Positions 1-64,000 are shown, counted from the first letter of the stretch. The stretch is 64,000 bases of DNA from Bdellovibrio bacteriovorus str. Tiberius (GCF_000317895.1 NC_019567.1:1612001-1676000); one strand, 5' to 3'. Notes: generated from the letters alone by a model not told the origin. Translations and numbers: made by a program.

Positions 1-835
1 ACGAGTCACTGATGCCAGGTCCGGTCAGATCAGGATTTGCATCCGGCAAAAGCACGATGTGGTTTTTAGCGCCACCCAGGGCCAGCACTCGTTTTCCCAG
101 GGCTGTGCCACGCTGATAAACATGCTGTGCCACTTTTGTAGACCCGACAAAGCCCACCGCCTTGACTTGCGGGTGATCAATGATTGCATCCACCGTGTCT
201 TTGCCGCCGTGAAGCACCTGGAACAAACCATCCGGCAATCCGGCTTCCTGAAGGGCGGCAGCGATTTTCATCGACGTCAGCGGGGTTTTTTCAGAAGGCT
301 TCCAGATATAGGCATTCCCCAAAGTCAGAGCAATAGGGATGGTCCACATCGGAACCATTGCCGGGAAATTGAACGGAGTGATATTGGCGATGACGCCCAA
401 CGGTTCACGACGGAATTCGCAACTGACTCCGCGAGAGACTTCCATCTTTCCACCCAGATCCATGTTTTGCAGGGACAGGGCAAATTCGAGAACCTCGATG
501 CCTTTCATAAGACCGGCTTTGCCTTCAGCGAAGGTTTTTCCGGATTCAGAACTTTTCAGGTGAGCGATTTCATCCAGATCTCGCATCAGAATCTGGCGGA
601 AATTGAACATGATTTTAGTGCGTTCTTTCAACGGTACGTCCGCCCAGGATTTTTGCGCTTCGTGAGCTTCCCTGACGGCCTGATCAATGTCTTTTGCGGT
701 GGAGGCATGAAGGCCGCCGATGATGTGTCCATTATAAGGACTGACGACATCCATCGCAGGGCCGGAACCTTTTAGAAACTTTCCGCTGACAAAGTTTTGG
801 CAGGGGATCGGAGTTGTCGGAATTTTTACGCTCAT
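1..835 (-). CDS. mmsA: Methylmalonate-semialdehyde dehydrogenase (CoA-acylating), N-terminal part
   Basis: The reverse strand reads open from an ATG at 835 to the window edge, giving 278 residues, so the C-terminal part is missing. It belongs to the aldehyde dehydrogenase superfamily. The stretch ITPFNFPAMVPMW near residue 152 carries the conserved Asn (N156), and IWKPSE near 178 carries the NAD-contacting Lys. LGGAKNH near residue 255 is the form typical of methylmalonate-semialdehyde dehydrogenases, where other ALDHs have a catalytic Glu. These enzymes convert methylmalonate semialdehyde (valine catabolism) or malonate semialdehyde to propionyl- or acetyl-CoA using NAD and CoA. The nucleophilic Cys lies beyond the window. 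An AGAGG ribosome site about 8 nt upstream supports the start. Confidence 0.9.
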   Translation of the reverse strand, partial: MSVKIPTTPIPCQNFVSGKFLKGSGPAMDVVSPYNGHIIGGLHASTAKDIDQAVREAHEAQKSWADVPLKERTKIMFNFRQILMRDLDEIAHLKSSESGKTFAEGKAGLMKGIEVLEFALSLQNMDLGGKMEVSRGVSCEFRREPLGVIANITPFNFPAMVPMWTIPIALTLGNAYIWKPSEKTPLTSMKIAAALQEAGLPDGLFQVLHGGKDTVDAIIDHPQVKAVGFVGSTKVAQHVYQRGTALGKRVLALGGAKNHIVLLPDANPDLTGPGISDS

Positions 836-953
836 GAATTTCTACCTCTTTGCAAAAATGAAGCAGAAACTCTAAGTCAAAAGAGATGAATTGAATAATT
901 ACAATGAAGTATTAATCCCCATGGATGTGAAAAAGTGCGGACGAAAATGAACA

Positions 954-2720
954 TTACAATGTGCGATCGATTAGGGGGTTGTTCTTGTCACCAGCGGTGA
1001 GCAGATCCGAAATAGTGTTGATCAGTTCAGAAGTTTGCACCGGCTTTGCGATGTGCACATGGAATCCGGCAGCCAGGGCGCGTTCATGTTCTTCGGGTCG
1101 TGCATGGGCGGTCAGTGCCACGGCCCACAGGTTTTCGGTGTTGGGTAAAGTGCGAATCATTTTAAGCAAACTGTAGCCGTCAATATCCGGCATGCTGATG
1201 TCGCTGAGTAGAATCTGGGGATTGAACACCTGATAGAGATCAAACGCCTTTTGGGCCGAGTCGGCGGTGACGACATTGGCGCCTGATTTTTTCAAAACCA
1301 CGCTTAATAAATTTCGGGTGTCGGCGTCGTCATCAACAATCATGATGCGGACTTCATCCAGAGTTTTTGGATGTTCAGGGTTGGTCTCGACAAAGTTTTC
1401 GTAACCAAAGTGACTGGTTGTGAAACCCTCGTGCAGTTGTGCTGCAAGCACGGGTAAAGACACTGTGAATTTGGCCCCTTGATTAGGACCGGCACTTGTC
1501 GCAGCCACCGTGCCGCCATGGCCTTCGACGATATGACGAACGATCGCCAGCCCCAGCCCCAGGCCGCCATAGCGGCGCGTGGTGGTGGCGTCTTCCTGGC
1601 GGAAGCGTTCAAACACATAGGGAAGAAAATCCGGATCAATCCCTTTGCCGTTGTCAATCACATCAATCTGTACGCGTGATTCCACATTGGAAAGTTTGAC
1701 CGTGATGTTGCCCCCTTTCGGGGTGAATTTGATGGCGTTGGAAAGCAGATTCCATAAAACTTGCTGCAATCTTTCAGGATCTCCACCGACGGCTTTGACG
1801 CGTTCAGTTCCCTCGACGCGGACTTTGATATTTTTGGATTTGGCGGCGATCTGCACACTTTCATAGGCAGCCTCCACCACAGACTCGACATCAATGGGTT
1901 TCACATGCAGCTGCAGTTTGCCGGAAATGATGCGAGAAACATCCAGCAGATCGCTGATGATCTGCACTTGAATCTGGGCGTTGCGGTGAATGGCGTTGAT
2001 AGAGGCTTGCGCTTCTTCAGTGGAAGTGGCGGGATCTTTCAGAATATCACTGTGTCCCAGAATCACATTTAAAGGGGTGCGCAGTTCATGTGAAACCGTG
2101 GCCAGGAATTCGTCTTTGAGCCGATTGGCCGTTTGGGCCTGTTCGTACAGGCGCTGGCGGATGTTGGCGTCCTCTTTCAGTTGTTTGTTTGCCAGGGCCA
2201 GCTCTTGAGTGCGTTCTTGCACTCTTTGTTCCATTTCCTGATATAAGTTGCGGACCTTGGATTCAGTAGCTTTACGTTCCGAGATATCATGCAGGAAAGA
2301 ACCAAACAGGTGTTTTCCTTTATGCTCGAACGGGAAGATGGTCATTTCAACTGGAATCTCGTGGCCTTCACGGTGAAGGGCGGTGATTTCCATGCGTTTG
2401 TTCAGAACGGGGCCTTCGCCTGTGTTCAGATAGTGCGCCAGTCCTTTTTTGTGAGCTTCACGGTATTTGTGGGGGATGACGATTTCAGAAAGCTCTTTTC
2501 CCAGCACCTCGGTGCGCTTCCATCCGAAGGTTCTTTCCGCCTGAAGATTCCAGTCAGTGATCAAACCTTCGCTGTTCATTCCGATAAAGGCATTGTAAGT
2601 CGAATCCAGAATCGTGCGCGTGCGTTGTTCACTGATTTCAAATCGATCCAGCAAAGTCTTTTCGGACTCTGAAAGAAAGTACCGCGCGCCTTTATTCCGA
2701 AACCATTCAAAAAGCGTCAT
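954..2720 (-). CDS. PAS-domain hybrid sensor histidine kinase with C-terminal receiver
   Basis: This 588-residue protein has no membrane segment, so it is probably cytoplasmic. Domains in order: a PAS domain at about 33-145, a coiled-coil linker at about 150-200, HisKA with the phospho-accepting His in SHELRTPLN (H211), HATPase with N-box NLLSNAIKF, DNGKGI and GLGLGLA at about 310-425, and a receiver domain at about 457-580. The receiver has DDD at 463-465, phospho-acceptor D507 and conserved K559. The kinase can therefore pass phosphate to its own receiver and probably on to a phosphotransfer protein, but none is encoded nearby. The signal is unknown. It is transcribed alone, with 118 bp to the next gene downstream. 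Confidence 0.93.
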   Translation of the reverse strand: MTLFEWFRNKGARYFLSESEKTLLDRFEISEQRTRTILDSTYNAFIGMNSEGLITDWNLQAERTFGWKRTEVLGKELSEIVIPHKYREAHKKGLAHYLNTGEGPVLNKRMEITALHREGHEIPVEMTIFPFEHKGKHLFGSFLHDISERKATESKVRNLYQEMEQRVQERTQELALANKQLKEDANIRQRLYEQAQTANRLKDEFLATVSHELRTPLNVILGHSDILKDPATSTEEAQASINAIHRNAQIQVQIISDLLDVSRIISGKLQLHVKPIDVESVVEAAYESVQIAAKSKNIKVRVEGTERVKAVGGDPERLQQVLWNLLSNAIKFTPKGGNITVKLSNVESRVQIDVIDNGKGIDPDFLPYVFERFRQEDATTTRRYGGLGLGLAIVRHIVEGHGGTVAATSAGPNQGAKFTVSLPVLAAQLHEGFTTSHFGYENFVETNPEHPKTLDEVRIMIVDDDADTRNLLSVVLKKSGANVVTADSAQKAFDLYQVFNPQILLSDISMPDIDGYSLLKMIRTLPNTENLWAVALTAHARPEEHERALAAGFHVHIAKPVQTSELINTISDLLTAGDKNNPLIDRTL

Positions 2721-2835
2721 GCGCTTTCAGAATAACTTGATTCGGTTAATCCCACGTTAGTTTGATCAAAAATTGACCAAATATGAATGACTTCACTGTG
2801 GCTTTACATGGTTTTGCCATCAGTCTGTGTTATTT

Positions 2836-3363
2836 CTAAGGAACAAACAGCTTTTCACAGCGGTTGGACCAGGGACGATAGCCACGCCATTTTAGTTCAC
2901 GATAAATGTCGTCAGGGGATATGCCCAGTTCTGTCGGGGCAGTTGAATTCCGATTTTTCCAGATGCTGCCAGAAAATCGCATGGGTGTCGGCGGCAGATT
3001 CAGAATCTGTGCTAACAACTTTGAACAATATGTTTTATCTTTGGCTGCCCAGGAATAGGATGTGTCGTATTTTTGATGGAGATATTGTTTGATGTCTTTT
3101 TCGGTCAAGTCGGGTGCTGCTTCTTGGGTGACTATCAAGGCAGGATCGCCAATGTCACTGAGTAAGTTCACCAGTTGTACACCCCAATAGGGATGTGCAT
3201 GCAGCCACTTGTCTCCGACGGAAATGGCGACATGTAGATAGCGTCCGCCTTTTTCCATCGTGACCAGATTTCCCTGAGCATCGCGGGCTTCGAAGAAAGC
3301 GATCTTCGGGGCACTCAAGGCGGTGGCGCCCCAGAACAGGCCGGTTGTCAGCACCTTAATCAC
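2836..3363 (-). CDS. YiiX/YebB-like permuted papain-fold cysteine hydrolase, exported
   Basis: The 175-residue protein has a short hydrophobic N-terminus (KVLTTGLFWGATALSA) that may be a signal peptide. It then has the arrangement seen in permuted NlpC/P60-like (YiiX) proteins: a His in LHVAISV (H44), further His residues in LHAHP, and a later Cys in TYCSKLL (C113). Members with this fold act on amide or ester bonds in cell wall or lipid substrates. The assignment comes from the motif order only. The gene overlaps the 3' end of bioY by 8 nt, so the two are probably cotranscribed, but a link to biotin is not evident. Possible substrates are peptidoglycan peptides or acylated molecules. Confidence 0.55.
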   Translation of the reverse strand: MIKVLTTGLFWGATALSAPKIAFFEARDAQGNLVTMEKGGRYLHVAISVGDKWLHAHPYWGVQLVNLLSDIGDPALIVTQEAAPDLTEKDIKQYLHQKYDTSYSWAAKDKTYCSKLLAQILNLPPTPMRFSGSIWKNRNSTAPTELGISPDDIYRELKWRGYRPWSNRCEKLFVP

Positions 3364-3934
3364 TTGTACCTCGGCGGGACAAGGCAGAGGCCGTTGCCGC
3401 CGCCAGGGTGTTCTTCAAAAGGTCTCCGGGTAGAAAAGGCAATACGCCAAGTGCCAGGAGCTGGTTGAAGGGAACGAAGAATGACAGACCGAGTGCTCCG
3501 ACAGTAAAAACCAGGAGCGATCCCAGATACGCCGAGGCTAGCGCGCCTTTAAATGTCTTTGTGTAGCCCCGGTCCGCCATGCCACCCACGAACCACGTGG
3601 CCAGAAGCATTCCCAGTAGATACCCAACGGTAGGGCCCATGGTTAAGAAAGCCTTACCTTGGGCAAATACGGGAAGTCCCGCGGCACCTTCAACTAGGTA
3701 AAGAGCCATGCTGGCCGTCGCAAGCTTTCGTCCCCACAGCAGTGACAGCAGTGCAACTCCAAAAGTCTGACCAGTGATCGGCACCGGGGTGAATGGGAGA
3801 TGGATATTTATTTGTGCTATGAGCGCCAGCAGGACAGATCCTGCCACGGTCGAGGTGATTGCTGCGGTTGTTGGGTTTGTAAAGAGCTTTGATGATATCT
3901 GCGGCAACAGGGCCATGCTGTGAAGTTTGGTCAT
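3356..3934 (-). CDS. bioY: BioY family biotin transporter (substrate-binding S component)
   Basis: This 192-residue, very hydrophobic protein has about six membrane segments and the BioY signature PFTPVPITGQTF near residue 47, followed by LATASMALYLVEGAAGLPVF. BioY binds biotin in the inner membrane, either alone or with the energy-coupling proteins BioM and BioN. No bioM, bioN or biotin synthesis gene is present here, so it is solitary or uses shared ECF modules. It is divergent from a MarR-type regulator, with a perfect palindrome between them. An AGGAGA sits about 18 nt before the ATG, rather far, so the exact start is uncertain. Confidence 0.88.
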   Translation of the reverse strand: MTKLHSMALLPQISSKLFTNPTTAAITSTVAGSVLLALIAQINIHLPFTPVPITGQTFGVALLSLLWGRKLATASMALYLVEGAAGLPVFAQGKAFLTMGPTVGYLLGMLLATWFVGGMADRGYTKTFKGALASAYLGSLLVFTVGALGLSFFVPFNQLLALGVLPFLPGDLLKNTLAAATASALSRRGTSD

Positions 3935-3990
3935 GAAACAAAGATGCCACTTTCTCCTGGTGAAAAGAACAGCAAATAAGGTTTCAAGGC

Positions 3991-4027
3991 TATTGTTTCA
4001 TATTGAATAGTTTAATATGAAACAATA
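3991..4027. promoter_or_regulatory. Perfect 14-bp inverted repeat with embedded divergent promoters, bioY/MarR
   Basis: The arms 3991-4004 (TATTGTTTCATATT) and 4014-4027 are exact reverse complements separated by 9 bp. On the plus strand TTGTTT (3993) and TATGAA (4016) are 17 bp apart. By symmetry the same pair with the same spacing exists on the minus strand. The palindrome can therefore supply the -35 and -10 boxes of both divergent genes. A MarR dimer bound here would block both promoters. Binding by the adjacent regulator is inferred. Confidence 0.7.
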
Positions 4028-4037
4028 TATTCGATCC

Positions 4038-4472
4038 ATGAAGATAGAAAAGTTCCTGAATCAGAACCCGAGCTTTCAGATTGTTGTTGCTGGCAATGCC
4101 ATTTTTCAGAAGGTCAGCGAGGGCCTTGCCGGCCATGAGCTTGGAATGATGGACGCCCTGATTCTGGTGGCGATTTTCTTTGAAAACGACAAGGCTGCGC
4201 GCCCAACCCAGCTGAAGGAAGCCTTTGGCATTCCCAAAGCAAATGTCAGCCATAGCATTCGTGCGCTTGAAAAAAAGAAATTGCTGAAAAGGTCCATCCA
4301 CGATTCAGATGCCAGAGGATATGTGCTGGATTTAACCCCGAAGGGGGCACGGACTGCGGTGGAAGTGATTTCTTACTTTGATAAACTGCAAGGGCGGATC
4401 GAAAGAAAGTGCGATGCGAAATCACTGGATTCATTCCATAGAACCCTGGCAGCGCTTGCATCAGTACATTAG
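4038..4472 (+). CDS. MarR-family transcriptional regulator, candidate regulator of bioY
   Basis: The protein has 144 residues from the ATG at 4038. An in-frame ATG at 4017 would add seven residues, but it lies inside the right arm of the palindrome, so 4038 is preferred. No clear ribosome site marks either start. The winged-helix core is visible: RPTQLKEAFGIPKANVSHSI is the HTH, followed by RALEKKKLLKR and a wing, DSDARGYVLDLTPKG, as in MarR proteins. It is probably a dimeric repressor acting on the palindrome between itself and bioY. Biotin or a related molecule as ligand is a guess from position. It ends 13 bp from the end of a convergent gene. Confidence 0.8.
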   Translation: MKIEKFLNQNPSFQIVVAGNAIFQKVSEGLAGHELGMMDALILVAIFFENDKAARPTQLKEAFGIPKANVSHSIRALEKKKLLKRSIHDSDARGYVLDLTPKGARTAVEVISYFDKLQGRIERKCDAKSLDSFHRTLAALASVH

Positions 4473-4485
4473 GGAATTATGGAGA

Positions 4486-5754
4486 TTATTCATCCTTGCC
4501 AAAGTTAAAACCTGACCCAGGTTCCAAAGAGAATATGTTCGAGAATATCCAGATTCTCCCCGCTGCAAAACCATTGTTCACTTCAAACTTTACTGAGGCT
4601 GGCTGTCCTGTCTTAGAATAGGAGATCAGAATTTCCTGGGGAACCAAGGCCGACATGCCATATTCATCTTCGGGTTGTGGGGCCCAATAGGAATACCGGA
4701 CTGAAGATTCGTTGGTAACGATGTTCCTGGTTTTAAATCCCAGGCCGCTTTCCGAGACAGGAAGCTGAAAAATGAACGAAGCCTCACCGTTTCGGATCAC
4801 AACTGACTTTTTGTCGGCGCTTAAATGAAGTGAGCATTTCTGTTCCTTCTCGGATTTGTTTTCCAGATCTTTGTTGACGCAGGTTTCTTTGATATTCTTG
4901 TCTTCGATCCAGAAGATAAGATCTTTCAAATCTTTGGCGCCATTGTCTTCCGCCATGTCCATTCGCAGCGCGGAACCCATGATTCTTTCGTCAAAGCCAA
5001 GACCGATCAGATGTACGAAAATCTCGTCCGAGGTTTTCTTTGACGATGCATCCATTAGAAGGTGAGTCGCTTCTCGGATGACGGGATAGTCGGTGGCAGT
5101 CAGGACCGAGTACAAAGATTTGGGTTTGACGGTGAACGACTCGCGACACAGATCACGGTCAAAGTAGTGATCTTTTATGCGTGAGCAGAAGACTGTTTTA
5201 AAAGCCACGAATTCTTCCGGATTTTTATCCGCAATTTTACGCACTTTGGATAACACGTACAAGTCCATGATGGTCTCATGGAAAATCAGATAGGCTTGGG
5301 TTTCAGGGGACAGGGTGTTGAAGGCGGAAGAGTCGATCCAGACTTCACCTTGAGTTTGAAAGGCATACTGTTCATAGTCCTTGGCTCGGAATTCCATCCC
5401 CATTTTTTCGGCGTCGATGCGATTTAATTTCTGGGGCACAAAAATCCAGGTTTTCTTTTGCAGTACATTCAGCAGAGCCGGATTGAGTGATGTGGTTCTT
5501 TCCAGAACCTTGCTGATTTCTGTTTTCCAGATGTCCAGGGTTTCAAGTTTGGTGATGTACTGTTCGTACATTTTGGAGTTAAATCCGGTGCCGCCTCCGC
5601 CATCGCCGGTGTTTCCGCCGCCGCCACTGGTTTCAGTAGGGCCGGTGCTGGTGTGATCACTGGGTTGACAGGCGACGATAAACGTCATGAAGCCGCACAG
5701 AAGCCAGGACATAAGGCGCAAATAGAATTTGTTTCGTGATGCTTGCACGGTCAT
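4486..5754 (-). CDS. Lipoprotein of unknown function with degenerate metalloprotease-like motif
   Basis: The start is the ATG at 5754, with a GGAG ribosome site about 7 nt upstream, giving 422 residues. Further upstream in-frame ATGs lack such a site. The N-terminus is a lipoprotein signal ending FIVAC, followed by a Ser/Thr/Gly-rich spacer with GGGGNTGDGGGG, so the mature protein is probably lipid-anchored in the envelope. A stretch AYLIFHETIMDL resembles an HExxH helix but lacks the second His, so catalytic activity is doubtful. No family is recognised. It is divergent from the TIGR02147 regulator, and an operator-like repeat lies in the shared upstream region about 120 bp away, so it could be under the same control. 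Confidence 0.75.
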   Translation of the reverse strand: MTVQASRNKFYLRLMSWLLCGFMTFIVACQPSDHTSTGPTETSGGGGNTGDGGGGTGFNSKMYEQYITKLETLDIWKTEISKVLERTTSLNPALLNVLQKKTWIFVPQKLNRIDAEKMGMEFRAKDYEQYAFQTQGEVWIDSSAFNTLSPETQAYLIFHETIMDLYVLSKVRKIADKNPEEFVAFKTVFCSRIKDHYFDRDLCRESFTVKPKSLYSVLTATDYPVIREATHLLMDASSKKTSDEIFVHLIGLGFDERIMGSALRMDMAEDNGAKDLKDLIFWIEDKNIKETCVNKDLENKSEKEQKCSLHLSADKKSVVIRNGEASFIFQLPVSESGLGFKTRNIVTNESSVRYSYWAPQPEDEYGMSALVPQEILISYSKTGQPASVKFEVNNGFAAGRIWIFSNIFSLEPGSGFNFGKDE

Positions 5755-5876
5755 ATTCGACTCCTGCCGGATTGAGGAGCAATCACCGTGCCTCACCAAA
5801 GGTCCCGAAATCTCAAGATGAGACAGGAGCAAGGTCTTGATTTTTGGCTGAAAAGCCGAAAAACAGGTCGGGCTCT

Positions 5877-5893
5877 GTTTACCGTTAGTAAAC
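5877..5893. promoter_or_regulatory. Operator-like inverted repeat upstream of TIGR02147 regulator
   Basis: GTTTAC and GTAAAC arms are separated by 5 bp (CGTTA), followed by TGG, and end 7 bp before the regulator ATG. A second copy with the same arms and spacing occurs at 6709-6723. The common form is TTTACCnnnnGTAAACTG. It lies between the regulator and the divergent lipoprotein gene. Autoregulation is inferred. Confidence 0.65.
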
Positions 5894-5900
5894 TGGCAGC

Positions 5901-6707
5901 ATGCTGGATATTTATAACTACGACGACTACAGGCTTTTCTTTAAAGATGTTCTGCAATCACAGGAGCGCACGGACAAGAAGTACCGCGGAAGACTTGTTG
6001 AAGCCATGCGAATCAGCACCTCGCTGTTTTCGCAGATCCTGAAAGGTGAAAAGAATCTTTCTTCCGAACAGGGGTTGGAAGCTGCGGCGTTCTTTGGTTT
6101 TGGCGACAAAGAAACGGATGTTTTTATGCTGATGATCGAGCTGGGACGGGCAGGCTCGGTCAAGCTTCAGTCGCGTATCAAAGGCAAGATCCAGGTGCTG
6201 CAGGCAGAAGCCAAATCCATCAGTGCCCGGGTTCCCAAAGATGTGGTTCTGAGTGATGTGGACAAGGCCACGTACTATTCTTCGTGGTTATATACCGGAG
6301 TCCGTAATCTGCTGCCGACCCCGGTGGGAAAAGAATTGAAAACCATCGCTGAAAAGCTGGGCGTGCCTTTGGAAAAGGTGGACACGGCCATTCAGTTTTT
6401 GATCGAAGTGGGCCTGTGTGAAAGAAAGAACGGGCAGCTTTTTTATAAGCAGGGTTTTACGCACCTGGATTCCACCCATCCGATGATTCTAAGGCACCAC
6501 CAGAACTGGCGACAGCGAGCCATTTCCAAGATGGATTTTTACAAAGACCCCCATGTTCACTATACAAGCCCCATGTCCTTGTCCGCCGAGGGGGCCCAGA
6601 AGATCCGGGACTATCTGCGTGCAAACATCAAGGAAATCATCAACTTATCGCGCGAGGGAAGTCCTGAAGTCGGCTATTGCCTTAATATAGACTGGTACGA
6701 ATACTGA
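5901..6707 (+). CDS. TIGR02147 family transcriptional regulator
   Basis: The 268-residue protein matches the TIGR02147 (DUF4423) family, known mainly from Fibrobacter and Bdellovibrio. It opens with IYNYDDYRLFFKDVL, then an HTH-like segment RISTSLFSQILKGEKNLSSEQ at about 41-60, and the typical central and C-terminal helical regions ending near residue 268. These proteins are probable DNA-binding regulators whose targets and ligands are largely unknown. It is followed 112 bp downstream by three exported protein genes on the same strand, and the same inverted repeat precedes both it and them. It is therefore probably their regulator. The ATG has no obvious ribosome site. Confidence 0.88.
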   Translation: MLDIYNYDDYRLFFKDVLQSQERTDKKYRGRLVEAMRISTSLFSQILKGEKNLSSEQGLEAAAFFGFGDKETDVFMLMIELGRAGSVKLQSRIKGKIQVLQAEAKSISARVPKDVVLSDVDKATYYSSWLYTGVRNLLPTPVGKELKTIAEKLGVPLEKVDTAIQFLIEVGLCERKNGQLFYKQGFTHLDSTHPMILRHHQNWRQRAISKMDFYKDPHVHYTSPMSLSAEGAQKIRDYLRANIKEIINLSREGSPEVGYCLNIDWYEY

Positions 6708-6708
6708 C

Positions 6709-6723
6709 TTTACCAAAAGTAAA
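6709..6723. promoter_or_regulatory. Second copy of the operator-like repeat, upstream of the Gly-rich cluster
   Basis: TTTAC, a 5-bp spacer (CAAAA) and GTAAA, followed by CTG, copy the element at 5877-5893. It begins directly after the regulator stop codon and lies about 97 bp before the first glycine-rich gene, a suitable place for an operator of that cluster. Confidence 0.65.
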
Positions 6724-6787
6724 CTGAAACCCATCCGTTTTAACCAACCGGACTTCGCGGATTTTTTCTGAATTCTGTAAAAAGCTT

Positions 6788-6811
6788 CTCATGCGAAATG
6801 AATCGTATGAG
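6788..6811 (+). promoter_or_regulatory. Hairpin overlapping the ribosome site of the first Gly-rich gene
   Basis: CTCATGCGA (6788-6796) pairs with TCGTATGAG (6803-6811) with one G-U pair and a 6-nt loop. It ends within the GAGGAG ribosome site just before the ATG at 6820. It could influence translation or be a second protein site. Confidence 0.4.
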
Positions 6812-6819
6812 GAGTTTTT

Positions 6820-8097
6820 ATGAAGTTTTCCAAATTGATCTTCGGGTTGTTGGTTCTGACTCAGGTGCAAGCCTACTCAGCGCCCTTGTGTCTGAATGAC
6901 CGGTACCAATCGAAGTGGACAGCCGAAACCTTGGCTGAACAACTGCCGTTCCTTCAAGAGCGTGCCAAGGCTGCAAAGCCTCTGTGGGCCGGTCTTCAGG
7001 GCGAGGATCTTCTGATTAAGGAAGACACACTTTTGGTGCTGCCTGAAAACCCGTCTCAGTACCTGGCGGAAATCGGCAAACTGACGGTTCGAAATAACGC
7101 CCTGATTTTCTATGCTCAAAATGCGCGTCTTGTTGTGGCCGAGGTGATGAAATCCTCGCGCGTGCAAATGCTGGATGTGGCGGCGCTGAATCTTTCAGCG
7201 GAAATAGATCACGCAAACCGGATTGTTTCCCTCACAGAACTAAAAAACAATCCTGATCAAGTGGAGCCATTTAAAAGATGCACTTTGATGACTTGTGCCG
7301 GTGTTTCTGCCGCCAATGGCAGTCATGGTGGCGCCGGGGGCAATGGCCGGGATGCCGGTGGAAAAATAAAATGGGGAATTCCAAAATCCACGCCCAGCTC
7401 TGATGGTGGCGCAGGGGCATCCGGCGGAGCCGGGGCGAATGGTCGCAACGGTGACAACGGGGCTCCCGGGGTTGCGGGACTGAATGCCCATAAACTTTTC
7501 ATGCAATTTGAAAGTGTGGACCTGTGCAGTGGGGTGGAAATTGTTGCCAGTGGTGGTGTGGGATTAAAGGGACTGAAAGGTCTGAATGCTCAGGACGCCG
7601 GACAAGGTGGCAATGGTGGTAAAGGCGGCCGTGGCGGCGGAGCAAAGTGGGATCGCAAAGCCAGTCGTGGTGGTCACGGTGGCGCGGGCGGTGCCGGAGG
7701 CAACGGTGGTAACGGGGGCTTTGGTGGAGATGGAGGCAAAGGCGGTGACGGCGGTCTGGTGGTTGTCGTGGTGAAGCCGCGCTTTATGGACATGGTGAAA
7801 GTAAACGACAACATCAATGTGCTGGTTGCTGGTGGTAAGGGCGGACCGGGCGGAGCCAAAGGCCTTGCAGGCAAAGGTGGCCGTGGTGGCCTTGCCGGTG
7901 ACGGCGGTGATGGTGGAGACGGTTCGGTCTTCAGTCACGGTGGCAGCTCGGGCCTTGTTGGCAGTGCGGGAATGCAAGGTCAGGATGGCAAAGATGGTCA
8001 AGAGGGCCGTCCCGGTGTTGAAGGCCGCGAGGGGCTTGTTACCAAGGCAGAGATTTATATTTCAAACGATGTCTCGATTGAGAGCTTTCAATTTTAA
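6820..8097 (+). CDS. Exported glycine-rich/collagen-like protein 1
   Basis: The 425-residue protein has a signal peptide (MKFSKLIFGLLVLTQVQAYSA) and a non-repetitive N-terminal domain to about residue 155. A long GGx/GGxGGx-rich region follows at about 160-385. Near the C-terminus is a run of collagen-type G-X-Y triplets (GMQGQDGKDGQEGRPG) and a short tail ending SIESFQF. GGx repeats of this kind can pack as polyglycine-II helix bundles, as in some phage adhesins. That structure is inferred here. It is the first gene of a three-gene cluster, 8 bp before a second Gly-rich gene, with a strong GAGGAG ribosome site. A surface or prey-contact role is possible but not shown. Confidence 0.8.
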   Translation: MKFSKLIFGLLVLTQVQAYSAPLCLNDRYQSKWTAETLAEQLPFLQERAKAAKPLWAGLQGEDLLIKEDTLLVLPENPSQYLAEIGKLTVRNNALIFYAQNARLVVAEVMKSSRVQMLDVAALNLSAEIDHANRIVSLTELKNNPDQVEPFKRCTLMTCAGVSAANGSHGGAGGNGRDAGGKIKWGIPKSTPSSDGGAGASGGAGANGRNGDNGAPGVAGLNAHKLFMQFESVDLCSGVEIVASGGVGLKGLKGLNAQDAGQGGNGGKGGRGGGAKWDRKASRGGHGGAGGAGGNGGNGGFGGDGGKGGDGGLVVVVVKPRFMDMVKVNDNINVLVAGGKGGPGGAKGLAGKGGRGGLAGDGGDGGDGSVFSHGGSSGLVGSAGMQGQDGKDGQEGRPGVEGREGLVTKAEIYISNDVSIESFQF

Positions 8098-8111
8098 CAG
8101 GGAAAATGACT

Positions 8112-9329
8112 ATGAAAAATGTTTTTAAAAATTTGATACCTTTGGCGGCGGTAGTGACTTTTGCGGATCCTGCATGGGCCCGGATTCTGGGGGACCCTTC
8201 CGAAAGAACCCGCGTGCTGCTGGAAGAGCAAAAATTTCTTTGCGGTCAGGATGAAACGCTCGTGATCAACGGTGACGTGGAATTCACTCGCAAGAATGAG
8301 GACCTGCGCCAGGCGCCTTTGAATGTTGATTTGATCTGCAAGCGAATTGAATTCAGAAACGGCGGAAGAATTCTGACTCAATCCAATTTGCAGATTGTTG
8401 CCGATTCGATCGACGGCTTTATGAATGTGGAAAGCATTCGCGGAGCAAAAGGGCAGCAGGGGGAATTTGCCCCGGCCGTGCTGGTGCTTGCCAATGATGG
8501 TTCTGCCGGTGCCCGAGGGGGCAATGGCAGTGGCGGCAGCCTGACGGATTCTCCAGAAGACGGAGGCCGAGGTCAGCATGGTTACAACGGGATGGATGGC
8601 CGTGATGGTAACAATGGTGCTCCGGGTGATTCGGGTGTTCATGCTTCTGATATCGTTTTGAAAATCAACCGGATCGAAGGAACCATTGGCTTTCGCATCC
8701 GCGCTGTTGGGGGTGAAGGCGGAACTGGCGGTAAAGGCGGCCGAGGCCAACAAGGTGGTAACGGTGGCGTCGGTGGCGATGGCGGTCGCGGTGGGAATCA
8801 GAAATACGCTATTTGGAATCGCTCGGGCGATGGCGGTGACGGTGGTGATGGGGGACACGGCGGCAATGGTGGCAATGGTGGCGCGGGTGGTGACGGGGGC
8901 CGAGGAGGCAACGGCGGTAAGATCGCTTTGTATGTGGCTGAAATCTTCAACACGCTGGAACTGACCGGAGATGAGTTCGACAACCGCGGAGGCCCCGGAG
9001 GTCAGCCAGGCATGGGTGGCGAAGGTGGTGTCGGTGGCAAAGGGGGCGATGGCGGTAAGGGCGGCGCTTCAGGTACGGCGTTGGTGACCTCAAGTTGTCA
9101 GATTCCCCCTTGTGAAGGTGATAACGGTCGCCATGGCAAGAGAGGTCTTGATGGCAAGCCGGGACTGGCAGGTCCACAAGGGCGCCTGGGGCAGGACGGT
9201 TTGGCTGGCGTCAAAATTCTGGATCCGAAATTCAAATTTGTGAAATCGGTTCCTGAGGACTATTTCGACAAGCTGCCAGAGCTGGGAACAGAAAAGAACC
9301 TGAAAATCCTCAGAATGAAACTTCCGTAA
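8112..9329 (+). CDS. Exported glycine-rich/collagen-like protein 2
   Basis: The start at 8112 is chosen over the ATG at 8106 because AGGGA lies 8 nt before it and only 2 nt before the other, giving 405 residues. A signal peptide (MKNVFKNLIPLAAVVTFADPAWA) precedes a domain of about 100 residues that resembles a beta-strand-rich fold. Two GGx-rich blocks (about 135-275 and 295-330) follow, then collagen-like triplets (GKRGLDGKPGLAGPQG) and a charged C-terminal tail of about 40 residues. The overall plan matches its upstream neighbour but the sequences differ, so they look like old paralogues. It is cotranscribed with the MACPF-like gene 17 bp downstream. Confidence 0.8.
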   Translation: MKNVFKNLIPLAAVVTFADPAWARILGDPSERTRVLLEEQKFLCGQDETLVINGDVEFTRKNEDLRQAPLNVDLICKRIEFRNGGRILTQSNLQIVADSIDGFMNVESIRGAKGQQGEFAPAVLVLANDGSAGARGGNGSGGSLTDSPEDGGRGQHGYNGMDGRDGNNGAPGDSGVHASDIVLKINRIEGTIGFRIRAVGGEGGTGGKGGRGQQGGNGGVGGDGGRGGNQKYAIWNRSGDGGDGGDGGHGGNGGNGGAGGDGGRGGNGGKIALYVAEIFNTLELTGDEFDNRGGPGGQPGMGGEGGVGGKGGDGGKGGASGTALVTSSCQIPPCEGDNGRHGKRGLDGKPGLAGPQGRLGQDGLAGVKILDPKFKFVKSVPEDYFDKLPELGTEKNLKILRMKLP

Positions 9330-9346
9330 AGGACAGGACAAAATTT

Positions 9347-10921
9347 ATGAAAAAAATTATTTTTGTGGTGTTGTTGGTATCGATGCAGTCGTTCGCGCAG
9401 ACAATCAGTTACAGTGAAAATGGTTCTTTGAGGCTGGGCGCCGGGGTGGATATGGATCACCCCGACAGAGCCAAAGCAAACTGTGTTAAAAGCACGGATC
9501 GTGAATGGCTGGATGGCAATACGCCGGTTTCTACCTCGTTTGATCTTAGTATGATTGAGACTTCCAGTGAGCTGGAAAGAAAAATGAATTTTGATGTTCA
9601 GCTGAATGCGGCGGGCACAATCAAGGCCGTGAATTTTGACAGTCAGAATTCCTACCGGGTGATTCATAAGTTTCTGGAAAGCAAGAACAGTCTGAATTTT
9701 GCGCTGACGGCGGAATTTTCCTATGGTCGCAAAGGCCTGACAGAAGAATCCCTGAAGCCCGAGTATCAGACTTTGCTGGATAACGGCAAATGGCAGGAAG
9801 TCTTAAGAAGATGCGGAACGCACTTTGTTTCTGAAGAGATTCACCGATCCAAGGTGGTGGTGCTGATTCACGTGAAGAACTCCCGCACTGAAGACATTAA
9901 AGAACAGATTCTGGATCTGAAGAACAAACTGAAAGTTCCCAAACTGAATTTCGGCGGGGATCTGAATGTTCAGTACAAAGAATTCATCCGCAAGCTGGAC
10001 AAGATTGGTTCGGTTGAAGTGAAGGTGGTTTCGGTCGGCGGGCAAGGGGCGGATGCGCTGGGTGTTTTTGCCAGTGAAATCGCGGTGGATGATCTGCAAA
10101 GCATTAAAAATGCCGCAGAGAAATACTTCCGAAGCTTTACCATCGAGAATTCCCCGGTGTTTGCCTATGTGGTAAAGCCCCTGGATATTTTCGAGGGGGC
10201 AGAAAACATTCGTCCAAGACAGAAAAAATGGCAGCAGTTGAAAGTGCTGGCTGACTGGATTTTTGAGCACGAAGAACTGCTGACCGAAGTCAAAGGCATG
10301 CAAGCCCGGGTCAGCAGAGCGCTTTACACGGTGTACTTTGAACCCAAGGCCGCAGCTCTTGAAACCAGGATCAGCGAGATCCGCTCGCGAGCAGAAGAGT
10401 GTCTGGACCGCTACAACTGCGACAACCTTCCTGCGGTCGCACCATTTTCGATTTACGTGCCATCACGCGCTGTCAGTGCGGTTTCATTGAGTACGCAGTG
10501 TGGGTATCTGCCAGTCAGAAATTCGAACATGCAGATTTTAAGTGATGTCCGCGTGGGACTTGATGTGGATGTGATGTATGCCAAGGATATTGAAAATATC
10601 GAATTGTTCCGTCTGGATCAGAACGGCGAATTTCAGAATGCCAACTATGGACAGAATGAAGAGCTGACGATGGCGAACAATATTCTGGAATCCGAAGTGG
10701 GACGCATCAGAAGATATCAGTCGGTGAACGAGTTTTCCGCCAACCACGTGCTCTCAGATCGCGCCATCCTGTCAGCGCAAGACAGTGTGGTAAAGGCCCA
10801 GGAAATCTTCAACGCCGCCTTCAACTCAATTTACATCATGAAGATCCGATTTAAAGAAGGACAGGATCTAACCCAGATTCTGGGCACCCCTCCGATGAAG
10901 AATTGTTCTGTTTCAAGGTAA
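9347..10921 (+). CDS. Exported MACPF-domain-like protein (candidate pore former)
   Basis: The 524-residue protein has a signal peptide (MKKIIFVVLLVSMQSFA). The region at about 100-280 resembles the membrane-attack-complex/perforin fold. CGTHFVSEE at 156-164 matches the family signature [YWF]-G-T-H-[FY]. A later VVSVGGQG matches the conserved GG turn, and NSPVFAYVVKPL matches the strand that normally closes the domain. Proteins of this family insert into target membranes as oligomeric rings or act as attachment proteins. A C-terminal region of about 240 residues has no recognised family. It is the last gene of the cluster with two Gly-rich proteins. The assignment rests on motifs and needs structural confirmation. 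Confidence 0.6.
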   Translation: MKKIIFVVLLVSMQSFAQTISYSENGSLRLGAGVDMDHPDRAKANCVKSTDREWLDGNTPVSTSFDLSMIETSSELERKMNFDVQLNAAGTIKAVNFDSQNSYRVIHKFLESKNSLNFALTAEFSYGRKGLTEESLKPEYQTLLDNGKWQEVLRRCGTHFVSEEIHRSKVVVLIHVKNSRTEDIKEQILDLKNKLKVPKLNFGGDLNVQYKEFIRKLDKIGSVEVKVVSVGGQGADALGVFASEIAVDDLQSIKNAAEKYFRSFTIENSPVFAYVVKPLDIFEGAENIRPRQKKWQQLKVLADWIFEHEELLTEVKGMQARVSRALYTVYFEPKAAALETRISEIRSRAEECLDRYNCDNLPAVAPFSIYVPSRAVSAVSLSTQCGYLPVRNSNMQILSDVRVGLDVDVMYAKDIENIELFRLDQNGEFQNANYGQNEELTMANNILESEVGRIRRYQSVNEFSANHVLSDRAILSAQDSVVKAQEIFNAAFNSIYIMKIRFKEGQDLTQILGTPPMKNCSVSR

Positions 10922-10984
10922 TAATCAGAAAATCGTTCAATCAAAGCGGGGACCACGTCCCCGCAAACCGAGAGCCCCAGCAAC

Positions 10985-11098
10985 CCAATCTTTCCCCTTT
11001 AAATTCAAGTTCCACAGCGAAGCAAAACGCCAGTGCGAAGCCAGAATCAAAAAGCAAGAGCGAGGATGTGTCCGAAGAATTTAAAGGGGAAAGATTGG
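10985..11098. repeat. Perfect 22-bp inverted repeat next to tRNA-Leu
   Basis: The arms 10985-11006 and 11077-11098 are exact reverse complements with a 70-bp spacer. The right arm includes the last bases of the tRNA, namely the CC of its encoded CCA. On the minus strand it could form a long stem just after the tRNA. It does not look like a simple terminator because of the long loop. Confidence 0.7.
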
Positions 11099-11177
11099 TG
11101 CGGGTGGAGGGACTTGAACCCCCATGCTTTCGCGGAAGATTTTGAATCTTCTGTGTCTACCATTTCACCACACCCGC
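11096..11177 (-). tRNA. tRNA-Leu (anticodon CAA)
   Basis: On the minus strand the acceptor arms GCGGGTG and CACCCGC pair. The anticodon stem GAAGA/TCTTC encloses a TTCAAAA loop with anticodon CAA, which reads UUG. A long variable arm (CCGCGAAAGCATGG) and GGTTCAAGTCC T-loop fit a class II leucine tRNA. The 3' CCA is encoded. Confidence 0.95.
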
Positions 11178-11239
11178 AGTGAGACGTCTTTTGTATTGAA
11201 TTTGCCCGGAACTGACAAGTTCTTTTTAAATAAAAAATG

Positions 11240-11266
11240 AAAAAGGGGCTCAAATAGCCCCTTTTT
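11240..11266. terminator. Bidirectional terminator between protease gene and tRNA-Leu
   Basis: Perfect 11-bp arms AAAAAGGGGCT and AGCCCCTTTTT enclose a 5-nt loop. T-runs lie on both strands, so it can end transcription from the protease gene. Confidence 0.85.
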
Positions 11267-11289
11267 GCTTAATATTTGAGCTAAGTCCA

Positions 11290-11313
11290 GCAGAAGTGCC
11301 GAGGCACTTCTGC
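11290..11313. repeat. GC-rich 11-bp hairpin downstream of the protease gene
   Basis: GCAGAAGTGCC and GGCACTTCTGC form a perfect stem around a 2-nt GA centre, 18 bp beyond the protease stop. There is no T-run on either side. It may be an mRNA-stabilising 3' stem or a short repeat. Confidence 0.6.
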
Positions 11314-11330
11314 CTCCTCGGCAGAGCCGA

Positions 11331-12230
11331 TTACAGAGATCGGATTTTTTCGTTGATCCAATCCAGGTGTTCGCGGACGTCTGTGAACAGGGCGACGCCG
11401 TGGCAGACGCGGACTTTCTTTTCGTCGGTGGCGCGGTTGTCGACACCCATGGAGGTGATTCCCACCAGGGTCAGGTCTGAACCCACTTGATTGTAAAGCG
11501 GACCGCCGGAATCACCGGTGCAAACGCCGGTATTGGCCTGGTCAACGATGATGGTTTTTGGAACAGAAACCGTTTTACCAACCAACGCCAGATAGAAGCT
11601 GGTGCCCAGAACATTGGATGAAGGGGAGGTGGTGAAGCGCAGGGTGCCGGAATCTTCACCTTTTTCAGCGGTGGTACCATAGCCCGTCATAACCAGGCGG
11701 TCGACGTTGGCTATATTATAGGATTTTGTCGGCAAGGAGCGAACTTCATAACCCTCAGGAATGCTGCCCGTGAATTTCAAGACAGCCAGATCCGTTGATG
11801 CATTGTTGAAGTCTGTTTTGTTCCAATAGGAATAAGCATCAGGTACCGCCGTGTCCGTCACCGCACGAACCGTTCTTTTCGGCGCAGAAGCCGCACAGCT
11901 TACACTGTTAGAGAAGGCAATAACCGTCTGGCCGCCAAAGGAGGAAATACAGTGAGCTGCTGTCAAAACTTTATTCTTTGCCACCAGAGTCCCGGTGCAA
12001 ATGCTGACTTCCTCTTTATAGTTTCTATGAATGACCATGACAGTTGATTTGCTAAGTTCATTCCCGGACGCCAGGGTCTGGCCATTCACGATACCGAAAG
12101 ACTGACCGGATACTTCACAGTTCGAAGGTTCTGCTTTTAGTTCACTGCCGCCGCCAGATCCGCCACAGGCACTAATAAGAGAAAGAGACAGAAGAACTGC
12201 AGAGGAACGAAGGAATAGAGCAGGGGACAT
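11331..12230 (-). CDS. Trypsin-like serine protease, lipoprotein (S1 family)
   Basis: This 299-residue protein has a lipobox SLISAC (C22) followed by a Gly/Ser-rich tether, so it is probably lipid-anchored in the envelope. The chymotrypsin-fold triad is complete: H93 in LTAAHC, D147 in STDLAVLK and S241 in GDSGGPL. The mature chain starts near IVNGQ at about 47, so a propeptide may be cleaved there. Paired Cys residues fit disulphides. A substrate cannot be told. An AAGGAGAT ribosome site lies 7 nt before the ATG, and a terminator stands downstream. It is a single-gene unit. Confidence 0.93.
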   Translation of the reverse strand: MSPALFLRSSAVLLSLSLISACGGSGGGSELKAEPSNCEVSGQSFGIVNGQTLASGNELSKSTVMVIHRNYKEEVSICTGTLVAKNKVLTAAHCISSFGGQTVIAFSNSVSCAASAPKRTVRAVTDTAVPDAYSYWNKTDFNNASTDLAVLKFTGSIPEGYEVRSLPTKSYNIANVDRLVMTGYGTTAEKGEDSGTLRFTTSPSSNVLGTSFYLALVGKTVSVPKTIIVDQANTGVCTGDSGGPLYNQVGSDLTLVGITSMGVDNRATDEKKVRVCHGVALFTDVREHLDWINEKIRSL

Positions 12231-12538
12231 CCGGAAATCTCCTTATATAATGTCTACACTCCGGCATCGCCGGACTTGTTCGATCCGAAGTTTTACCAAA
12301 TTTATCCATAGTCGGGGGCACAATGACCCTGGTTTGCAAGAATTTCAGAAAGCGTACTGGAAGTTGTCACAATTCTCGTCACAGCCGGATTTGGCGGTTT
12401 TTGGGGGTGTTCCCGAGACACCGGGGATATCAATAACTTAGACGCTGGCGACGCATTTTGGCGCCGTTGGCATCAGGCTTGCTTTATGCGACCAGTGATA
12501 AAAGGTTTTTTATATAACCAGAACCACGAGGAGATCCT
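12231..12538. other. 308-bp divergent intergenic region
   Basis: It separates the protease gene from the beta-barrel gene. It holds the AAGGAGAT ribosome site of the protease, a TCCGGC/GCCGGA hairpin at 12260-12274, and the GAGGAGAT ribosome site before 12539. A TATATAA-like stretch lies near each start. No small gene is apparent. Confidence 0.6.
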
Positions 12539-13735
12539 ATGAAGAAGTATTTTTATATACTTGCAGCCTTGAGCATCGCACCGACGTTTGCTCTTGCTCA
12601 AAGTATTGAAAGCGATGTTGATGCTGAGCTTGATCAAATGTATTCAAGCCAAACAGCACCTGCTGCTCCAGCTGCCCAGGCTGGAATTGCCAACACCGCG
12701 CCGGTAAGCGGTCAGCCTATTTATATTTTGAATCAGGCGACACCGACTTCCACAGCTCAGTTGCAACAGCAACAAATCCAGAAGCAGCCTACAACTATTA
12801 TTGAGGCTTCTCCGCTGACTGAAAGCCGCGCGGAACAAATCCGTCGTGCTCGTCAGGACGCTGAGATGCAGACTGAGCAACGCATTGTTGAAAAACTTGA
12901 ATCTTCCCGTATGGAAGATGAGAAAAAACGCGCTAACGTTCTATTTGGTGACAAGTTCAACCAGATGAACGAACAGCAGCAACAACAACCTCAAGCTGTT
13001 CAACAGCCTGTGTACGCACAGCCTGTTCAGGTTCAGCAGGTTGAAGAACCGAAAGAAAACACCCGCGACATCATTCGTGAGGAACTGGCTGCTGCCATGA
13101 AAGTGGAAGAAGACACAGCTTTGGCTCCAATCGAAACCAAGTATGTTGCTGGTATCGTCGGGGTGGGTGACTATCCAGATGTTAAGAACGTAAAAGGCAA
13201 CTACTCTTTGGGTGTGGCTTTCGGTAACAAATATGACAACTTCGTGATCGAGGGTTCTTTCCTTTACTCCAACTACACAGTTGAAGGTCAAGGTTACTAT
13301 TCTGGTGGTTACGGTTATAACGGTTACAATAACTATCCGTACAATAACGCGAGCACCTGGATTCCGAACAACATCGACGTGAACCAGTACTCTGGTCAGT
13401 TGGCTGCGAAAGTTCAGTTGTTCAGCGGTATCATCAAGCCAGTCATTGGTGGTTTGGTGTCTTACTCTTACAGATCTTTCAGCTGGTCTAACGACAACTA
13501 CGGTTACTACAACGACACGACTGCGAACTCTCACGCGGTGGATATCGGTACTATCGTGGGTGCGGACCTTGAGTTCTCTCCGAAGTACTCTTTGGGTGTG
13601 GACTTCCGTTACATGTGGAATCTTTCCAGCCGTGTAAACGCGGAAAATACCTGGATGTCTGGACCTCAGTACGGGACTCCGATCGAAAAACTGCAGTATT
13701 ACGTAATGTCTATTGTCGGACGCGTAAATTTCTAA
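12539..13735 (+). CDS. Outer-membrane beta-barrel protein with Gln-rich N-terminal region
   Basis: The 398-residue protein has a signal peptide ending FALA. An Ala/Pro/Gln-rich region with QQQQ runs and a predicted helix (RRARQDAEMQTEQRIVEKLE) covers about 35-185. The C-terminal half (about 200-398) alternates polar and hydrophobic residues and is rich in Tyr, Asn and Gly, ending in VNF. That is typical of a small outer-membrane beta-barrel. T-ending codons and a strong ribosome site (GAGGAGAT) suggest high expression. It has its own terminator. No named family is recognised. The helical part could reach into the periplasm. Confidence 0.75.
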   Translation: MKKYFYILAALSIAPTFALAQSIESDVDAELDQMYSSQTAPAAPAAQAGIANTAPVSGQPIYILNQATPTSTAQLQQQQIQKQPTTIIEASPLTESRAEQIRRARQDAEMQTEQRIVEKLESSRMEDEKKRANVLFGDKFNQMNEQQQQQPQAVQQPVYAQPVQVQQVEEPKENTRDIIREELAAAMKVEEDTALAPIETKYVAGIVGVGDYPDVKNVKGNYSLGVAFGNKYDNFVIEGSFLYSNYTVEGQGYYSGGYGYNGYNNYPYNNASTWIPNNIDVNQYSGQLAAKVQLFSGIIKPVIGGLVSYSYRSFSWSNDNYGYYNDTTANSHAVDIGTIVGADLEFSPKYSLGVDFRYMWNLSSRVNAENTWMSGPQYGTPIEKLQYYVMSIVGRVNF

Positions 13736-13780
13736 TCTAATTAGAAAAGTAAGAAGTTAAATTCCTCAAGTGGTTATCAG

Positions 13781-13813
13781 CCCCCGCCCTAAAAAGCGGG
13801 GGTTGTGTTTTTT
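13781..13813 (+). terminator. Rho-independent terminator of the beta-barrel gene
   Basis: CCCCCGC (13781-13787) and GCGGGGG (13796-13802) form a GC stem with an 8-nt loop, followed by a T-rich run. Confidence 0.9.
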
Positions 13814-13867
13814 CGGAGGGGTGCTTCGTCTGTGGACTCCTGACATTTTCTTCGGCATAGTCTTTTT

Positions 13868-14500
13868 ATGCGCTTTCTTTCTTTAATTCTTTTGTTTGCA
13901 TTGAACGCTCAGGCGGCGACTCTGGTGACGGAGACGGTGGGGCAGGTGTCTGACTATGTGGTCACCAGTCGTGAAGTGCAGATTTCTTTGGTGATTGGGC
14001 AGGTTCTTGAGCCCAGTTCTAAATTGCCCAAAAACACATTGCCGGAAGTGCGCCCGGGGCAGCCCGAGTTTTCTGGGGCCGTGACTCAGGTGTTGCTGGA
14101 GCAGGTTGTGGCTTTGGAAGCGGAAAACTTCAATGTCGCCAGTGTTCCTGATGTGGAAGTCGATGCGGCGGTGGTCAAAGTTGAAAAAGCGGTGGCGGGT
14201 CGTGCTTATTGGGCGGGGATTGAGCCCACTTCCGCGGAAGTGCGCCGTTTCACCACGCGCAAGCTGATTGCCAAAAGCTTCCTGAAGTTCAAAACCAACT
14301 CCATGACCGGGATCATCACTGATCAGGAAGCTCAGGCCTATTACGAGAAAAACCGCGCCAAGTTCGGAAGTTCTCCGTTTGAGGATTTCCGTGACAACAT
14401 CAAGGCGTTTTTGGCCCAGCAGCAGCTGGAAGAGCGCATCCGTTCCTGGTTTGAAGTCATTCAGCGCAAATACAAAGTCCGAAATTTCGTGGCGGAATAA
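13868..14500 (+). CDS. Periplasmic SurA-N-like protein without PPIase domain
   Basis: The 210-residue protein has a signal peptide (RFLSLILLFALNAQA) and then a start typical of SurA-type chaperones (GQVSDYVVTSREVQISL). A C-terminal helical segment (ITDQEAQAYYEKNRAKF ... IRSWFEVIQRKYKVR) resembles the helix that closes the SurA chaperone core. No parvulin domain is present, and at 210 residues it is much shorter than SurA (about 430). It probably binds unfolded envelope proteins, but this is inferred. The stop is 2 bp before the next gene, so the two are cotranscribed. Confidence 0.65.
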   Translation: MRFLSLILLFALNAQAATLVTETVGQVSDYVVTSREVQISLVIGQVLEPSSKLPKNTLPEVRPGQPEFSGAVTQVLLEQVVALEAENFNVASVPDVEVDAAVVKVEKAVAGRAYWAGIEPTSAEVRRFTTRKLIAKSFLKFKTNSMTGIITDQEAQAYYEKNRAKFGSSPFEDFRDNIKAFLAQQQLEERIRSWFEVIQRKYKVRNFVAE

Positions 14501-14502
14501 TT

Positions 14503-14940
14503 ATGCATGTGGAAGTTCTGAAAGGGCCTCAAAAGCCCGCGATGCGTGCCCTGGTCGAGGCGATTCATGCCGAGCAGGGGTTGATGCCGTCTTTTTACTG
14601 GCCTCAGGATCTTCTGGGGGCCGAACTGGCCACGGCTGAAGCCATCGGTGTATTTGAAGGTGAGGTTCTTACGGGTTTTGTTCTTTACCGCGAGACCCCC
14701 GATGTTTGGGAGATCTCTTTGGTGGCAACCCATCCTCAGTTTCGCCGTCGCGGGCTGATGGAGCACCTGTTGAAGCATATGATCGCCGCAAAGGGTCAAG
14801 GTCGGGCGCTGTGGTTGGAAGTTCATGAAGAGAATGTTTCGGCGCAAAAACTCTATGAAAAACTCGGGTTTACGGAAGTTCGTCGACGTCCCCGGTACTA
14901 TAAGGACGGGGCCACGGCCATTTTGTACTCACTATCCTGA
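14503..14940 (+). CDS. rimI: GNAT N-acetyltransferase, RimI-like
   Basis: The 145-residue protein carries the GNAT acetyl-CoA loop as HPQFRRRGLMEHLL near residue 76 and the RimI-type ending ENVSAQKLYEKLGFTEVRRRPRYYKDGATA. RimI acetylates the N-terminal Ala of ribosomal protein S18, and relatives act on other protein N-termini. It is cotranscribed with the SurA-like gene. A terminator follows about 80 bp downstream. The RimI name is likely but not certain because GNAT substrates vary. Confidence 0.8.
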   Translation: MHVEVLKGPQKPAMRALVEAIHAEQGLMPSFYWPQDLLGAELATAEAIGVFEGEVLTGFVLYRETPDVWEISLVATHPQFRRRGLMEHLLKHMIAAKGQGRALWLEVHEENVSAQKLYEKLGFTEVRRRPRYYKDGATAILYSLS

Positions 14941-15017
14941 CCTGTCCGACCCCCAAGGGCTCAGCTCAGATAAACCCTTGCACTTCTTCGATTTTATTGT
15001 TAATTTGGATCCGTTCA

Positions 15018-15044
15018 ATGGGCCCCGCAGGCCCATTTTTTTTT
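15018..15044 (+). terminator. Rho-independent terminator after rimI
   Basis: ATGGGCC (15018-15024) and GGCCCAT (15030-15036) enclose a 5-nt loop and are followed by nine Ts. Confidence 0.9.
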
Positions 15045-15158
15045 GTACCGGCCCCGCCCGGGCAGTTCCCATATGTCGACCCAAAATGTGCGACGAGGTA
15101 GCTGAGACAGGTTCTTAGGGGCTTGTTTGAGCTTATTTTATTTTTAGGATTGAACGAA

Positions 15159-15683
15159 ATGTCAGAGTCTCCATCTTGGATGGCAAAAGTAGAAAAGATC
15201 GCCAACGACGTAGCGGCCGCGCAGGGCTGTGTTCTTTATGATATCGAATTCGTTGGTTTGGGCAAGGGGCGCACGCTTCGTCTTTTTATCGACAGAGAAG
15301 AAGAAGGCGCAATCAGCATTGAGGATTGCACCAACGTGTCCCGCGGCTTGAGCGAAATCCTGGATGCGGATGAAGAGATGATTCCTGGTGGCGAGTACAA
15401 TCTGGAAGTTTCCACTCCGGGTCTGGACCGCCATCTTAAAAAACCATGGCACTTCAAAAAGGCGATTGGCAAAAAGGTTTACATCAAAACCACCAAGTCG
15501 CTGGAGTCCATGGGTGTGGAAGACAAAAAGTGGAAGAGCGCCAAAACCGTCGAAGAGGTTCTTGAATCCGCCGACGAGCAGGGTGTTCGCTTTGTTGTGA
15601 AGGACGTGGAGATCAAAATCCCGTACGCGATGATCGACAGGGCAAAATTGGTTTTTGAATATACTAAAGGTCAGAAAAAGTAA
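15159..15683 (+). CDS. rimP: Ribosome maturation factor RimP
   Basis: Start at 15159 is chosen because AGGA lies 9 nt before it, while an in-frame upstream start at 15123 has none. This gives 174 residues. The family pattern is clear: GCVLYDIEFVGLGKGRTLRLFID, then ISIEDCTNVSRGLSEILD and YNLEVSTPGLDRHLKKP. RimP assists 30S subunit assembly at the S12/S5 region. It is the first gene of the usual rimP-nusA-infB-rbfA-truB order and lies 15 bp before nusA. Confidence 0.95.
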   Translation: MSESPSWMAKVEKIANDVAAAQGCVLYDIEFVGLGKGRTLRLFIDREEEGAISIEDCTNVSRGLSEILDADEEMIPGGEYNLEVSTPGLDRHLKKPWHFKKAIGKKVYIKTTKSLESMGVEDKKWKSAKTVEEVLESADEQGVRFVVKDVEIKIPYAMIDRAKLVFEYTKGQKK

Positions 15684-15698
15684 CGAGAGAGGAAAATC

Positions 15699-17087
15699 AT
15701 GGCTGAAAATGTGTTTTCAGATCTTTCCAAGGTGATTGATCAAGTCGGAAAAGACAAGGGTATCGACAAACAGGTTGTTATCGATGCAATCACTCAGGGT
15801 ATGCTGGTAGCTGCACGTAAAAAATACGGTACTTACCGCGAGATCGAAGCTGCTTACAACGAAGACACTGGCGAAGTTGAACTGTTTGAGTTCAAAGAGG
15901 TTGTCCTTCGTGAAAAGTACATCGATGAAGAAGTTGAAATTCCTCTGGACGAAGCGCAAAAGCTGGATCCAAACGTTCAATTGGATGATTCCATTGGTAT
16001 CAAAATGGAAGCCACTGACCTGGGTCGTATTGCTGCTCAGACGGCAAAACAAATCATCATGCAGAAAGTGCGTGATGCTGAACGCAACATCATCTTCAAT
16101 GAATTTGAAGAGCGCAAAGGTGAGATCGCTTCCGGTATCGCACGTCGTGTTGAAAAAGGCGCGATCGTTGTCGATTTGGGCCGCACTGAGGCTTACATCC
16201 CGCCTCGTGAACAGATCCCGGGCGAACAATACAAGCCAGGCGATCGCATTCAGGGTTACCTTTCTGAAGTTCGTCAGACGACACGTGGTCCTCAGATCAT
16301 CATGTCCCGCGCTGATGAACGTTATTTGATGAAACTTTTCGAAATGGAAGTTCCAGAGATCTACGACGGTGTTGTCGAGATCATGGCTGCCGCTCGTGAA
16401 CCAGGACAGCGCGCGAAAATCGCGGTTCGTTCCAAAGACAACTCCGTGGACCCGGTAGGGGCTTGCGTGGGTATGAAGGGTTCCCGTGTTCAGAATATCG
16501 TTCAGGAACTTCGTGGCGAGAAAATCGACATCGTTCCTTGGGACGAGGATATCACTCGTTTCGCGTGCAACGCTTTGGCACCTGCGGAAATCTCCCGCGT
16601 GTTCCTTGATGATGCCAACCGCGAAATGGAAATCGTTGTTCCGGACTCTCAATTGTCTTTGGCTATCGGTAAACGTGGTCAAAACGTGCGTCTGGCAGCG
16701 AAACTGACGACTTGGAAACTGGATATCATTTCTGAATCTTCAGCGGCTTCCCGTACTGCGGAATCCATCTTCAATTTGATGTTGATCCCGGGCATGAGTG
16801 AAACTATGGCTCAGAACATCTTCCAGTCCGGCTTCGGTTCATTCCAGGCGGTGGCGACGGCGGCTGTTGATGAGTTGATGACAATTCCTGGTTACGACGA
16901 TCCAGACAAGGCGGAAAAGCTTTCCAACGAAGCCAAAGCCCTGATGGCGAAGTACGAATCTGAAGGTGTTCCGGTTCCAACCGCTCCTTCAGTTGCCAAG
17001 GACAAAGGTTCCAACGTGTCTGCTAAAGAGCAGGCTGATCTTCTGTTGAAACAAGAGTTGAAAAAACTCGAAGCTGAAGAAGAATAG
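15699..17087 (+). CDS. nusA: Transcription termination/antitermination factor NusA
   Basis: The 462-residue protein has the NusA plan: an N-terminal RNA-polymerase-binding domain (to about 130), an S1 domain (about 135-200, IVVDLGRTEAYIPPREQ), and two KH domains (about 230-345) with VGACVGMKGSRVQNI and LAIGKRGQNVRLA. A C-terminal helix-hairpin-helix segment (LIPGMSETMAQNIF) ends the fold. NusA binds RNA polymerase and nascent RNA in pausing, termination and rRNA antitermination. The acidic repeats of E. coli NusA are absent, so the protein is of the shorter type. The stop is followed by a 100-bp leader before infB; no ylxR-like gene lies in that gap. Confidence 0.97.
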   Translation: MAENVFSDLSKVIDQVGKDKGIDKQVVIDAITQGMLVAARKKYGTYREIEAAYNEDTGEVELFEFKEVVLREKYIDEEVEIPLDEAQKLDPNVQLDDSIGIKMEATDLGRIAAQTAKQIIMQKVRDAERNIIFNEFEERKGEIASGIARRVEKGAIVVDLGRTEAYIPPREQIPGEQYKPGDRIQGYLSEVRQTTRGPQIIMSRADERYLMKLFEMEVPEIYDGVVEIMAAAREPGQRAKIAVRSKDNSVDPVGACVGMKGSRVQNIVQELRGEKIDIVPWDEDITRFACNALAPAEISRVFLDDANREMEIVVPDSQLSLAIGKRGQNVRLAAKLTTWKLDIISESSAASRTAESIFNLMLIPGMSETMAQNIFQSGFGSFQAVATAAVDELMTIPGYDDPDKAEKLSNEAKALMAKYESEGVPVPTAPSVAKDKGSNVSAKEQADLLLKQELKKLEAEEE

Positions 17088-17121
17088 TATTTAGTTATTT
17101 GGATAGAGAACAACAACGCCG

Positions 17122-17169
17122 CCCTGGCAGAGTTCAGGGTGAGGCAGGCTGCCCCGGAAAGTTCCGGGG
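17122..17169 (+). promoter_or_regulatory. Two hairpins in the nusA-infB spacer
   Basis: CCCTG (17122-17126) pairs with CAGGG (17135-17139). CCCCGGAA (17152-17159) pairs with TTCCGGGG (17162-17169). The second ends about 10 nt before the infB ribosome site. They may act as processing sites or in initiation control of infB. Confidence 0.5.
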
Positions 17170-17187
17170 TCTAAGCAGGGAGACTGA

Positions 17188-20115
17188 GTGAGTAATCCAA
17201 AGGTTTTTGAATTTGCAAAAGAGATCGGGATGACCCCGCTGGCGCTCATGGACAAGATCCGCGAGTGGCATTTGCCGGTGAAGAGCCACATGGCAGAGCT
17301 GGATCCCGATGTTCTGGAGCAGATTAAAATTAAACTCAGCGGCGGCGAAAAAGCCGGCGACGAGGCGAAACCAAAAAAGACAGCGGCTCGCAAAGCGGCG
17401 CCGAAAAAGGCGGCTGCGGCAGCAGCTCCGGCTCCTGAGGCTGATGCTTCTGCGGCGGCAAAAACTCCTGTGATTCGTCGTAAAAAAGACGAAGTGCCTG
17501 CTGAGGCTCCAAAAGCCAAAGTTGTGGCGAAGCCTGAAGGCGAAGTTGAAGAGGCGGCAGCGGCTCCTAAAACCACACGTGTCGTGGTGAAAAAGCCGGC
17601 TGTAAAAGCGGAAGCTGATGAAGTTGAAGAAACTCCGGAAGTGGAAGCAGCCCCTGTTGAAGAAAAAGCTCCTGTTAAAGCAGCTGTGAAAGAGGAAGCA
17701 GCGCCGGCTCCGGTTGAAAAACCAGAACCAGTGGTTGCCAAAGAAGCTCCTGTCGCTCCGGCGGCACCAGCTCCTGAAGCTCCGGCTCCTCAGGCACGCA
17801 AGAAGGAAGTTGTTGTGGGCACGAGTGGTGTATCCAGCTCGGCAACACCGGCTTCCGCTCCTAAAAGAAATATCATCGGACGCATGGATCTTTCCCGCGT
17901 TCAATCCCAGGCTCCGCAGCGCCCTCAAGGCGAACGCCCTGCAGGTGGATTCACTCCACGTGCTGGTGGCGAACAGCGTGGTGCCAGTGCGAGCTTCACC
18001 GGTCAGCGTCCGGGCGGCTTCAACCGTCCTGCGGGTGGCGCGCCAACGCGCAATATCCGTACTGGTTTCGTGGCAGCCAACCAGCCGCCTGAACCAATCG
18101 CGGACGCAGGTGCAGACCGTGGCGGTCGTGACTTCGACAAGCGCAAACGCACCTTCGGTCCTCCAGCTCCGGCTGCAGGCCCAGCGGCGGCCGGTCGTGG
18201 TGCGGGTGAAAAAGAAGAAGTTGTTGTCAGCTTCAATGCAGTTGAGTTCCGTAAACGTGAAATGGTCTTCCAGCCGAAAAAGAAAAAAGGCCTGTTGGAT
18301 CGTGACGCCATGAAAACTCAGATCACGACTCCTTCCGCGCACAAACGTGTGGTGAAGGTGAATAACACTATGAAATTGAGCGACCTTGCCATGGAAATGG
18401 GTCTGAAGGCTCCTCAATTGGTTCGTGAGCTGATGAAACAGGGTGTGATGGCCAACATGAACATGGATCTGGATTTCGACACGATCGCGTTGATCGTTCC
18501 AGAGTTCGGTTGGGAAGCACAAAACGTATTTAAAACGGCGGACGAAGTTGCTGAACAAACAGCATTTGGTGATCTGGAAGCAGCTCCAGTGATCCGTCCT
18601 CCGGTAGTGACTGTTATGGGTCACGTCGATCACGGTAAAACATCCCTTTTGGATGCGATTCGCAATGCGGACGTGGCTAAAGGGGAGGCCGGCGGTATCA
18701 CGCAGCACATTGGTGCATACAGCGTGAAAATCGAGGACGGCAGCCTGATCACATTCCTGGATACTCCGGGCCACGAAGCCTTCACGGCAATGCGTGCTCG
18801 TGGTGCCAATGCCACTGACATCGCGATCATCGTGGTGGCGGCGGATGACGGTATGATGCCTCAGACTCAAGAGGCGATTAACCACGCTAAAGCAGCGGGC
18901 GTACCTATCATCGTGGCTGTGAATAAAATTGATAAACCAGGCGCCAACCCAGAGCGTATCAAGCAACAGTTGACTGAGCTTGAAATCGTTCCTGAGGAGT
19001 GGGGTGGATCCACGATCTTCTGCGAAGTTTCTGCATTGAAGAAAACGGGTATCACTGAATTGCTGGAGCAGATCAAATTGGTTGCGGAAGTGGCCGAATT
19101 GAAAGCAAATCCAAAACGTTCCGGTACCGGTCTGGTCATCGAAGCGAAAATGGAAAAAGGCAAAGGCCCTGTGGCTACTTTGCTGGTTAAAGACGGTACG
19201 GTTGAAGTGGGTCAGTACATCGTTGCTGGCGTCATGAAGGGCCGTGTTCGTTCATTGACCAATGACCGTGGTGAGCGCGTTCAGTCTGCGGGTCCTGGTA
19301 TCCCTGTTGAGGTGCTGGGTCTTGAGGCGGTTCCGGCTGCCGGTGACAAGTTCGACATCGTGAAAGACGAAGTCACGGCGACCAAGGTTTCTGAATTGAG
19401 AAAAGAGCAGGCTGAAAAAGCAGCAGCGACTCCGGCGGCTAAATTGTCTCTGGATGAGGTGTTTGCGAAAGTTAAAGCCGGTGACGTGAAAGAGCTTGCG
19501 ATCGTGTTGAAAGCCGATGTGCATGGTTCTTTGGAAGCGATCAACGGAATGCTTGCGAAACTTTCCACTCCGGAAGTTAAAGCTCGTGTCATCCACTCTG
19601 CAGTGGGTGGTATCAACGAGGGTGATATCGTTCTTGCCAACACGGCAAAAGGTATCGTTCTGGGCTTCAACGTACGTCCGGACCTGGGCGCACAGGCGAA
19701 AGCAAAACAGATGGGAGTGGATGTTCGTACGTATTCTATCGTGTACGAACTGATCGACCAGATGAAAGCCGCCATGGGCGGTCTGTTGTCTCCGGATATC
19801 ATCGAAGAAGTTCTGGGTCGTGCAGAAGTGCGTAACGTGTTCACTGTTCCTAAAGTTGGTACGATTGCAGGTTGCTTCGTTATCGATGGTAAAGTTCAGC
19901 GTAACGCGAGCATCCGTTTGCTGCGTGAAAATAAAATTGTATACGAAGGCAAAATTGCCTCCCTTAAACGCTTCAAAGACGACGCCAAAGAAGTGGCTTC
20001 CGGCTATGAGTGCGGTATCGGTATCGAGAACTACAACGACGTTAAAGTTGGCGACCAGATGGAAGCCTTCGTTAAAAAAGAAGTGGCTCGCGAGCTAGAG
20101 GGCGGAGCTAACTAA
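17188..20115 (+). CDS. infB: Translation initiation factor IF-2
   Basis: It starts with GTG, supported by AGGGAG about 6 nt upstream, and has 975 residues. An IF2-N domain (about 3-50) is followed by a very long Ala/Pro/Lys/Glu linker with a basic, Gly/Arg-rich stretch (about 55-385). A second IF2-N domain follows at about 388-440. The GTPase domain has GHVDHGKT at 478, DTPGHE at 525 and NKID at 579. Beta-barrel domains and the C-terminal fMet-tRNA-binding domain complete it. IF-2 brings initiator tRNA to the 30S subunit. The linker explains spurious reading frames on the opposite strand. The stop overlaps rbfA by 1 nt. Confidence 0.97.
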
Positions 20116-20519
20116 TGAAGAATATGGGTGATGGGCGCCGTGTTGCCCGCGTCGAGCGTGAAATTCAAGCGACCATTGCTCAGTTTCTGATTCGTGGTTT
20201 TAAAACGCCGTTGCCAGGCCTGGTGACGGTGGCCTCTGTGAAAATGCCGGCGGATCTTCGCGCGGCAAAAGTTTATGTCAGTGTTCTTGGAGATGAAAAA
20301 CAGCAGGATGAAGCGCTGGATCTTCTTCAGGATCGTGCCTTTGAAATTCAGAACTATATCGGTAAAGAGCTGAAAATGCGCTATTGCCCGAAACTGACTT
20401 TCTATCTGGATCACGCCACCGAGCAGGTGTTGAAGGTTGAAAAAATCCTTCATGAACTGGAGCTTGAGCGCAAAGCCAACAATCCTGGCGAAGGTTCCGA
20501 CGAATCCGATGACGAATAA
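20115..20519 (+). CDS. rbfA: Ribosome-binding factor A
   Basis: The 134-residue protein has the RbfA KH-type fold: VERIEIQ-like start RVARVEREIQATIAQFL, PLPGLVTVASVKMPADLRAAKVYVSV, and the ending RYCPKLTFYLDHATEQVLKVEKIL. RbfA binds the 16S 5' end during late 30S maturation. Its ATG shares one base with the infB stop (TAATG), so it is translationally coupled. Its acidic C-terminal tail overlaps truB by 11 bp. Confidence 0.95.
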   Translation: MKNMGDGRRVARVEREIQATIAQFLIRGFKTPLPGLVTVASVKMPADLRAAKVYVSVLGDEKQQDEALDLLQDRAFEIQNYIGKELKMRYCPKLTFYLDHATEQVLKVEKILHELELERKANNPGEGSDESDDE

Positions 20520-21435
20520 AAATCAATTCAATGGTCTGCTGCTGGTGGATAAACCTTCAGGGATCTCCAGCCATGACGTTGTGGCGCGTTTGCGCCGTAT
20601 TCTTTCCACGCGTGGAGTCGGGCATTCCGGCACTCTGGATCCGATGGCGTCAGGCTTGATGGCCTGCCTGGTGAACGAGGGCACAAAGCTCAGCCAATAC
20701 ATCCTGGAAGGTGACAAGGGCTACCGCCTGCGTGCGCAGTTCGGGATTCGCACTGACACTCTGGATACAACGGGTGAAACCCTGGAAACTCTTCCCACCG
20801 GTCATTTGACCCGCGAACTGATTTTGTCCGAGGCCCTTAAGCTTCAGGGCGAAATGGAAGTCGAAGTGCCTATTTACTCGGCAATCAAGGTGCAAGGTAA
20901 AAAACTTTACGAATACGCCCGGGGCGAACAGGAAGTGGCCATTCCCAAGAAGGTCATGAAGTTCTGGGATGTCGAGCCGGTGGAAATCGGCGCTGATTGG
21001 GCTGAATTTGATATCAAATGCAGCAAGGGCAGCTATATCCGCACCTGGATCGACCTGCTGGGTAAGGCCTTGGGTTGTGGGGCAGCGATGAGCGGCCTGC
21101 GCCGGACATGGTCCTCACCCTATAAAATTGACCAGGCTCAGACCCTGGAGCAGATCGAAGCTTCGGTCAAAGGCGGCTCTTTAGGCCCTGCTTTTGTTCC
21201 CATGGAGCTGGCTTTGCCTCAGGTGAAACGTATTCGAATCAAAGGTCAGGACAAGGTCCTTCTGGGCAATGGCCAGATCAGCCATGACCTGAGATCCCAG
21301 CTTATTTCAGCCTTCAACCCCGATGTGGACCAGTATATACAGGTTCTGGCCCAAGAGGGGGGCGAGCTTTTGGCCGTTGTTGGTCTGGAGCCGGGCCGGG
21401 GGTTCGTTCTACGCAGGGTATTTAAATACTCTTGA
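20509..21435 (+). CDS. truB: tRNA pseudouridine(55) synthase TruB
   Basis: Start at 20509 gives 308 residues and the usual TruB N-terminus (FNGLLLVDKPSGISSHDVV). The catalytic Asp is D44 in GHSGTLDPMASG. YSAIKVQGKKLYEYAR and GSYIRTWIDLLG are further family motifs. It makes pseudouridine 55 in the T-loop of tRNAs. The start overlaps the last 11 bp of rbfA, in the conserved gene order. An in-frame start at 20437 would lie deep in rbfA and is unlikely. Confidence 0.96.
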   Translation: MTNKNQFNGLLLVDKPSGISSHDVVARLRRILSTRGVGHSGTLDPMASGLMACLVNEGTKLSQYILEGDKGYRLRAQFGIRTDTLDTTGETLETLPTGHLTRELILSEALKLQGEMEVEVPIYSAIKVQGKKLYEYARGEQEVAIPKKVMKFWDVEPVEIGADWAEFDIKCSKGSYIRTWIDLLGKALGCGAAMSGLRRTWSSPYKIDQAQTLEQIEASVKGGSLGPAFVPMELALPQVKRIRIKGQDKVLLGNGQISHDLRSQLISAFNPDVDQYIQVLAQEGGELLAVVGLEPGRGFVLRRVFKYS

Positions 21436-21529
21436 CCCGTATGGGGCTTGGGTTTAAACCATAACTTCACAAAAAATCTCTCTGGAGCGACAGCCATGAC
21501 GCCCGAGGGGGATGTGATAACTAAAACCA

Positions 21530-21567
21530 TTCCGGGGCAACCTGGAAACACTTCGGGGCGACCCGAA
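21530..21567 (+). promoter_or_regulatory. Two GNRA-capped hairpins before rpsO, candidate S15 leader
   Basis: Hairpin 1 (21530-21547) has stem TTCCGGG/CCTGGAA with a GCAA loop, and its G21534-T21543 wobble sits beside G-C pairs. Hairpin 2 (21552-21567) has stem TTCGGG/CCCGAA with a GCGA loop. A 4-nt link joins them, and AAGGAG follows 9 nt after. A G-U/G-C pair is the kind of motif S15 recognises in rRNA, so autoregulation by S15 is a reasonable inference. Confidence 0.5.
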
Positions 21568-21586
21568 AAAATTTAAGGAGACGCTA

Positions 21587-21856
21587 ATGGCAGTCACTAA
21601 AGATCAAACATCTCAGATCGTAAAAAAATTCAAAACTTCTGACCTGGACACTGGTTCCTCTGAAGTTCAAGTCGCTCTTTTGACAGCGAAAATCAACGAT
21701 TTGACAACTCACTTTGCGAAACACAAAAAAGACCACCACGGCCGTCGCGGTTTGGTGACTATGGTTAACAAAAGAAGAAAACTTTTGGATTACCTGCATC
21801 GCAAAGATGTTAAAAAATACCAAGACCTTATCAAGGCTTTGGATATCCGTAAGTAA
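21587..21856 (+). CDS. rpsO: 30S ribosomal protein S15
   Basis: The 89-residue protein has full family length and motifs: [46 protein letters not shown] and a C-terminal [13 protein letters not shown]-like end. It binds the central domain of 16S rRNA. AAGGAG gives a strong ribosome site. It lies in the conserved truB-rpsO-pnp order, with its own 151-bp leader carrying two hairpins. Confidence 0.98.
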
Positions 21857-21877
21857 TCAAAAGATACTAAATGCAAT

Positions 21878-21898
21878 GAAGGGGCGCAGAGCCCCTTC
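21878..21898 (+). terminator. GC stem between rpsO and pnp
   Basis: GAAGGGGC and GCCCCTTC enclose GCAGA. Only a weak T-rich run follows (GTCGTTT), so it may work as a partial terminator or as an RNase processing stem, as in other rpsO-pnp operons. Confidence 0.65.
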
Positions 21899-21956
21899 GT
21901 CGTTTCAAGCCACAGCAGCAGAGCATAAGGCTCTGTGATAACTTCAAGGAGATTTA

Positions 21957-24050
21957 ATGAAAACGACTGTCACAACATCGGTGGGCGGAAAACAGATTAC
22001 CATCGAAACAGGCCGTTTGGCGAAACAAGCGGATGGCGCCGCTTTGGTAAGCTCCGGTAACAACATGGTTCTTGTTACTGCAACTTCCTCAAAAAAAGCC
22101 TCTGAACTTGATTTCTTCCCTTTGACTGTTGAATACATCGAGAAGTTCTATGCAACAGGCAAAATCCCAGGTGGTTACTTCAAACGTGAAGCGAAACCAA
22201 CAAACGATGCGGTTCTGATCGCTCGTCTTATCGATCGTCCGATTCGTCCGTCTTTCCCTGAAGGCTACCGTCACGAAACACAAATCGTGGCAACTGTGTT
22301 GTCTGCGGACGGCGCATTCCCATTGGAAATCCTGGCAAGTGTGGGTGCTTCTGCAGCTTTGCATTGCTCTGACATTCCGTTCAACGGCCCGACAGCAGCT
22401 GTGCAGATCGCACGCGTTGACGGTCAGTTCGTTGCCAACCCAACTCCACAGCAGATGGAAAAATCTGACATGGACATGATCGTTGCGGGTACTCGCAATG
22501 GTTTGTTGATGGTTGAAGGTGAAACGAAATTCATCTCTGAAGCAGACGCTTTGGCAGCATTGAAATTCGGTCACCAGTCTTTGATTCCTCTATTGAACGC
22601 ACAGGATGAGTTGCGTGAAAAAGCCGGTTCTGTGGCGAAACGCGCTTTCACTGCTCCATCCATCGATGCAGACTTCAAAGGTAAAGCTGAAGGCCTGTTG
22701 AGATCCAAAATTGCAGCGGCTCTTTCCATCAAGGAAAAGCAAGACCGTTATGCAGCTGCCAACGAAGCGGCGGCAGAAGCTGAAAAAGCTTTGCTTTCAG
22801 ACATCGTTGACAAAGATCTTTTGAAACTTCGTAAAAAAGAACTGAATGCCATCGTTGAAGATCTTAAATACCAGGAAGCTCGTTCCATGATTCTGGATCG
22901 CGCTGTTCGTATCGACGGTCGTGACGTGAAAACTGTACGTCCTATCGCGAACGAAGTGGGTATCCTGCCTCGCGCTCACGGTTCCGGCTTGTTCACTCGT
23001 GGTGAAACTCAAGTTCTGGGCACTGTGACTTTGGGTACGGCTGATGACGAACAAATGGTTGATTCATTGTTGGGTCTTCAGAAACGCAAGTTCATGCTTC
23101 ACTACAACTTCCCTCCATACTCTGTAGGTGAAGTGGGTCGTATGTCCGGTACCAGCCGTCGTGAGATCGGTCACGGTAACCTGGCTGAACGCGCGATCAA
23201 AGCGGTTCTTCCGGACTTCGAAAAGTTCCCTTACACAATCCGTATCGTGTCTGAAGTTTTGGAATCCAACGGTTCCTCTTCCATGGGTACAGTTTGTTCC
23301 GGTATCATGGCTTTGCTTGATGCGGGTGTTCCTTTGAAAGGCAACGTTGCCGGTGTGGCAATGGGTCTGATCAAAGAAGGCGACCGCATTGCAGTTCTTA
23401 CTGACATCCTGGGCGACGAAGATCACCTGGGTGACATGGACTTCAAAGTGGCGGGTTCTCCTGCTGGTATCACTGCTTTGCAGATGGATATCAAAATTGA
23501 CTCCGTATCCTTCGAGGTGATGGAACAGGCTTTGGCGCAAGCTAAAGAAGGCCGTGCTCACATCCTGAACGAAATGGAAAAAGTGATGAAGGTTCCTCGT
23601 GGTCAAATCTCTGAATTTGCACCTCGTATCGAAACCATCAAAATCAAGCCAGACAAGATCCGTGAAGTGATCGGCTCCGGTGGTAAAGTGATTCGTGGTA
23701 TCACTGAAGCTACTGGCGTTAAGATCGAGATCCAGGACGACGGTACTATCAACATCGCGTCTGCTGATCCGGAAGCAACCAAGAAAGCAATTGCAATGAT
23801 CAACGACATCATCGCTGAAGCTGAAGTGGGCAAGACCTACAAAGGCCGCATCGTGAAAATCGCTGAATTCGGTGCTTTCGTTGAAATCCTTCCGAACACA
23901 CAAGGTCTTCTGCATATCTCTGAAATCTCCAACGAACGTGTACGCGCAGTTTCTGACGTACTAAAAGAGGGTGAAATCATTGATGTGAAAGTTCTTGAAG
24001 TTGACCGTTCTGGTCGCGTCAAACTTTCCCGCAAGGCTTTGCTTCAGTAA
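21957..24050 (+). CDS. pnp: Polyribonucleotide nucleotidyltransferase (PNPase)
   Basis: The 697-residue protein has two RNase PH domains (about 5-215 and 305-540), a helical linker between them, a KH domain (about 555-610, KIREVIGSGGKVIRGI) and an S1 domain (about 620-690, GKTYKGRIVKIAEFGAFVEI). PNPase degrades RNA from the 3' end with phosphate as a trimer and can also add tails. The length is the usual one for the family. AAGGAG precedes the ATG. An M16 protease gene starts 3 bp after its stop codon. Confidence 0.98.
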   Translation: MKTTVTTSVGGKQITIETGRLAKQADGAALVSSGNNMVLVTATSSKKASELDFFPLTVEYIEKFYATGKIPGGYFKREAKPTNDAVLIARLIDRPIRPSFPEGYRHETQIVATVLSADGAFPLEILASVGASAALHCSDIPFNGPTAAVQIARVDGQFVANPTPQQMEKSDMDMIVAGTRNGLLMVEGETKFISEADALAALKFGHQSLIPLLNAQDELREKAGSVAKRAFTAPSIDADFKGKAEGLLRSKIAAALSIKEKQDRYAAANEAAAEAEKALLSDIVDKDLLKLRKKELNAIVEDLKYQEARSMILDRAVRIDGRDVKTVRPIANEVGILPRAHGSGLFTRGETQVLGTVTLGTADDEQMVDSLLGLQKRKFMLHYNFPPYSVGEVGRMSGTSRREIGHGNLAERAIKAVLPDFEKFPYTIRIVSEVLESNGSSSMGTVCSGIMALLDAGVPLKGNVAGVAMGLIKEGDRIAVLTDILGDEDHLGDMDFKVAGSPAGITALQMDIKIDSVSFEVMEQALAQAKEGRAHILNEMEKVMKVPRGQISEFAPRIETIKIKPDKIREVIGSGGKVIRGITEATGVKIEIQDDGTINIASADPEATKKAIAMINDIIAEAEVGKTYKGRIVKIAEFGAFVEILPNTQGLLHISEISNERVRAVSDVLKEGEIIDVKVLEVDRSGRVKLSRKALLQ

Positions 24051-24053
24051 TAG

Positions 24054-25322
24054 ATGAATACAAAGTTCAAAAAATCTGAACTTTCTAACGGGATCCGGGT
24101 GGTGAGTGAACTCCATCCAGGGTCCCGTGCCGTTTCTATGGGTATTTGGGTTTTGACGGGCACAAGGGATGAAACTCCTGACGTGGCCGGAATTTCTCAC
24201 TTGCTTGAGCATCTTGTGTTCAAGGGCACCAAAACCCGTTCGGCCTATCAAATTGCCAAATCTCTGGAAGCTCTGGGCGGCGAGCTGAATGCTTATACCA
24301 CCCGCGAGTACACTTGTTATCATGCTCTGGTTCTGAAGGATCACTGGGAAAAAGCCCTGGACGTTCTGGCGGACCTGGTTTCGAACATGAAGCTGACCCA
24401 GAAGGAATTCGACCTTGAAAAAGGTGTGATCCTTCAGGAAATCGCCATGTCCGAAGACAGCCATGAAGACATGGTCTATGACGTGTTCTACGAACAGGTC
24501 TATGGCGCACATCCATTGGGTCGTCCTATTCTGGGCACGCCGGTATCGGTGGCGCGCATGAAACAGACTCAAGTGATGAACTATTATAAGAAAACCTACA
24601 CCGGCAAAAACATCATCGTCAGCGCCTCCGGGTGCATTGACCATGATGACCTGATGGCCGGGATTCAAAAACGCCTGGGCGCAAAAAAGAAAAGCGAACT
24701 GAAAAACACCCGTCGTGTGCCACGCTGGTTGAACCGTCGTCACGTCGTTGAAAAACAGGCGGAGCAGGTTCATATGCTGTTGGGTCTTCCGACAGCCAGC
24801 TTCCAGGATAAACACCGCTTTGAGGCGGTGGTCACCAATACTTTGCTGGGCGGGGGGATGACCTCGAAGCTGTATCAAAGTGTGCGTGAAAAAAGAGGCT
24901 TGGTTTATTCCATTCACTCCAGTCTGAACACCAACATTGATTCCGGCATGCTGACAATTTATGCCGGCACCGAGGCGAAAAACGCGCGTAAGGTGGGAGA
25001 TCTGATTTCGAAAGAATTCGCCAAGATCCGCAAAGCAGGTGTGACCAAGGCGGATGTTGAGATGTGCAAAACTCAAGTCATCGGCAGCATCCTGCTGGGT
25101 TCTGACGACATTGAAAACCGCATGACCTCACTGGCTGTGAACGAAATGGTCTTTGGCCGTTATCGCGCGGTAGAGTCCGTCATTGACGAAATCAAAGCAG
25201 TGACAGTGGATTCAGTGAATGAGTATATTCGCAACGTCCTTGATCTGGACAAAGCCGCCGGCGTTCTGCTGGGCCCTGAAGTGACCAAGCTTCAGGACTG
25301 GTGGCAAGATCTAAAACTGTAA
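24054..25322 (+). CDS. M16 family zinc protease (PqqL/MPP-like)
   Basis: The 422-residue protein has the inverted zinc motif HLLEH (H49, E52, H53) with the third ligand Glu at E129, exactly 76 residues after H53. The N-terminal half is therefore the active domain and the C-terminal half the inactive partner. No signal peptide is seen, so it is probably cytoplasmic. Such proteins follow pnp in many bacteria and degrade peptides. The substrate is unknown. It starts 3 bp after pnp, so the genes are cotranscribed. Confidence 0.92.
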   Translation: MNTKFKKSELSNGIRVVSELHPGSRAVSMGIWVLTGTRDETPDVAGISHLLEHLVFKGTKTRSAYQIAKSLEALGGELNAYTTREYTCYHALVLKDHWEKALDVLADLVSNMKLTQKEFDLEKGVILQEIAMSEDSHEDMVYDVFYEQVYGAHPLGRPILGTPVSVARMKQTQVMNYYKKTYTGKNIIVSASGCIDHDDLMAGIQKRLGAKKKSELKNTRRVPRWLNRRHVVEKQAEQVHMLLGLPTASFQDKHRFEAVVTNTLLGGGMTSKLYQSVREKRGLVYSIHSSLNTNIDSGMLTIYAGTEAKNARKVGDLISKEFAKIRKAGVTKADVEMCKTQVIGSILLGSDDIENRMTSLAVNEMVFGRYRAVESVIDEIKAVTVDSVNEYIRNVLDLDKAAGVLLGPEVTKLQDWWQDLKL

Positions 25323-25340
25323 TTTCGGGAAGGACATCAT

Positions 25341-25790
25341 ATGCAAAAACTGGCTGTAAAAATCAAAAAACTTGAAAACTTCCATGGCGATCTGCCTCAG
25401 TATCAGTCTTTGGGCGCCAGTGGTTTTGATGTGCGTGCCCAGCTTGCAGGTCCGGTGATTTTGAATCCCGGAGAGCGTGCGATGATCCCAACCGGCCTGA
25501 GCTTCGAAATCCCACTGGGTTACGAAATCCAGGCTCGCCCCCGCAGCGGTTGGGCAGCAAAAAGCGGCCTGACTGTATTGAACACTCCGGGGACTATCGA
25601 TGCCGACTATCGCGGCGAAGTAAAAATCATCGTGATCAACCTTGGCAACGAAGCCGTGACCATCAACGATCAAGAGCGTTGTGCACAGCTGGTGTTGGCA
25701 CCAGTTTATCAGGCTCAGTTTGAGCTTGTGAACGAGTTGAGCGATACAGAACGCGGCGCCGGTGGGTTCGGTTCTACTGGTAGAGCATAA
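25341..25790 (+). CDS. dut: dUTP diphosphatase
   Basis: The 149-residue protein carries the five dUTPase motifs, including SLGASGFDVRA, PRSGWAAKSGL, GTIDADYRGE and the C-terminal P-loop-like RGAGGFGSTGR. It hydrolyses dUTP to dUMP and diphosphate as a trimer and keeps uracil out of DNA. It lies 18 bp after the M16 protease gene and is followed by a strong terminator. Confidence 0.97.
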   Translation: MQKLAVKIKKLENFHGDLPQYQSLGASGFDVRAQLAGPVILNPGERAMIPTGLSFEIPLGYEIQARPRSGWAAKSGLTVLNTPGTIDADYRGEVKIIVINLGNEAVTINDQERCAQLVLAPVYQAQFELVNELSDTERGAGGFGSTGRA

Positions 25791-25835
25791 ATCATTAATT
25801 AAGAAGTCAGAACCATCTGAACAAGTTGGAAAATC

Positions 25836-25865
25836 AAAAGAGCACCGAGAGGTGCTCTTTTTTTG
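25836..25865 (+). terminator. Rho-independent terminator of dut
   Basis: An 11-bp stem AAAAGAGCACC/GGTGCTCTTTT with a GAGA loop, followed by a run of Ts. Confidence 0.93.
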
Positions 25866-25905
25866 TTTCAAGATAAGCCCGTTGTTAAAGGTAACCCGAG
25901 AAAGA

Positions 25906-26062
25906 GGGTCTGTCTTGGTTTCGGCAGACTGATGCCAGAAACGGAAGCGACCTCCGTGGGCGCCACGACGGCGCGCACCCGCGCGCAGCGCGGGCCACGG
26001 CAGAGCCCGGACTGCGTGTCGCGGAGTTGCAGGCAGCAGACTGACGGAGCCAAGACAGGCCC
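25906..26062. repeat. Long imperfect palindromic element between dut and YIP1 gene
   Basis: Ends 25906-25931 and 26037-26062 pair over 26 positions with 21 matches; most mismatches are T/C and so allow G-U pairs. Inside are CCGTGG (25954)/CCACGG (25995) and GC-rich short hairpins. The DNA is GC-richer than its neighbours. It looks like a structured repeat or a noncoding RNA and fills the 279-bp gap between convergent genes. Confidence 0.6.
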
Positions 26063-26069
26063 GTCGTAT

Positions 26070-26648
26070 CTACCCCAGGCGTTCAAGACGGGAGATGTCG
26101 ATGCGGTTCCAGAGCCAGATGATGAAGACGATGGCGAACAAGATTGTGACCAATCTTAGAGCGCGGCGCTTTTCCATCTGGAAGTTTTCAGTCAGGCCCA
26201 CCGCCATCAGCAAAGCGGTGAAGGCAAAGCCCACCAAGGTGATCGGTGGCAGCAGTTCAGAACCCACTTGGAAAATAAAGAACGGGATATTTGCAAACAA
26301 CACCAGCGTGAAGATCTTGCGCAGGGAACAGGTGCGTTTTTCAAAGACCTGGAAGTAATAGTAAATGAACAAAGAACCGATGAAAGTCGTCACTGCCGCC
26401 ACGATCGGGGACACGATGATGCCACCCATGATGCGGAAGAAGTTTGGCGGGACGAGGCCGGTCAAAACTCCGGAGATGATCGCCAAAGCCACCAAAGTCA
26501 TGATCAACAACGGCCAATTCCAGTCGGGAAGAGTTTTGATTTTTTCAACCGGGTGGCGAAGGTAGTTGATGATGTAGCGGACGACCTCTTTGGTCATTTC
26601 AAAAGAGGGCTGCTGCTTGTTCGGGGTGACGTCACGATAGTCGCTCAT
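26070..26648 (-). CDS. YIP1 family membrane protein
   Basis: The 192-residue protein has a soluble N-terminus followed by about five membrane segments, in the Yip1/YIP1-domain arrangement (FRHPVEKIKTLPDWNWPLLIMTLVAL ... FIGSLFIYYYFQVF). Bacterial members are inner-membrane proteins of unknown function. It is 42 bp downstream of the next minus-strand gene and its stop abuts the palindromic element. Confidence 0.75.
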   Translation of the reverse strand: MSDYRDVTPNKQQPSFEMTKEVVRYIINYLRHPVEKIKTLPDWNWPLLIMTLVALAIISGVLTGLVPPNFFRIMGGIIVSPIVAAVTTFIGSLFIYYYFQVFEKRTCSLRKIFTLVLFANIPFFIFQVGSELLPPITLVGFAFTALLMAVGLTENFQMEKRRALRLVTILFAIVFIIWLWNRIDISRLERLG

Positions 26649-26690
26649 AGTATTATCTCACCACCACGCTTTAGGTCTGGCAAGGTGTAT

Positions 26691-27353
26691 TTAGGACTGC
26701 CGAAGATCCATTTCCGCCAAAGTTTGGGCACGCTCCAACAGCAGACCCGAGTTTTCAAGAGCGGTGTCAGGCAAAGCTCCCAAAGAACTTAAACTGTTCA
26801 GATCCTTGCGACGGACCCATTGTTTGTGCAGACGATATCCGAGATGTAAAAACAGACTGCCTTTAGGGGTGTCCACCATTTCAATTTCGCCCACAGGCAA
26901 AGGAAAGGCGCGCAGATCCGCCGGGCCGGCTTCCAGATCGCTGTCACAAATCCGGGTGATACTGACAACCGACGGCGATTTTTTGCGCAAGATATCCTGA
27001 AGCTCCAGGAATGTCGGGGTGTCCACCACCAGATGAAACTTACGGTTTTGGGATTCCTGCTGATTAAGGAAATATTCAAACCTTTCCCGGCGCAGACGGG
27101 TTTTGCTCCAAGGAAGATGCAAGGTGAAAACCTCATAACCGTGTTCAGCAAGATAGGGAGTATAAAGGTTCCAGTAAGTGCTGAAGTAAAACATCGAGCG
27201 GGGCCCGGTCACAAACAGCATCGGAAAGCGGGTCAAAAGGCAATTGGGTTTCAGTTCAAAGGCCACGTCTTTACGACGGCGTGCCCGGTTGGTCATCAAA
27301 GCCAACCCCAGAAAGAAAACCGCCAAGGAAAGAGTAAATACAATAACGTCCAC
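26691..27353 (-). CDS. Membrane-anchored protein with hydrolase-like region, unknown function
   Basis: The 220-residue protein has one N-terminal membrane segment (VIVFTLSLAVFFLGLALM) and a basic patch. PMLFVTGPRSMFYFSTYWNLYTP resembles the opening strand-loop of alpha/beta hydrolases, but no catalytic Ser motif (GxSxG) is present, so activity is doubtful. No family is recognised. It sits between tamB and the YIP1-like gene on the same strand and is probably cotranscribed with them. Confidence 0.55.
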   Translation of the reverse strand: MDVIVFTLSLAVFFLGLALMTNRARRRKDVAFELKPNCLLTRFPMLFVTGPRSMFYFSTYWNLYTPYLAEHGYEVFTLHLPWSKTRLRRERFEYFLNQQESQNRKFHLVVDTPTFLELQDILRKKSPSVVSITRICDSDLEAGPADLRAFPLPVGEIEMVDTPKGSLFLHLGYRLHKQWVRRKDLNSLSSLGALPDTALENSGLLLERAQTLAEMDLRQS

Positions 27354-27393
27354 ACTTGATTATAGAAATTCTTCCGCAGAAAAATCAAGGCTT

Positions 27394-29730
27394 CTAGAAC
27401 CGGCGCATCCATTCCAGCAAAGTTTGAACCACATCAGAGCGGTCGTCTTCCTGACTTAGTTCTGTGCGAACGGACCAGTTGCCACCCAAACGGCGGCGCA
27501 AAGTGAACTGGCGCTGCTCGGTCATGTTCGACTGCATGCTGAAGGTGGTGTTGTCATCCAGACGCATGCGGGCGGTGTAGGACTGGCTGTTGGGGTCATA
27601 GCTGATGGACTGAATCGGAGTCGAAGACAGGAACAACAGCGAGAACAATCCCAGCGCGCCATCAGATACGGCCCGGCTCATGTTGGAAGTGGAGTTGACC
27701 TCGTCCTCGTTCAGCTCATCCAAGGACTTGTCGAAGAGCAGCACGGAAAGAATCTGCTGCTGATTCAGCTGCGGGTCGCTTTCCAGATTCACGATCGGGC
27801 GCTGGGTGTTTCCCAGCAACAATATACGGATGTTCACTTCTGGGTTGGAATACGAGATCTTGCCCGACAGTTCCGGGGCGACTGTGTCCGGGTGGAAGAT
27901 CAAATCCACATTATTAACTGTGGCCTTTTTACGGAAGAATTCAAAAGGAAAGCTTTGCACCATGACCTTACCTTGGGGCTTGCGGTCACTTTGCACTTGC
28001 ATATCCAAAGCAATCGGCACCGGGCTTTGCAGCAGGTTTGAAGAAATCAGCACGGGCTTTTCAGTTTTGACATTCACAGACCACTGCAATTCAAAGGGCA
28101 GTTTGGTGGTTGGTGCGGGGTTTTCTTCTTCAATAATATCCAGGTCCTTGCGCATGACGAAGCGTTTGTCCGGCAGAACTTGTGGCGGGACAGCCAAGCG
28201 CAAAGGAGGGGCTTGCAGGTGCACGTCTTGCAAAACGACATCGGCATGAACCTTCAAGCCCTGGGGTTTTAGAATCCTCCCCAGGGTTTCCAGATCTGCC
28301 GTGGCCTTTACAAACAGCTTTTGATTCTTGGAGCTTAAACGAGTCTGCGCAGTGGCATCCGCCGTCAGCGGTGATTCCAGATCTGATAGCTGCGCCTGCA
28401 AATCAAGCTCGACGTCGTCGGTCAGCACGTGCAAGGGGGCTGGCACTGCAAACGGTGTGGACTCGAAAAGATCTTTCCAAACCACAAAGTTCGGGATGCG
28501 CAAGTGAACTTCGGCCCCGGCTTTGGCGGCGGTGATTTCCAGCGGCTTTTGCAGTTTGATTTCGACTTCGCCATTCAACTTGGCTTGGGCCTGCAGGAAC
28601 GTGTTGGCGCCGCTCAGTTCCGCCTGACCATCAATTCTTAATCGTTCGGCTGCACCCTTGCCTTGGGTGTGGGCGGCCAGCGTGGCGGTCAGAAGGGTAT
28701 CAACATTTTTGATTCCCGCGCGGTTCTTGTCCGGAGTGACAATCAGTCCGCATTTCAGGCCCGCTTTGGCCGGATAACCTTTTTCAGAATCCAGAGTCGC
28801 GTTCACAGCGCAGTTCTGCAGGCGCAGCGAAGTTTTTCGCCAGATATTTTTTAGCTGAATATCGCCCAGGGTGACGTTCAGTTCTTTATCCGACCAGTGC
28901 AGGTTCACCGCGGGGTTCAGTTTGATCTTCCCATAACGGATCAATGGCTTTGCCTGGGCGCGAAGATCGCGGCCCCAGTTTGCGGATAGGGGTGTTTCGA
29001 TGCTCATGGATGGCAGCGTGACCTGGGCTTTTCCGTTCACTGAAAGCTTTTGCAAATCCAAAAGAATATTGGACTGCATCTTGGCGGCAAAAGTGCCTTC
29101 TTGTTCTGCCTGGGCCGACAGATTGAAACTCAATTCTGTGGCCTGATCGCTAGGCAGACGGGTCAAATCTGCTTGTGCCCGCAGCGGGGCCCCTTCCGCG
29201 AAGTTCACCCGGACATTTCTAACTGACAGACGCAAAGACCCAATCAAATTAAAATCCAGCTGCTGCGGCATCAGCTCGGCGAACGCGGGCAGTTTCAAAT
29301 TTGGCAGCACGGACTTGGGTTCTTCCGGAGCTTCTTCTTTAGCGGGCAGGTTCAGGGTCAGCTCGGACACGTCCATTGTGACTTCCCGCAGCTGTTCCAG
29401 GTGCGGTCGCCAGTTTGTAACCGCCATCGCCACGTCCACAGAAATTGCGGGTGCACAGGTATGTAACAGCGGAGTATAGGACACGCACAGATTTTTCGCC
29501 GACACCTGAATGCGTTTGTGAGTCCAGTCCGGACTTTCAAATTCAAACCGCAGCTGATCCCAGAAAATTTTCAGATTCTCAGGAGCATACTGCAAAGCCC
29601 AGCGCACGTTTTTTTCGTTGATGACCACTTCCGGTTTCATCCACACATAGGCCAAGGCACCCGTCAGCAGAACTAAAATCAGCAGAAGGGACAGAACAAA
29701 AATCTTCAGGGACTTCTTAAGCAACGCCAT
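27394..29730 (-). CDS. tamB: TamB-like translocation and assembly module protein
   Basis: The 778-residue protein has an N-terminal membrane anchor (LKIFVLSLLLILVLLTGALAYVWM). A long beta-strand-rich body follows. The C-terminal part is typical of TamB (DUF490): RPIVNLESDPQLNQQQILSVLLF and QFTLRRRLGGNWSVRTELSQ near the end. TamB spans the periplasm and works with TamA in outer-membrane protein or lipid transport. It is shorter than E. coli TamB (about 1259). The start shares one base with the tamA stop, so they are coupled. Confidence 0.85.
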   Translation of the reverse strand: MALLKKSLKIFVLSLLLILVLLTGALAYVWMKPEVVINEKNVRWALQYAPENLKIFWDQLRFEFESPDWTHKRIQVSAKNLCVSYTPLLHTCAPAISVDVAMAVTNWRPHLEQLREVTMDVSELTLNLPAKEEAPEEPKSVLPNLKLPAFAELMPQQLDFNLIGSLRLSVRNVRVNFAEGAPLRAQADLTRLPSDQATELSFNLSAQAEQEGTFAAKMQSNILLDLQKLSVNGKAQVTLPSMSIETPLSANWGRDLRAQAKPLIRYGKIKLNPAVNLHWSDKELNVTLGDIQLKNIWRKTSLRLQNCAVNATLDSEKGYPAKAGLKCGLIVTPDKNRAGIKNVDTLLTATLAAHTQGKGAAERLRIDGQAELSGANTFLQAQAKLNGEVEIKLQKPLEITAAKAGAEVHLRIPNFVVWKDLFESTPFAVPAPLHVLTDDVELDLQAQLSDLESPLTADATAQTRLSSKNQKLFVKATADLETLGRILKPQGLKVHADVVLQDVHLQAPPLRLAVPPQVLPDKRFVMRKDLDIIEEENPAPTTKLPFELQWSVNVKTEKPVLISSNLLQSPVPIALDMQVQSDRKPQGKVMVQSFPFEFFRKKATVNNVDLIFHPDTVAPELSGKISYSNPEVNIRILLLGNTQRPIVNLESDPQLNQQQILSVLLFDKSLDELNEDEVNSTSNMSRAVSDGALGLFSLLFLSSTPIQSISYDPNSQSYTARMRLDDNTTFSMQSNMTEQRQFTLRRRLGGNWSVRTELSQEDDRSDVVQTLLEWMRRF

Positions 29731-31451
29731 TAGAACTCCCTTCCGAAACTGAAGAAGAACTGATAGCCCGGATCAACATCGTTCGGAACAGGATCAATGA
29801 CAAAGCCCCGGCCCAGAGTCGCACGCATGGATCCAATAGGGGAGCCCCAGCGCAGTCCCGCACCCGGAGAATAATAAAGTGCCGAGTTGAGCTTCATCGA
29901 AGACTCGCCACCTTTGGCGACGTCAAAAAAGATCAACGGCTGAAGATTGTAGGGCAGAACATCTCCGGCACGCAGTTCAAGGCCCTGATAGATGTAGGTC
30001 AGATAACCCTGTCCATCCTGAGGTAACTGCTTACGGGCAAACCCGCGCAAGTCAGCATCGCCTCCCATGAAGAAGCGCCAGTTGATCGGGATCTGACTGC
30101 TTTCAGTAAAACCGTCCGGCAGAATGAAAGCCCCGATGGAACCGCGCCAGCCCAAAATCAGAAACGGCGGATCCCAGCCCTGCAAATTCCAAAGCACCTG
30201 GTGGCGTAAAGTCAGACGATGCAAATCTTCATTGGCAACAGCGCCTTCGACTTGTGAGGCGGAATTAAACGTGACCGTCCAGCCCTTCTGGGGATCGGCC
30301 AGATAGTATTCATACATGTGGCTGGTCAGGCTGACTTCGGTGCCCAGATACAAAGAGTCAATGCGATAAGGACCCGGGCCCCGGATGACATCCGTGCGAG
30401 TCAGGTACGGACCCAACTGCAGGCTGCTGGTCGCCGTGGACCATTCCTTCCCGAACGAAACCCCCGTGCCCAGTTCGTAAGTCATGGCCTCATAGGTGCT
30501 TTCTGACTCGTGGCGAATTTTTGCTCCGCTGATCAAGTGAGTGCGCGAACTGAGATCATCCAGAAAATAGTGATAGTGGTTGAAGGTGATGTACTGCTCG
30601 ATGAACGAGGCGTAAAGCGAAGTTTCCAATGAATCCGCTGCGGGTGTCAGGCGCGCTTGTTTGAACGTCGATTTGATCAAAGCACCGCCCTCAGAATCAA
30701 AGCCGACACCGAAGCTGAGCAGGCGGGGCTTGGCCGGAATCATACGGCGCACGATGGAATAGCTTCCGTCTTTCTGGCAGGCGATGTCGTAATAGGTGCT
30801 AAGAAACAAATCTTCATTCAGCACTCGGGTGGAGCTTAGTTCCAGCAGGCGAATGTCAAAAGGCTCGCCCGGAAGAAATGCGGAAAAGCGTTCAAGGATG
30901 GCTGGATCCAGATCCTCTTCACCCACAGTTGGATAGGTGCCAAAGACGGCCGGGCTTCCGGCATTTACATCCAGCAGGAAGGTTTCTTCGTCGATGATTC
31001 CGCGGGATTCAACCTGAGGGCACACATAACCGTGTTCCTGCAGACGGCGCAGAGCCCACTTGTTGATCTCATCCAAAGTGTTCGGGGTGAACGGGCGATT
31101 TAAAATGTACCGGCGTTTTTTCCAGTCCCAGACAGGCGGGGCGTGCAACACATTAAACTTTTGCACGTGGGACTTGGGCCCGGTCTGTACTAAAAGCAAA
31201 TCCTTTTCGTAAGTGAATTGAGCCTGATGATAGGCACGGCTTTGCAAAAAGCTTTTCAGGAAAAAAATGCGCTGATTGTCGGGGATGCTTTTCCAGGCGT
31301 CATTCTTGGCGGTGCCGCACAGCCAGTCTTTTTCGGTGTCGGTGAACTTGATCTCTTCGCTGCCTTCAATGCGAATGCCACACAGGGATGTGGTGGCCGC
31401 CTTGGCAGAAACAGAGATCAAAAGTGTCAGCAACAGCAGGAAAAAGGGCAT
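29730..31451 (-). CDS. tamA: TamA-like outer-membrane Omp85 protein
   Basis: The 573-residue protein has a signal peptide (MPFFLLLLTLLISVSAKA), POTRA-like domains in the first about 210 residues and an Omp85 barrel after that. The barrel includes the L6 loop FFMGGDADLRGF, the [VI]RG[FY]-type motif of the superfamily. The last residue is Phe, as expected of an outer-membrane barrel. TamA with TamB forms an assembly module for envelope biogenesis. It is the first gene of the tamA-tamB unit. Confidence 0.87.
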   Translation of the reverse strand: MPFFLLLLTLLISVSAKAATTSLCGIRIEGSEEIKFTDTEKDWLCGTAKNDAWKSIPDNQRIFFLKSFLQSRAYHQAQFTYEKDLLLVQTGPKSHVQKFNVLHAPPVWDWKKRRYILNRPFTPNTLDEINKWALRRLQEHGYVCPQVESRGIIDEETFLLDVNAGSPAVFGTYPTVGEEDLDPAILERFSAFLPGEPFDIRLLELSSTRVLNEDLFLSTYYDIACQKDGSYSIVRRMIPAKPRLLSFGVGFDSEGGALIKSTFKQARLTPAADSLETSLYASFIEQYITFNHYHYFLDDLSSRTHLISGAKIRHESESTYEAMTYELGTGVSFGKEWSTATSSLQLGPYLTRTDVIRGPGPYRIDSLYLGTEVSLTSHMYEYYLADPQKGWTVTFNSASQVEGAVANEDLHRLTLRHQVLWNLQGWDPPFLILGWRGSIGAFILPDGFTESSQIPINWRFFMGGDADLRGFARKQLPQDGQGYLTYIYQGLELRAGDVLPYNLQPLIFFDVAKGGESSMKLNSALYYSPGAGLRWGSPIGSMRATLGRGFVIDPVPNDVDPGYQFFFSFGREF

Positions 31452-31499
31452 GCCTAGAGTTAACAGTTCTTAGGCATGCGGGCAAGGTTCGGGAATGAT

Positions 31500-32159
31500 T
31501 TACAGGGATGTGTTCAGGCGGAACGCGAAGTCAAAAGAGTTTTTGTCAGATGTACGGTTCACCATGGCGGTGTGAGCGCTGACTTCAGCCCCCAAAGACA
31601 GGTGCTTGTGCACTTGAGCCATAAAGCCTGTGGAAACAATCAGGGACGGTGTTGTTTCATTAACACTAATACCTTTGGACGAGTCGCTGAAGCGCAGGAA
31701 GCGGTTGGAAAGACCCGAGCTGATGGAATAAGACCAGATGCTTTCCAGGCGGTTGGTGTAACCGATTTTCAGATCCAGTTCGCGCAAAGTGAATTCTTCG
31801 CTGCCGGAAGAGGATACACCATAGTTCTTAAAGACACCTTCAGAGTACCAGTTCGGAGAAAACAGATCCATCCCCAGAGACAACTGAATGCCGTTGGTGT
31901 GACGGTTGAAGTTCTGATTGTTGGCGGAGATATTGGTGAACGAATTGGCATAGCCAATACCCGCGTGCAGGCGAACGTCATCAAAAGAACTCGTGGAGCT
32001 TTGGGTCACTTTTTGCTTTTTGGCGCTCAATTCATTGAGCAGGTCCTCATAGCTGACCTCTTCGTACTCGGAATTGCCGGCAGCGGCCTGGACCAAGGTG
32101 GGAGCGGTAAAGAGGGAAGCGGCGATCAAAGCGAACTGAATTGTTTTAATGATTTGCAT
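31500..32159 (-). CDS. Outer-membrane beta-barrel-like protein, unknown
   Basis: Start at 32159 is chosen because it opens a signal peptide (QIIKTIQFALIAASLFTAPTLVQA); an upstream ATG at 32264 would precede it with unrelated sequence. This gives 219 residues. An acidic helical segment is followed by alternating strands rich in Ser, Asn and aromatic residues, ending FAFRLNTSL. The pattern fits a small outer-membrane barrel. No family is recognised. It lies 49 bp upstream of tamA on the same strand and may be cotranscribed with tamA-tamB. Confidence 0.6.
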   Translation of the reverse strand: MQIIKTIQFALIAASLFTAPTLVQAAAGNSEYEEVSYEDLLNELSAKKQKVTQSSTSSFDDVRLHAGIGYANSFTNISANNQNFNRHTNGIQLSLGMDLFSPNWYSEGVFKNYGVSSSGSEEFTLRELDLKIGYTNRLESIWSYSISSGLSNRFLRFSDSSKGISVNETTPSLIVSTGFMAQVHKHLSLGAEVSAHTAMVNRTSDKNSFDFAFRLNTSL

Positions 32160-32237
32160 ACCCCATTCTATCAAGGCTTTGTCATTTTTCAAAAATTGAT
32201 CTTTCGTTCTGGACCTTGTCTTTGGCAAACTGATTGT

Positions 32238-32678
32238 ATGTTGTCGTTCTTTAAGACTCGTCATAACTGCTATTGTGCCTTCTGTAAAAGCCCCCGCCGT
32301 ATTTATCGTCGCAAGAATATTTCACTGATGAATATTCTGGGCAGTGCCTTGGCATCTGTGGTGATTATGTTCGCGTTGTGGCAGCAGTATGATCCGCGTG
32401 TGATGGTGGCCTTTGTGGTGTGTCTGGCAATTTCCGAAGTCTTCGTGAAAATCCGCTGGAGACTGTCCGTGGTCTGCCGTGTGTGCGGGTTTGATCCTGT
32501 TCTTTATCTGAAGGCGCCGGAGCAAGCTGCAAACAAAGTGAAAGAGCAGCTGGATATTCGCCGTCAGGATCCTAAATATCTGCTGGCAAAACCTCTGAAT
32601 TTGCCCGCAATTCCCGCAGACAAAGCGAAGGCCCTTCAGGATAAGGGTAAAGGTCGCTTGGTATCGCGTTCAATTTGA
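32238..32678 (+). CDS. Small membrane protein with paired cysteine motifs
   Basis: The 146-residue protein from the ATG at 32238 starts with a Cys-rich stretch (HNCYCAFCKSP), has two membrane segments (LGSALASVVIMFALW and VMVAFVVCLAISEVFV) and a second Cys pair (VVCRVCGFDP). The Cys groups could bind zinc. The C-terminus is a basic soluble tail. No family is recognised. A later ATG at 32328 would drop the first Cys group. No clear ribosome site is seen. It precedes the glycosyltransferase gene by 43 bp. Confidence 0.55.
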   Translation: MLSFFKTRHNCYCAFCKSPRRIYRRKNISLMNILGSALASVVIMFALWQQYDPRVMVAFVVCLAISEVFVKIRWRLSVVCRVCGFDPVLYLKAPEQAANKVKEQLDIRRQDPKYLLAKPLNLPAIPADKAKALQDKGKGRLVSRSI

Positions 32679-32721
32679 TCTAAAGATTGCAAGTCGGGGC
32701 TCTTTGTGACAGCTTAGAGCC

Positions 32722-33417
32722 ATGAAAAATCTGGTCGTAATTCCTACCTACAACGAAAAAGAAAACATTCAGGCGATTGTGCCTGCTGTATTGGCGCAGA
32801 ACCTGGGCGTCGAAATTCTGGTTGTTGATGACAACTCTCCGGATGGCACAGGTGCCATTGTTCGTGAAATGCAAAAAAGCATGCCGCAACTTCATATTCT
32901 TTCCCGTCCTGGCAAACAGGGTTTGGGCAAGGCTTATATCGCGGGCTTCCGCTGGGCCATGGATCATGGTTTTGAAGGCATTATCGAAATGGATGCAGAT
33001 TTTTCTCACCGTCCCGAGGATCTGGGGCCTTTGATCAAGACGATGGAAGCCAATGATTTTGCCGTGGGTTCCCGCTATGTGGATGGTGGCCGCACGGTGA
33101 ACTGGGGTTTGATCCGCAAGATCATTTCCCGCGGTGGCGGCATCTATTCCCGCATGATTCTGGGCTTCCCGTTGAATGACTGGACAGGTGGTTTCAACGC
33201 CTGGAAAAAAGAGGTTCTGCATGGGATTGATCTTTCCACGGTTGAATCCAACGGTTACAGCTTCCAGATTGAATTGAAATACAAAGCATTGAAAAAGGGT
33301 TTCAAAGGGGCGGAGTCTCCGATTGTCTTTGAAGACCGTCGTGTGGGCCAAAGTAAAATGTCTCTGAAAATTGTACTTGAGGCTTTCTATCGTGTCTGGC
33401 TTATGCGCTTTAAATAG
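32722..33417 (+). CDS. Family 2 glycosyltransferase, DPM1-like polyprenyl-phosphate mannosyl/glucosyl transferase
   Basis: The 231-residue protein has the DPM1 pattern VIPTYNEKENI at the N-terminus, VVDDNSPDGTG, then the metal-binding DADFSH and GFNAWKKEVL near the C-terminus. No membrane segment is present, as in the single-domain DPM1 proteins. These enzymes move mannose or glucose from a nucleotide sugar to polyprenyl phosphate, supplying the envelope or protein glycosylation. The sugar cannot be told. Its end overlaps the start of the next gene by 26 bp. Confidence 0.9.
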   Translation: MKNLVVIPTYNEKENIQAIVPAVLAQNLGVEILVVDDNSPDGTGAIVREMQKSMPQLHILSRPGKQGLGKAYIAGFRWAMDHGFEGIIEMDADFSHRPEDLGPLIKTMEANDFAVGSRYVDGGRTVNWGLIRKIISRGGGIYSRMILGFPLNDWTGGFNAWKKEVLHGIDLSTVESNGYSFQIELKYKALKKGFKGAESPIVFEDRRVGQSKMSLKIVLEAFYRVWLMRFK

Positions 33418-34240
33418 GGCAGCCCTGCTGCTCTTGATGTTCTTTCTTTTTCCTGTCAACTTGTGGGCGCAGGCCCAGCAGGCGACGGTGATTCTGGATG
33501 GCGCCCTGGTGTATCAGGACGCCGACTTTGATGCGCCGGTGATCACCACTTTGAAAATCGGCTCTGTTTTTAATATCTCCACAAACAAAAAAGGTCCGTT
33601 CTATAAAATCCGTCTGAAACCCGGTCATCTTGGGTGGATTTCTGATACGGATATCAAGCCGGGGATTATTAAAATTCCCAAGCCAGAACAGACCAAACTG
33701 AGCGAGCCGGAAAAAGAAAAAAAGAAACGACCGTTCTTCGCCAGCCGCTATCGCGGCCCGGTTCTGCAAATGACGAATTTCACCGAAGACACTTTGGGTG
33801 AAGAGCGCACCGACAGCCTGTTGTTCTATGGTGTGAAGTTTAACGGCTTCAACACACTTTTCAGTGGCGAGATCTACACCGACGCCAATATTTTATTCCA
33901 TTTCGGTGCGCCTTCGTACTACGAGGACTACACCAAAAAAGCTGCTGACGGTTTTATCTTCATGACGGACTTCACTTTTCAGACAGTGATCCCTCAGGGC
34001 AAAAATTTTATTTACTACTATGGTTTCGGTCCGATGTTTAAGTACTCGCACTTCAATATCGATGTGCCCAGCGATGGCTCGACACTCAGTTATTCGGCGG
34101 ATGACATGACTTTGGGTGCGGTGATCGACCTGGGAATCGGGGCCCGCCTGGGCAGTATGTCGCTTAGAACCAACGCAAAATACTACTGGGAACGAACCAA
34201 ATACTTCGCTTTCGGCCTGAATCTGGGCTGGGACTTCTGA
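33392..34240 (+). CDS. SH3b-domain outer-membrane beta-barrel protein
   Basis: A GTG at 33392 is chosen because GAGG lies 9 nt before it and it opens a full signal peptide (with RAALLLLMFFLFPVNLWAQA); the ATG at 33437 would truncate that peptide. This gives 282 residues. An SH3-like domain (about 28-85, VYQDADFDAPVITTLKIGSVFNI) is followed by a Lys/Glu/Pro hinge and a C-terminal barrel-like region ending NLGWDF. SH3b domains often bind peptidoglycan, so it may tie the barrel to the wall. It overlaps the glycosyltransferase gene by 26 bp. No family name is recognised. Confidence 0.65.
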   Translation: MSGLCALNRAALLLLMFFLFPVNLWAQAQQATVILDGALVYQDADFDAPVITTLKIGSVFNISTNKKGPFYKIRLKPGHLGWISDTDIKPGIIKIPKPEQTKLSEPEKEKKKRPFFASRYRGPVLQMTNFTEDTLGEERTDSLLFYGVKFNGFNTLFSGEIYTDANILFHFGAPSYYEDYTKKAADGFIFMTDFTFQTVIPQGKNFIYYYGFGPMFKYSHFNIDVPSDGSTLSYSADDMTLGAVIDLGIGARLGSMSLRTNAKYYWERTKYFAFGLNLGWDF

Positions 34241-34258
34241 CGCACAGCTTCGGAAAAA

Positions 34259-34291
34259 CTTAGGTGGGCCCTCCTGTGGAGGGTGCCTAAG
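34259..34291 (+). other. Two-part hairpin between two plus-strand genes
   Basis: CTTAGG/CCTAAG (34259, 34286) encloses an inner CCCTCC/GGAGGG stem (34269, 34278). No T-run follows directly, so it may serve as an RNA structure rather than a terminator. Confidence 0.5.
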
Positions 34292-34347
34292 AGGTAGCTT
34301 TTGTGGAAGCGTGGTGTTATGAAGGCGCTTCTTAGAGGGGGCTCTTC

Positions 34348-34926
34348 GTGCGTATTTTGTCTGCATTGTTTTTTGTCATTCTTTTCAGTTCTGTTTCTTT
34401 TGCGGGTGGGGACATTGAGCCTTACTTCGAAGCCTTGAAAAACTCGGGCGCGAATTTCGAACCTGATGGCACTGTGTGCGAAGAAATTGCCCGCCTTGAT
34501 GTTACTAAAGAATTTGGTGATGCCTATGAAGTGACCACGGGCGTGGAATACAGCCTGGGTGATGACACTTTGGGCGAGCTTGATGTCGTGGTATTTGAAA
34601 AATCCACGCATAAAGTCGTTCTGGTGGCCGAGGTGAAGTGCTGGAAGAATCTGCAGCAGGCCATGGACAAGCTGAAAGCGCAGCGCGACCGTTTTACATG
34701 GAATTTGACCAAACACGCCCGTCGCATTCAGTTTCAGGCGGACACGGGCCTGAACTTCCGTGTGGAGGACTTTCAGGGGCCGTTCAAATTCCGCGCTATT
34801 TCTCAGTTTGGAGGTCTTAAAAAGGGCTTCGATCAAGAGATCCAGCTGACCCTGACTGAGGTCAAACAACTGCGCTCTAAACTGCTGAAATGTCAGGCTT
34901 GGGGCGAGTGTCTGCGCCCACAATAG
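34348..34926 (+). CDS. Exported PD-(D/E)XK nuclease-like protein
   Basis: It starts with GTG, with AGAGGGGG 7 nt upstream, and has 192 residues. The signal peptide (RILSALFFVILFSSVSFA) indicates export. The remainder fits the restriction-endonuclease-like core: a helix with E45/E46, D79 in GELDVVVFEKS, E95 and K97 in VAEVKC, and a Gln-containing helix (NLQQAMDKLKAQRDRF) after it. Four Cys residues are compatible with disulphides. Activity on DNA is an inference from residue order. An exported nuclease-fold protein in a predator could attack prey nucleic acid. Confidence 0.5.
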   Translation: MRILSALFFVILFSSVSFAGGDIEPYFEALKNSGANFEPDGTVCEEIARLDVTKEFGDAYEVTTGVEYSLGDDTLGELDVVVFEKSTHKVVLVAEVKCWKNLQQAMDKLKAQRDRFTWNLTKHARRIQFQADTGLNFRVEDFQGPFKFRAISQFGGLKKGFDQEIQLTLTEVKQLRSKLLKCQAWGECLRPQ

Positions 34927-34950
34927 TCCTTTGACTTGAGGGGGGAGCTC

Positions 34951-36831
34951 ATGCAAATTCCCCCTATGTCGATCCAGATTTTATCCCCTGAAGTTGTTGA
35001 CCAAATCGCCGCTGGCGAGGTGGTGGAGCGTCCTGCTCATCTAGTCAAAGAACTTGTGGAAAACAGCATCGATGCCGGCGCAACCCGGGTGCATGTCGAA
35101 TTCTATGACGGTGGCCGCATCGTAAAGGTGATCGACAATGGCAAGGGGATGTCCCCGGAAGATCTGCCAAAATCTTTGGAACGATTCGCGACCAGCAAAA
35201 TTTCAAAAACCGATGACTTGTGGAGCCTGCGCACCTTCGGCTTCCGCGGCGAGGCTTTGGCCAGTATCGCGTCGGTCAGCAAACTGACGCTGACTTCGCG
35301 TCGTGCCGGGGACGAACAGGCCCATCAGCTGATCAGCGAGTACGGAAAAAGAAAAGAGATCGACAAAGTCGGCGGCTCGCAGGGTACGACCATCCTGATT
35401 GAAAATCTTTTCGACAACACTCCCGCGCGTTTGAAATTCCTGAAATCAGATTCGGCAGAAAACTCGGCGATCAAAACCACTTTGAAAGCCATGGCGTTGT
35501 CACACTTTGACGTTGAATTCCGCATTCAGGAAAACGGCAAGCTTGTGGCCTTCTGGCCGGCGTGCAAATCCCGCAAGGACCGTGTTGAACAAATTCTTGA
35601 AATCAAACCTCTGTTCGAAGGTGAAGCGTCCCGCGAAAACGTGAAGGCTTACGCCGTGTTTGCAGATCCTCATAACGTCGCCAAAACCTCCAAGAACATC
35701 TGGTTGTTTGCGCAAAACCGCTGGGTTCAGGATCGCAGTCTGCAGGCGGCCGTGAACGAGGCTTACCGCAGTCTTTTGATGCACGGAGAATATCCGATCG
35801 CTGCGGTGTGGGTGGAAGTGGATCCAGACTGTGTGGATGTGAATATTCATCCGACAAAATCCCAGGTGAAATTCCAGGATCCGTCACTGGCGTTCCGTGC
35901 GGTGGCAGCAGCTTTGCGTGGCACGCTGGAACAAGCGCCATGGATCAAGCGCTCGGATGTGCCAACTCAGAATGTGACCATGCCGCTGGTGCAGAATTCT
36001 GCTGAAGAATTCAAATCCACCGACGGGTTGCCAAACTTTGCATCGCAACCCATGCCCCAGCAGAATCTGCGTTTCCAGGACAATTCTTTGGAAGTAACGC
36101 AGTTCCAGAAAAAAGAATTCAGTTTCCCGGCGTCCAGTTTTCCGGTCTCATCAGTGCAGCAACCGCAGAGCACTTATCAGGCGCTGGCTGAATCTGCAGC
36201 TCAGCGTGAAGGTTTTGCGCCCAAATCTGAAGAAGCGCCGCTGGGTTACTGGTCTTCTCTGGAAGTTCTGGGGCAGGCGAATTTGACTTACATCGTGACT
36301 CAGGCCCGCGACAAGCTGGTGTTCGTGGATCAGCACGCCGCTCATGAACGCGTGGTGTTTGAAAAGCTGATGACGGCCTGGAAGGGGGGGAAGGTTGATA
36401 TTCAAGACTTCCTGTTCCCATTGGCGATTGATATGTCTCCGGAAAAAGTGGAAGGTCTTTTGACCATGGCCAAAGAGATGGAACGCCTGGGCGTTTTCAT
36501 TGAAGCTTTGGGGCCGGGCACTGTCGGCGTGAAAGCGGCCCCGTTGATGATCAAAGAATCCAGCCTTAGCGGCGTTCTGGATAAAATGGCCACCGAGATC
36601 GTGGATCAGGGTGGCAGTTATTCTTTGGAAAGAACGGTGGGTGACATCTGTGCCACGATGGCGTGCCATTCTGTGGTTCGTGCGGGGCAGTCGCTCAGCC
36701 CGGATCAGATGCGCAGTCTTTTGCGTGATATGGATATGTTCCCGCTATCAAGCTTCTGTCCTCACGGTCGTCCGGTCAGTGTCGAATATCCGTACTACAA
36801 ACTGGAAAAAGATTTCGGACGAATTGTTTAA
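34951..36831 (+). CDS. mutL: DNA mismatch repair protein MutL
   Basis: Start at 34951 is taken since GAGGGG lies about 7 nt upstream; an ATG at 34966 is also possible. The protein has 626 residues. The GHKL ATPase domain has QIAAGEVVERP, DNGKGM and FRGEALASI. The C-terminal domain holds the endonuclease motif DQHAAHERVVFE, and CPHGRP near the end is a further metal-site motif. It is therefore a MutL with latent endonuclease activity, as in bacteria that lack MutH. The stop overlaps miaA by 1 nt (TAATG). Confidence 0.95.
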   Translation: MQIPPMSIQILSPEVVDQIAAGEVVERPAHLVKELVENSIDAGATRVHVEFYDGGRIVKVIDNGKGMSPEDLPKSLERFATSKISKTDDLWSLRTFGFRGEALASIASVSKLTLTSRRAGDEQAHQLISEYGKRKEIDKVGGSQGTTILIENLFDNTPARLKFLKSDSAENSAIKTTLKAMALSHFDVEFRIQENGKLVAFWPACKSRKDRVEQILEIKPLFEGEASRENVKAYAVFADPHNVAKTSKNIWLFAQNRWVQDRSLQAAVNEAYRSLLMHGEYPIAAVWVEVDPDCVDVNIHPTKSQVKFQDPSLAFRAVAAALRGTLEQAPWIKRSDVPTQNVTMPLVQNSAEEFKSTDGLPNFASQPMPQQNLRFQDNSLEVTQFQKKEFSFPASSFPVSSVQQPQSTYQALAESAAQREGFAPKSEEAPLGYWSSLEVLGQANLTYIVTQARDKLVFVDQHAAHERVVFEKLMTAWKGGKVDIQDFLFPLAIDMSPEKVEGLLTMAKEMERLGVFIEALGPGTVGVKAAPLMIKESSLSGVLDKMATEIVDQGGSYSLERTVGDICATMACHSVVRAGQSLSPDQMRSLLRDMDMFPLSSFCPHGRPVSVEYPYYKLEKDFGRIV

Positions 36832-37757
36832 TGACGAAGAGGCATGTGATTTTTGTAGTCGGCGCCACGGCCACCGGTAAATCCGAGTGGGCTTTGAGGC
36901 TTGCTCAAGACAATAACGGCGTCATCGTCAACTGTGATTCGGTTCAGCTGTATAAGAAACTTGATATCGGTTCGGCAAAGCCCAGCAAAGAAGAACAGGC
37001 TCTGGTGCCGCACTATCTGCTGGATTACGTAAATCCGCCGGCGGAAATGACGGCCGGAACTTACTGCCGCGATTTTTACGATATACTTGAAACCATTCCG
37101 GTGGAAAAGCCCGTGTTTGTGGTGGGTGGTACCGGATTCTATTTCATGGCCATTGAAAAGGGTATGTATCCGGTGATCCCGGTTCCGGCAGAAATTCAGG
37201 CCCAAGTGGAGTCTGAGCTTGCAACCGAAGAGGGCGCCATCCGCCTGCATGCCGAAATGATGAAGGCCGATCCAGAATATGGCGCCAGGATTCATCTGGC
37301 AGATCGTTATCGTATCGGGCGGGCGATTGAATTGATTCGCAGTCAGGGAAAAAGTGTCACGCAGATTCAGGCTGAATTTGAATCCCAGCGAAAGCCATTC
37401 CCGTTTCCGTTGTTGAAGATCGGTCCGACTTGGGATCGCGAAGTGCTGCGTGCCCGGATCGGGCAGCGCGTGGAAAAGATGCTCGCTGCGGGATTGGTGG
37501 CAGAGGTGCAGGGGCTTCTCGATGAAGGTCTGGCTTCCTGGGCGCCAATGAGCAGTGTGGGCTATAAAGAGACCCTCGAATACCTGCGTGGAGAGATGAG
37601 TCTTCCGCAGCTGCAGGAACAGATCACGACAAACACTCATCAGCTCGCCAAAAGACAGAGAACCTGGTTTCAGCGGGATAAGGACATTCAGTGGTTCGAC
37701 GGAGCCTCGGGTTTTACTGAGGCACGAGGCGTGGTCGAGAAATTTCTCAAACCTTGA
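36831..37757 (+). CDS. miaA: tRNA dimethylallyltransferase MiaA
   Basis: The 308-residue protein has a P-loop GATATGKS at 11-18, then NCDSVQLYKKLDIGSAKP and the DYVNPP motif. It transfers a dimethylallyl group to A37 of tRNAs reading UNN codons. The mutL-miaA pairing is conserved in many bacteria. The ATG overlaps the mutL stop. The ribosome site is therefore within mutL. Confidence 0.96.
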   Translation: MTKRHVIFVVGATATGKSEWALRLAQDNNGVIVNCDSVQLYKKLDIGSAKPSKEEQALVPHYLLDYVNPPAEMTAGTYCRDFYDILETIPVEKPVFVVGGTGFYFMAIEKGMYPVIPVPAEIQAQVESELATEEGAIRLHAEMMKADPEYGARIHLADRYRIGRAIELIRSQGKSVTQIQAEFESQRKPFPFPLLKIGPTWDREVLRARIGQRVEKMLAAGLVAEVQGLLDEGLASWAPMSSVGYKETLEYLRGEMSLPQLQEQITTNTHQLAKRQRTWFQRDKDIQWFDGASGFTEARGVVEKFLKP

Positions 37758-37793
37758 CCCTGATTCGGTGGAAAGCCGAGAATAGAGGTACTT

Positions 37794-38672
37794 ATGAAAA
37801 GCATGACTGGCTACGGCACCGCAAGAGTTCAGACTAAAGACGTCACTGTGGAAGTGAGCATCCGTTCCGTGAACGGACGTTTCCTGGAGCCACGTTTTCA
37901 CCTGCCGCGTGAATTTGTTTCTTATGAAGGGGAGTTGAAGAAAATCCTGAGTGGCACCCTTCATCGTGGCACCGTGGATGTTTTTGTTTCCCGCCGAGTG
38001 AAGAACACGGCCAGCAAAGCCCAGATGACGGTGAATGATGCTTTGGCCAAGAAATACATGAGCGCTTACAAGCATCTTTCCAAAGAGTTGGGCGTGCCCT
38101 TTAATGTGCACCTTGAGGTTGTGGCAAGACTGCCTGAGATCATCAAAGTTGAAGAGACCTATGAGTTGTTCAGCGGCGAAGACAAGATTCTGAAAAAGGC
38201 ATTCACGGAAGCCTGTTCCAATTGTGACAAGGAACGCGCCCGCGAAGGCAAATCCCTGCAAAAGGATCTGCAAAAGCTGTTGGTGTCTTTAGAGAAACAA
38301 GTGAAGATTATCAGTGAGTTGCGTGGCGAAGCCAATGCGCAACTTCAGGAGCGCTACGAGCAGAAGGTTCGTGCGCGCCTTAAGGGCAATGAAATTGATT
38401 CGGCCCGTTTGTCTCAGGAAATCGTGATTCAGCTGGAAAAAGCCGATATCAACGAAGAGCTGAGCCGTCTCGCGGAACACATCAAGAACTACCGCCAGCT
38501 GGTGGGGTCGGTGACTGCTGAGGGTAAAAAACTGGATTTCTATACTCAGGAATTGCTGCGTGAGGTGAATACCATCGGTTCAAAGTCTCAGGTAGCCAAG
38601 ATCACTGCGGCTGTGGTAGAAGCAAAAACCCTTATTGAAAGACTTAGAGAACAGGTTCAAAACGTTCAGTAA
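37794..38672 (+). CDS. yicC: YicC family endoribonuclease
   Basis: The 292-residue protein has the YicC start MKSMTGYGTA and the closing REVNTIGSKSQ region followed by AKTLIERLREQVQNVQ. The family acts as an endoribonuclease in the E. coli member. It stands 36 bp after miaA and 2 bp before gmk, the conserved yicC-gmk order. Confidence 0.93.
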   Translation: MKSMTGYGTARVQTKDVTVEVSIRSVNGRFLEPRFHLPREFVSYEGELKKILSGTLHRGTVDVFVSRRVKNTASKAQMTVNDALAKKYMSAYKHLSKELGVPFNVHLEVVARLPEIIKVEETYELFSGEDKILKKAFTEACSNCDKERAREGKSLQKDLQKLLVSLEKQVKIISELRGEANAQLQERYEQKVRARLKGNEIDSARLSQEIVIQLEKADINEELSRLAEHIKNYRQLVGSVTAEGKKLDFYTQELLREVNTIGSKSQVAKITAAVVEAKTLIERLREQVQNVQ

Positions 38673-38674
38673 TT

Positions 38675-39232
38675 ATGAAAACGCGCATGATTATCGTCGC
38701 CGCTCCAAGTGGCGCAGGAAAAAGCAGCTTTGTCGAAAGGATCACCCGGGAGGATTCCCGATTGGTGGATATCGTCACTTTCACAACGCGCTCTATCCGT
38801 CAGGGCGAGACGGCGGGTCTGCAGTACAACTTCATTGATCACGCGGATTTTGAACAAAAGATCAAAGAGGGCTTCTTTGTGGAGTGGGCGAAGGTTCACA
38901 CCAATTTCTATGGAACCTCATATTCGTCCCTGGAAACAGCCTGGAATCAGGGTAAAACTGCCATTATGGACATCGACATCCAGGGCGTGGCGACCTTTAA
39001 ATCCAAGTTCCCGGACGCTAAAACCGTCTTTATCCATCCTCCGAGTATTGACGAGCTGCGTCGTCGCATTGAAAAGCGCGATGGCAAGGTCCCTGCGGAC
39101 ATTGAAGTTCGTATGGCTAATGCCGAAAAGGAGATCCTTGAGGCTTCCAAGTTCGATTATCAGATCGTCAACGACGTGTTTGATAAATCCTATGGGGAAT
39201 TTAAGAAAATCGTTGAAGATTTGCTAGCTTAG
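38675..39232 (+). CDS. gmk: Guanylate kinase
   Basis: The 185-residue protein has a P-loop [10 protein letters not shown] at about 10-19 and GMK motifs [17 protein letters not shown] and [14 protein letters not shown]. It phosphorylates GMP to GDP with ATP. It is in the yicC-gmk-rpoZ-rsh order, which connects it with (p)ppGpp metabolism through guanine nucleotides. Confidence 0.97.
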
Positions 39233-39267
39233 CTGTAATTTGGCCTGATCTATTTGCTGGAGGCGTA

Positions 39268-39507
39268 ATGGCTCGTGTAACCGTTGAAGATTGCTTGGAA
39301 AAAGTACCTAACAGATTTGCCCTTGTTTTGATGGTTGCAAAACGTGCGAAGCAACTTCTGAAAGGTGCAGAAGCGACTGTTTCCACTCGTAGCAACAAAT
39401 ACATCGTAAGCTCTCTTCGTGAAGTTGCGATGGGCAACGTGGGTTACCAGGAAAGCCTGGATGCCAACGAGGCTATCCGTCAGATCGAAAAAGATCTGAA
39501 CAAGTAA
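39268..39507 (+). CDS. rpoZ: RNA polymerase omega subunit
   Basis: The 79-residue protein begins [29 protein letters not shown], the omega core. Omega stabilises beta-prime and forms part of a (p)ppGpp site in many bacteria. GGAGG lies just before the ATG. It is followed by a hairpin and then rsh. Confidence 0.95.
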
Positions 39508-39547
39508 TCACATTAAAAGGCGAAAGCCGCTTGCATGTGAACCCAAT

Positions 39548-39573
39548 AAAGGGAGGCGAAAGTCTCCCTTTAT
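39548..39573 (+). terminator. Terminator-like hairpin between rpoZ and rsh
   Basis: AAAGGGAG (39548-39555) and CTCCCTTT (39564-39571) enclose an 8-nt loop. Only a short T-run follows, so it may allow readthrough. Confidence 0.65.
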
Positions 39574-39639
39574 GCGTTTTCTGGACGCCTGTAAATCTTC
39601 GTTGGACACCCCTCTGGGGTCAGGTAAGCTATAGGGAAT

Positions 39640-41856
39640 ATGTTTAATTTCCTGAAAGAGGATGGCTTAACCAACAAGCCGGTCAAAACAGTCGACGATC
39701 TGCTGGCACGCATTCGAATCTATTATCCGAATGCGGATCTCAAAATTATTGAGAAGGCCTATTCATTCTCAGAGAAAATGCACGAAGGACAAATCCGCCG
39801 AAGCGGTGAGCCTTACATTTCTCATCCTCTTTCTGTTGCCGCTATCCTGGCGGACTTCCACCTGGATCTGGACACCATTGCCACGGGTCTTTTGCATGAC
39901 ACCGTTGAAGACACGGCCGCGACGTTGGAAGACATCCGCACCGAGTTCGGTGATGTGATCGCGCACCTTGTGGACGGGGTGACCAAGATCGGTCAGATGA
40001 AATTTAAAAACAGCCACGAAAAGCAGGGTGAAAACATCCGCAAGATGATCGTGGCCATGGGTAAAGATGTGCGTGTCGTTCTGGTGAAGCTTGCCGATCG
40101 CCTGCATAACATGCGTACGCTGAATTTCATGCCCTTTGAAAAACAAGAGCGCATCGCTCTTGAGACTTTGGAAATTTATTGTCCGCTGGCAGGGCGCATG
40201 GGTATCAGCGCGCTGAAGATTGAACTGGAAGACCTTTGCTTCCGTTACTATCGCCCGGACATGTACTATGAACTTGTCCAACAGATCAAAAAGACTGAAT
40301 CAGAGCAGAACCGCTATATCGATGAAGTAAAAGTGCTTATCGGTAAAGAGCTTAACAAAGCCGGTTTCCGCTATGAAGTGTATGGACGTTCGAAGCACTT
40401 GTGGTCCATCTACAGAAAAATGCAATCCCGTAACATCGACTACGATCAGGTTTACGATGTTCTGGCGTTCCGCGTGCTGGTTGAATCCGTGGCGGAATGT
40501 TATGCGGCACTGGGTTTGGTCCACTCGTTGTGGAAGCCGATCCCGGGTCGTTTTAAAGACTTCATCGCCATGCCCAAGGCCAATAACTATCAGTCCCTGC
40601 ACACCACTGTAATGGGCCCCGGTGGGGAGCGTATCGAGATTCAAATCCGTACCAGCGAAATGCATCTGGTTGCGGAAAAAGGTATCGCCGCTCACTGGAA
40701 GTACAAAGAGCGCGGCAAGATGGTTGATGACAGCGATCTGCAACAGGCCAACTGGCTGCGTGATCTGGTGTCATGGCATCAGAACGTGCGTAATCCAGAC
40801 GAGTTCCTGGATACAGTAAAAACGGATTTGTTCGAAACTGAAATTTACGTTTTCACTCCGACCGGAGACGTGCGTGAATTCCCGGAAGGCGCCACTCCGG
40901 TGGACTTCGCCTTTGCTGTGCACACGGAATTGGGGAACCGCATTGTCGGCGCCCGCGTGAACGGCAAAATGGTGCCGCTGAAATATCAGCTGCAAAACGG
41001 GGACACGGTGGAAGTTGTCACTTCCAAAACCCAGGTGCCTTCCAAGGACTGGTTGAAGTTTGTTGTTACCAATAAAGCCAAATCCAAAATCCGCGCCTTC
41101 GTTAAAGAAGAACAGCGCCGTCGTGCGATCATGCTGGGTAAAGAGCTGGTGGAAAAAGAATTCCGCAAGTTCGGCATGGCTGCAGTGAAGTACCTGAAAG
41201 GCCCGGCCTTTGAGACTTATCTGAAGGACCACGGCCTGGCGGATTTGGATGAGTTGTACGTGACCGTGGGTTACGGAAAACTTGAAACGCGCATTCTGGT
41301 GGAAAGACTTTCCCCGGAAAATATCGCCAAGGAAGCGGCCAAAACCGAAGACTCCACCTTTATGGAAAGAGTCATGCGTGCCGCGACTCAAAAAACGCGC
41401 AAGACCAATTCCCTTATCAGCGTTGATGGTATGGATGACGTGCTGGTGCACTATGCGAAGTGCTGCCATCCGATTCCAGGGGATCCGATCGTGGGCTTTA
41501 TCAGCCGTGGCCGGGGTATTTCCATTCATCGCAGTGACTGTCGCAAGGCTTTTGAATTCGATCAGTTGCGCAAAGTCGATGTGGCCTGGAACGTGAAACA
41601 AGCCGGAGAAGGTCAGGAGCGCATCGTGCGCCTGAAGATTATTTCTCAGGACGTGCCAGGATTACTGAAGCTGATGTCTGAGGCCTTTGCTCAGCAGGGG
41701 ATCAACATTCAGTCCGCCCAAATCCGTACGACCAAGGATAAAAAAGCCGTGTGTAACTTCGAGGTCAGCGTTCAGAACGCCAGCCAGTTGAATCAGGCGG
41801 TCTTTGAAATCCAGAAGATCAAGGGGATCATTGGGGTCACCCGTGTTATTCACTAA
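39640..41856 (+). CDS. rsh: RelA/SpoT bifunctional (p)ppGpp synthetase/hydrolase (Rsh)
   Basis: The 738-residue protein has an HD hydrolase domain (H62, HD at 86-87 in LLHDTVED), a synthetase domain with GRFKDFIAMPKANNYQSLHT, then TGS (about 400-460), a zinc-finger region (YAKCCHPIPGD) and an ACT domain at the C-terminus. The RxKD form of the synthetase loop (RFKD) is that of bifunctional Rel/SpoT enzymes rather than EXDD of dedicated RelA. Both activities therefore are expected. Its end overlaps the start of the next gene. Confidence 0.96.
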   Translation: MFNFLKEDGLTNKPVKTVDDLLARIRIYYPNADLKIIEKAYSFSEKMHEGQIRRSGEPYISHPLSVAAILADFHLDLDTIATGLLHDTVEDTAATLEDIRTEFGDVIAHLVDGVTKIGQMKFKNSHEKQGENIRKMIVAMGKDVRVVLVKLADRLHNMRTLNFMPFEKQERIALETLEIYCPLAGRMGISALKIELEDLCFRYYRPDMYYELVQQIKKTESEQNRYIDEVKVLIGKELNKAGFRYEVYGRSKHLWSIYRKMQSRNIDYDQVYDVLAFRVLVESVAECYAALGLVHSLWKPIPGRFKDFIAMPKANNYQSLHTTVMGPGGERIEIQIRTSEMHLVAEKGIAAHWKYKERGKMVDDSDLQQANWLRDLVSWHQNVRNPDEFLDTVKTDLFETEIYVFTPTGDVREFPEGATPVDFAFAVHTELGNRIVGARVNGKMVPLKYQLQNGDTVEVVTSKTQVPSKDWLKFVVTNKAKSKIRAFVKEEQRRRAIMLGKELVEKEFRKFGMAAVKYLKGPAFETYLKDHGLADLDELYVTVGYGKLETRILVERLSPENIAKEAAKTEDSTFMERVMRAATQKTRKTNSLISVDGMDDVLVHYAKCCHPIPGDPIVGFISRGRGISIHRSDCRKAFEFDQLRKVDVAWNVKQAGEGQERIVRLKIISQDVPGLLKLMSEAFAQQGINIQSAQIRTTKDKKAVCNFEVSVQNASQLNQAVFEIQKIKGIIGVTRVIH

Positions 41857-44434
41857 CATCAGGAAGAATCTTCATTTCCTGATGGCTCTGGCAGTGCTGG
41901 GTATCGCTTCCATCGTGATTTTCGGATGGATTCTGCGGGACCCGGCAATCATTCAAATTCGCTCTGACTTTGCCCCGATGGTGATCAACACTGCGCTGGG
42001 GCTTGCGGCATTGGCGATCTCCATTCTTTTCTCTGACAGCCGTTTTAAAAGCATTTCCATTTATGCCTCGATCTTTGCGGTGGCTCTGGCAGCGGTGAAC
42101 CTGACGCAGTTTTTGACCGGTGTTGATCTGGGAATAGATCAGGTCCTGGTGCAGCCATTCTATAACCTCGGGGTCAGTTCGCCGGGGCGCATGTCGGTCA
42201 GTACTTCGGTGTGCATGCTGTTAATGGGTGTGATGGGGCTGGTGTCCGGAAAGTCCTATGCTCATCGCATGGTGCGTATCACTGGCAGTTCGTTGGTGCT
42301 GGGTTTTGCGATCCTGGGTTTTTTCGGGTACTTCCTGAATTTCAGTTCTGAATATGGCTGGGGAACTCATTCCCGCATGGCGATTCACACATCACTGAGT
42401 TTCATGCTGCTGGCTGGGGCGAAAATTGTGCGCCTGGGGCGTGCGATCAAAGAAGAAGACAACGCGCAGTCGGCCGTGGTGCCAATGTATGTAGTGATGA
42501 TTGGTGTTCTGATCGCTGTCGGGATCTGGCAGCTTTTGCTTTTGAAAGATATTGAGCGCAATCGCAGTGTCACGCAATCCCGCGCAGAAAGCTTCCGCGC
42601 CAAACTTGACGGGACTTTCATTCCGCTGGAAAAAGCCTTGCAACAGATGGCCCGTCGCATGGCTGTTGGGGCCTATCGTGACGAGCACGTATGGTCCATG
42701 GATGCCCAGTTTTACTATGAAGAATTCAAAGGCATCCGCCGTATTGCCTGGGCTGATCAGAACCTGATGCTGCGCTGGTTGTATCCCATGGACCAGTTCA
42801 GCCGCGATATTCGCAACACGATGATGGGTCGTTCAGAAGAGGTCCGCCGCAGTCTGGAGCTGGCACGCCAGACCCATGAATCGCGGATTTCCCGTGTGAT
42901 CGAGATGAAATCCGGGGGCCGCGGTTTTACCATGCTGGTGCCGGTTTATAAAAACTCGGCCTTTATTGGAATGCTGAGTGCCGGAATTGATATTCGTGCG
43001 TTTCTGGATCGCTTTGCGCGCATCGAGGGCTATCATGTGGCCCTGTATGAAGAAGGGCAGGAGATCTATCGAAGTACCGAGTGGGACCCTGTTTTGTCCC
43101 GCGACTGGGTGACCCGCATTCGTTATAGCAATATGGGTGTGGACTGGGAGATCGCTTTCACACCATCCAGCGGGGTTATCCGCAGCAATACGTCCGCGGT
43201 GCCTTCGGTGGTTTTGGTCTTTGCAGTGGGATTGTTTGTGCTGCTGGGACTGGCGCTAAGTTTCTTTGGCCGGGCGGAAGAACTTCGCCGCCGGGCTCGC
43301 GCCATGGTGGACTGGAAATCCGCGGCAATGGATGCCACACCATTGATGATGATCTCGTTTGATGAAAACGGGATTGTGCGGGAAATGAACCGTTCCGCGG
43401 AAGAAATGACCGGCTGGAAAGCCGAAGAACTTGCCGGCAAAGAGCATCCCTTTATTTTCCATGACCGTCAGGATGTGGAACTCATGCGCTTGAAACTGGA
43501 AGGGGTCTTGAATCGTCCGGTCGGACTGGGAGTCGAATTTATTGACGCCATGTTTGAAGCCGGATTCAACGCCGCTTCCGAGTGGGTGTATGTGCATCGT
43601 TCGGGCAGCCGCTTCCTGGGACAGCTGTTTATCGGAAAAGTCATCAATGAAAACGGGCACACCACGGGCTATCTGGCGGTGGTGGAAGACGTTACGCAAA
43701 AACGCCAGCGTGAAAAGCAGATCAAAGAACAAGAAGACAAGATCATCGCCAGCGCGCGCCTGGCTTCCCTGGGTGAAATGGCCGCTGGGATCGCACACGA
43801 GATCAACAACCCTTTGACTATCATTAACGGTCACGTGGGTGTGTTACGTCGCTTGCTGGGGGCTCGGGGGCTTGCCGCGGATCTTGAAGTGCAAAAACGG
43901 GTGGAGGTGGTTGAAAGCACCACTCAGCGTATTGCCAAGATTGTCAAAGGCCTGCGCTATTACGCTCGTGAATCAGATCACGGGGACATGGAATGGGTGA
44001 CTGTGGATGCGATCATTGATGACACTCTGGCATTTTGTTCGGACAAGTTCCGCCATGAAGGGGTGGATCTGATAGCGCGGCTGGAGCCGAACCTGAAAGT
44101 GTTCGTGCGGCCTTATCAGATTTCCCAGGTGCTTTTGAATCTTTTGAATAATGCGGCAGACGCGGTCCAGTCTGTCGGCACCCGCAAAGTGGTGGTGGAA
44201 GCCAAAGCCGTCCGCGACGGGGTCGAGATTTCAGTTTCTGATTCCGGTCCGGGTGTTCCGGCCTTCTTGCGTGAAAAGATCATGGAGCCGTTCTTTACGA
44301 CCAAAGAAGTCGGCAAGGGCGTGGGGCTGGGACTTAGCATTTCTGAAGGGATCGTGCGATCCCATGATGGAAAATTCTATCTTGATGAAGAAGCCAAACA
44401 AACCCGGTTTGTCGTCTGGCTTCCGGGGAGATAA
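41843..44434 (+). CDS. CHASE/PAS multi-TM sensor histidine kinase
   Basis: A GTG at 41843 is preferred as it overlaps the rsh end by 14 bp; the ATG at 41882 has only a distant ribosome site (AGGAAG, 15 nt), so the start is not sure. The protein has 863 residues. Seven membrane segments (about 10-220) precede a CHASE-like extracellular domain (about 250-420), one more membrane segment, a PAS domain, a HisKA with H652 in AHEINNPLTI, and HATPase with NLLNNAADAV and DSGPGVP. It senses an external signal that is not identifiable. No receiver is present. It ends 3 bp before the end of the convergent siderophore-receptor gene. Confidence 0.88.
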   Translation: MLFTNIRKNLHFLMALAVLGIASIVIFGWILRDPAIIQIRSDFAPMVINTALGLAALAISILFSDSRFKSISIYASIFAVALAAVNLTQFLTGVDLGIDQVLVQPFYNLGVSSPGRMSVSTSVCMLLMGVMGLVSGKSYAHRMVRITGSSLVLGFAILGFFGYFLNFSSEYGWGTHSRMAIHTSLSFMLLAGAKIVRLGRAIKEEDNAQSAVVPMYVVMIGVLIAVGIWQLLLLKDIERNRSVTQSRAESFRAKLDGTFIPLEKALQQMARRMAVGAYRDEHVWSMDAQFYYEEFKGIRRIAWADQNLMLRWLYPMDQFSRDIRNTMMGRSEEVRRSLELARQTHESRISRVIEMKSGGRGFTMLVPVYKNSAFIGMLSAGIDIRAFLDRFARIEGYHVALYEEGQEIYRSTEWDPVLSRDWVTRIRYSNMGVDWEIAFTPSSGVIRSNTSAVPSVVLVFAVGLFVLLGLALSFFGRAEELRRRARAMVDWKSAAMDATPLMMISFDENGIVREMNRSAEEMTGWKAEELAGKEHPFIFHDRQDVELMRLKLEGVLNRPVGLGVEFIDAMFEAGFNAASEWVYVHRSGSRFLGQLFIGKVINENGHTTGYLAVVEDVTQKRQREKQIKEQEDKIIASARLASLGEMAAGIAHEINNPLTIINGHVGVLRRLLGARGLAADLEVQKRVEVVESTTQRIAKIVKGLRYYARESDHGDMEWVTVDAIIDDTLAFCSDKFRHEGVDLIARLEPNLKVFVRPYQISQVLLNLLNNAADAVQSVGTRKVVVEAKAVRDGVEISVSDSGPGVPAFLREKIMEPFFTTKEVGKGVGLGLSISEGIVRSHDGKFYLDEEAKQTRFVVWLPGR

Positions 44435-44437
44435 TAA

Positions 44438-46585
44438 TTACCAGAAATAATTCAGACGCAGGCCCAGCTCACGAGGTGAGTTAACCTGGTTGTAGCTGAC
44501 AGACTGACCGCCAATAGAGCTTGTGCGGTCATAGATCACATAGCGGGTATCAAGCACGTTGCGCACGTACAGATCCACATTCATGCTCCATGCAGCCAAA
44601 GAATACTGACCCAGCAGATCCAGATAGAACTGTTCAGGCGAGTCCATGGTATTTTCCGCATTGCCGTAAGATTTACTCAAGTATCTGAAGATACCTGCGG
44701 CATTCCAGTCCTGGCTGATTTGGTAGCCGTAAGAAAGACGGCCTGTCCAGTTTGGCGCAAACGGGAATTCATTGTCGGTATAGTCCTTGGTGCCATTCAC
44801 AAAATCTTTGAAGCGGGTTTTTACGTAACCTGCACCCAGATTGAATTCATGACGGGATGCTGGTTTCCAGTTGATCTCGGCTTCGGCACCATACAGTTCC
44901 GAGCTGGCAGCATTGACCACTTGAGTGTCAAAAGGGTCGTTCGACAACTGAACCATGACCTGCTGGTCTTTCCAGTCGGTATAGAACGCCGCCGAGCTGA
45001 AGTTCCAGTTGGAAGCGGCATATTTGTAAGACAATTCGTAGTTGCCGGTTTTTTCCGGATCGTAGGTGTCAACACGAACACGCTTACGGTTGATGGACAA
45101 ACCACCTGTGCGGTAGCCCTCGGTGTAAGAAATCCCGTAGCTGTGCTGATCTTGAGTCAGCATGTAAGCCACTTTCGGAAGAAGGATCGAGTTGTTGTCC
45201 TCGTCTTCATAGCTGCCAGTCACGCTGTCCAGATAAGCGTCAACCACCGCATTGGTGCCGGCACCCAGGTTCTGTTTGCGGGTGGCACTGACGTCAGCTC
45301 CGTATTTGTTTTTTACGAACTCATAACGCAAGCCCAGATTGATGGACTGGTTTTCAGCGAATTTCCACAGGTAAGAATCAAACAAAGCAAACACCGTGCG
45401 GTACTTGTCAGTCACCTGGCTTGATGCAATCGGCGTGTAAACTGTTGCTGAAAGCGGGTACAGGATGTCGAAACGGGCATCGTCTTTCAGATAATAGTCA
45501 TGCGCATGGAAGCCCAGGACATTTTTCACTTTTTCGTTCTGGAATTTCAAAAGGTTCTCAACGCTGACAAAGCGGTCGTTGTGCTCTTCCGTGCGAACGC
45601 CTGCGGTTGGGTTGGCAGTGCCGTCCGCATCGCTGGTTTCATCGTTTTTCGCCTGGGAGTAAGCGCCGATAACTTCATTCGTCCAGTTGTCGTTCAATTT
45701 GACGAAATAGCGCAGGCTTGTTTGCTGATTGCCGGTTTTGCTTTCAAAGTCCACGTCCTCGTTAACTTCATAGTCAAACGGGTTGGCACTTTGAACATAG
45801 TTTCCACCGGTTTCATTCTGGATGATTTTGGTGTTCCAGCGAACATAGTCAGTTTCGTTGATTTTGTAGGTCAGGTCCAGACCCAGGTGGTCTTTGGATT
45901 TTTTGCCCCATTTGTTGTTGTCAGTTTTGATGTTCTTGATGAAACCATCATCCTGCTCGTGGTTCACAGACACGCGGCTTAGAAGTTTTCCATCCAGCCA
46001 TACGTTGTTGGTCATCACACCCGCTTCGATGCGGTTGAAGCTGCCATAGCCAAGTTTTGCTGCGCCTTCGGTCTGATCCGCAGGTTTGTTATGGAAAAGC
46101 AAAATACTGCCGGCCAAAGAGTTCACACCCTGAGTGGTGGACTGAGGACCGCGGTAAACTTCCGCCTGCTGGGAATCCCACAGATCAAAGCTGCCAGCCT
46201 TGATCGCAAGGTCGGTCTGGAAAACATCATCCACCAGGATAGAAGACAGATTGTCCTTTTGGAAGCCCGTCACGCCGGTGTTGTTCACACCACGGATGCT
46301 GAAGCTGTCGTCGTTTTTGTTGATGGAAACATTGGGAACCGCATTCAGGGCCTGGATGGAATCGGACTGAATCGGAGAGTCCAGTTCGCGGCTGGGAACA
46401 ACGGAGATGCTCTCGGTGCTTTCCTGATAGGATTTGTTTTCTTTCGTCCCTTGTACTTGTACGGCTTCAAGAGTCGAGGACTCTTCAGGCTGGGAAGAAA
46501 CCTCCTGGGAAGTTGCTTCAGCGGACGGAGTCTGGGCGTTCAGAATCAGCGGAAAAACGGTCAGAAGTGTGATGATGCGTTTCAT
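44438..46585 (-). CDS. iutA: TonB-dependent siderophore receptor (aerobactin receptor-like)
   Basis: The 715-residue protein has a signal peptide (ITLLTVFPLILNAQT), a TonB-box-like stretch STLEAVQVQG, a plug domain at about 50-160 and a 22-strand-type barrel ending in YFW. It is the last gene of the operon, 9 bp after iucD with AGAGAG before it. As the product of the siderophore operon it would import ferric siderophore across the outer membrane. Aerobactin is the likely ligand by context. Its own sequence does not prove the ligand. Confidence 0.85.
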   Translation of the reverse strand: MKRIITLLTVFPLILNAQTPSAEATSQEVSSQPEESSTLEAVQVQGTKENKSYQESTESISVVPSRELDSPIQSDSIQALNAVPNVSINKNDDSFSIRGVNNTGVTGFQKDNLSSILVDDVFQTDLAIKAGSFDLWDSQQAEVYRGPQSTTQGVNSLAGSILLFHNKPADQTEGAAKLGYGSFNRIEAGVMTNNVWLDGKLLSRVSVNHEQDDGFIKNIKTDNNKWGKKSKDHLGLDLTYKINETDYVRWNTKIIQNETGGNYVQSANPFDYEVNEDVDFESKTGNQQTSLRYFVKLNDNWTNEVIGAYSQAKNDETSDADGTANPTAGVRTEEHNDRFVSVENLLKFQNEKVKNVLGFHAHDYYLKDDARFDILYPLSATVYTPIASSQVTDKYRTVFALFDSYLWKFAENQSINLGLRYEFVKNKYGADVSATRKQNLGAGTNAVVDAYLDSVTGSYEDEDNNSILLPKVAYMLTQDQHSYGISYTEGYRTGGLSINRKRVRVDTYDPEKTGNYELSYKYAASNWNFSSAAFYTDWKDQQVMVQLSNDPFDTQVVNAASSELYGAEAEINWKPASRHEFNLGAGYVKTRFKDFVNGTKDYTDNEFPFAPNWTGRLSYGYQISQDWNAAGIFRYLSKSYGNAENTMDSPEQFYLDLLGQYSLAAWSMNVDLYVRNVLDTRYVIYDRTSSIGGQSVSYNQVNSPRELGLRLNYFW

Positions 46586-46594
46586 TGTTTCTCT

Positions 46595-47872
46595 CTAGAT
46601 GTAGGTAATAAAATTGGGAACAGCCTTCTCGATAGGGAAGATGCTTTTTTGTGTCAGATTATTGATGATGCGCGCGGATCTCCAGGCCATCAGACTGGTC
46701 TGCGGTTCGGAAATTCCGTGACCATGACGGCTGAAGTTCAGGGCAAAGATTTTGTTCTGCGCAGAGCCCTGCCAGGAAACCTGGAAGTCCTGATTCATCT
46801 GGAAGCGGCCATCCTGATCAAAATTAATCATCGGGCGCAGAGGATCAATCAAAGCCGGGATGTTCACACGGAAGCCCGTGCTTAGAACCACAGCGTCAGC
46901 CGCAGCCGTTTCAGATTGTCCGTTGAAGCCATTTTGGATGTGCAGTTTATAACGATCACCGATTTTCGCCATTTCAGTCACACGACGGAACGGCAGAATC
47001 TCGATTTCGCGTTTGTCGCCCCAGACATGTTTTAGCTGGTAAAGCTCTCGGTACAAAGTTTCCAGATACTCTGGAGTGTTCCCGTCGCTGGCCAGTTTTT
47101 GATATTTCACGATAGGATCTTTCTGATCCTGACCCAGTTGCAGGAATTCCTTCACGTAAGACGGTGTGAAGTATTCATTCACGAACGGGGAGTTATCCAG
47201 CGGCTCCAGATTCGGACGGCTGGCAATCAGTTTCAGGCTTCTTGGGTTGCCCCATTTCCCCTGAAGGCAGTTGCGGAAGATTTCAAGGCCGGTTTGACCA
47301 CCACCCACGACAACAACATCTTTGTTGGTGGCATCAAGCAGTTTCAGATAGCTGGATTTGGCGTGGAAGACATCCGGGCCTTCCAGATCTTGTGCAAACT
47401 CTGGCAGGTGCGGGACAAGGCCCGTACCGATACAGATGTTCGTGGCCGTGAATGTTTCACCGTTGATAGTCAGTACGAACTTGCTGCCGTCATAGGTGAC
47501 GGACTCGATGTCGCTGTCAAAGCTCAGGTGATCAGGCATATTCTGGCTGACCCACTGGCAGTACATTTCAAATTCACGACGGGTGATCGTCTGGCGTCCT
47601 GTGTTCAGGAACGCATAGAACAAACCCTTTTGAACCAGGAAGTTCATGAAGCTGAATGGGTTCGTGGGATCCGCAGCCGTCACCAGATCCTTCATGTAGG
47701 ACGTCTGCATCTCAGAATCCGCGAACATAATTTCAGAGTGCCAGTCAAAGCGGTGCTTGCGATCAAAGAAGCGGAATTTCACATTCGGGGTTTTGCTTAG
47801 CAAAGCGGCCAGACTCAGGTTGAACAAACCAATGCCGATACCGATCAGATCATAGTGTTTGTTTTCGTTCAT
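46595..47872 (-). CDS. iucD: L-lysine N6-monooxygenase (IucD-like)
   Basis: The 425-residue protein has the FAD motif GIGIGLFNLSLAAL at about 11-24, an NADPH motif VVVVGGGQTGLE in the middle and an LSTGF motif near the C-terminus. This is the N-hydroxylating monooxygenase plan. It adds a hydroxyl to the epsilon-amine of lysine, the first step of aerobactin-type synthesis; ornithine is the other possibility in the family. The start overlaps iucC by ATGA. Confidence 0.9.
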   Translation of the reverse strand: MNENKHYDLIGIGIGLFNLSLAALLSKTPNVKFRFFDRKHRFDWHSEIMFADSEMQTSYMKDLVTAADPTNPFSFMNFLVQKGLFYAFLNTGRQTITRREFEMYCQWVSQNMPDHLSFDSDIESVTYDGSKFVLTINGETFTATNICIGTGLVPHLPEFAQDLEGPDVFHAKSSYLKLLDATNKDVVVVGGGQTGLEIFRNCLQGKWGNPRSLKLIASRPNLEPLDNSPFVNEYFTPSYVKEFLQLGQDQKDPIVKYQKLASDGNTPEYLETLYRELYQLKHVWGDKREIEILPFRRVTEMAKIGDRYKLHIQNGFNGQSETAAADAVVLSTGFRVNIPALIDPLRPMINFDQDGRFQMNQDFQVSWQGSAQNKIFALNFSRHGHGISEPQTSLMAWRSARIINNLTQKSIFPIEKAVPNFITYI

Positions 47873-49617
47873 ACGCGCCCCTTTTTCAGAGCCAAAGCCA
47901 CTGGATTTTTCAGATCTTCACCCAGAATTGGCAATGGGCGCTCGGCAGAATCCGCATAGCCGATTTTGAAGCGGACTTTGTTCACCAATACGCGGTGGAA
48001 AGTGTCCTGAAGAAGGTCGATTTTGCCAAAATAGTTCAAAGCTCTGATCTCCGGATTTTTAGCCAGATAAGACTCTAAGGTCCTACCCAAAACGGCATAG
48101 AATTCAATCTCGGGATATGTATCGCATTCTTGCAAAGTTTCAGAGATAAAACGTAACACCGTTACTAAATGACCAGTCAAAAGATCATGAATCAGATAAT
48201 GTCTCGGTAAACGGGTCAGATCGAAGCCGGAAAGAGAGCTGGAGTCATCACTCAGGCGCAGATCCCCCTGAAAATCTTTCAGGAAGACTCCAACGGGTGT
48301 GGAGTTTTTCAGACGGATGACCACGTTCTGTCCATGGGCCACCAGGCCGATCCCATAGCGGGCCTGCAGGTGGTAAAGCGGGATAAAGACCTTTTCAAAG
48401 TACTGGGAAAGCCACTGGCCAATATCCAATCCTGAGGCCTTGGCGTAAGCCCCCAATAGGGACTGCCCCTTGGCATCGCGATGAAACAGACTGCCCGCGA
48501 TAATCGCGGTTTCGCCCTCAGCAAGGTGGAAGTCCGGACTTTGGCGCCACAATGCTCCCAACAGCTCGTTGTAGCGGTAAGGGGCCTGCTGAATCTGGCT
48601 ATACAAGCCATGACCGACGGACAGGCCGGCTTTTTCTTCAAGCACGGTCACACCTGCTAGGATGCTGTCTTTTTGGCAAAGCTCGGTCAGAGCGGTGCTT
48701 AATGCCGGGCCTTGCTTCATGTACTTGCCCGGGATTCCGCGAATGGCGGACGTGTTCAGAATCGTGATCGGCAGCTTGATATCAAGCTTGCCGGGGCGGG
48801 TGATGTTGCTGAACGTGCGCAGACTGATCTGTGGCAGGTACTGATCCCCAAAGGCCCCCAGGAAGTGAATGTGGCCACAGGCCAGATCCGTTCCGTATTG
48901 AATTTTGATATAGCGTTCCCACTGCCACGGATGAACCGGGACAAAGTGGTACTCAGACTTTGAGACATTTTTAGCAGCCAGCTGCTTTTCAAAAGCTGTT
49001 TTGTCCGAAAGACATTCGTTCAAAATCGCGTCCCAGGAAAGAGGGGCATCCAGTCCTTCCAGGGTTTGGTTTTTGCGAACCGCCACCCAGTAAAACTGAA
49101 CGGGTTTGGCGTTTTCCGGGCCATACAGATCCTGATCTGCGGCACTCCAGCCGATGCGGCCTTTATTCAGTAATATCTTAGGGTGACCTTTCAACAAGGT
49201 CTGAACTTTTTCGCCACTGAATGCGGTCATGTCGTCTGAAGACACCTGACGGTTCAGCTCCAGCACACGCAAGTCTGCGTAAAGGGTGTTGTGCATTTCT
49301 TCCAGAAAGTTCGCCAGGATGATGTCATCCATGCCGGTTTCTTGCTGGCAGTCGATAAAGAACTGTCCCGCACTTTCTGCGGCAACACCATTGCGGGTGA
49401 TGGATGTGGAATCGACTTTCAGATCTGTCCAAAGACCGCGCCAAGCGCTGAATTTGTAAACGGTCTGATTAGCCAAGGTCAGTTCATAAGGGCCGACGAC
49501 GGACTCATCCCGCGTGGTTGTGGCCACGGGGTTGATCACCTGTTCATAGGTGAGTTCCTGCAGACCTTTTGCGATCATCTGCAGATTGATGTCTTTCCAG
49601 TCGGCCAAAGAACTCAT
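47869..49617 (-). CDS. iucC: Aerobactin synthetase component, IucC-like NIS synthetase
   Basis: The 582-residue protein is close to E. coli IucC as recalled: LTYEQV near the start, KGRIGW, HPWQWE, LDIKLPITILNTSAIRGIPGKYM, APYRYNELLGALWR and AHGQN ahead of FLKDFQGDLRL. NIS synthetases join citrate derivatives to amines through an acyl-adenylate. IucC adds the second N6-acetyl-N6-hydroxylysine to make aerobactin. It overlaps iucB and iucD by ATGA. Confidence 0.92.
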   Translation of the reverse strand: MSSLADWKDINLQMIAKGLQELTYEQVINPVATTTRDESVVGPYELTLANQTVYKFSAWRGLWTDLKVDSTSITRNGVAAESAGQFFIDCQQETGMDDIILANFLEEMHNTLYADLRVLELNRQVSSDDMTAFSGEKVQTLLKGHPKILLNKGRIGWSAADQDLYGPENAKPVQFYWVAVRKNQTLEGLDAPLSWDAILNECLSDKTAFEKQLAAKNVSKSEYHFVPVHPWQWERYIKIQYGTDLACGHIHFLGAFGDQYLPQISLRTFSNITRPGKLDIKLPITILNTSAIRGIPGKYMKQGPALSTALTELCQKDSILAGVTVLEEKAGLSVGHGLYSQIQQAPYRYNELLGALWRQSPDFHLAEGETAIIAGSLFHRDAKGQSLLGAYAKASGLDIGQWLSQYFEKVFIPLYHLQARYGIGLVAHGQNVVIRLKNSTPVGVFLKDFQGDLRLSDDSSSLSGFDLTRLPRHYLIHDLLTGHLVTVLRFISETLQECDTYPEIEFYAVLGRTLESYLAKNPEIRALNYFGKIDLLQDTFHRVLVNKVRFKIGYADSAERPLPILGEDLKNPVALALKKGRV

Positions 49618-50591
49618 AGGTAACGTCCCCCGAAGAAAGCTTCACGACGGCATTCCAGCAAGGCCGCCCGTTTGTGAGGGAAGTCGAATTCTTTGAGTTT
49701 CTTCCACGCCGTAAATGTTTCCAGATACTTCAGAACATTGACGTTGTCTGAACGTGGTTCGGCCATGATTTTGCGTGTGCGAGGCTCTTCCAGGAACAGG
49801 TAATGGCAGACGGATTTCAAGATGGCATCGGTGTTGGCAAATCCCAGCACGCTGACATCGCCAATCAGGAAGTGGAAACCACGGTCAAAGGCTTCAGAAT
49901 CATAGTAAGGACCCAGGCGGTCTTCTTTGGTCCAGTACATTTCAAAGTAACCTACAGGTGCGCCGTCGAATTCCAGAATCGTCGGGAACTGGTGGCCGTC
50001 TTTCAGACCCTTTGCAAGGTAATCACGCAGTTCTTCTTTGGGTTTGTCCAGCTCCCAGAATTTCAAAACGCGCGGCTGATTGTGCCATTCGTGGAAAATA
50101 TCCAGATCTTTTTCGATATGCGCCACTCGGAAAGTCAAAACTTTGCCGTCAGCCAGTGTGCGGCGGTAAAGAATCTGACCTTCTGAAATAGCTGGACGAA
50201 CCGGGTGAGCTACTTCTTTGGTGACGGTCCATTTTTCCGGAGTCAACGCTGTCAATCCGCTGTGAACCCAGATAGGGCGCAGTTGGAAGAAATCATCACG
50301 GGAAACTGCAAACGGAGACGCCGTCGCACCCACCAGGGTTTGCAGTTCCGGGTTGGAGTTGGTCACAGTCGCTGACTGCAAAGAAGTGTTTTTGTTAAAG
50401 AGCGCTTCCAGAATCGCCAAAGATTCCACAGCCGAAGCCGTTTCGGCAGTCAGGGTGGCTTTGTCGCCGTCGACAGAAACTTTGAAAGGAACTTGAACTT
50501 TGTCCGTTTTCAGAAGGCCTGTTGTGCCTTCGATTTGTACGTTAAAAGCCTGACCAGTGGCGCAGGCATAAGTGGAGAATTGGATGTTCAT
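49614..50591 (-). CDS. iucB: N6-hydroxylysine O-acetyltransferase (IucB-like GNAT)
   Basis: The 325-residue protein has an N-terminal region typical of IucB and a C-terminal GNAT domain (about 150-325) with RVAHIEKDLDIFHEWHNQPRV and later NTDAILKSVCHYLF. IucB acetylates N6-hydroxylysine with acetyl-CoA. It is coupled by ATGA to both iucA and iucC. Confidence 0.88.
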   Translation of the reverse strand: MNIQFSTYACATGQAFNVQIEGTTGLLKTDKVQVPFKVSVDGDKATLTAETASAVESLAILEALFNKNTSLQSATVTNSNPELQTLVGATASPFAVSRDDFFQLRPIWVHSGLTALTPEKWTVTKEVAHPVRPAISEGQILYRRTLADGKVLTFRVAHIEKDLDIFHEWHNQPRVLKFWELDKPKEELRDYLAKGLKDGHQFPTILEFDGAPVGYFEMYWTKEDRLGPYYDSEAFDRGFHFLIGDVSVLGFANTDAILKSVCHYLFLEEPRTRKIMAEPRSDNVNVLKYLETFTAWKKLKEFDFPHKRAALLECRREAFFGGRYL

Positions 50592-52339
50592 GACAGGGCT
50601 CCAGAGAAAGAAATAGGGCTGTCGATCAAATTATAAATAGCTAACGGGTTCGCCACAGTGTTTTCATTCAAGCTTTGCAGACTGCAAATGAAATTACCTT
50701 TTTGCCAGATGCGCGCATCTTTGGTCACATAATCCAGGAAACTTGTGTCCGGCAGATTTGGTTTGTACAGACCTTTGATGAAATCATTCATGTCGGCAGT
50801 CAACTGTGCTTCGCTGGCTCCTTCAGGGTGTGAAAGGGCCGCCAGAATATTCCAGGTTGAATTCACCAACAGATAGTAAGCAAAAAGAATATTGCCCTTG
50901 TTGTCCAGGATGTTGCCGTTTTCACGGGTCAGGCTTGCCACGTCTTTGTGATAAAGACTGTAGCCGTGTTCACTGTAGCCCGTACCCTGACAATCGCGGA
51001 AGTAAGCTTTGACTGGCAGATTATTTGAGATACGCAGGATCATATTCTGCTGATGCGCGCCCAGCAAAATACCGTATTGGCTTTGTGCCGTGATAAACGG
51101 CTGAAGCGCCACCTGCATATAGTGTTTAAACCACTCGCGGCTGGCGTCTTTCAGGTTTTTACCACTGGACTTGGCAAGGTTCTGCACCTGCTTCCAGATC
51201 AGGGTGTCGCCACCCAGCGGATTGTCCTGGGCCAGGGTGGAAACCACGATGTTTTCTTCGCCGGGAATCTCTTGTTGGAATGGATTTTCACGGCAGACCA
51301 CGATGCTTTCGTTGATGACTTTGCCGTCAGCGGTTTTTAAAGCAGCGAAGGCCGGTTCAAAGATCACTTCAAATTGGGGGTTGTCGTTCAGGAATTTCTT
51401 TCCGACGGGGGTCGACATCACATCGTAGACCTGCAGGCCGCGCACGACTTCCACGTCCGTCAGGTGACGGATGGAATTGGTCAGTCGCACGGTCAAAGAA
51501 AACTTCAGCATGTACGGGCTGTGTGCTCCGTAGATAGAGCGCAAAGAAGACGTCGGGTGCCAGCTTTCATTGGAAACCGCGCCGCCATCCACAATCAGTC
51601 CTTGTTCAGCGTACGACTGAATTGCCGGGTGCTTTAGAAGATGCTGACGCTGCCAGGGATGTACCGGGAAGGGGATAAAGCCTTCTGGTACAGTTTCGGA
51701 ACCTTCGGCTTGGAACAAACGAGTTGTCCAGTTCTTGGAGGCAAAAGTTTCGGCCGTTTGCACGTGCAGGACTTCGGGTTTTACAAAGAACCAGTGCAGC
51801 GGGAAGTGACCGCCCATTTCTGGTGAGTAAATCCCGAAATCACGATCATCAAAACCTTCGCGCATTTTTGGATACGGGTGGAAGTTGTGACCAATCATCA
51901 GGCCCTGTTCGGCTTCGATGAAACTGACCTTGCCGGAATAGATGTGCTCAATATCTTTTTCACGGGCTTTCAGGGAAAGCTCCATATTGTGCAGGCTGTT
52001 TTCCAGGCGTCCCATGAACAGGTCTTTTTTGGAAAGTTCCAGTTCCCAGTGTTTGCACAAGAAAGTCAAAAGCTCGTTCACGGCGTGGTTGAAATCAACC
52101 GATTTCAGTTCGGAACCCTGACGCAGATAGAATGTGCCCACATATTCGTGGCGACCCAGCAGGGATTTTTTGTTCAGCGGAATCAGAATCTCAAAGCCGT
52201 TTTTAAGATCCACAGAAATGACGTCCGTCTTTTCCGGGGTTGTTCCTGCTTCAAATGAAAAATTCTGATACTCCCTGAACAGGGAATTCATAAAGCAAGA
52301 CACCGTGTGTTTCAAAGCCAGTTCGTTAAAATTATGCAT
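50588..52339 (-). CDS. iucA: IucA-like NIS synthetase, aerobactin biosynthesis
   Basis: Start at 52339 gives 583 residues and overlaps the MFS gene by 8 bp; a start at 52372 would overlap it more. NIS motifs include FPVHPWQRQHLL, SLRSIYGAHSPYMLKFSLTVRLTNSIRHLTDV, VCRENPF, GAHQQNMILR and AYFRDCQGTGY. IucA makes the first citryl amide with N6-acetyl-N6-hydroxylysine. It is coupled by ATGA to iucB. Confidence 0.9.
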   Translation of the reverse strand: MHNFNELALKHTVSCFMNSLFREYQNFSFEAGTTPEKTDVISVDLKNGFEILIPLNKKSLLGRHEYVGTFYLRQGSELKSVDFNHAVNELLTFLCKHWELELSKKDLFMGRLENSLHNMELSLKAREKDIEHIYSGKVSFIEAEQGLMIGHNFHPYPKMREGFDDRDFGIYSPEMGGHFPLHWFFVKPEVLHVQTAETFASKNWTTRLFQAEGSETVPEGFIPFPVHPWQRQHLLKHPAIQSYAEQGLIVDGGAVSNESWHPTSSLRSIYGAHSPYMLKFSLTVRLTNSIRHLTDVEVVRGLQVYDVMSTPVGKKFLNDNPQFEVIFEPAFAALKTADGKVINESIVVCRENPFQQEIPGEENIVVSTLAQDNPLGGDTLIWKQVQNLAKSSGKNLKDASREWFKHYMQVALQPFITAQSQYGILLGAHQQNMILRISNNLPVKAYFRDCQGTGYSEHGYSLYHKDVASLTRENGNILDNKGNILFAYYLLVNSTWNILAALSHPEGASEAQLTADMNDFIKGLYKPNLPDTSFLDYVTKDARIWQKGNFICSLQSLNENTVANPLAIYNLIDSPISFSGALS

Positions 52340-53519
52340 AGACCGCCTCGCGACGTCTGTAAAGAAGGGCAATGTTCAGAGCCATGACCACAACCAACGC
52401 GGTCATCACACTTTCAATGCCGAAAAGATCCATTTTAAAAGTCAAAGCTGCCAAACCACCACCCAAGGTGTAACCCAAAGTGTTGGCAGCCGCTGCAAGC
52501 CCGGCACGACGGCCAAACTGCATCTCAGGTCCGCGTGTGGCCATCAAAGCCATATAGCACGGTGGAATCAGGGACAGCCCCACAGACAACAGAACAATTG
52601 CGATCCACAGCTGGGACCAGTCACCCAGATGACCCAGAATCAGGCTTGCCCCCAACAAGGTGGCAACCCCCACGATCATGGCGCCTTGCCATGGATTTTT
52701 GAAAAGCACTTTACCCAGGGCTTGAGTGATGACGGCCAGGATCGCACTGACCAAAAGCAATTTTGCCATCAGGACGCTGGAATCCACCGAAGTCAGGTCG
52801 AAAGATTTTTTCAAGATCGAAGCCAACGAGAAATTCAAAATGCCAACGAAGCTTGTGAACAAGATCGCCAACGAAAAGATGTCAGAGATATGGCGCAGGG
52901 CGGACTTCCATTCACTTAAAGAAATGCGCTCGGTTTTTGTGGTCTTCGGAGCTTCTGATTGAGTGATGCCAAATAGATTTAAGCCCAATACTACCAACGC
53001 CCACGCCGTCGTGCTTTGCAAAACCAGAAGCATGTTAGATCCACCACCCAAAAGCAGATACAGCGGTCCCAAGGCGCGGCCGACATTCAGGCTCATGGAA
53101 TTGGACAACATGGATTTCAAAGGAGTTTGTTCCGGGTGCTGATCAATCTGCAAAGCCTGGGACACCGGCACGATCGCAGCGGCCGTCAGGCCGTAAAGCA
53201 GGCGGCTGCCCCATACGGCAAGCTCATTCACCCAGTGAGCACCCGGTGACATCAGCACAACGGTCAGAATAGCGGTGGAAAGAAACAGTCCCAGCATGCC
53301 GACGGACAAGACCTTCATGCGGCCCCAGGAATCACTGCGGGATGCCCAGAAGGGGCTGGACCACAGGAACAAAAAACTGCCCACACTGAAACTCAAGACC
53401 ACAGATGAAATGCTCAAAGCCCCTTTTTCCGCGATGAACGGAATCAGGGTGAACGTCATCATCTGGATGGCACTGAAAGTGGTGGTGTTTAAATGTCCCA
53501 GGGCGCTCAGCTTCTTCAT
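52332..53519 (-). CDS. MFS transporter, ShiF-like, probable siderophore exporter
   Basis: Start at 53519 (AAGGGAGC upstream) overlaps the PepSY gene by ATGA. The protein has 395 residues and 11-12 membrane segments with MFS loops such as WASRSDSWGRMKVL. In E. coli and Shigella a related MFS gene (shiF) stands before iucABCD-iutA. By this position it probably exports aerobactin. Its own substrate has not been read from sequence. Confidence 0.85.
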   Translation of the reverse strand: MKKLSALGHLNTTTFSAIQMMTFTLIPFIAEKGALSISSVVLSFSVGSFLFLWSSPFWASRSDSWGRMKVLSVGMLGLFLSTAILTVVLMSPGAHWVNELAVWGSRLLYGLTAAAIVPVSQALQIDQHPEQTPLKSMLSNSMSLNVGRALGPLYLLLGGGSNMLLVLQSTTAWALVVLGLNLFGITQSEAPKTTKTERISLSEWKSALRHISDIFSLAILFTSFVGILNFSLASILKKSFDLTSVDSSVLMAKLLLVSAILAVITQALGKVLFKNPWQGAMIVGVATLLGASLILGHLGDWSQLWIAIVLLSVGLSLIPPCYMALMATRGPEMQFGRRAGLAAAANTLGYTLGGGLAALTFKMDLFGIESVMTALVVVMALNIALLYRRREAVYA

Positions 53520-54820
53520 TGAGCTCCCTTTTTCAACCACGAGATCAGGAAGTAAACGACGATGGACACCGGGACAACAAGAGCAGCAACAAAAATTGTG
53601 TTCAGTGCCCCTTGAACCAGGAAGCTGCCGATAACAGCCGCGGTTGAAAACACGGACAGGATCACCGGTACGGTGTAGATTCTTTTAAACAAGGCACCTT
53701 TCCAAGGCTGCACCGAAGTGGCTTTGGCAGAAGCGGCGGGTGCTTTTTTGCGGCGACGGTTCCACCAGATGTAAATGCCTGACACCGGCATCACCAAAGA
53801 GGCCACGGACAGGATCACCCACAAAATTTTCAGGAACAAGCCGCCGTAATTTCCGAAATGCAAAGGTTCTGACAGCATGGCGACTTTCAGATACCACGGA
53901 AGCTCACGCACTTCGGTCAGCTCACCCGTGACGCCATCGATAATGACCAACTCCACCAGGCGCTCGGTCATCGGAGTGTTTCCATGCATCAGCACCATGA
54001 AGTGACCCGGAGGTGAAAATTGCGTGTCGGGGAACACCATAAAATCAAAAGTCGATTCCGGCAGAGCTTTTTGCGCAGACGCGATCACCTTGTCCAACGA
54101 CGCCAGTGGAGCCTGCGGAGCTGTCGGGTACTGAACATTCAGCTTTTGCAGTTCGCTGTACTGGAAGACCTTGATCAGCGTGGAAGAAAAGCCCAGGAAA
54201 GATCCGGTCACGCCGATCATCAAGCTCCAGGCAAAAGCGGTCATGCCGATAAAGCGGTGCAAGTCACCCATGGTCGCGCGGGTGGAGCCGCGACGGACTT
54301 CCCCGAAGTTTGTTTTGCGCGCAAAGTTTCCATAGATGAAGAATCCGGAAATCAAAGTGAAGGCATACAGCACACCGATCAAACCGACATACAGCTTGCC
54401 GTTGGAACCCAGCAGAAACTCACGATGCAGACGCAGGATGAAGTCCATCACGCCATCAGATTTTTTCGGTGCAGCAACCTCTTCGCCTGTGTGCACGTTG
54501 AAATACACGCGGTGGGATTCGCGGAAAAGTTTTGAACCGTTGTTACCCATGCGCAGTTGTGCGACGTCGTGATCGGCCTCTTCAACGTTGAAGGACTGTG
54601 GGCGGTCGCCTGGGTATTTCAGCAGGATTTTTTCCAGGTGCGCATCCATCGCCGGAACGACTTCTGCGTGGTGTTCTTCGCCGTCGCCAGCGTTGCCTTC
54701 GATTTCGTCCTTCAGGATCAGGATGGTCCCGGTCAGGATCAAAACGAACAGGTGGACGGCGACAAAAATGCCCACATATATGTGGATTTTATAGAGAAAT
54801 TTAAAAAACCGTCCGTTCAC
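53516..54820 (-). CDS. PepSY-domain inner-membrane protein, candidate siderophore reductase
   Basis: It starts with GTG (AGGAAG upstream) and has 434 residues. Four or five membrane segments and periplasmic PepSY regions are visible, with conserved His in KIHIYVG, LHREFLLG, DLHRFIG and EPLHFGNYGG that could bind haem. PepSY-TM proteins such as FoxB reduce ferric siderophores at the inner membrane in Pseudomonas. It is the first gene of the siderophore operon. No canonical Fur box is evident in the 200 bp upstream. Confidence 0.83.
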   Translation of the reverse strand: MNGRFFKFLYKIHIYVGIFVAVHLFVLILTGTILILKDEIEGNAGDGEEHHAEVVPAMDAHLEKILLKYPGDRPQSFNVEEADHDVAQLRMGNNGSKLFRESHRVYFNVHTGEEVAAPKKSDGVMDFILRLHREFLLGSNGKLYVGLIGVLYAFTLISGFFIYGNFARKTNFGEVRRGSTRATMGDLHRFIGMTAFAWSLMIGVTGSFLGFSSTLIKVFQYSELQKLNVQYPTAPQAPLASLDKVIASAQKALPESTFDFMVFPDTQFSPPGHFMVLMHGNTPMTERLVELVIIDGVTGELTEVRELPWYLKVAMLSEPLHFGNYGGLFLKILWVILSVASLVMPVSGIYIWWNRRRKKAPAASAKATSVQPWKGALFKRIYTVPVILSVFSTAAVIGSFLVQGALNTIFVAALVVPVSIVVYFLISWLKKGAQ

Positions 54821-54956
54821 AAAACTTCCTGCGAATAAGAGTCATTTAGGGTCGGTTGGTTTTAATATGGGGCGCCAGAGGGGGCAAGTTCTGTGACTCA
54901 ATGGAAGCGTATTGAGAAAATATTGGAGGGTCTTTGTGAGGGGGGCTTAGAAATAA

Positions 54957-54990
54957 AAAAACTCCCATCCGTTTAGGTATGGGAGTTTTT
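54957..54990. terminator. Bidirectional terminator downstream of the 55.0-kb gene
   Basis: AAAAACTCCCAT (54957-54968) and ATGGGAGTTTTT (54979-54990) form a 12-bp stem with a 10-nt loop and T-runs on both strands. It ends the minus-strand gene at 55020, upstream of the siderophore operon. Confidence 0.9.
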
Positions 54991-55019
54991 CAAATTTACC
55001 AATCAATGGGACGGTAAAA

Positions 55020-55520
55020 TTACTTTACGCGGCCAGTAACTTGGATGTGGATACCAACTTTGTCGGAATCGCACAGGTCTTGAGCGTCAGAAACTGGAAC
55101 GTAAACAGCTACGCGACCGTGAAGGTATTTGTAGTCGTTTTTAGCCAGCAATTGATCAAGGTAAGCTTTACCAGCAGAGCAGTCAGAAGTGCCGGAAGTT
55201 GCGTAAGCTTTGGAATCAGTCAAAGCTACAGTCCACAATGCGTTGTCTGCCAACATCAAAGTGCTGTAGTTACAAGTGGAGTCACCTTCAGTGTAAGTTG
55301 CCTTAAGAAGGATGTTGTCCAAAGAGTAGTCTGCAGAAGCAGTTGTGAAGATGATGTTGCGGGAAGAGATATCAACCGGAGTCGCCGTTTGAGTGTTGCC
55401 GTCGTCACAAACGTAAGCTGTGAATTTTGCCAACCATCTTTCGCCATCAAGAACCAGATCTTGGTTAGCTTGTGCAGAGAATGGAAGAACCATCATAAGT
55501 GCCAGTACGAATTTTTTCAT
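55020..55520 (-). CDS. Small exported cysteine-containing protein, unknown
   Basis: The 166-residue protein has a signal peptide (MKKFVLALMMVLPFSAQA) and a mature part of about 148 residues with several Cys residues in separated positions (Y-V-C-D-D, S-T-C-N-Y, S-D-C-S-A, D-L-C-D-S), which suggests two disulphides. It ends VTGRVK. No family is recognised. GGAG lies before the ATG. It has a terminator right after, so it is a single-gene unit. Confidence 0.7.
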   Translation of the reverse strand: MKKFVLALMMVLPFSAQANQDLVLDGERWLAKFTAYVCDDGNTQTATPVDISSRNIIFTTASADYSLDNILLKATYTEGDSTCNYSTLMLADNALWTVALTDSKAYATSGTSDCSAGKAYLDQLLAKNDYKYLHGRVAVYVPVSDAQDLCDSDKVGIHIQVTGRVK

Positions 55521-55688
55521 GTTTTCTCCTTAATTGAGGTTTTATGAACTGGCGTGGTTTCTAAAATCAAAGAGGGCAGAAAGCAACTTATGAAATCTAA
55601 TGAGAATCTATTGATAAAAGCGCCCTGAAAAAGGGAGCTTAAGTGTCCGTATTAAGGTGTATTTTTACAAATTCGACTGCAAGTTCGA

Positions 55689-56600
55689 CTACAGATTCCA
55701 AGCCCAGCCGGCTTTGATCACAATCATGCTGGCTTTCACAGTGTCTGAAGCCGGGAACATATTGTATTCGATGCTGACGGGGATGTAGTTTTTGCGATCC
55801 ATCTGCCAGTCCAAACCTCCACCGAAAGTGAAGACCTGATTGGTGGAGATTTCTGATTCGTTCAGCGCCGTGGAGGACTTGGAAAGCGCCAGCAGATAGC
55901 CCATGCCGCCACCCAGCCACACACGGTATTTGTTCTGAATCGGATACCATTTCAAAAGACCATACAGGGACAGATAGTTGATTTTCGCATCACACGTGGT
56001 GCTGCTGTTACAAGCTGCTTCGCTTGAGCTGCCCGTGACGTTGAATTGTTCCATCGCTGCGTAGCCGCGGCCCACCAGGCTGTTGTTCAGGGCATAGTCA
56101 TAGAACCCGCCGAAGCCAAAGCCGGTGCCGGACATGCTGGCAGAAGCTTTCTGGCTGATGCCGAAGCTGTCGCGATAAGTGATGTCGGCATCCATGGTGT
56201 TCATCATATAGCCGCCCAAAACGCCCCAGGAGTCCTTCAGGACGCGCAAATAGCCGGTAGCATTGCTTTGCTTGGGGGTGGACTCTTCGCCTGTCTCAGC
56301 CGGGGCGTCAGCGGACATGGCGGAGGGCGCTTTGGCCTGCAAAGTAAAGCCATCAGCGGCTTTACCACGCACGATTTCACCCAGAGCTTTGCTGCCTTTG
56401 ACTTGTTTGATGCGAATGATGGCCGAACGTTTTTGTGTGGACGGGTTGATCAGATAGAATTCTTCACCCACCTCGGTGGCATCGCCATCCAGATTGATCA
56501 GAACTTTTTGCCCTTTGACTGCAGAAACCGATGCGGCAAGGCCTGTGGAGGAAAAACAAAGCAGAAGACTCAAAGCGCACAGCTGGTTTTTGAAATTCAC
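55689..56600 (-). CDS. Outer-membrane beta-barrel-like protein, unknown
   Basis: The 303-residue protein has a signal peptide (CALSLLLCFSSTGLAA) and an N-terminal SH3-like region with INPSTQKRSAIIRIKQVKGSKALGEI. A Ser/Pro/Ala linker at about 95-115 leads to a barrel-like domain with YLSLYGLLKWYPIQNKYRVWLGGG, ending AWNL. It is 13 bp downstream of a small lipoprotein gene and both may be cotranscribed. No family is recognised. Confidence 0.6.
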   Translation of the reverse strand: MNFKNQLCALSLLLCFSSTGLAASVSAVKGQKVLINLDGDATEVGEEFYLINPSTQKRSAIIRIKQVKGSKALGEIVRGKAADGFTLQAKAPSAMSADAPAETGEESTPKQSNATGYLRVLKDSWGVLGGYMMNTMDADITYRDSFGISQKASASMSGTGFGFGGFYDYALNNSLVGRGYAAMEQFNVTGSSSEAACNSSTTCDAKINYLSLYGLLKWYPIQNKYRVWLGGGMGYLLALSKSSTALNESEISTNQVFTFGGGLDWQMDRKNYIPVSIEYNMFPASDTVKASMIVIKAGWAWNL

Positions 56601-56613
56601 TCGGGGACCTCTT

Positions 56614-57003
56614 CTATTCCAGTGTCATCAGGTTGTTTTCAAGTTCACGGATGAATTGATCTTTGTACAAGGTCCAGACGGTCTCGCTGGCGAACTGATA
56701 GATGCAGGACTGAGTCGACTTTTCGCTTTTTTGCAAAGCTTTGACTTCGACCACTTCACCGCGGTGAGTGCGCCAGATCTCCAGATCGTTTTCTGAAAGG
56801 ACAAGTTCGTAGGTGTGAGAAGGGAATTCCTCGTTGAACCAGGTCTCAAGTTTTCCTTCTTTTTTACAACTGATCAGCTGGAAAGAAGCGGCAGCCACTT
56901 TGCCCGGAGCTTCGGATTCAAACTGCTTACGACCCTCCGAACGGTAGATTGTACAACCGCTGAGTAAAACCACAAAAAGGGAGGAAAGTATGAAACTTTT
57001 CAT
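56614..57003 (-). CDS. Small lipoprotein, unknown
   Basis: The 129-residue protein has the lipobox LLSGC (C17). The rest is a small mixed alpha/beta domain with two Cys residues (ISCKKEG, QSCIYQF). No family is recognised. It precedes the 55.7-kb beta-barrel gene by 13 bp on the same strand. Confidence 0.65.
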   Translation of the reverse strand: MKSFILSSLFVVLLSGCTIYRSEGRKQFESEAPGKVAAASFQLISCKKEGKLETWFNEEFPSHTYELVLSENDLEIWRTHRGEVVEVKALQKSEKSTQSCIYQFASETVWTLYKDQFIRELENNLMTLE

Positions 57004-57032
57004 AGCCCTTTAATTATAAGAACTTAAAAGGC

Positions 57033-57064
57033 AAAAAAAAAGCCCCGAATTACTTCAGGGCTTT
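57033..57064 (-). terminator. Terminator of ssb
   Basis: AAAGCCC (57039-57045) and GGGCTTT (57058-57064) form a stem. The run of As before it is a T-run on the minus strand, so it ends transcripts from ssb after the palindromic element. Confidence 0.8.
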
Positions 57065-57083
57065 AGGCTAATCCCAAAAATCA

Positions 57084-57209
57084 CTAAGGGATCAAAATGG
57101 TCTGAATGCAAGGCGGATGAGTTTCGCCCGCAAGGAGGCGTAGCCTAAGCTACGCTGGATGAGGACGAAGCTCATTCAACGCAGCAGGCGGGCCGTTTTC
57201 ATCCCTTAG
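57084..57209. repeat. Palindromic element in the ssb 3' region
   Basis: CTAAGGGAT (57084) and ATCCCTTAG (57201) close a longer imperfect stem (16 of 19 bases match). A perfect GCGTAGC/GCTACGC hairpin (57138-57155) lies inside. The outer arm contains the ssb stop codon. It lies between ssb and its terminator, so it is part of the transcript. Confidence 0.65.
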
Positions 57210-57637
57210 AATGGAATTTCGTCGTTAGAGTTGAAGCTAGGCTCCGGACCGAAATCCTGGAAGTTGAAATCGTCGTTACCCATAGAGTTGCCAGAGGATT
57301 TTTCGCCACCAGCTGCGCCCAGGAATTGAACTGTGGAAGCCACGATTTCAGTCGTGTAGCGTTTTTGACCTTGTTGGTCTTCCCACTGACGAGTTTGCAA
57401 TTTGCCTTCTACGTAAACCTGACGGCCTTTGGAAAGGTGTTTGCCGCAGATCTCAGCCAATTTGCCCCATACAGTGATACGGTGCCATTCAGTGCGCTCT
57501 TGGCGTTGACCGTCTTTTACCCATGACTCACTTGTAGCCAGATTCAAACGCGCAACAGTGCTGCCACTGCCGATTGCCTTAACTTCAGGATCAGCGCCCA
57601 AACGGCCTACAAGGATAACTTTATTTACTCCGGACAT
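57206..57637 (-). CDS. ssb: Single-stranded DNA-binding protein
   Basis: The 143-residue protein has the OB-fold start [19 protein letters not shown] and later [18 protein letters not shown]. The disordered tail ends DEIPF, the conserved acidic tip that binds partner proteins. It protects single-stranded DNA in replication and repair. The stop is inside a palindromic element. Confidence 0.97.
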
Positions 57638-57749
57638 ATTCCCTCCAAATATTAATTAACCAGTTCGTTTTTTGTCAGAACGGGAGCTAAGTCAATAAGG
57701 ACTTAGCTTCAGGATTGTATTGTGAATAGGGTGAGCAATATTTAGGCAG

Positions 57750-57780
57750 AGCCCCGCATCAAGTTAATTTAAGCGGGGCT
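57750..57780. other. GC-rich hairpin between ssb and gspN
   Basis: AGCCCCGC (57750-57757) and GCGGGGCT (57773-57780) enclose a 15-nt loop, just beyond the gspN stop. There is no T-run beside it on the minus strand, so termination is possible but unproven. Confidence 0.5.
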
Positions 57781-57802
57781 GGTGGGGGATCTAATAATCG
57801 GA

Positions 57803-58768
57803 TTAACGCACGGCGCCGATGCTTGGCGGCATCATAGGATTGCTGGCGGAAACCTTGAATTTGTACTGGGAGCCTTCGGAGGTCGGTGTTTTATAACCGT
57901 CAATGAACGTCAGGAACAAAGCCGCACGCTCTTGGAAGCTGCGTTTGGTTTTAAGATCCACTTCGATATTATAAGCACCAATCTGATGACCGAAAGAGTT
58001 TCCACGATTCACAATCGTCAGGCCGATCTTGCCTTTAATAGTACCGTAAAGTTCATCGCCCGGTTTACCAATGGTTCCGGTTTCAATCACGAACTGTCCG
58101 GCGGCCAGACGGCCTTTCAGTTCCACCGTGCTCAATTTCAGATCCGGCAACGTCAATGGGCCCATCGGGGTGTTCACGTTGGAAGGCGGAAGCTCGAACT
58201 GATTGATGGAAAGATTCATTTCAATGTCGGGCTGTTCCTGGAAAGTCAGATCGGCCAAAGCCGTGGACTCCAGATTCAGCTGACCTTTTAGCAGAACAGG
58301 CAAGTTCGCCATTTCGCGCAGATCATGCAGGGAAATCTTTTTCGCGCTGACTTCGATCTTGTGGCGTTCAGCACCGTTTTCGGTTTTGCTGCCTTTACCC
58401 ACTTGAACGTCGACGTCACCTTTCAACAAACCCTTTGCAGACACATGGCCGTAAGGTTTTTGCTGAATCAGGCCACGAACCGACGGAGTGATCACCAGCT
58501 CCGTCGCTGAAATCGCCGGAGTTCTGATGGATTCAATATAGACTTGATCCATCTTCACGCCCGGTTGCGGGAACAGGCTCATTTTTAGTTTTTCAAACTG
58601 CACGTAAACAGAATTATTGGAAAGACGGGACACCTGGGAAGAAATCAAATCACTCAGGTCGTCAAACGGGAACAGCAGAAAAACAAAGACCAGGGCGGAA
58701 ACCACCATGACAAAGATTTTGCCTTTGCTTTCGCGGATCAATTTCAGCAACTGACGAAGTTGTTCCAT
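57803..58768 (-). CDS. gspN: Type II secretion system protein GspN
   Basis: The 321-residue protein has a single N-terminal membrane segment (GKIFVMVVSALVFVFLLFPF) and a long periplasmic beta-rich domain, as in delta-proteobacterial GspN. GspN is an accessory inner-membrane part of the type II secretion machine. Its start shares one base with the gspM stop (TAATG). Confidence 0.8.
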   Translation of the reverse strand: MEQLRQLLKLIRESKGKIFVMVVSALVFVFLLFPFDDLSDLISSQVSRLSNNSVYVQFEKLKMSLFPQPGVKMDQVYIESIRTPAISATELVITPSVRGLIQQKPYGHVSAKGLLKGDVDVQVGKGSKTENGAERHKIEVSAKKISLHDLREMANLPVLLKGQLNLESTALADLTFQEQPDIEMNLSINQFELPPSNVNTPMGPLTLPDLKLSTVELKGRLAAGQFVIETGTIGKPGDELYGTIKGKIGLTIVNRGNSFGHQIGAYNIEVDLKTKRSFQERAALFLTFIDGYKTPTSEGSQYKFKVSASNPMMPPSIGAVR

Positions 58769-59463
58769 TATTCGTCTCCGCTGTCGTTGTTGTTGTTACG
58801 TTTGAAGCGGTTGCCGCGCGAAGGAGGCTCGGGAGCTTCCGGTGCCGGGGCGGCAGGGACGGCCAAAGCCACCATCTTGTAAACCACGTCAAAATAGCGG
58901 TTGTCCTCGCGGTTGGCGGTCATCACCATGTCTTTCATTTTCACACTCGGGTTGATGCTCTGGAACTGATAGCCCAGATCCAGCACCTGACGGATGTTTA
59001 GTTTTGCAAGGCTGACCTGCAAAAGACCTTCTGTCAGATTTTTAGGAACCAGATTGGAATTGTTGTCCTGAATCTCGGTGCCTTTGATCTGTTCCGGCAA
59101 AAGATTCGCCGCCTTGATCTGATTGTCGATGTTGTTGCGAATCATGTCCATGCTTGGCGCCTGGGGAATCTGCGGAACATCCGAAGATTCACGGCTGACC
59201 TTCAGCAATTCACGAATGGTCATGCGTTTGCTTTCAAATTCGCCGACGTATTCAGTGGACTGAGTGTATTTGCCATAAGGAATGGACAGGATGATCAAAG
59301 AAACCAGCGCCACGCCACCCACCAAAGTGAGCTTTTGCATGGCCGGAGTCATGTTTTCATAGCGGTCGCGCAGCTGATTGTAAGCACCACTTTCCTGGAT
59401 ACGTTCCCAGGTCACACGGGCGTCGCTGACAAGTTTTTCTTTTAAATCGTCAAAACTGCTCAT
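58768..59463 (-). CDS. gspM: Type II secretion system protein GspM
   Basis: The 231-residue protein has a cytoplasmic N-terminal helix, one membrane segment (LTLVGGVALVSLIILSI) and a periplasmic domain, then a disordered tail with Asn and Asp residues. GspM forms the inner-membrane platform with GspL. It overlaps gspL by ATGA and gspN by 1 nt. Confidence 0.75.
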   Translation of the reverse strand: MSSFDDLKEKLVSDARVTWERIQESGAYNQLRDRYENMTPAMQKLTLVGGVALVSLIILSIPYGKYTQSTEYVGEFESKRMTIRELLKVSRESSDVPQIPQAPSMDMIRNNIDNQIKAANLLPEQIKGTEIQDNNSNLVPKNLTEGLLQVSLAKLNIRQVLDLGYQFQSINPSVKMKDMVMTANREDNRYFDVVYKMVALAVPAAPAPEAPEPPSRGNRFKRNNNNDSGDE

Positions 59464-61127
59464 CTTGTCACCTTCTCAACATTGCGATCGACATTGAAGC
59501 TGAATGAAAAAGCGGTGCGGCCGGGCAGAGCGCCCAGCGTGCTTTGGCCACTTTTCACCTGACCATCCGTGGAAACGTTGGTCAGTGCCTGCTGCAGAAG
59601 ACTCATTTCACGCGGAGAGTTCACATACCCTTGCAAAGTCACCTGAGCATCCTGAATCGCCATTTGCTGGATGTCCAAAGTGATCGAGGACTTCGGCGGA
59701 GCCGCATCGTTGATCTTTTTGGCGATGTCCAGGGCGGAGTTCATATTGGCAACGCTCGCCAGAGTTTTAAGATCAGCGGCGCGTTTTTTGTTGTCACGGA
59801 TGTACTTGCGAATGCCGTTTTCAGAAGCCGCACGGCCTTTCAGACCTGCGACTGTCTTGGCTTGGGACTTCAGCACTTCCTGAGTGCGGTCCGCAAGGCT
59901 TAAAGCAAAGCTTTCACGCAAAGACGAGTACACAAACAGAACCACCAAAGCCGCTGTGGCCACTTTGATTGTCGAGCCCCATTTTTCCCAGAACATTTTC
60001 AGCTGGTGATTTTCTTTGGCGAATTCACCGCGCAGGAAGTTCAAAGGTGGGTTTCTTGGTTTTTTGAAGCCTTCAATCGCCAGTCCCAAAGCCACGCCAC
60101 AAATTGCGCCATGGTAAGCTGAGCGTTCGAAGTTTACATTCGGGATCTGATCCAGAACCGACACGCGGTTCACCGGAACTTCCAGAACTTGCGTCAGGAA
60201 TGGGCCCAGATTCTGAATCTGAGATACACCGCCGGTCAGGTGGATGCTGTTGATCTGGGCATTGAATTCACTTTTCATTTCCAGAATCGCCAGTTGCAGA
60301 TCCCGCGCCATTTCGCGCACGCACTTGGCAATTGTGTCTGAGAAAGTCACCTGATCGAAAGTGGCACCCTGTTTATTGGTCAGGATGAATGCTTTGGTCT
60401 GAAGTTCTTTGATCGCTTCGATGTACGGAATTTCGTATTTCTTCGCAATGGCGTCAGCGATATTTTTACCGCCCCAAAGAATAGACCCCACCTGAATCAA
60501 AGAGCTGCCTTCAAAGGCACACACCAAAGTGCGGCTGTGCCCGATGTTCAAAGTGATAGTGACCTGACGAACGGGTCTGACTTCTTCTTCCAGTCCCAAA
60601 GCCGGAGCTGTCAAAGCGGGTGGGGCTTCATTCCAGCGTTCGAACACGTTCGCAAAGGAAGTGCCCTCGGAAGAAATGATGAACGGATCCATGTTGGAAT
60701 CCTGCGCACGCTGAATTAGATTCTGCACGTGGATTTTTGGAGCCGCACACGCCAGAACTTCCGCGCCGGAACCTACCGTGCGGATGATTTTAGCGTCAAA
60801 GATGGCATTGTCAGATGAAAATGGCAGATCTTCTTCAAGTTCAAAGGCCAGAGATTTGGAGATCTTGATGCGGTCATTGAACGGGAAGAATTTGTTTCGA
60901 ATCGCCACGCGATTTTGTGGCAATGCAAAGTTGAACCGAGTTTGTGACGGGTCATAAAGACTGGAGAGGTCACGCAAATACTCAAGGATTTCAAGCTCCT
61001 GATCAGCGCCTGGAGAAATTCCGAGTGGATGCTCCATGAACTGAGTTACTTGAAAGCCCTTTGAAGTGGACTGCACTTCAACAACCTTGATGCTGCTGGA
61101 TCCGATGTCAATGCCGAGAGATTTCAA
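59460..61127 (-). CDS. gspL: Type II secretion system protein GspL (PilM-like actin-fold N-terminus)
   Basis: A TTG start at 61127 is chosen because GGAGGA lies 7 nt upstream and it opens KSLGIDIGSSSIKVVEV, the PilM/GspL actin-like start. This gives 555 residues. The actin-like part runs to about residue 380, a membrane segment follows (ATAALVVLFVYSSL), then a periplasmic PilN-like domain. GspL links the GspE ATPase to the platform. A palindromic element lies 46 bp upstream. Confidence 0.85.
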   Translation of the reverse strand: MKSLGIDIGSSSIKVVEVQSTSKGFQVTQFMEHPLGISPGADQELEILEYLRDLSSLYDPSQTRFNFALPQNRVAIRNKFFPFNDRIKISKSLAFELEEDLPFSSDNAIFDAKIIRTVGSGAEVLACAAPKIHVQNLIQRAQDSNMDPFIISSEGTSFANVFERWNEAPPALTAPALGLEEEVRPVRQVTITLNIGHSRTLVCAFEGSSLIQVGSILWGGKNIADAIAKKYEIPYIEAIKELQTKAFILTNKQGATFDQVTFSDTIAKCVREMARDLQLAILEMKSEFNAQINSIHLTGGVSQIQNLGPFLTQVLEVPVNRVSVLDQIPNVNFERSAYHGAICGVALGLAIEGFKKPRNPPLNFLRGEFAKENHQLKMFWEKWGSTIKVATAALVVLFVYSSLRESFALSLADRTQEVLKSQAKTVAGLKGRAASENGIRKYIRDNKKRAADLKTLASVANMNSALDIAKKINDAAPPKSSITLDIQQMAIQDAQVTLQGYVNSPREMSLLQQALTNVSTDGQVKSGQSTLGALPGRTAFSFSFNVDRNVEKVTR

Positions 61128-61578
61128 AGCAATTCCTCCATGAACTGGCTTTGGTCTAAGTTTATGCGACGTTTGGCTCTGTGTATAGCTATTATTGTCG
61201 CCACGCCATCCGGGCTCAGTCGGTGCCGCAGCTTCGCTGCGGTTCGCGCATCCATGCGCCACCGAAGGGCGACAATAACAGCTATACACAGAGCCAATGG
61301 CATAAAAGACCTGCATCTTGGTGCGGGGGATGTAGGCTGTTCCCCTTTGGGGAAGGCGCGGTGGGGATGGGGATGCTGGATTTTGGTCGAGGTGTGGGTG
61401 GTTATTGGGTGACGCGCTTCGCCCTCGTAGCGAGGGCGGATTGCGTTAACTGCTAGAGATGGAGGGTTGTCGAAATATTGGACGGCCCTTGGAAATTTTG
61501 CTGGTTTCTTCGATGTAATCATACAGAAACGTATTTAGTGGTAGAAACGCGGATCAAATTCAATCTTTTGAGGTTTTC
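61128..61578. other. 451-bp region of hairpins between gspL and the plus-strand gene
   Basis: It contains the palindromic element at 61173-61297, a TTCCCC/GGGGAA hairpin (61340-61354), and a CGCCCTCG/CGAGGGCG hairpin (61420-61438). Reading frames there come from the repeats. The GAGG ribosome site of the next gene is at its right end. No other gene is evident. Confidence 0.7.
61173..61297. repeat. 125-bp palindromic element upstream of gspL
   Basis: 30-bp arms at 61173-61202 and 61268-61297 match with one mismatch. Inside are CCGCAG/CTGCGG and GCGCAT/ATGCGC hairpins. It resembles a REP or MITE-type structured repeat. It may be in the leader of gspL. Confidence 0.75.
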
Positions 61579-62826
61579 ATGCGTTTTTTTGGCGTCTTTG
61601 TGCTGGTCTGTCTTGTGTCGTTTAATTCACATGCTTTGTTTGGGAAGAAGAAAAAAACCACCCCTGTTTCAGAGTATTCAAAAGGCCATACGGTTGTGAC
61701 TTCAGATGGGTGCCGCTTGAATCTGTCAGTGTTGTATATAAATCCTAAAGATAAGCATATGTGGAGTGGCGCATGTCCGGGTGGGAATGCTGAGGGTTTT
61801 GGTTGGGTTTCTGTTCAGCAGTATGACGGTGTTTTTGTTAAAATTTATGGTGTTCAAATGCAGCGAGGTGCGGTTATTCCTGGCAGCTATTATGTGAACT
61901 CCCTTCAAACATACTATTACTATATTGCTGGCACCGATTCCGTGGATTACTGCGATGGTAAAAATAATAGCAATGCTCAGCAATGTGCGAAGATCAACTC
62001 TTGGCTTGCTGCAAATCAACCAACTCAACAAGTGATGTCCTCCAATGGATGTAAACTGGAACAGCCTAGTGTAATTGTGCGTGGACCTAAAGTGACGTGG
62101 AGTGGGAAGTGTGAAAATGGATATGCAGAAGGGTATGGCTATGTGACCGTACCCAATGTGAATCAAAAAGGACAAGAGGATGGCAAGTGGTCTTATTTGA
62201 TTCGGTATAGTCAAGGTAAGAAAATCGCTGGCAGCTATTTCTTGTATGATGTGGTTCTAAACTCAGGAACCAAAAGCACGGTAGTTTTTCGTATGGGAGC
62301 GGCTTTGTCCCCAATGCATATTGAGACTTTAAAGCCCTGCGCTACCATCAAACCTTGCAAAGAGCTGATGGCTGCAAAAGCTTTGGGTGGGAAAAATCCT
62401 GAAGGGATGGCGCCGGTTTCTGATTTCATGCCTCCGATTGCTGACACTCGTGGGGGTGGGGATCGTCCTCCGGCATTTGATCCGAACCCTAATCCAAATC
62501 GTCCAGCCAATCCGGCGCAGCCACCGATGAATGGTGGGAATAATTCTTCTTCTGCTGGCGGCTATGGTATCGGCAAGTACAAAGCTCCGAAAGTGGCTTG
62601 TGATGACTATGCTTTGGGCCTTGAGATGGACAAACATTCTGCGACGATCAATGAGGGTGTGGGAGTTTGCGACAACGCGAAAGCTACGGCGAAGCTTTAT
62701 GAGTTCTATGCGAACTTGTTAGAGGCTAGTTGCCCGAGCAAAGCAGCCGAGGTGGCGCAAGTGCGTGAAGCGGTTGAATCTGCCAAACAAACGATTCGTG
62801 GCAGTTGCGCTGATTATGGCTACTAG
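61579..62826 (+). CDS. Exported protein with two tandem MORN-like repeats, unknown
   Basis: The 415-residue protein has a signal peptide (RFFGVFVLVCLVSFNSHA). Two repeats of about 90 residues share SDGC/SNGC, WSG(A/K)C, (N/Y)AEG(F/Y)G and GSY. A Pro/Asn-rich linker (PNPNPNRPANP) leads to a helical domain with spaced Cys residues. GAGG precedes the ATG. It is AT-richer than its neighbours and sits on the opposite strand between gspK and gspL, splitting the usual T2SS order. Envelope or T2SS-linked function is possible, as is a later insertion. Confidence 0.7.
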   Translation: MRFFGVFVLVCLVSFNSHALFGKKKKTTPVSEYSKGHTVVTSDGCRLNLSVLYINPKDKHMWSGACPGGNAEGFGWVSVQQYDGVFVKIYGVQMQRGAVIPGSYYVNSLQTYYYYIAGTDSVDYCDGKNNSNAQQCAKINSWLAANQPTQQVMSSNGCKLEQPSVIVRGPKVTWSGKCENGYAEGYGYVTVPNVNQKGQEDGKWSYLIRYSQGKKIAGSYFLYDVVLNSGTKSTVVFRMGAALSPMHIETLKPCATIKPCKELMAAKALGGKNPEGMAPVSDFMPPIADTRGGGDRPPAFDPNPNPNRPANPAQPPMNGGNNSSSAGGYGIGKYKAPKVACDDYALGLEMDKHSATINEGVGVCDNAKATAKLYEFYANLLEASCPSKAAEVAQVREAVESAKQTIRGSCADYGY

Positions 62827-62851
62827 TTAGAAAAGATTAGATTTAAAAAAC

Positions 62852-62880
62852 AAAAACCCCGGTTCATCGCCGGGGTTTTT
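62852..62880. terminator. Bidirectional terminator between the repeat protein gene and gspK
   Basis: AAAAACCCCGG and CCGGGGTTTTT form a stem with a 7-nt loop and T-runs both ways. It ends both convergent transcripts. Confidence 0.92.
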
Positions 62881-62887
62881 TATTTTT

Positions 62888-64000
62888 CTATCTTTCATTC
62901 CAATAGACAACTCTTGGCGGGCCTTTGGGGATTTGTGTGGCGTTGTTGCCGGCGTTACCTCCGCCGGGATTACCGCTTGGGTTGCCTCCGGCGGCGGGGT
63001 CGGGATTGCCGCTGCTTTGGTCGCCACCGGCTGCAGCCTTTTTGTCTTTGTCGACGTATTTTTTCACTTTGCTTGCGGTTTTTTGCAAGTCCATCACCAC
63101 CGCAACAATTTCGCGGGTGGCGCCGGCGAATTCACCGGTGCTGCGGATTTTAAAGTTCATCACGCTGTCGCAGATCAGCGGAACGTCTTCAGGATTTCCT
63201 TCCGTGCGGATGCCTTTGCCTTGAACGAATTGCCAGAAATCGCTGCTGCCGCCGCCTTGGTCACATTTGAACTGTCCACCTTCTTCTTCAGATCCGCGGC
63301 GTTTGATGATCTCGGTGACCACTTCGTCGGTCATGGCCGGGTCCAGGGATTTTAGAACTTCGCGGGTGGCGATGTTCGGGTTGATCCCTTTCATTCCATA
63401 AATGGTCACTCGCGGGGCCAGCAGGTCATAGAAGTCATCGTTCATGCCTGGAACCATGTGCAGTTCCGCGATAGATCTGAACGGACGGTTCGGAGGATAG
63501 TAATCGCTTTGCGAAGCCTGGTTCAGTTCAGCATAATTGGCGCGTTTGTCGCCGCCGTTTAACGAAGCGGACTTCGGGCTCATCCAGTCGGCGATGTTGT
63601 TCACCAGTTCGTCAAATCGGACGTTGCTGTATTCACGCTGGAAGTTTTCGTCTTCTTTAATTTTTTGCGCAAAGATGGTGACCAGCTGTTTTTTCGTCAG
63701 TTCCTGCAACGACTTTGACGGGGAGGCCAAGTCATTCAGGTCGATCTTGGATCCTTCATCCTCGATCGTCACAATGTAGCTTGTGTCCATCGTGGAATCG
63801 GCGACGGCCTTTTTGAAGGCATCTTTGTCGATCGCGCTTAATTCATCCGGGATCGGCAGTGGCCACGCAAACGGGAACTGCCAGATTTGATCCAGCATCT
63901 TGGTGTCACCCAGCTTGTCGCCCAATTTGCTCTGGGCCTGTTGATAGATCTTGATACGCAGCAAGCTCAGCTGCATGCCGGATTTAGCGGCATAATATGC
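62888..64000 (-). CDS. gspK: Type II secretion system protein GspK, partial
   Basis: The reading frame is open to the right edge, so the N-terminal end is outside. The first visible residues (AYYAAKSGMQ) are the usual sequence just after the pilin-like helix in GspK. The 370 residues shown include the helix-hairpin-helix-like part (IAELHMVPGMNDDFYDLLAPRVTIYG) and a Gly/Asn/Pro-rich tail. GspK caps the pseudopilus tip. It is the last gene of the main T2SS operon here, with gspL-gspM-gspN starting anew beyond the inserted gene. Confidence 0.87.
   Translation of the reverse strand, partial: AYYAAKSGMQLSLLRIKIYQQAQSKLGDKLGDTKMLDQIWQFPFAWPLPIPDELSAIDKDAFKKAVADSTMDTSYIVTIEDEGSKIDLNDLASPSKSLQELTKKQLVTIFAQKIKEDENFQREYSNVRFDELVNNIADWMSPKSASLNGGDKRANYAELNQASQSDYYPPNRPFRSIAELHMVPGMNDDFYDLLAPRVTIYGMKGINPNIATREVLKSLDPAMTDEVVTEIIKRRGSEEEGGQFKCDQGGGSSDFWQFVQGKGIRTEGNPEDVPLICDSVMNFKIRSTGEFAGATREIVAVVMDLQKTASKVKKYVDKDKKAAAGGDQSSGNPDPAAGGNPSGNPGGGNAGNNATQIPKGPPRVVYWNER

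What the first reader, a model, noticed from the sequence alone, without database searches (positions are those of the whole stretch)
5877..10921. TIGR02147 regulator with paired operators and a secreted glycine-rich/MACPF-like gene cluster
The motif TTTACCnnnnGTAAACTG occurs before the regulator and again before the three-gene cluster, and I saw no other copy in the window. The cluster joins two GGx/collagen-like exported proteins with a MACPF-like protein. TIGR02147 targets are poorly known. The combination suggests a regulated contact or pore-forming system of a predator.
Basis: partly seen in the sequence, partly recalled or inferred. Interest (0 to 1): 0.85.

Follow-up and report, generated by a model that had tools for sequence, protein, structure and literature searches.

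The report
Operator-controlled exported glycine-rich/MACPF-like gene block
A predatory bacterium carries a five-gene block in which one little-studied regulator appears to bind the same 15-base switch in front of its own gene and in front of three exported proteins (two glycine-rich, one related to pore-forming proteins), giving this large uncharacterised regulator family a concrete binding site and target to test.

Summary
The motif is real. TTTACCNNNNGTAAACTG occurs exactly twice in the whole 3.99-Mb genome (0.03 expected), before the TIGR02147 regulator and before GGx1-GGx2-MACPF. The core inverted repeat TTTACYNNNRGTAAA is also found only there. The repeat lies before 21 of 32 regulators of the same TIGR02147 subfamily across the order (3 of 271 control genes), usually 23-27 bases before the ATG, overlapping a TAAANT -10-like box. 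It is absent before the genome's other TIGR02147 paralogues. An autoregulated local operator is well supported by sequence; binding is untested.

The unit is larger than reported. A divergent lipoprotein gene (4486-5754) is the subfamily's usual partner. The 6.4-kb block lipoprotein-regulator-GGx1-GGx2-MACPF is homologous end to end in two relatives with unrelated flanks. GGx1-GGx2-MACPF recurs in three distant genomes of the phylum, two with a DUF4423 regulator and one with an unclassified HTH gene beside it. The MACPF link is remote: below Pfam's cut-off directly, but bridged by a relative above it. A strong hairpin (z -8.2) covers GGx1's ribosome-binding site.

Pore formation and a role in predation remain inference. 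Both structure models failed.

The parts
4486..5754 (-). Divergent exported lipoprotein (about 422 aa, lipobox-like FIVAC, GDGGGG stretch, HE motif); usual partner of this regulator subfamily
   Evidence: A homologue lies beside most subfamily regulators, divergent in nearly all; invariant GG, QxA, HE and R in a 15-sequence alignment; no Pfam match
5878..5892 (.). Operator 1: TTTAC-CGTTA-GTAAA (shared 18-mer 5878-5895), positions -23 to -9 before the regulator ATG
5889..5894 (+). TAAACT, -10-like hexamer inside operator 1; would put the transcript start at about the ATG (leaderless)
   Evidence: T after the right arm conserved in 17 of 21 sites; Shine-Dalgarno-like sequence in 1 of 15 such genes against 104 of 254 controls
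5901..6707 (+). TIGR02147 / DUF4423 regulator, 268 aa
6709..6723 (.). Operator 2: TTTAC-CAAAA-GTAAA (shared 18-mer 6709-6726), starts 2 bases after the regulator stop codon
   Evidence: identical in four genomes although synonymous sites of the neighbouring genes are near saturation (dS about 0.9-1.07)
6735..6759 (+). Second conserved leader segment CCGTTTTAACCAACCGGACTTCGCG, role unknown
   Evidence: Identical in four genomes
6780..6819 (+). 17-bp RNA hairpin whose 3' arm contains the GAGGAG ribosome-binding site of GGx1, ending directly before the ATG
   Evidence: -21.8 kcal/mol, z -8.2; 98.5% of pair cells kept in four genomes, three one-sided consistent changes, no two-sided compensation; no Rfam family
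6820..8097 (+). GGx1: exported glycine-rich protein, 425 aa
   Evidence: 91 Gly, seven Gly-x-y runs; 33-35% identical homologues in three distant clusters
8106..9329 (+). GGx2: exported glycine-rich protein, 407 aa
   Evidence: 99 Gly, six Gly-x-y runs; 35-36% identical homologues in three distant clusters
9347..10921 (+). Exported MACPF-like protein, 524 aa, with CGTHF at residues 156-160 (C156, G157 and G231 invariant in the family)

Best explanation
This is a self-contained regulated block. The TIGR02147 regulator binds, presumably as a dimer, the 15-base inverted repeat TTTACYNNNRGTAAA. At its own gene the repeat covers the -10 region of a probably leaderless promoter; a second copy lies at the start of the GGx1-GGx2-MACPF operon. 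Because the operator overlaps -10-like boxes, the most likely action is repression of both promoters, relieved when the C-terminal DUF4423 domain senses an unknown signal. The operon is further restrained by an RNA hairpin over the GGx1 ribosome-binding site. When released, three proteins are exported: two glycine-rich Gly-Gly-x proteins that probably form a rigid surface or scaffold element, and a MACPF-like protein that probably oligomerises on or inserts into a membrane, of prey or of competitors. Shown by sequence: the sites, their confinement to this locus, their link to the regulator subfamily, and conservation of the block. Inferred: binding, sign of regulation, leaderless start, hairpin function, scaffold and pore roles.
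For: Two sites only in the genome. Repeat with at most one mismatch before 21 of 32 subfamily regulators against 3 of 271 control genes, and 0 of 19 other TIGR02147 genes. In an exhaustive scan of all 1,024 five-base half-sites with gaps 0-10, TTTAC/gap 5 ranks first with 15 of 32; the next has 7 and is nested in it. Position clusters at -23 to -27. Arms identical in four genomes despite dS about 1. A distant cluster (L172) has a related palindrome TGTTTCC-N5-GGAAACA between its divergent DUF4423 regulator and GGx1. Cluster recurrence with 33-36% GGx identity. Five-gene block homologous end to end with unrelated flanks. Purifying selection, dN/dS 0.02-0.06. MACPF relation through L189.
Against: No binding, expression or phenotype data. 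11 of 32 subfamily regulators lack the repeat, and four carry it at -114 to -120. Genomes in the count are related, so the Fisher p value (1.9e-21) overstates independence. P0001 is under Pfam's MACPF cut-off, and most relatives do not match Pfam at all. AlphaFold models failed. No consensus sigma-70 promoter found at either site. Hairpin covariation has no two-sided changes.
Confidence: 0.6

Rival explanations
1. The regulator is an activator of the cluster (and of itself or the divergent lipoprotein), binding upstream of or within weak promoters rather than blocking them.
For: No good -35 hexamers at either site. In four relatives the repeat is at -114 to -120. Many relatives also carry further GTAAA half-sites about 30 bases upstream, as activators often do.
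Against: At most sites the right arm merges with a conserved TAAANT box immediately upstream of the start codon, a typical repressor position.
Confidence: 0.25
2. TTTACYNNNRGTAAA is bound by a different transcription factor, or is only a promoter feature of these genes; the TIGR02147 protein has other targets.
For: No binding experiment exists. The divergent lipoprotein promoter shares the same intergenic region, so another factor acting there could explain the conservation.
Against: The repeat follows this subfamily of regulator across genera, including four loci where the full-length lipoprotein neighbour is missing and only the regulator is shared (L080-L083), and it has no other place in this genome.
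Confidence: 0.1
3. The three exported proteins build a protective or structural layer of the predator itself; the MACPF-like protein is not a pore former.
For: GGx runs suggest packed glycine-rich helices rather than enzymes. Many MACPF proteins do not lyse; the BSAP authors tested several Bacteroides MACPF proteins and found no antimicrobial activity in most (PMC4999547). The regulator's usual partner is a lipoprotein, not a toxin.
Against: Nothing direct; the CGTHF signature and the C-terminal extension are compatible with either role.
Confidence: 0.35
4. The system is a weapon against competitors, BSAP-like, and unrelated to prey invasion.
For: Patchy distribution (4 of 24 genomes of the genus, 3 elsewhere in the phylum) and changing genomic position fit competition genes better than a core predation function.
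Against: No immunity gene is recognised in the block, although the lipoprotein could be one.
Confidence: 0.3

Closest known systems
TIGR02147 / DUF4423 (PF14394) regulators
   Same: The regulator passes both curated cut-offs. About 17 such genes are in this genome.
   Different: I found no published operator or target: no paper in the library mentions TIGR02147 and one mentions DUF4423, only as an annotation of the exit-phase-upregulated protein Bd3700.
Bacteroidales secreted antimicrobial proteins (BSAP-1, BSAP-2)
   Same: Exported MACPF proteins of a Gram-negative bacterium; BSAP-2 is encoded in a three-gene operon (PMC4999547).
   Different: No GGx partners are described there and regulation differs. 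P0001 is below the MACPF cut-off that BSAPs were collected with, and killing is untested here.
Mpf2Ba1 (PDB 8b6v) and Aeg-L (PDB 9uj0)
   Same: Best profile matches among solved structures: Aeg-L E 1.2e-5, Mpf2Ba1 E 0.025, both across the MACPF-like region.
   Different: Very low similarity and no fold comparison was possible. I did not establish what Aeg-L is beyond its deposited name.
Collagen-like and polyglycine-II (Gly-Gly-x) proteins
   Same: Long Gly-x-y and Gly-Gly-x runs; the GGx1 profile matches collagens (E 5e-5) and a deposited 'spindlefibril' chain (8e-13), a composition-driven match.
   Different: Below the Pfam collagen cut-off (23.5 of 27.2 bits); interrupted by conserved hydrophobic segments. 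A polyglycine-II fold is a lead from memory, not tested.

Membership tests
TIGR02147 regulator family | NCBIfam TIGR02147 score at or above 50 bits | tested here: met
   70 bits, positions 1-264 of 272
TIGR02147 regulator family | C-terminal DUF4423 domain (Pfam cut-off 30 bits) | tested here: met
   64.7 bits, residues 116-266
TIGR02147 regulator family | DNA binding at a defined operator | not testable with these tools
   Comparative footprint only
MACPF (PF01823) | Pfam gathering score 21.5 bits | tested here: not met
   14.7 bits whole protein, 16.2 for the N-terminal 300 residues
MACPF (PF01823) | Demonstrable homology to a protein above the cut-off | tested here: met
   L189 protein: 25 bits to PF01823 and 74.8 bits to the P0001-family profile A1
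MACPF (PF01823) | Signature around G-[TS]-H-[FY] | tested here: met
   CGTHF at 156-160; C156 and G157 invariant in 24 relatives, the TH(F/Y) part not
MACPF (PF01823) | MACPF/CDC fold | tested here: inconclusive
   AlphaFold mean pLDDT 35.5 from a two-sequence alignment
BSAP-type antibacterial pore former | Kills or permeabilises target cells | not testable with these tools
   needs experiment
Collagen (PF01391) | Pfam gathering score 27.2 bits | tested here: not met
   GGx2 23.5 bits; GGx1 no match
Polyglycine-II sandwich proteins | Packed polyglycine-II helices | tested here: inconclusive
   GGx1 model mean pLDDT 28.5
Anti-phage defence systems | Match to a PADLOC model | tested here: not met
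   Only a weak partial CasR match for the regulator, E 0.0057

The most novel reading that the evidence does not exclude
A previously undescribed, repeatedly conserved export system of predatory bacteria, in which two glycine-rich proteins form a sheath or tether for a MACPF-like pore protein, held off by two layers: a TIGR02147 operator at the promoters and a hairpin over the ribosome-binding site that responds to a cue of prey contact. The block moves between chromosomal sites together with its own regulator.
Probability: 0.25. Interest if true: 0.85.

Novelty: new variant of a known kind. Interest (0 to 1): 0.64.

Why it matters
Bdellovibrio genomes carry many TIGR02147 regulators (about 17 genes here), and none has a known DNA site. 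This locus gives an operator, its subfamily, and two promoters to test with one purified protein. It also defines a compact, testable unit: exported glycine-rich proteins plus a remote MACPF relative, conserved in predatory lineages and uncharacterised in the literature searched. If the MACPF-like protein acts on prey or competitor membranes, it adds a new component to a predator's known arsenal of proteases, nucleases and adhesins.

Tried and rejected
Structure prediction: structure prediction accepts only the window's own proteins and loci from named tools, so I aligned only the window and L033 and left out the many relatives taken with the genome search/get_from_genomes. Both models were unusable (mean pLDDT 35.5 and 28.5), so no fold search was run. 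Two further exact 18-mer hits in the order (G027, G048): one overlaps the 3' end of an unrelated ORF, the other lies inside a coding frame upstream of a distant TIGR02147 gene; chance is not excluded and I did not count them. A third palindrome in G004 lies between unrelated metabolic genes; treated as chance. Operator RNA folds: neither site is unusually stable as RNA (z 0.41 and -0.69), so an RNA role for the operator itself is rejected. Simple sigma-70 scan: nothing at either site. Anti-phage defence: no convincing match. Literature mapping to locus tags: searches for Bd1511-Bd1521, Bd1524 and Bd1535-Bd1540 gave no link to these genes, so expression through the predation cycle could not be read off.

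Full report
WHAT IS THERE. The window is part of a 3,988,594-bp single-contig Bdellovibrio genome; the closest named record is B. bacteriovorus strain kdesi. The motif TTTACCNNNNGTAAACTG is at 5878-5895 and 6709-6726 without mismatch and nowhere else in the genome (0.028 expected). Its symmetric core, TTTACYNNNRGTAAA, is also confined to these two places (0.88 expected by composition). Both sites precede a gene: the TIGR02147/DUF4423 regulator (5901-6707) and GGx1 (6820-8097), the first of three genes that begin with signal-peptide-like sequences (GGx2 8106-9329, MACPF-like 9347-10921).

THE OPERATOR BELONGS TO A REGULATOR SUBFAMILY. I collected regulators related to this one (31-49% identity) from many genera of the order and read their upstream DNA. 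The repeat, with at most one mismatch, lies within 150 bases upstream of 21 of 32 of them, against 3 of 271 genes not close to a regulator; Fisher p 1.9e-21, which overstates independence because genomes are related. None of 19 other TIGR02147 genes, mostly the paralogues of this genome, has it. Without choosing the motif beforehand, a scan of all 1,024 five-base half-sites with gaps of 0-10 puts TTTAC with gap 5 first, in 15 of 32 sequences; the next best has 7 and is nested in it. Fifteen of the 21 lie at -23 to -27 before the ATG. A T two bases after the right arm is kept in 17 of 21 sites, where symmetry would not require it, giving a -10-like TAAANT. This places the transcript start at about the ATG; only 1 of 15 such genes has a Shine-Dalgarno-like sequence, against 104 of 254 controls. 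I infer a leaderless, autoregulated promoter. In a distant relative (L172) the divergent DUF4423 regulator and GGx1 share an intergenic palindrome TGTTTCC-N5-GGAAACA, one arm base away from the TGTTTAC-N5-GTAAAC(T/A) of this window. Between this genome and its relatives, synonymous sites are near saturation (dS 0.9-1.07) with dN/dS 0.02-0.06, yet operator 2 is identical in four genomes.

THE UNIT HAS FIVE GENES. A homologue lies beside most subfamily regulators, divergent in nearly all, so this pair, not the cluster, is the widespread arrangement. The DNA of the window matches two relatives (G010, G022) only from about 4,500 to 10,914, that is lipoprotein to MACPF, with unrelated flanks on both sides. 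The block therefore sits in different chromosomal places as a unit. GGx1-GGx2-MACPF recurs in three genomes of another family of the phylum (L171, L172, L173), with 33-36% identity of the GGx proteins; their MACPF-like proteins are also the three best matches to P0001 outside Bdellovibrio. Two of the three have a DUF4423 gene next to the cluster; the third has an unclassified helix-turn-helix protein.

THE MACPF-LIKE PROTEIN. P0001 itself is below the Pfam cut-off (14.7 of 21.5 bits). A profile of 18 relatives matches PDB chains Aeg-L (E 1.2e-5) and the bacterial Mpf2Ba1 (E 0.025). A protein in G328 (L189) passes the Pfam MACPF cut-off (25 bits) and scores 74.8 bits to the P0001-family profile, a transitive link. 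CGTHF at residues 156-160 resembles the MACPF signature. I call it MACPF-like and do not file it as a member on Pfam's terms. AlphaFold models from two-sequence alignments failed.

A SECOND LAYER OF CONTROL. The GGx1 ribosome-binding site GAGGAG is inside a 17-bp hairpin that ends directly before the ATG (6780-6819; -21.8 kcal/mol, z -8.2). In four genomes 98.5% of pair cells are kept, with three one-sided consistent changes, one break and no two-sided change. It is not in Rfam. Leaders of L171 and L173 also have very stable hairpins (z -5.9 and -4.4), placed before rather than over the ribosome-binding site; L172 does not.

INTERPRETATION. Most likely the regulator represses its own gene and the operon by occupying -10-like boxes, and an unknown signal releases it; activation is the main alternative. 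The exported products are probably a glycine-rich surface or scaffold element and a membrane-active MACPF-like protein. Steps shown by sequence: sites, confinement, subfamily link, block conservation, remote MACPF homology. Steps inferred: binding, sign, leaderless start, hairpin function, pore or scaffold roles, and any part in predation.

Noticed in passing
L084-L096, L056, L070 upstream of the regulators: Many subfamily regulators carry a second element, about AGTAAANNGTWAC, some 30 bases upstream of the operator, built from the same GTAAA half-sites; it is missing in the four B. bacteriovorus-type loci.
   Followed up: partly
L067, L064, L094, L095 upstream of the regulators: Subfamily members lacking the TTTAC-N5-GTAAA repeat share a variant around TAACC-N4-GGTTA at a similar distance from the start codon, perhaps a diverged operator.
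   Followed up: no
L099, L100, L102, L103, L106, L107, L109: Other TIGR02147 paralogues of this genome are directly followed by genes of the same exported HE-motif family as the divergent lipoprotein, suggesting a general regulator/exported-protein pairing.
   Followed up: partly
L038, L039, L175, L179: MACPF-like relatives without GGx genes sit in another recurrent operon with a small exported protein and a lipoprotein.
   Followed up: no
window 11096-11177: A tRNA-Leu (CAA) gene lies just beyond the block here and in G004 but not near the block in G010 or G022.
   Followed up: partly
window 2720-4486: Compared with G004, the left flank holds an extra segment with BioY and a MarR-type regulator.
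   Followed up: no
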